A stretch of DNA of 10,667 bases. Origin: a candidate division TA06 bacterium DG_78 (GTDB lineage: Bacteria; Hydrothermota; Tepidihabitantia; SM23-42). Of this stretch, positions 1 through 10,667 are shown one piece after another. A program made the translations under genes and the position numbers. The DNA lies in NCBI GenBank assembly GCA_001303225.1, contig LJNI01000075.1:1-10667 (forward strand), written 5' to 3'. The notes beneath the pieces are model-generated. The model did no database searches and had not been told where the DNA came from. It saw only the letters and a program-made list of their open reading frames with translations. Positions within the stretch are counted from its first letter, which is position 1, and every line of letters starts with the position of its first letter.

Positions 1-410
1 TTTCAAGGACACAAAAAGAATTGAATCTTGCTAAAAAACTCGGTGCGAAATGGGTAGGACACATTGATGATGATATGGGAACACTGCTCGATGCTGGTAT
101 TGTCTTTGCTCCGAGTGGTGAATTGCTCGTTGCATCGCTCAAAAAATTGGATAAAGGTGGTACGATTGTTTCAGCAGGAATCTACACGACACCCCTCCCT
201 GGTTTTGACTATTCCTTGATCTATCCTGAAAAGTGTTTGACATCGATTGCCCACACGACTCGAGAAAGTGTTCAATCTTTTTTAAAAATAGCGTCAGAAT
301 TTAAAATAAAAACAGAGATTAATATCTATCAATTAGAAGAGGCGAACCAGGCTCTTCTCAATATAAAACATTCAAAGGTATCTGGCTCCAGCGTACTCAT
401 GATACAATAA
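1..410 (+). CDS. Zinc-dependent alcohol dehydrogenase, C-terminal fragment (5' end outside the window)
   Basis: The open frame continues without a stop to the first complete codon at position 3, so this is a gene cut by the window edge. The TTG at 21 is not its start. The visible residues (about 135) match the second half of the Rossmann domain and the C-terminal lobe of medium-chain zinc alcohol dehydrogenases of the cinnamyl-alcohol-dehydrogenase-like group. Recognisable stretches are the strand ending in KKLGAKWVG, the D-A-x-I-x-F-A-P segment, KGGTIVSAGI, and the closing LEEANQALLNIKHSKVSG followed by a final beta strand. The family oxidises or reduces alcohols and aldehydes with NAD(P). 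The zinc ligands and the GxGxxG motif would lie upstream, so activity cannot be judged. The gene converges on the secreted-protein gene and ends directly at the shared terminator. Confidence 0.85.
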   Translation, partial: SRTQKELNLAKKLGAKWVGHIDDDMGTLLDAGIVFAPSGELLVASLKKLDKGGTIVSAGIYTTPLPGFDYSLIYPEKCLTSIAHTTRESVQSFLKIASEFKIKTEINIYQLEEANQALLNIKHSKVSGSSVLMIQ

Positions 411-439
411 AAAAACGGGGCAAGGAGCCCCGTTTTTTT
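411..439. terminator. Bidirectional rho-independent terminator
   Basis: An 11-bp perfect stem (AAAAACGGGGC / GCCCCGTTTTT) encloses a 5-nt loop (AAGGA). It is flanked by A residues on the left and seven T on the right, so it can end transcription in both directions. It sits right after the alcohol dehydrogenase stop codon and 15 nt beyond the stop of the convergent minus-strand gene. Confidence 0.93.
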
Positions 440-454
440 ATTGATACTTCTTCA

Positions 455-1570
455 TTAGTTTACTAACACGAGGTTTTTTACACTCGATTGACCTCTGCAG
501 GTCAGCCTGACAAAATAGACACCACTGGCGACATTTGCATGCCAGGTAACAGAATACGATCCAGCAGGCTTATGTTCGTCAAGCAAGGTTGCGATATTTC
601 TGCCGACCTTATCATAGATCGTGAGTTCAACATGGCCAGCAGTTGGTAATGTGTAGCTTATGCTCACTGGTGATTTAACTGCTGGCACAGGCGCGATATT
701 GAGTTGTACTGTACGTGCAGCATCTGGGGAAGATCCTTCTTCAATACCATAGACGCCAAACGCAGCGAGCATATAGGTAACCATACTATACCACTCACTG
801 TACGGATCAGTCGTCCTGCCGTCGAGTCCCCAGAATGCGCTCTTGTAGAGCGTGCCATCGTAGAAGATACCCGGGTCTGTTGTATAATCAGTATCCTGAA
901 ATACCACGTGTGCTTCGGCATCTGGAGTCAGGTCATCTGGGTAGAATGGGTTTGACACATAATCTGTAGTATCGTAAAATGCCCAGCCACTTATTTCTGC
1001 AGTGCCTGCCACATTTGTCGCAGGAAGACCAAAGACATAATCCTCAACCACGCTTGCTATATGGAAATAGGTTTGTAACCATGTCCAATCTATACCAGTA
1101 TAGATTCCATCCTGACTGATCAACCAGACATTACCGCCATCTAACATGTAATCTGATAGCTCGGTTTGGTCAACAAGAGTCAACGCAGGATCTTCACCTT
1201 CCGGTGCGCCCCACCAGTCATCATAGGTATTCCATATCACGAGGTCATAGGGTGACATGGTTGCATAATCAGGACCATTCTCAAATGTGGAAGCTGTTGG
1301 CCCAAACCATCCATAGTTTCCTACACCGAAGATGCCGGTGAGTATGCCATCCCACACAGGGTCTGGTGTCGTAGCAGGTCCAAACCCACCGTTCAGGTCC
1401 TCGACAAACAGCACTTCCATTTGTCTTCCTGGACGATATGGAGTTTCTTGATCAACAGGATTCTTTACCGTTGATTTCATCGGGACAGGATTATTTTTAG
1501 AGTTAGCCAGAGCTGTGGTGAGGAATACGACACAGAGCATGATAAGACCAAGCTTTACTGCATGTTTCAT
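455..1570 (-). CDS. Secreted protein with a type IX secretion/FlgD-like C-terminal sorting domain
   Basis: This is a 371-residue exported protein of unknown function. The start was placed at the ATG at 1570 rather than at 1603, because AGGAGG (complement of 1575-1580) lies 4 nt upstream and the protein then begins with a classic signal peptide: K at positions 2 and 6, a hydrophobic stretch, and a likely cleavage after A20-L21-A22. The middle (about 45-275) is rich in W, Y, D and G. It contains a V-L-F-V-E-D strand and a D-L-V-I-W-N segment, reminiscent of Rossmann-like or glutamine-amidotransferase-like domains in secreted proteins, but no catalytic residues can be assigned. Residues about 288-371 form a beta-rich sorting domain, with N-I-A-P-V-P at its start and A-S-G-V-Y-F-V-R-L before the C-terminal L-V-L-V-N. 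In this class the tag directs passage across the outer membrane by the type IX system. Confidence 0.85.
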   Translation of the reverse strand: MKHAVKLGLIMLCVVFLTTALANSKNNPVPMKSTVKNPVDQETPYRPGRQMEVLFVEDLNGGFGPATTPDPVWDGILTGIFGVGNYGWFGPTASTFENGPDYATMSPYDLVIWNTYDDWWGAPEGEDPALTLVDQTELSDYMLDGGNVWLISQDGIYTGIDWTWLQTYFHIASVVEDYVFGLPATNVAGTAEISGWAFYDTTDYVSNPFYPDDLTPDAEAHVVFQDTDYTTDPGIFYDGTLYKSAFWGLDGRTTDPYSEWYSMVTYMLAAFGVYGIEEGSSPDAARTVQLNIAPVPAVKSPVSISYTLPTAGHVELTIYDKVGRNIATLLDEHKPAGSYSVTWHANVASGVYFVRLTCRGQSSVKNLVLVN

Positions 1571-1623
1571 ATAACCTCCTTTTTGCCCCTTGTTATTGTC
1601 CACCCTCCTTGAGGGCTACTGTA

Positions 1624-1651
1624 ATTTTACCTATAATATCGTATATGTCAA
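1624..1651 (-). promoter_or_regulatory. Candidate sigma-70 promoter of the secreted-protein gene
   Basis: On the minus strand a perfect TTGACA (complement of 1646-1651) is followed after 16 bp by TAAAAT (complement of 1624-1629, five of six consensus bases). Transcription would start near 1617, about 45 nt before the ATG at 1570. The -35 box overlaps the stop codon of the small gene 1648-1860. A short inverted repeat CCCTC-CTT-GAGGG lies in the predicted leader. Confidence 0.6.
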
Positions 1652-1860
1652 GGATTAAGTGTATGAGGAATTGTGATCTCTATGGTCCGATTATCACCAA
1701 TGTGACAGCGGAAGACAACCTCTCTCTTCTTGGTAACACGATGCTCTCGAATGCTCTTTTCATAACTGAATACTTCTTCCCATACGCCATCGACCTTTAC
1801 ACGTTTTGGATATGTATATAATTCTCTTCCTGAATACCACTCGACTTCAATGTTTTTCAT
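1648..1860 (-). CDS. Small hypothetical protein (70 aa)
   Basis: No function can be named. The protein is short, soluble and without Cys pairs or membrane segments. It alternates charged and hydrophobic residues in a way that suggests a small beta-sheet: V-E-W-Y-S-G-R-E-L-Y, then Y-P-K-R-V-K-V-D-G, V-V-F-R-C-H-I, and R-T-I-E-I-T-I. The general layout (a GYxxxxxP start, then a V/E-rich strand, ending in a strand after a D-G or D-N turn) resembles short uncharacterised single-domain proteins found in many bacteria. The ATG at 1860 has no clear Shine-Dalgarno sequence. It overlaps the stop of an upstream short ORF in an ATGA arrangement, which would allow translational coupling. A single-base deletion upstream that split one longer gene is the alternative. 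Confidence 0.6.
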   Translation of the reverse strand: MKNIEVEWYSGRELYTYPKRVKVDGVWEEVFSYEKSIREHRVTKKREVVFRCHIGDNRTIEITIPHTLNP

Positions 1861-1952
1861 GACATAGTTTTTGTGCCGAAAAAATTTCCGAGATACATTT
1901 TACGAGCATCCTTACCAATGAAACCTCTGGTGAAAATATAATATACTTTCAT
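1857..1952 (-). CDS. Short ORF (31 aa) overlapping the start of the small hypothetical gene
   Basis: An ATG at 1952 opens a 31-codon frame that begins MKVYYIFTRGF, contains K-M-Y-L-G, and ends at a TGA overlapping the ATG of the next gene (ATGA). No strong ribosome binding site precedes it. Adding one T to the T6 run at 1879-1884 (A6 on the plus strand) would join it in frame with the 70-residue downstream protein through R-H-K-N-Y-V. It may therefore be a small coupled peptide, the 5' part of a frameshifted gene, or chance. I cannot decide between these from one sequence. Confidence 0.35.
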   Translation of the reverse strand: MKVYYIFTRGFIGKDARKMYLGNFFGTKTMS

Positions 1953-1970
1953 CTCAGATGGTTTCGAGGT

Positions 1971-2030
1971 ATTTGAAATTGGACGTTTGGATTTTGTTTG
2001 GCATTTGATATTTGGAATTTGTTATTTATC
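1971..2030. repeat. T/G-rich low-complexity intergenic stretch
   Basis: The tract is a run of loosely repeated units of the type TTTGG-A/C-TTTG, including ATTTGATATTTGGAATTTG, between the permease stop and the short ORF. Such degenerate TTTGGAATTTG-like strings are known to me as intergenic filler in several candidate-phylum genomes. That comparison is from memory and not checked. No gene or hairpin is seen in it. Confidence 0.45.
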
Positions 2031-2034
2031 ATAT

Positions 2035-2871
2035 TTACTCCTTAAGTCCTGCCCGTGCATACGATTCCATTATTTGTTTTTGTACAAAGAAATAGAGGAT
2101 AATTAATGGCATGGTGGTAAATGTTGATGCAGCGCAGAGCAGAGGATAGTTGGTAGATTCAGCCTGTGCAAAATAGGCAAGCCCAGTCTGGATTGTCCGC
2201 ATCGAATCGGAGTGGGTAACAATCAATGGCCATAAAAATGAATTCCAATTAGTAACAATCTGGAATATGCCGACGGTTACTAACACTGCTTTTGAAAGAG
2301 GAAGGACTATGTTTTTAAGAATCTGGAGGTGATTTAAACCGTCGATTTTCGCAGCATCAAATAACTCTTGAGGGATCGTTTTGAAATGCTGTCGCAACAG
2401 AAAAATTGAAAAGATGTTAGTGCTCCAGGGAATTATGAGAGCAAGAAACGTATCGATCCAGCCGAGACGACTCAGAATGACATACGAAGGTACCAAATAG
2501 ACCGGGATTGGAATCATCATCATTGCCAAAAAGAGGGTAAAAAGCAACTCACGGCCATAGAATTTTAAACGAGCAAATGCATAGGCAGCCAGAGATGATG
2601 TCACAAAGACTAACAACGTTGTACTGATAGTCATAATGATCGTGTTCAGAAAGTATCGGGAGAAATCGACTTGCTTAAATGCCTCCACATAGTTCATAAA
2701 CTCAAATACCTCGGGTACAATATTTGGAGGGAATTTTAGTGCTTCCATTTGGGTTTTGAGTGAAGTGGAAACCATCCAGAAAAATGGCAGCAGCATCCAA
2801 ATCGCCCCGAGAATAAGTGCGATATGTATCAGTATTTTTGCATGTCTACCCCGTTGGAATGATGAAGTCAT
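2035..2871 (-). CDS. Carbohydrate ABC transporter permease, MalG type
   Basis: This is an inner-membrane subunit of a sugar-type ABC importer with six predicted membrane segments, the first being the I-A-L-I-L-G-A-I-W-M-L-L-P-F region near the N-terminus. The cytoplasmic EAA loop that docks the ATPase is clear: E-L-F-D-A-A-K-I-D-G, followed by N-I-V-L-P-L-S-K-A about 12 residues later. The length (278 aa) is normal for MalG-like subunits. A GTG at 2883 is in frame, but the AAAGGAG sequence overlaps it, so the ATG at 2871, about 11 nt after that site, is the better start. The partner permease lies 79 nt upstream. The substrate cannot be read from the permease, and no binding protein or ATPase gene is visible. 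Confidence 0.92.
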   Translation of the reverse strand: MTSSFQRGRHAKILIHIALILGAIWMLLPFFWMVSTSLKTQMEALKFPPNIVPEVFEFMNYVEAFKQVDFSRYFLNTIIMTISTTLLVFVTSSLAAYAFARLKFYGRELLFTLFLAMMMIPIPVYLVPSYVILSRLGWIDTFLALIIPWSTNIFSIFLLRQHFKTIPQELFDAAKIDGLNHLQILKNIVLPLSKAVLVTVGIFQIVTNWNSFLWPLIVTHSDSMRTIQTGLAYFAQAESTNYPLLCAASTFTTMPLIILYFFVQKQIMESYARAGLKE

Positions 2872-2950
2872 TTTTTCAGACACTCCTTTTCATTTGTATC
2901 TTCGGATATTAAAAATTCTAGAGAGGGTATATGTATATTTTCTACGGGGT

Positions 2951-3892
2951 CTATTCATAGTGTACTTTCTGTTCGATAAACCTTTTTTGCACGTGGGTTA
3001 AGAGAAAGATGATAATGAAAATAACAAACGCGATTGCATTAGCATAGCCAAGATTCCATAATTTAAATGATTGCTCATAGAGATAGTAGACAACGAGACT
3101 CGTGGTGCCGAGTGGACCACCTGGTGGTTGTGTCATGACGTACACAGGGGTAAAGGTATTGAATGCAATGATTGACTGGGTTATGAGTAAATAGAATATG
3201 GTTGGTGAAATTATAGGAATGGTAATATGTCGGAACATACTCCATCCCTTAGCTCCATCGATCTTTGCCGCCTCATAATATTGGGCTGGTACATTTTGTA
3301 AACCAGCAAGGGCGATGATGATACAGTAGCCAAGGTTATGCCATATTGCCATGATAATTAATGAGACAAGCGCGATTGATGGTCCAGCAAAGAATCCCGA
3401 TACGTTTATTCCAAGTGGTGCAAATATAGACTCGAAGATACCACGGGAATCGTTCAACCATCGTAGTCCTTCAAGACCTACGGCATGAAACAGTGCATTG
3501 AATATACCACGGTCTGGATTAAATATCCATTTCCATACAACAGATATCGCTACAATTGATGTGACAACAGGTAAATAGTAAAGTGTACGATAAATGCCAC
3601 GTCCCATGATTTTCTGATTCAAGAAATGGGCGAGAAATATTGAGATGATTATTGTTAACGGAACAACAAATAATACATACCAGAATGTGTTACTTAATGA
3701 CTGATAAAAGTTCGGATCGATGAATAGTCTCGTGAAATTTTTTAGCCCAATAAATTCTAATGGTCCAGCGATGCCCCAATTAAAGAAGCTCATTCTGACT
3801 GCCTGCAGTATAGGGTAGAGACGGAAAATGATAATAACGATGAGCGCTGGAAGAATAAAGAAGTAACCAGTAAGGTCTACCTTTTTACTCAT
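2951..3892 (-). CDS. Sugar ABC transporter permease, MalF/UgpA type
   Basis: This is the first of two permeases of a carbohydrate importer. The N-terminus starts directly with a membrane segment (G-Y-F-F-I-L-P-A-L-I), as in UgpA-like members, without the long extra domain of enterobacterial MalF. Further hydrophobic segments and the EAA loop (Y-Y-E-A-A-K-I-D-G-A, then H-I-T-I-P-I-I-S-P) at about residues 205-230 identify the family. The length of about 313 aa is typical. Start choice is uncertain: the ATG at 3892 is used here, but a TTG two codons upstream (3898) has GGGA at a better spacing. The gene sits between the oxidoreductase and the MalG-like permease, all on the same strand. Confidence 0.92.
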   Translation of the reverse strand: MSKKVDLTGYFFILPALIVIIIFRLYPILQAVRMSFFNWGIAGPLEFIGLKNFTRLFIDPNFYQSLSNTFWYVLFVVPLTIIISIFLAHFLNQKIMGRGIYRTLYYLPVVTSIVAISVVWKWIFNPDRGIFNALFHAVGLEGLRWLNDSRGIFESIFAPLGINVSGFFAGPSIALVSLIIMAIWHNLGYCIIIALAGLQNVPAQYYEAAKIDGAKGWSMFRHITIPIISPTIFYLLITQSIIAFNTFTPVYVMTQPPGGPLGTTSLVVYYLYEQSFKLWNLGYANAIAFVIFIIIFLLTHVQKRFIEQKVHYE

Positions 3893-3999
3893 GATCAATC
3901 ATATCCCATGAAAATTATCTGTCAAGATGAACTACACTACTGTTTATAACATCAACGTTAATTATTTTGGATTTAAAATGTATCGGTGTCCCTGGAAAT

Positions 4000-5103
4000 T
4001 TATTTTTTATTAATAATAATATTACGTTTTCGGAGTTCGGATTTTATGAATTGACAGATGTTCTTTTCCATTCCTAAATATTCAGGCGGTATAACACCAA
4101 AATGGGGGTAATTTTTTATACACTGTGTTATGACCGACCCAGTGTATGCAGTCATCCGTGCCATTGACGTGATATTATTTTTCCCATCGTAGTAATCCAC
4201 GCAACTGAGTCTCTTTTTTGTGCCGTTTTTCTCTAATTCGATAATCAAAATTGTGACGTCTTTTTTATCGCCCTTGCTTAATAGGTTCCTTAAAAATTCA
4301 AGATTTACATCCCGCAGTTTAACTAATCTTCTATTACACGGCACGAGTAGATCTGAAAAAAATCCACACTCGAGGATGGTCTGGAAGAGGTGGGCATGTC
4401 CTGGATATCGAATTGTTTTTTCTTCCATATTTTTTACATTTTTCATTGTCCTTAAAAGGGTACGTAGTCCATCAGTATGGAAACATTCGAGTCTGCCAAT
4501 TTTCGGAACCGCGAATTCCTCAATACCACTCAAAGGTTTTATCTGGGTGATTTTATAATTGCGAACTATTCTTGCCGGTCTCGTGTATGCTTCAATCAAA
4601 TCATCCAGAGACCAGGTCATATTATAATTGAATGGTGGCTGCGGTGATTGCGGTATTCCGCCGACCAAGACTCTTACTGTATCGAATCCTTCTAATTGTT
4701 GATATGCCTCACCAATCAGAATATTACTCAGACCTGGTGCAAAGCCAGCATCCGGAACAATCTTTATTCTTGCTTGCTGTGCTTTTTCGTGGAATGTAAA
4801 TGGGTCTTCTGGTGAATAGGATAAATCAATGAGATCAACGCCAGCTTTTAAACAACAATCCATTGTGTAAAAACCTAATGCTGCTGGTAGGGCTCCAACA
4901 ACAATATCAAACTTCTGTATTAATCTAATGAACTTAACTTTGCTTTTAACATCGAATTGTTGTGCCCTTACATTTACGATTTTTTTCAGCTGCCTGAGAT
5001 ACGTAATGTTGTTATCCAAGACAGTGACTTTGTGTTCGGCACACACGAGATCTTGAGCAATAACACTGCCCTGCATACCAGCACCAACAACACAAATATT
5101 CAT
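4000..5103 (-). CDS. Saccharopine dehydrogenase / lysine 6-dehydrogenase-like oxidoreductase
   Basis: This is a 367-residue NAD(P)-dependent oxidoreductase. The N-terminal Rossmann fold carries G-A-G-M-Q-G at residues 7-12 and an acidic residue ending strand 2 (V-T-V-L-D-N). It continues with the D-I-V-V-G-A-L-P segment and the family-typical P-D-A-G-F-A-P-G-L-S-N motif, which is characteristic of lysine 6-dehydrogenase and related saccharopine-dehydrogenase-family proteins. The C-terminal half contains Y-P-G-H-A-H in the position where this family has its conserved YPGH-type segment. Members act on lysine or saccharopine, or are uncharacterised, so the exact substrate is inferred only at family level. 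No other lysine-pathway gene is present. The start lacks a Shine-Dalgarno sequence, and a possible -10 box ends only 6 nt before the ATG, so the message may be leaderless. Confidence 0.85.
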   Translation of the reverse strand: MNICVVGAGMQGSVIAQDLVCAEHKVTVLDNNITYLRQLKKIVNVRAQQFDVKSKVKFIRLIQKFDIVVGALPAALGFYTMDCCLKAGVDLIDLSYSPEDPFTFHEKAQQARIKIVPDAGFAPGLSNILIGEAYQQLEGFDTVRVLVGGIPQSPQPPFNYNMTWSLDDLIEAYTRPARIVRNYKITQIKPLSGIEEFAVPKIGRLECFHTDGLRTLLRTMKNVKNMEEKTIRYPGHAHLFQTILECGFFSDLLVPCNRRLVKLRDVNLEFLRNLLSKGDKKDVTILIIELEKNGTKKRLSCVDYYDGKNNITSMARMTAYTGSVITQCIKNYPHFGVIPPEYLGMEKNICQFIKSELRKRNIIINKK

Positions 5104-5109
5104 AATACG

Positions 5110-5137
5110 AGTATATCCATATTTCAGAGAAAATCAA
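5110..5137 (-). promoter_or_regulatory. Candidate promoter giving a leaderless message for the oxidoreductase
   Basis: The minus strand shows TTGATT (complement of 5132-5137), 16 bp, then TATACT (complement of 5110-5115). The -10 box ends six bases before the ATG at 5103, so transcription would begin at or next to the start codon. This fits the absence of a ribosome binding site but remains a sequence match only. Confidence 0.4.
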
Positions 5138-5279
5138 CACATTTCTATGGTTGCACTGTATGTATGTGTGTATGGATTTTTTATTCTGCTTCGTTCGATA
5201 CGTCACTATGTGATAACTGAATTCTTGGCAAAATGTGATGAGTTGTTACTGCTGATGAATTCGTTAAGAGATCAATATG

Positions 5280-5305
5280 TCGAGCATTTTATATTTCTTG
5301 CTCGA
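5280..5305. repeat. Inverted repeat TCGAGCA...TGCTCGA
   Basis: Seven-base arms TCGAGCA (5280-5286) and TGCTCGA (5299-5305) are separated by 12 AT-rich bases. The repeat lies immediately left of the stronger terminator-like hairpin and may form part of the same transcription barrier. Confidence 0.4.
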
Positions 5306-5311
5306 AGGTAC

Positions 5312-5352
5312 ATGGGTAGGCCTTATGTGTATATGAAAGCCTACCCATTTTT
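5312..5352 (+). terminator. Terminator-like hairpin
   Basis: Perfect 10-bp arms ATGGGTAGGC (5312-5321) and GCCTACCCAT (5339-5348) enclose a 17-nt loop. The right arm runs into five T, which gives plus-strand terminator polarity. There is no plus-strand gene for it to serve. In the minus direction it would separate the peptide genes from the oxidoreductase gene, but it lacks a U tract on that side. Confidence 0.5.
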
Positions 5353-5418
5353 GTAGTAATTGCAGTATTCTATTTCGTTATCAACCGTTGTTTGTTATTC
5401 CTGAAACGTAGTAACTGG

Positions 5419-5508
5419 CTAGGGATTGTTCCCGTGGCATAGCATATCATCCACCTGGGTTATTATCTCATTTACTGGATCAGTTAGTAGATCTGTTAAA
5501 TAATTCAT
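5419..5508 (-). CDS. Short peptide gene 1 (29 aa), putative RiPP precursor with a C-terminal HGNNP
   Basis: A 29-residue peptide starts M-N-Y-L-T-D-L-L-T-D-P-V-N and ends M-L-C-H-G-N-N-P. The start is set by AAAGGTGG 5 nt before the ATG at 5508. The ATG and about 40 nt upstream are nearly identical to those of the neighbouring peptide gene, so the two arose by tandem duplication. Shared protein features are M-N at the start, L-x-x-D-P-x-N in the leader-like part, and the HGNNP motif. This copy has one HGN unit, one Cys, and an 11-residue insertion before the motif relative to its paralogue. Its place directly downstream of two radical SAM/SPASM genes and a sigma-54 promoter suggests a modified-peptide precursor. 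That role is inferred, as I know of no family for it. Confidence 0.6.
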   Translation of the reverse strand: MNYLTDLLTDPVNEIITQVDDMLCHGNNP

Positions 5509-5550
5509 GTTAACCACCTTTCTTTGATAACCTGTTTTTTGCTTTCGTAT
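5506..5550 (-). repeat. Duplicated leader/RBS unit, copy 1
   Basis: The start region of peptide gene 1 matches the start region of peptide gene 2 (5669-5712) over about 45 bp, differing by a few substitutions and one T indel. The shared minus-strand pattern is AAAAAACAGGTTATCAAAG, followed by an A-rich AAGGTGG ribosome binding site and TTAAC or TTAAT before the ATG. Confidence 0.8.
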
Positions 5551-5554
5551 GCCA

Positions 5555-5671
5555 TTATCCTCCCTGAGTAAAAACATTCGGAGGATCGTTTCCATGGGCA
5601 TCAGGAGGATTGTTTCCATGGCGTGTTAGATCGTTCGCTGGATCGCTTATGAGGTATAATAAAAGATTCAT
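5555..5671 (-). CDS. Short peptide gene 2 (38 aa), putative RiPP precursor with two HGN(N/D)PP repeats
   Basis: A 38-residue peptide begins M-N-L-L-L-Y-L-I-S-D-P-A-N-D-L and continues with R-H-G-N-N-P-P-D and A-H-G-N-D-P-P-N in tandem before N-V-F-T-Q-G-G. The start at 5671 is supported by AAGGTGG 5 nt upstream. The tandem motif is also visible in the DNA as two near-identical copies of about 20 bp at about 5578-5621. The peptide aligns with peptide 1 at its N-terminus and at HGNNP, while the C-terminal part differs in repeat number, as expected of a conserved leader and a variable core. It is the first real gene after the left sigma-54 promoter. Function and modification are unknown. Confidence 0.6.
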   Translation of the reverse strand: MNLLLYLISDPANDLTRHGNNPPDAHGNDPPNVFTQGG

Positions 5672-5712
5672 ATTAACCACCTTCTTTGATAACCTGTTTT
5701 TTGGTATCGTGT
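5669..5712 (-). repeat. Duplicated leader/RBS unit, copy 2
   Basis: This is the paralogous copy of the leader/RBS unit found at 5506-5550. The conserved stretch runs from the ATG up through the T6 tract on the plus strand (CCTGTTTTTTG) and a few bases beyond. It shows that the peptide gene was duplicated together with its translation-initiation region. Confidence 0.8.
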
Positions 5713-5774
5713 TTCTTCCCAGCCCCCGACTATGAATTTTCAACTTTTTTCAAGGACCCTCTTTCTTTCTCCGC

Positions 5775-5860
5775 ATTCTTTAAAATGCCGAGGGGTCAGG
5801 ACCGGAACCGAATATGTTCACAAAATGACTAAATATAAACGTTAATTCTATACACCCCCA
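5775..5860. repeat. Possible REP/RAYT-type extragenic repeat in the peptide leader
   Basis: The minus strand reads CGGTTCCGGTCCTGACCCC, containing the small inverted repeats CGG-TT-CCG and GGTC-CT-GACC, preceded by an AT-rich TTTAGTCATTTTGTGAAC stretch. Short GC-rich palindromic strings of this wording are familiar to me as dispersed intergenic repeats. No second copy is present here, so the call rests on recognition only. It accounts for part of the unusually long leader (about 300 nt) before peptide gene 2, compared with about 100 nt for the Cys-rich peptide. Confidence 0.35.
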
Positions 5861-5889
5861 GTATTGACTGAACCTGTTTTCAATAACAT
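5848..5889 (-). CDS. Possible 13-codon leader ORF
   Basis: A 13-residue frame (M-L-L-K-T-G-S-V-N-T-G-G-V) starts 7 nt after AGAAGGA, about 90 nt downstream of the left sigma-54 promoter's predicted start site. It could be a leader peptide, a remnant of a third precursor cut off by the adjacent repeat-like sequence, or chance. Only the well-placed ribosome binding site supports it. Confidence 0.25.
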   Translation of the reverse strand: MLLKTGSVNTGGV

Positions 5890-5917
5890 AATAATATCCT
5901 TCTTTCCCAAATGTTTT

Positions 5918-5934
5918 TAGCTAAAAAATAGCTA
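5918..5934. promoter_or_regulatory. Palindrome TAGCTA-N5-TAGCTA
   Basis: This 17-bp inverted repeat has 6-bp arms and a 5-bp spacer, the same 6-5-6 layout as the TAGGTA-N5-TACCTA sites upstream, but with C/G changes in the arms. It lies about 45 bp downstream of the predicted transcription start of the HGN peptide operon. It might be a second operator or a small RNA hairpin. The right-hand regulatory copy has no equivalent. Confidence 0.35.
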
Positions 5935-5988
5935 TCAAAGAAGTGTTAAAATCAGATTATAATTTTCTACTTCTCTCTATATGACATC

Positions 5989-6003
5989 GCAATATTTGTG
6001 CCA
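5989..6003 (-). promoter_or_regulatory. Sigma-54 (-24/-12) promoter of the HGN peptide genes
   Basis: The minus strand reads TGGCAC-AAATA-TTGC, a full match to the sigma-54 consensus TGGCAC-N5-TTGC with correct GG to GC spacing. Transcription would start near 5977. The aligned position in the right repeat carries an equivalent element, and a sigma-54 activator gene lies in the same locus. Confidence 0.85.
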
Positions 6004-6053
6004 GAAGGGGCTATTTTTGTTTGAAAAGTCTTGAAATTTAATGGATTTTCATG

Positions 6054-6084
6054 AGTATAATTCCAGATTTTGAAGGTGTGTCAA
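6054..6084 (-). promoter_or_regulatory. Alternative sigma-70-like pair conserved in the repeat (left copy)
   Basis: TTGACA (complement of 6079-6084) and TATACT (complement of 6054-6059) are separated by 19 bp, slightly longer than ideal. The same pair occurs in the right repeat. It may be a secondary promoter, or it may be conserved only because the whole segment is duplicated. Confidence 0.3.
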
Positions 6085-6087
6085 AAC

Positions 6088-6104
6088 TAGGTAATAAATA
6101 CCTA
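6088..6104. promoter_or_regulatory. Palindromic activator site TAGGTA-N5-TACCTA (left copy)
   Basis: The perfect 6-bp inverted repeat with spacer ATAAA is centred about 95 bp upstream of the -24 GG, near position -119. This is a usual distance for the enhancer site of a sigma-54 activator. Arms and spacing are identical in the right copy. Confidence 0.65.
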
Positions 6105-6153
6105 ATAAATCAGACCATTGCAAAATGTTCTGATTTTTCAATGAAGTTTAGTG

Positions 6154-7452
6154 TTATGAAACCCATTCACCCTTATCAGGTTGGTAAGTACACACAGCAT
6201 TATGTATTGATGGATCTTTTTTACGATAGTTTTCTGTAACCGCACAATCTACGCAAGCAAATCTAAATTCACATTCTTTACATTTAGGAACTTTCGTTTT
6301 ATTAAATGTCCAGTAGGGATCGAGCTTTTTATTTCTAAAAATAGACACTATATCATCCTTGGGAATTTTGCCTACTGGTTTCGTCAAGATTGGACAAGGG
6401 GAAATTATGCCATGACAAGAGATGGCAATAACGCCATGTAAACATCTACTAAAATGTTTTGCTTCCAAGAAATTTTTAGAATCAATTTTGCTAAAACGCT
6501 TTTCGCCCTGTTTTTCTCCAATCGGAAGGGCGGCCAAAGGCTTTTTGGCTCCTGCCTTTAGGAAGATTTCGCTATTACCTAAGAATACGCCCCCAAGATT
6601 TTTTGCAAACTGCTGGATTTTATCATAGTTATCATGAGATTCTGGACAGGTCAGTAGGGAAATACCATAAGTTATGTCATTCGCTTTACATAATTCTACT
6701 GCTTGGAGCAATGAATTGAATATTTCTTCTGAACCTGTTATTTTTTTGTATCCTTCACGAGAATCTGAAAAAACAGTAAAGTTAAATTGAATATTCAAAT
6801 TCTTTGCATCCTTTGCGATTTTTTCATTAAACCCGTAGCTATTTGTATTTACTATAGTTTTTATCGAAGATCGATGGTTAATTGCTTTTCTTACAATAGC
6901 AATAAGTTTATTCCATTCTAATAGAGGATTTCCACCAGAAAAGATCAAGGTATGAGTTTCCAGATCCGCCAATTGTTTTGTTAACATTCCAAAAGTTAAC
7001 TCATCAATATTTGAGGATTTTCTCTTTTGAGGCCATTGTAAACAAGTCACACAGCCAGCAGATACATAATAATCGCTACTGCCACAGAATAAACAATGTG
7101 CATTGCATTTATTATTGACTTGAATGTATGCCTTTTTTATTACTGGCGGTTGTTCAAAAAGTTGTTCCATTATATGAGATGCACTCGGTTCAAATGGTTC
7201 AGTATAAACTGGTGTCGGAAAGACTGTTCCAATACCTTCACCTATCAGCCGACTAAGCAGCTCCTTAGCAACCTTTGGATATTTTAATTCAACCGAATCG
7301 ATGCGTTCGTTTGCCAGCCAACGATTAACAATTTCTGTTTCAACTTTTGAAAGATGCATAATTTTTCCGAGCGTAATTTTATATATTGCTCCCCTTACTG
7401 GGCCACGAATATAATGACAATCTGGGAAAAAGCGGAAGTAAATCAGATCCAT
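6154..7452 (-). CDS. Radical SAM/SPASM peptide maturase, similar to SPASM enzymes of grasp-with-spasm systems
   Basis: This 432-residue enzyme is predicted to bind several Fe-S clusters and modify a peptide with radical chemistry. The N-terminal ~100 residues (Y-F-R-F-F-P-D-C-H-Y-I-R-G-P-V-R-G, then I-Y-K-I-T-L-G) resemble the substrate-recognition segment of SPASM partners in grasp-with-spasm clusters. The radical SAM core has C116-x3-C120-x2-C123 and F-S-G-G-N-P (171-176). The C-terminal SPASM region carries C337, C346, C353, then C391-x2-C394-x5-C400-x2-C403 and C421, and ends Y-Q-P-D-K-G-E-W. GGAG sits 7 nt before the ATG, and only 14 nt separate it from the upstream maturase stop, so the two are co-transcribed. 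No ATP-grasp partner gene is visible. The family resemblance is from recall of sequence pattern. Confidence 0.85.
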   Translation of the reverse strand: MDLIYFRFFPDCHYIRGPVRGAIYKITLGKIMHLSKVETEIVNRWLANERIDSVELKYPKVAKELLSRLIGEGIGTVFPTPVYTEPFEPSASHIMEQLFEQPPVIKKAYIQVNNKCNAHCLFCGSSDYYVSAGCVTCLQWPQKRKSSNIDELTFGMLTKQLADLETHTLIFSGGNPLLEWNKLIAIVRKAINHRSSIKTIVNTNSYGFNEKIAKDAKNLNIQFNFTVFSDSREGYKKITGSEEIFNSLLQAVELCKANDITYGISLLTCPESHDNYDKIQQFAKNLGGVFLGNSEIFLKAGAKKPLAALPIGEKQGEKRFSKIDSKNFLEAKHFSRCLHGVIAISCHGIISPCPILTKPVGKIPKDDIVSIFRNKKLDPYWTFNKTKVPKCKECEFRFACVDCAVTENYRKKDPSIHNAVCTYQPDKGEWVS

Positions 7453-7466
7453 TGAATTACTCCATA

Positions 7467-9053
7467 CTAGAACACGAGTTTTGTTTCTGGACGGTCAAAA
7501 AAATCTCTGAACCAGTCGAAGGCATCGGGGTTAACTTCTAATATTGAATAAGTCAAGGAAAGATATTCAGATAAATCAGACCGCAGGTCTTTACATCTTT
7601 CTTCGGGTATTGAAAACACACCATCTTGCATAGATTTTCCATCACCGTAGCAGGTTCGACATAATTTTACAACCGAACAAGATAGACATTTTTTACCTAA
7701 GGTCTCATTGTATTTTTTAATAATATCAGCAATCGCATTCCAATCAAGGCCAGTTTCAACATTCCCTATTGGCATGGTTTCGTTTACGCGTTCGCAAATA
7801 TCAAATGTTCCATCCACTCTTACGCTAATTTTTGCACCAGGAAGACAAGTGTTCGTAAAGGGGACTATATCTGGTCGCTTATCAAAGGCCTTTCGATGCC
7901 TGAAGAAAGTCCAAAAACTTGGACCACAAAAAACTTTCACAAAAATTGGGGAGTCTTTTCCCTTTAGTGAATCACTTACAAATCTTTGCATAATCTTAAG
8001 ACTTTGTTCATTAAACCCTTCTTTTTCTTCATTTGTAAATTGATCATAATAAGTGTCATCGTCGCCCCCTGGAAGAACTGCGTCAATAAATGTGAGGTTT
8101 GGTAGTGTAGATTTATTTTCTTCAAAAAAACGAATATTTGCTTCTAGATCTGTCCTCATATCGTATACACAGATAAGATGTATATGCTTCCTCAAATAAT
8201 GAGGATAACGGTCTAAAAACCTTTTTATATTGCTGTAAGCGATATCAAATGAACCTCGTCCGTTAATTGTTATTCTATTGCGATCATGATTTTCTTTACT
8301 ACCATCCAAACTTATTGCTATAAGTAGCTTATTATTGACTATGAAATCCGCAACTTCATCTTTTAATAATAAACCATTGGTCGTAATAAAAAAATCAAAC
8401 GGCAGGGGAGAATTTTTCTTGGCATGAGCTATTAATTTATCCATTGTCGATAAACAGAGAAATGGTTCTCCTCCATAAAAGTTGATGGCTAACCTTTTGC
8501 CTGGATTTCTCCGTGCGTGCTGTTCATTGAGTTTAAAAAAGTAATCCATTGCCTTTTTCCCTGTTTCCAATTTCATTTTACTTTTGCTCGGTTTTCGTGT
8601 ATACTTATAATAATCTGTATATATACAATACTTACATCTCAGATTACAGTCTTCAGTCAAATTTAGTACTAATTGTCGAAATGAAGACGGCTGGTCAAAT
8701 ATGTTTGCTTTAATGTCTTCCATCTTAAAAGATATCATGTTATGGTAGATATAAGATTTCTCTTGTGGGGTACTAAAAAATCCATTATAAATTCTATGCC
8801 ATCGTTCGATAAACTTCAGAGTGCCGTCAACAAAAATCTCAGGATATTCCTTTATTAACTTAGACCGTACATTATCTATATCGTACTTTGCATAAAGATC
8901 AATAGCTTTTTTTAACAATTCGTTGACCGGTAAAACAGCTCCAGATTTGTCGTCATAGATATATTCAGCATTATTTTGTAGACTTTTAAACAAAATTGTA
9001 CTATTACTTCTTGTTGTCATTTTATTCAGCCGATTATTTTTTTGTTTTAGCAT
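7467..9053 (-). CDS. Radical SAM/SPASM peptide maturase, candidate partner of the Cys-rich peptide
   Basis: This is a 528-residue enzyme of the class that forms thioether or other crosslinks in Cys-rich peptides. The N-terminal ~125 residues include A-E-Y-I-Y-D-D-K-S-G-A-V-L, the pattern seen at the start of SCIFF- and CXXX-type maturases. The radical SAM core has C136-x3-C140-x2-C143 (C-N-L-R-C-K-Y-C) and Y-G-G-E-P (193-197). The SPASM region has C376, C403, G415-x4-C420, C456-x2-C459-x5-C465-x2-C468 and C487, enough for two auxiliary [4Fe-4S] clusters. The N-terminus may start at the ATG at 9053 or 11 codons later, since neither has a good ribosome binding site. It follows the Cys-rich peptide gene across a stem-loop and is coupled to the second maturase. 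Confidence 0.9.
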   Translation of the reverse strand: MLKQKNNRLNKMTTRSNSTILFKSLQNNAEYIYDDKSGAVLPVNELLKKAIDLYAKYDIDNVRSKLIKEYPEIFVDGTLKFIERWHRIYNGFFSTPQEKSYIYHNMISFKMEDIKANIFDQPSSFRQLVLNLTEDCNLRCKYCIYTDYYKYTRKPSKSKMKLETGKKAMDYFFKLNEQHARRNPGKRLAINFYGGEPFLCLSTMDKLIAHAKKNSPLPFDFFITTNGLLLKDEVADFIVNNKLLIAISLDGSKENHDRNRITINGRGSFDIAYSNIKRFLDRYPHYLRKHIHLICVYDMRTDLEANIRFFEENKSTLPNLTFIDAVLPGGDDDTYYDQFTNEEKEGFNEQSLKIMQRFVSDSLKGKDSPIFVKVFCGPSFWTFFRHRKAFDKRPDIVPFTNTCLPGAKISVRVDGTFDICERVNETMPIGNVETGLDWNAIADIIKKYNETLGKKCLSCSVVKLCRTCYGDGKSMQDGVFSIPEERCKDLRSDLSEYLSLTYSILEVNPDAFDWFRDFFDRPETKLVF

Positions 9054-9099
9054 TATGTAACATAAGTATAGCTAAACACCAATGTTGTCAATTAGTTTA

Positions 9100-9140
9100 G
9101 CAGACCACGCGTAAGTCTACACAGACTTACGGTGGCCTGC
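9100..9140 (-). other. Stem-loop between the Cys-rich peptide and maturase genes
   Basis: The arms at 9100-9118 and 9123-9140 pair over about 18 bp around a 4-nt loop, with one bulged C and one G-U wobble in the minus-strand RNA. In the plus-strand RNA the wobble would be an A-C mismatch, so the structure suits the minus strand. There is no U tract, so a plain terminator is unlikely. It may protect the 3' end of the peptide message or partly block read-through, giving more precursor than enzyme. Confidence 0.75.
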
Positions 9141-9147
9141 TTTGTGG

Positions 9148-9396
9148 TTATCCAATTGCGTTGTTGGGACTAGTATAATCAACAGGATATATCCAACTCA
9201 CGCCTCTTACTGTCTGTCGACTTATACCAAACTGTACATCATTTTGTCCAGTTGCTAATGACTCGTATGGGAGTGCGCAAGCGGCAGCGCAAAGAACATC
9301 ACACGCTTCTCCACAGTCAGTTCCACAATCGGCACAATCCCACCAACCGACTGAATCACCATATGGAGGACCTTGGGCATATTGTTCTGGTAACAT
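9148..9396 (-). CDS. Cys-rich peptide (82 aa), putative radical-SAM-modified RiPP precursor
   Basis: A strong AAGGAGGT lies 4 nt before the ATG at 9396. The peptide begins M-L-P-E-Q-Y-A-Q-G-P-P-Y-G and has six Cys at 21, 24, 28, 32, 36 and 40: CX2C followed by four CX3 steps. They sit in an acidic, Ala/Gly-rich block that starts with W-W-D. About 42 residues without Cys follow, ending S-P-N-N-A-I-G. There is no signal peptide or membrane segment. Regular CXXX repeats and six-Cys blocks are known targets of SPASM maturases (CXXX-repeat and SCIFF-type peptides), and such an enzyme is encoded next. A metal-binding protein is the alternative. Unlike most RiPP precursors, the Cys block is central with a long tail, so the tail may be a follower or a separate region. 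Confidence 0.75.
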   Translation of the reverse strand: MLPEQYAQGPPYGDSVGWWDCADCGTDCGEACDVLCAAACALPYESLATGQNDVQFGISRQTVRGVSWIYPVDYTSPNNAIG

Positions 9397-9506
9397 GATT
9401 ACCTCCTTGTTCTTAACCTATATGTTCTTTTATATTCTTTCCTTGGTACTTTTAGCCACCAAAGAGTTGTTAAAGATCATATCAAAATTTTCTACTTTGT
9501 TATATT

Positions 9507-9521
9507 GCAATATCTATGCCA
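9507..9521 (-). promoter_or_regulatory. Sigma-54 (-24/-12) promoter of the Cys-rich peptide and maturase operon
   Basis: The minus strand reads TGGCAT-AGATA-TTGC followed by A. It differs from the consensus TGGCAC-N5-TTGC at one base and has correct spacing. The predicted start is near 9495, about 99 nt before the ATG at 9396. It aligns with the element at 5989-6003. Confidence 0.85.
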
Positions 9522-9573
9522 AAAGTATCAATTTTATGGACAGAAATGTCTTGAAATTTAGTGGGTTTTTATG

Positions 9574-9604
9574 GGTATAATTTTAGATTTTTAAGGTGTG
9601 TCAA
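9574..9604 (-). promoter_or_regulatory. Alternative sigma-70-like pair conserved in the repeat (right copy)
   Basis: TTGACA (complement of 9599-9604) and TATACC (complement of 9574-9579) lie 19 bp apart, as in the left copy, where the second hexamer is TATACT. The wide spacing makes promoter activity doubtful. Confidence 0.3.
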
Positions 9605-9608
9605 AAAC

Positions 9609-9625
9609 TAGGTAATAGATACCTA
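9609..9625. promoter_or_regulatory. Palindromic activator site TAGGTA-N5-TACCTA (right copy)
   Basis: The arms are identical to the left copy, with spacer ATAGA. The site is centred about 98 bp upstream of the -24 GG. It is the best candidate enhancer for the adjacent sigma-54 activator. Confidence 0.65.
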
Positions 9626-9745
9626 CTGAATCAGTCCTTTTATAGAATACTTCAATTTTTCAATCATTTGTGACATGTTACTCAGTGATTATTACTACAA
9701 ATAGCTGCGTATTTATCCTAAATCACGATTTTACTGGTTTTTTTG

Positions 9746-10667
9746 CTAGTAAGTTTTGGTGATCGAATACCTCTTAATTAAAGCCCTCAGAGTCTTTGGT
9801 GTGATACCTAATTCCTTTGAAGTATGGGTTATATTCCAATAATTGCGCATAAGGGCTTGTGTAGTGCTCTCCTTTTCCAAGTTTTCTTTCAATTCCTTTA
9901 ATGTTGTTGGTTCCTCAGCCTTTATTAGTACTAAACCAAGGTCGTTTTCATTAAGTTGCTGACCAGTACCCATAATAACAGCACGTTCAATACGGTGAAT
10001 TAATTCGCGTACATTTCCAGGCCATGGATGATGCATCATCGCCTCCATCGCAGTTTTGGTGAAACCAATAAATTTTCTTTGATAGCTTCTATTCGTCTGA
10101 CCTAAAAAATATTTACTGAGGACTTCAATATCTTCGGGTCGTTCTCTCAGTGGAGGTATATAAATTGTTGTAACACTTAAACGATAAAAGAGGTCTTTAC
10201 GAAAATTACCTTGTTTTATTTCATCCTCTAAATTTTTGTTCGAGGCCGCAATGATTCTGACATCAATATGTATCGGTGTCTTGCCACCAATACGATCGAT
10301 CTCCTTCTGTTCGATTGCTCGTAAAATTTTAACTTGTAGATGCAACGGCAAATCACCTATCTCATCAAGGAAAATTATACCTCCTTGGGCTATCTCGAAC
10401 TTTCCTTTATGCTGTTTATATGCTCCAGTAAAAGAACCCTTTTCATGACCAAAGAGTTCACTCTCTAATAGGTTATGAGGTATTGCTCCACAACTAACCA
10501 CCACAGGGGGTCTTTTTGACCGTGTACTCTCCTGATGAATAATTTTTGTAATGAGCTCTTTACCTGTGCCGGTCTCACCAGTAATCAAGAGCGTCGTATC
10601 TGTTCGAGCGATCTTTGATATCGTCTTCCTTATCTCATCAATCACCTTGGATTTTCCAATGAGTTCA
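9746..10667 (-). CDS. Sigma-54-dependent transcription activator, AAA+ and Fis-type HTH part (5' end outside the window)
   Basis: The frame is open to the window edge and the first residues read E-L-I-G-K-S, the usual start of the sigma-54 interaction domain. The GTG at 10645 is therefore internal and the gene continues to the right. The 306 visible residues carry Walker A GETGTGKE (30-37), the sigma-54 loop as GSFTGA (77-82, a Ser variant of GAFTGA), Walker B GGIIFLDE (95-102), the F-R-K-D-L-F-Y-R-L arginine-finger region, and a C-terminal Fis-like helix-turn-helix (S-K-E-L-G-I-T-P-K-T-L-R-A-L). It hydrolyses ATP to open sigma-54 promoters. It ends 82 nt from the right regulatory repeat and probably controls both sigma-54 promoters here. 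The N-terminal sensory domain is not visible. Confidence 0.95.
   Translation of the reverse strand, partial: ELIGKSKVIDEIRKTISKIARTDTTLLITGETGTGKELITKIIHQESTRSKRPPVVVSCGAIPHNLLESELFGHEKGSFTGAYKQHKGKFEIAQGGIIFLDEIGDLPLHLQVKILRAIEQKEIDRIGGKTPIHIDVRIIAASNKNLEDEIKQGNFRKDLFYRLSVTTIYIPPLRERPEDIEVLSKYFLGQTNRSYQRKFIGFTKTAMEAMMHHPWPGNVRELIHRIERAVIMGTGQQLNENDLGLVLIKAEEPTTLKELKENLEKESTTQALMRNYWNITHTSKELGITPKTLRALIKRYSITKTY

Follow-up and report, generated by a model that had tools for sequence, protein, structure and literature searches.

Thuricin CD is matured by a complex of two radical SAM (rSAM) enzymes, TrnC and TrnD, in which TrnC is the catalyst; TrnD is described as having a truncated three-Cys SPASM domain, and its RRE as lacking the winged helix. 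In huazacin (thuricin Z), the Cys residues lie at positions 4, 8, 12, and 16, and the maturases ThzC and ThzD have each been reported to be active alone. The PapA precursor has a Cys-X3-Asp layout. The window analysed here (the whole stretch of 10,667 nucleotides from the candidate division TA06 bacterium DG_78) contains a Cys-rich peptide gene and two maturase genes, A and B, that together are a divergent two-maturase sactipeptide cassette of the TrnC-TrnD/ThzC-ThzD type and not a new class. The locus probably makes a sactipeptide-like RiPP by means of this thuricin CD/huazacin-type cassette, under a sigma-54 switch that co-induces a pair of HGN peptides. New here are the switch, the phylum, precursors with six to nine Cys residues, an extra CxxC in B, and the orphan HGN pair.

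All genes of the cluster lie on the minus strand, in the order sigma-54 activator, Cys-rich peptide, rSAM A, rSAM B, and two HGN peptides, with the A and B genes separated by 14 nt. There are only two peptide units, the HGN pair sharing one common promoter. The features are as follows.

9746..10666, minus strand: sigma-54 activator with AAA+ domain, lid, and Fis-type HTH (domain scan), the N-terminal sensor part lying beyond the contig end
9610..9624: inverted repeat AGGTATCTATTACCT, a candidate site for the activator, ~103 bp 5′ of the promoter of the Cys unit
9507..9521, minus strand: sigma-54 promoter of the Cys-peptide/A/B unit, TGGCATAGATATTGC
9148..9396, minus strand: Cys-rich precursor peptide, 82 residues, Cys at 21, 24, 28, 32, 36, and 40, with the strong RBS AAGGAGG
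9099..9141, minus strand: strong hairpin between precursor and rSAM A, ~19-bp stem, z -6.4
7467..9053, minus strand: rSAM A, 528 residues, RRE-like N terminus, radical SAM domain, seven-Cys SPASM; TrnC/ThzC-like, best solved relative CteB
6154..7452, minus strand: rSAM B, 432 residues, RRE-like N terminus, radical SAM domain, extra GCxxC after CX3CX2C, seven-Cys SPASM; TrnD/ThzD-like partner
6089..6103: inverted repeat AGGTATTTATTACCT, a candidate site for the activator, ~100 bp 5′ of the promoter of the HGN unit
5989..6003, minus strand: sigma-54 promoter of the HGN unit, TGGCACAAATATTGC
5555..5671, minus strand: HGN peptide 1, 38 residues, HGN motif twice (HGNNPPDA-HGNDPPNV), AGGTGG upstream
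5419..5508, minus strand: HGN peptide 2, 29 residues, C terminus HGNNP, AGGTGG upstream
5313..5348: hairpin downstream of the HGN unit, z of the stretch -2.9

The sequence-only reading had listed the Cys-rich peptide gene, the tandem SPASM pair, the duplicated HGN genes, the activator, and a promoter ahead of each peptide unit, and all were confirmed. The contig stops at position 10,667, which leaves the activator gene incomplete at its 5′ end. The window, which ends at the activator, contains no exporter or protease gene, and an Rfam scan gave no match at gathering thresholds, with a single chance match at E 0.74.

As in thuricin CD (TrnA/TrnB with TrnC/TrnD), two differing RRE-rSAM-SPASM enzymes are encoded side by side with a short Cys-rich precursor, and the TrnC-like enzyme bears a seven-Cys SPASM domain. 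The locus differs from thuricin CD in that B also has seven SPASM Cys residues compared with the three of TrnD, in that the modelled strands and helices of B resemble a standard RRE whereas the RRE of TrnD lacks the winged helix, and in its sigma-54 control and the lack of an exporter gene in the window. The precursor adjoining the maturase pair contains six Cys residues, and that of a second cassette in the same genome contains nine, as compared with three in thuricin CD. This second cassette has its own sigma-54 promoter followed by precursor, A, B, and an ABC exporter, the same precursor-A-B-ABC transporter order as in thuricin Z/huazacin (ThzA, ThzC/ThzD) and the related locus of Ruminococcus albus. 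An unrelated hairpin (z -3.7) is found at the place corresponding to the hairpin in the window. The window precursor matched no Pfam family above cut-off and no NCBIfam model up to E 1; at the same limit the second precursor matched no RiPP family model, and neither matched the HuaA family precursor model (NF037972).

Both maturases contain the CX3CX2C motif and the seven-Cys SPASM pattern. The family models that score best on A are CcpM (TIGR04068; 219 bits, precisely 218.8 against a curated cut-off of 500), GG_samocin (202 bits), and RumMC (179 bits against 720), with PapB also scoring (132 bits). All of these lie far under the curated cut-offs and, therefore, A is a relative of the CcpM/RumMC maturases and not a member of those families. 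In structure comparisons, predicted A fits CteB (E 1e-20) and predicted B fits SuiB, SkfB, and CteB, with whole-chain TM-scores for B of just 0.33–0.54 of the query against the chains listed. The N termini of A and B are predicted to be RRE-like, on the basis of modelled strand and helix order and of whole-chain matches to RRE-bearing maturases. Within the B family, 26 of the 27 proteins aligned keep CX3CX2C and all 27 keep the seven Cys residues of SPASM, which argues that B is probably an active enzyme; the full SPASM domain, set against the truncated one of TrnD, likewise suggests that B may be catalytic. The extra CxxC is common to the family. One member (L093) is without any radical-SAM Cys, a loss that would be expected for a non-catalytic partner.

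Of the 93 related loci examined, 29 have a B-like gene directly 3′ of A, 11 of these loci being outside the seed of the model, at a threshold of 130 bits chosen after inspection of the score list; the highest-scoring ORF not directly downstream of A was the A-type ORF of locus L090 itself, at 123 bits. A looser rule (E 1e-5) gave 35 of 93 loci, the weak extra pairs (23–117 bits) being entered as single in the tree, and one locus with a broken A reading frame (L061) was put into the pair count by hand. The pair loci span Bacillota, Actinomycetota, Chloroflexota, and Aminicenantes and include five archaeal loci. In a quick tree of 97 rows, the window A falls within a clade of 40 (SH-aLRT 95) comprising 26 pair, 13 protein-only, and 1 single rows; the remaining 4 of the 30 pair rows (L046, L061, L084, and L099) lie outside this clade but within its 53-row parent.

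Among the closest described systems is the huazacin-family locus on the R. albus plasmid pRUMAL03, which encodes two HuaA-family precursors, A, B, an ABC transporter, and a CPBP/CAAX-type protease, and it is through this locus, not through the TrnC, TrnD, ThzC, or ThzD sequences themselves, that A and B were identified as a TrnC/ThzC-like and TrnD/ThzD-like tandem. Its A homologue ranks the same families highly (CcpM 230, RumMC 194, GG_samocin 179), and SPASM_w_grasp is the best model for both B proteins (65 and 56 bits). In a plasmid collection B matched three records, with R. albus alone aligning over most of the length. Much closer B proteins are encoded on metagenome contigs (P0122, 86% identical, and P0123, 70%), and protein records also place A and B on a 49-kb contig. 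As in huazacin, the Cys residues are spaced by four, and A and B are homologous to their counterparts over most of their length (query coverage 96 and 94%, respectively). However, sequence identity is only 30% for A and 23.5% for B, the precursors miss the HuaA model, and phylum and regulation differ. The suggestion of an undescribed class is not supported, as the clade of tandem pairs to which the A-B pair belongs also holds a locus of the huazacin family, and both thuricin CD and thuricin Z/huazacin are published. The expected co-occurrence of parts stands for the Cys half, a short Cys-rich ORF being seen upstream of A by a strict rule in 15 of the 29 other pair loci and not in 14, and fails for the HGN half on present data.

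Each peptide unit has a -24/-12 site, with the AAA+ activator gene adjoining, the arrangement of a sigma-54-dependent unit. The 2.09-Mb genome has 29 matches to the pattern TGGCAYN5TTGC compared with 6 for the reversed control and, consequently, it is very unlikely that chance placed two sites in exactly these intergenic positions. The blocks upstream of the two units are 76% identical over ~180 bp, and each contains the inverted repeat TAGGTA-N5-TACCTA ~100 bp upstream of the promoter. As a regulon marker the repeat is weak (7 genome sites against 4 in the control, none on the contig of the second cassette). An element resembling AAATTTCAAGACTTTT by the promoters was rejected by eye as regulon-specific, since several further sigma-54 sites in the genome have elements like it ahead of them. 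In the activator, the motif is GSFTGA; the usual form in sigma-54 activators is GAFTGA. Close paralogues are found at five places in the genome (64–74% identity, one just 82 residues long), and the one complete paralogue scanned has a GAF-GGDEF-AAA+-HTH architecture. We infer that the activator acts on the two promoters.

Just 2 of the 29 other pair loci have a strict sigma-54 site in the 1 kb preceding A, and a tblastn search with the activator over loci L042–L134 gave a sole match, in Aminicenantes (L084). There, a sigma-54 activator (4531–5628), a promoter (5711–5725), a 60-residue Cys-rich peptide (5752–5934), A, and B lie together, and the switch therefore recurs. Literature searches listed no report of a radical-SAM RiPP under sigma-54 control. 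That two phyla each have such a cassette with an adjoining activator and promoter points to a new control mode. Of the claim that the parts form one regulated RiPP system with two unlike substrates, the RiPP cassette under sigma-54 control is borne out, being repeated in the second cassette and in Aminicenantes, whereas HGN as a second substrate is unproven.

Both HGN genes look coding; between the two copies, HGNNP has changed only silently at its H, G, and P codons. The first HGN gene begins ~320 nt downstream of its promoter. In the databases and stretches examined, HGN peptides are not conserved beside maturases in other genomes: none occurs in the flanking stretches examined around the other 29 A-B pairs, and a protein database returned only the peptide itself. 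HGN peptide 1, searched against its own genome, missed HGN peptide 2, that method being blind to peptides so short. At the DNA level, HGN[ND]P gave five matches in the own genome, three of them from the window, and HGN[ND]PP was matched in 10 of 147 genomes (9 besides the own) compared with 1 for the reversed control, which contradicts an estimate of ~10 chance matches under equal base use. Three of the nine outside contexts lie in ATG-started ORFs of at most 61 residues (L158, L162, and L164); all nine lack the MN-L--L--DP leader, and none has a sigma-54 site within 700 nt. The idea that the HGN peptides also belong to the second cassette was rejected, as none is present there.

On balance, we lean toward HGN peptides that are co-regulated with the cassette but separate from it, as a signal, immunity, or stress peptide or as a product made by enzymes that are encoded elsewhere. 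They have their own promoter and are missing from the stretches examined around other A-B pairs. Moreover, on the 5.8-kb contig C83 an activator paralogue likewise precedes a sigma-54 promoter and an unlike 73-residue ORF, and no rSAM gene was found there, so that activators of this family may have small peptides under their control more widely. Against this, no candidate partner is known, no Pfam or NCBIfam family matches the HGN peptides, and no signal sequence is evident by eye.

The likely course of events in the sactipeptide-like cassette can be outlined. The activator, probably through a GAF-GGDEF-type sensor N terminus, would turn on both promoters together. One transcript would bear the six-Cys precursor and the maturases, with the precursor probably in excess because the hairpin sits between them. 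A and B, as a heterodimer, would grip the leader through their RRE-like domains. A, with three [4Fe-4S] clusters by its Cys pattern, would abstract alpha-hydrogens in the C-terminal half of the precursor and link these residues to the six Cys, of which five are at four-position spacing, giving up to six nested, huazacin-like thioethers. B would chiefly hold the leader and activate A, in the role that TrnD has toward TrnC. Induced at the same time from the duplicated promoter, the HGN peptides would most likely be a separate small secreted or signalling peptide and not the main substrate.

Alpha-carbon linkage is indistinguishable from other thioethers by sequence, and ranthipeptide-type bonds to the beta or gamma carbon have to be weighed. 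CteB, the best solved match, is the maturase of a SCIFF peptide, a family now placed among the ranthipeptides, and the PapB model scores on A. However, PapB is outscored by CcpM, GG_samocin, and RumMC, the resemblance to the huazacin-type pair is stronger, and a Cys at every fourth residue with a separate acceptor half behind them is how huazacin, and not PapA, is laid out. Ranthipeptide-type bonds are consequently considered unlikely.

Still less probable is one system with two substrates, in which the Cys peptide is stapled by A, alone or together with B, while B, or A and B jointly, acts on the HGN peptides, for instance by forming a crosslink in His-Gly-Asn. The shared upstream block and inverted repeat, the probable activity of B, the silent codon changes, and the repetition of HGN in peptide 1, like that of multi-core precursors, would all suit such a system, and aromatic-X-Asn motifs can be cyclophane sites. 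The absence of HGN peptides from the second cassette and from the stretches around other pairs, the lone database match, and the outside genomes lacking leader motif and promoter argue against it, and a literature search listed no paper containing "HGN". Its fullest form, a two-component product in which one activator co-induces both peptides while B (or A and B) crosslinks the His-Gly-Asn repeats and A staples the Cys peptide, is, if anything, more doubtful. That the Cys-rich peptide is unmodified, metal-binding or structural, with A and B serving other substrates, would fit the lack of a matching RiPP family model but is highly improbable given the second, unlike Cys-rich peptide in the same slot before the second A-B pair and the Cys-rich ORFs preceding A in other pair loci.

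The sactipeptide-like reading places two-enzyme peptide stapling of the thuricin CD/huazacin type in an uncultured bacterial phylum. If all Cys residues are used, the two precursors would carry six and nine thioethers, more than the four of huazacin. The CxxC of the B family, its full SPASM domain, and the Cys loss in L093 offer a testable handle on why two maturases stay together.

Every part listed in an earlier sequence-only reading of the window was found where that reading had placed it. The minus strand carries the whole unit, comprising a sigma-54 activator, a Cys-rich peptide (82 residues, six cysteines), the tandem radical SAM/SPASM maturases A (9053-7467) and B (7452-6154) with a gap of 14 nt between their genes, a second promoter, and two short HGN peptides (38 and 29 residues, with a His-Gly-Asn motif). 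The source genome, probably of candidate division WOR-3 (Caldifarciminota in current NCBI naming), is a 2.09-Mb draft with a given completeness of 79.5%, and the activator gene is cut at its start because the window is an entire contig of that draft. The minus strand also holds a saccharopine-dehydrogenase-like gene (4000-5103) and, downstream, two genes that by eye resemble sugar-type ABC permeases (2035-3898), neither with an evident tie to the peptide unit.

The family models ranked highest for A were those of sactipeptide and Cys-rich-peptide maturases (CcpM, 219 bits; GG_samocin, 202; RumMC, 179), with all scores far under the curated cut-offs, and B matched SPASM_w_grasp weakly (65 bits). 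AlphaFold2 models (pLDDT 91 for B and 84 for A) both start with predicted strands followed by helices, in an order like that of RRE domains. In Foldseek searches the A model resembled CteB (E 1e-20, TM 0.6 of the query) and the B model SuiB, SkfB, and CteB (E ∼1e-12 to 1e-10, TM 0.45-0.53). Among 5.8 billion proteins, the window's own included, B had only 10 relatives at E 1e-20 and A had 430 at the stricter E 1e-30. Judging by equal lengths of the longest contig (49134, 13947, 2953, and 28443 bases), four of the B proteins appear to be encoded on the same contig as an A protein; two of the four are from the window's own genome and one is from a Bacillota MAG.

Species genomes were scanned with an alignment of A, and the best 80 of at least 479 confirmed stretches, representing 79 distinct loci, were used. 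The 93 loci examined comprised 78 of these 79, 13 of 14 from a search of the window's phylum, a Ruminococcus albus (R. albus) locus, and contig C132 of the window's own genome, the near-duplicates L051 and L107 being excluded. In 29 of the 93 loci, whose scan component is the best 80 of at least 479 stretches, A is immediately followed by a B-like gene scoring at least 130 bits; 28 of these pair loci were found by script and L061 by hand, and 18 had contributed to the B model (11 had not). They span Bacillota, Actinomycetota, Chloroflexota, Aminicenantes, the window's own class (L046), and five archaeal loci. The latter are of methanogen type (L067, L070, L072, L073, and L077), and a short Cys-rich ORF lies upstream in three by a strict rule (L067, L070, and L073) and in L072 by a looser one. 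Within the window's phylum, A-like proteins occur in 15 of 147 genomes at E 1e-40 and B in two (the window's own and G116); thus, B is missing from 13 of the genomes with an A-like enzyme.

A tree of 97 rows, made by a "quick" method from the window, the 83 of 93 loci left after a length filter, and 13 database proteins, required seven changes of the pair label compared with 25.9 when shuffled, some long branches (L061, L079) being unsafe. The window's A falls within a 40-row clade (SH-aLRT 95) in which 26 rows are pairs, 13 are proteins only, and one is a single; the pair rows L046, L061, L084, and L099 lie outside it, inside a 53-row parent clade (98).

The R. albus plasmid locus belongs to the same 40-row clade; its annotation lists two precursors of the huazacin family, A, B, an ABC transporter, and a protease of CPBP/CAAX type. 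These precursors pass the HuaA model, and A and B of this locus have much the same ranking of family models as the window's enzymes. A HuaA-type precursor is present in an Aeribacillus pair locus too. An alignment of 27 B proteins shows the seven SPASM cysteines and Cys137 to be invariant, with CX3CX2C (26/27) and Cys134 nearly so; the retention of Cys134 and Cys137 therefore gives the B family an extra CxxC shortly past the radical-SAM motif. The B homologue of a Coriobacteriales locus (L093:7470-8702) lacks CX3CX2C and retains the extra CxxC and the SPASM cysteines, making it a natural pseudo-radical-SAM partner. This loss fits the thuricin CD maturases as described in PMC12093266, where the radical-SAM cluster of TrnD is dispensable and that of TrnC is not; the same paper gives TrnD a three-Cys domain, whereas B proteins have seven SPASM cysteines. 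The thuricin Z/huazacin enzymes ThzC and ThzD each acted alone, according to a review (PMC8172795), and so the division of labour between pair enzymes may vary. TrnC/TrnD-like clusters had been mined before, with 15 clusters in three phyla (PMC3132745). The proposal of an undescribed RiPP class is not upheld; the cassette belongs, as a divergent member, with the two-maturase systems of thuricin CD and huazacin.

A search of the genome with A returned one close paralogue, A', in a second cassette.

Features of the second cassette (contig C132)
Before the promoter: tail of a reading frame that by eye looks TPR-like
355-369: sigma-54 promoter (genomic pattern search)
416-712: precursor of 98 residues with nine cysteines
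895-2436: A', 60% identical to A
ending at 3766: B', 57% identical to B
3839-5710: ABC transporter with membrane and ATPase domains

The 13,947 bases of C132 yielded no HGN peptide. The gap between precursor and A has a strong hairpin in both cassettes (z -6.4 in the window, -3.7 on C132), of unlike sequence, which could keep precursor mRNA in excess.

Among loci L042-L134, a relative of the activator was found only in L084, from Aminicenantes (45% over 246 residues).

Features of the Aminicenantes locus (L084)
4531-5628: open frame of 365 residues with a sigma-54 activation domain and lid
5711-5725: perfect sigma-54 site, TGGCATGAGAGTTGC
5752-5934: Cys-rich peptide of 60 residues, followed by A and B

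The stretch L084:4531-8831 thus presents the same switch beside the pair in another phylum, and its sigma-54 site is the sole one on either strand of the 13.4-kb locus. Over the full extent of the 29 pair loci other than the window, both strands, there are five sigma-54 sites compared with one for the reversed pattern. A site on the coding strand within 1 kb upstream of A occurs in two of the 29 (L084 and C132) and was not seen in the other 27; sigma-54 control is therefore a local variant, outside the definition of the pair.

In the window's genome TGGCAYN5TTGC has 29 sites (six for the reversed pattern), including both window promoters and the one before the second cassette. By eye, several others precede genes for secreted repeat-like proteins, a pilin-like protein, and a glutamate-dehydrogenase-like protein; GACTTAAGTGT-type sequence recurs upstream of some of these sites, which suggests a further activator regulon. 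A block of ∼180 bp, 76% identical between the two copies, precedes the window promoters, and each copy has an inverted repeat, TAGGTA-N5-TACCTA, ∼100 bp ahead of its promoter. As AGGTAN5TACCT has seven genomic sites against four for the control, and none on C132, the repeat counts as no more than a candidate activator site. Specificity was rejected for a shorter AT-rich element by the window promoters, since similar elements are visible by eye at several other genomic sigma-54 sites.

Close paralogues of the activator (64-74% identity) occur at five places in the genome. The one complete paralogue scanned is GAF-GGDEF-AAA+-HTH, and that on C83, cut by the contig end, is GGDEF-AAA+-HTH. On C122 (L147:4554-10615) and C126 (L148), a sigma-54 activator gene of GAF type is immediately preceded by a Ser/Thr kinase-ATPase (AAA)-TPR gene. 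The C83 paralogue (72%; L145:3071-5842) is followed by two sigma-54 promoters and a 73-residue ORF with three cysteines, which had no family match; no radical SAM gene was found on this 5.8-kb contig, and the stretch may be a third peptide unit. It is a reasonable inference that a family of sensor-linked sigma-54 activators controls small peptides.

The HGN peptide genes have ribosome-binding sites, and MN-L--L--DP-N and HGNNP are common to their products. In 22 paired codons the copies differ by 8.5 synonymous changes on 14.2 sites compared with 12.5 non-synonymous on 51.8, which, in a small sample, favours coding. The protein database returned no relative other than the peptide itself (P0131). 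The HGN DNA pattern matched in nine other genomes of 147, above the reversed control (one), but the nine contexts lacked both leader motif and sigma-54 site. Co-occurrence of all parts was borne out for the Cys-rich peptide, A, and B, which recur in C132 and L084, and not for the HGN peptides, none of which were found in the stretches around other A-B pairs. These peptides are co-regulated orphans; their candidacy as a second substrate would draw on two observations in all, the shared promoter block and the intact active-site cysteines of B.

Literature searches, with subscription journals mostly outside their coverage, returned only an Aneurinibacillus genome paper for RiPP, sigma-54, and radical SAM together and nothing for WOR-3 with sactipeptide. 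Collectively, the window cassette is RiPP-type and a divergent example of the two-maturase arrangement known from thuricin CD and huazacin, and what is new in it is its regulation, its host phylum (as inferred), its number of cysteines, and its orphan HGN pair.
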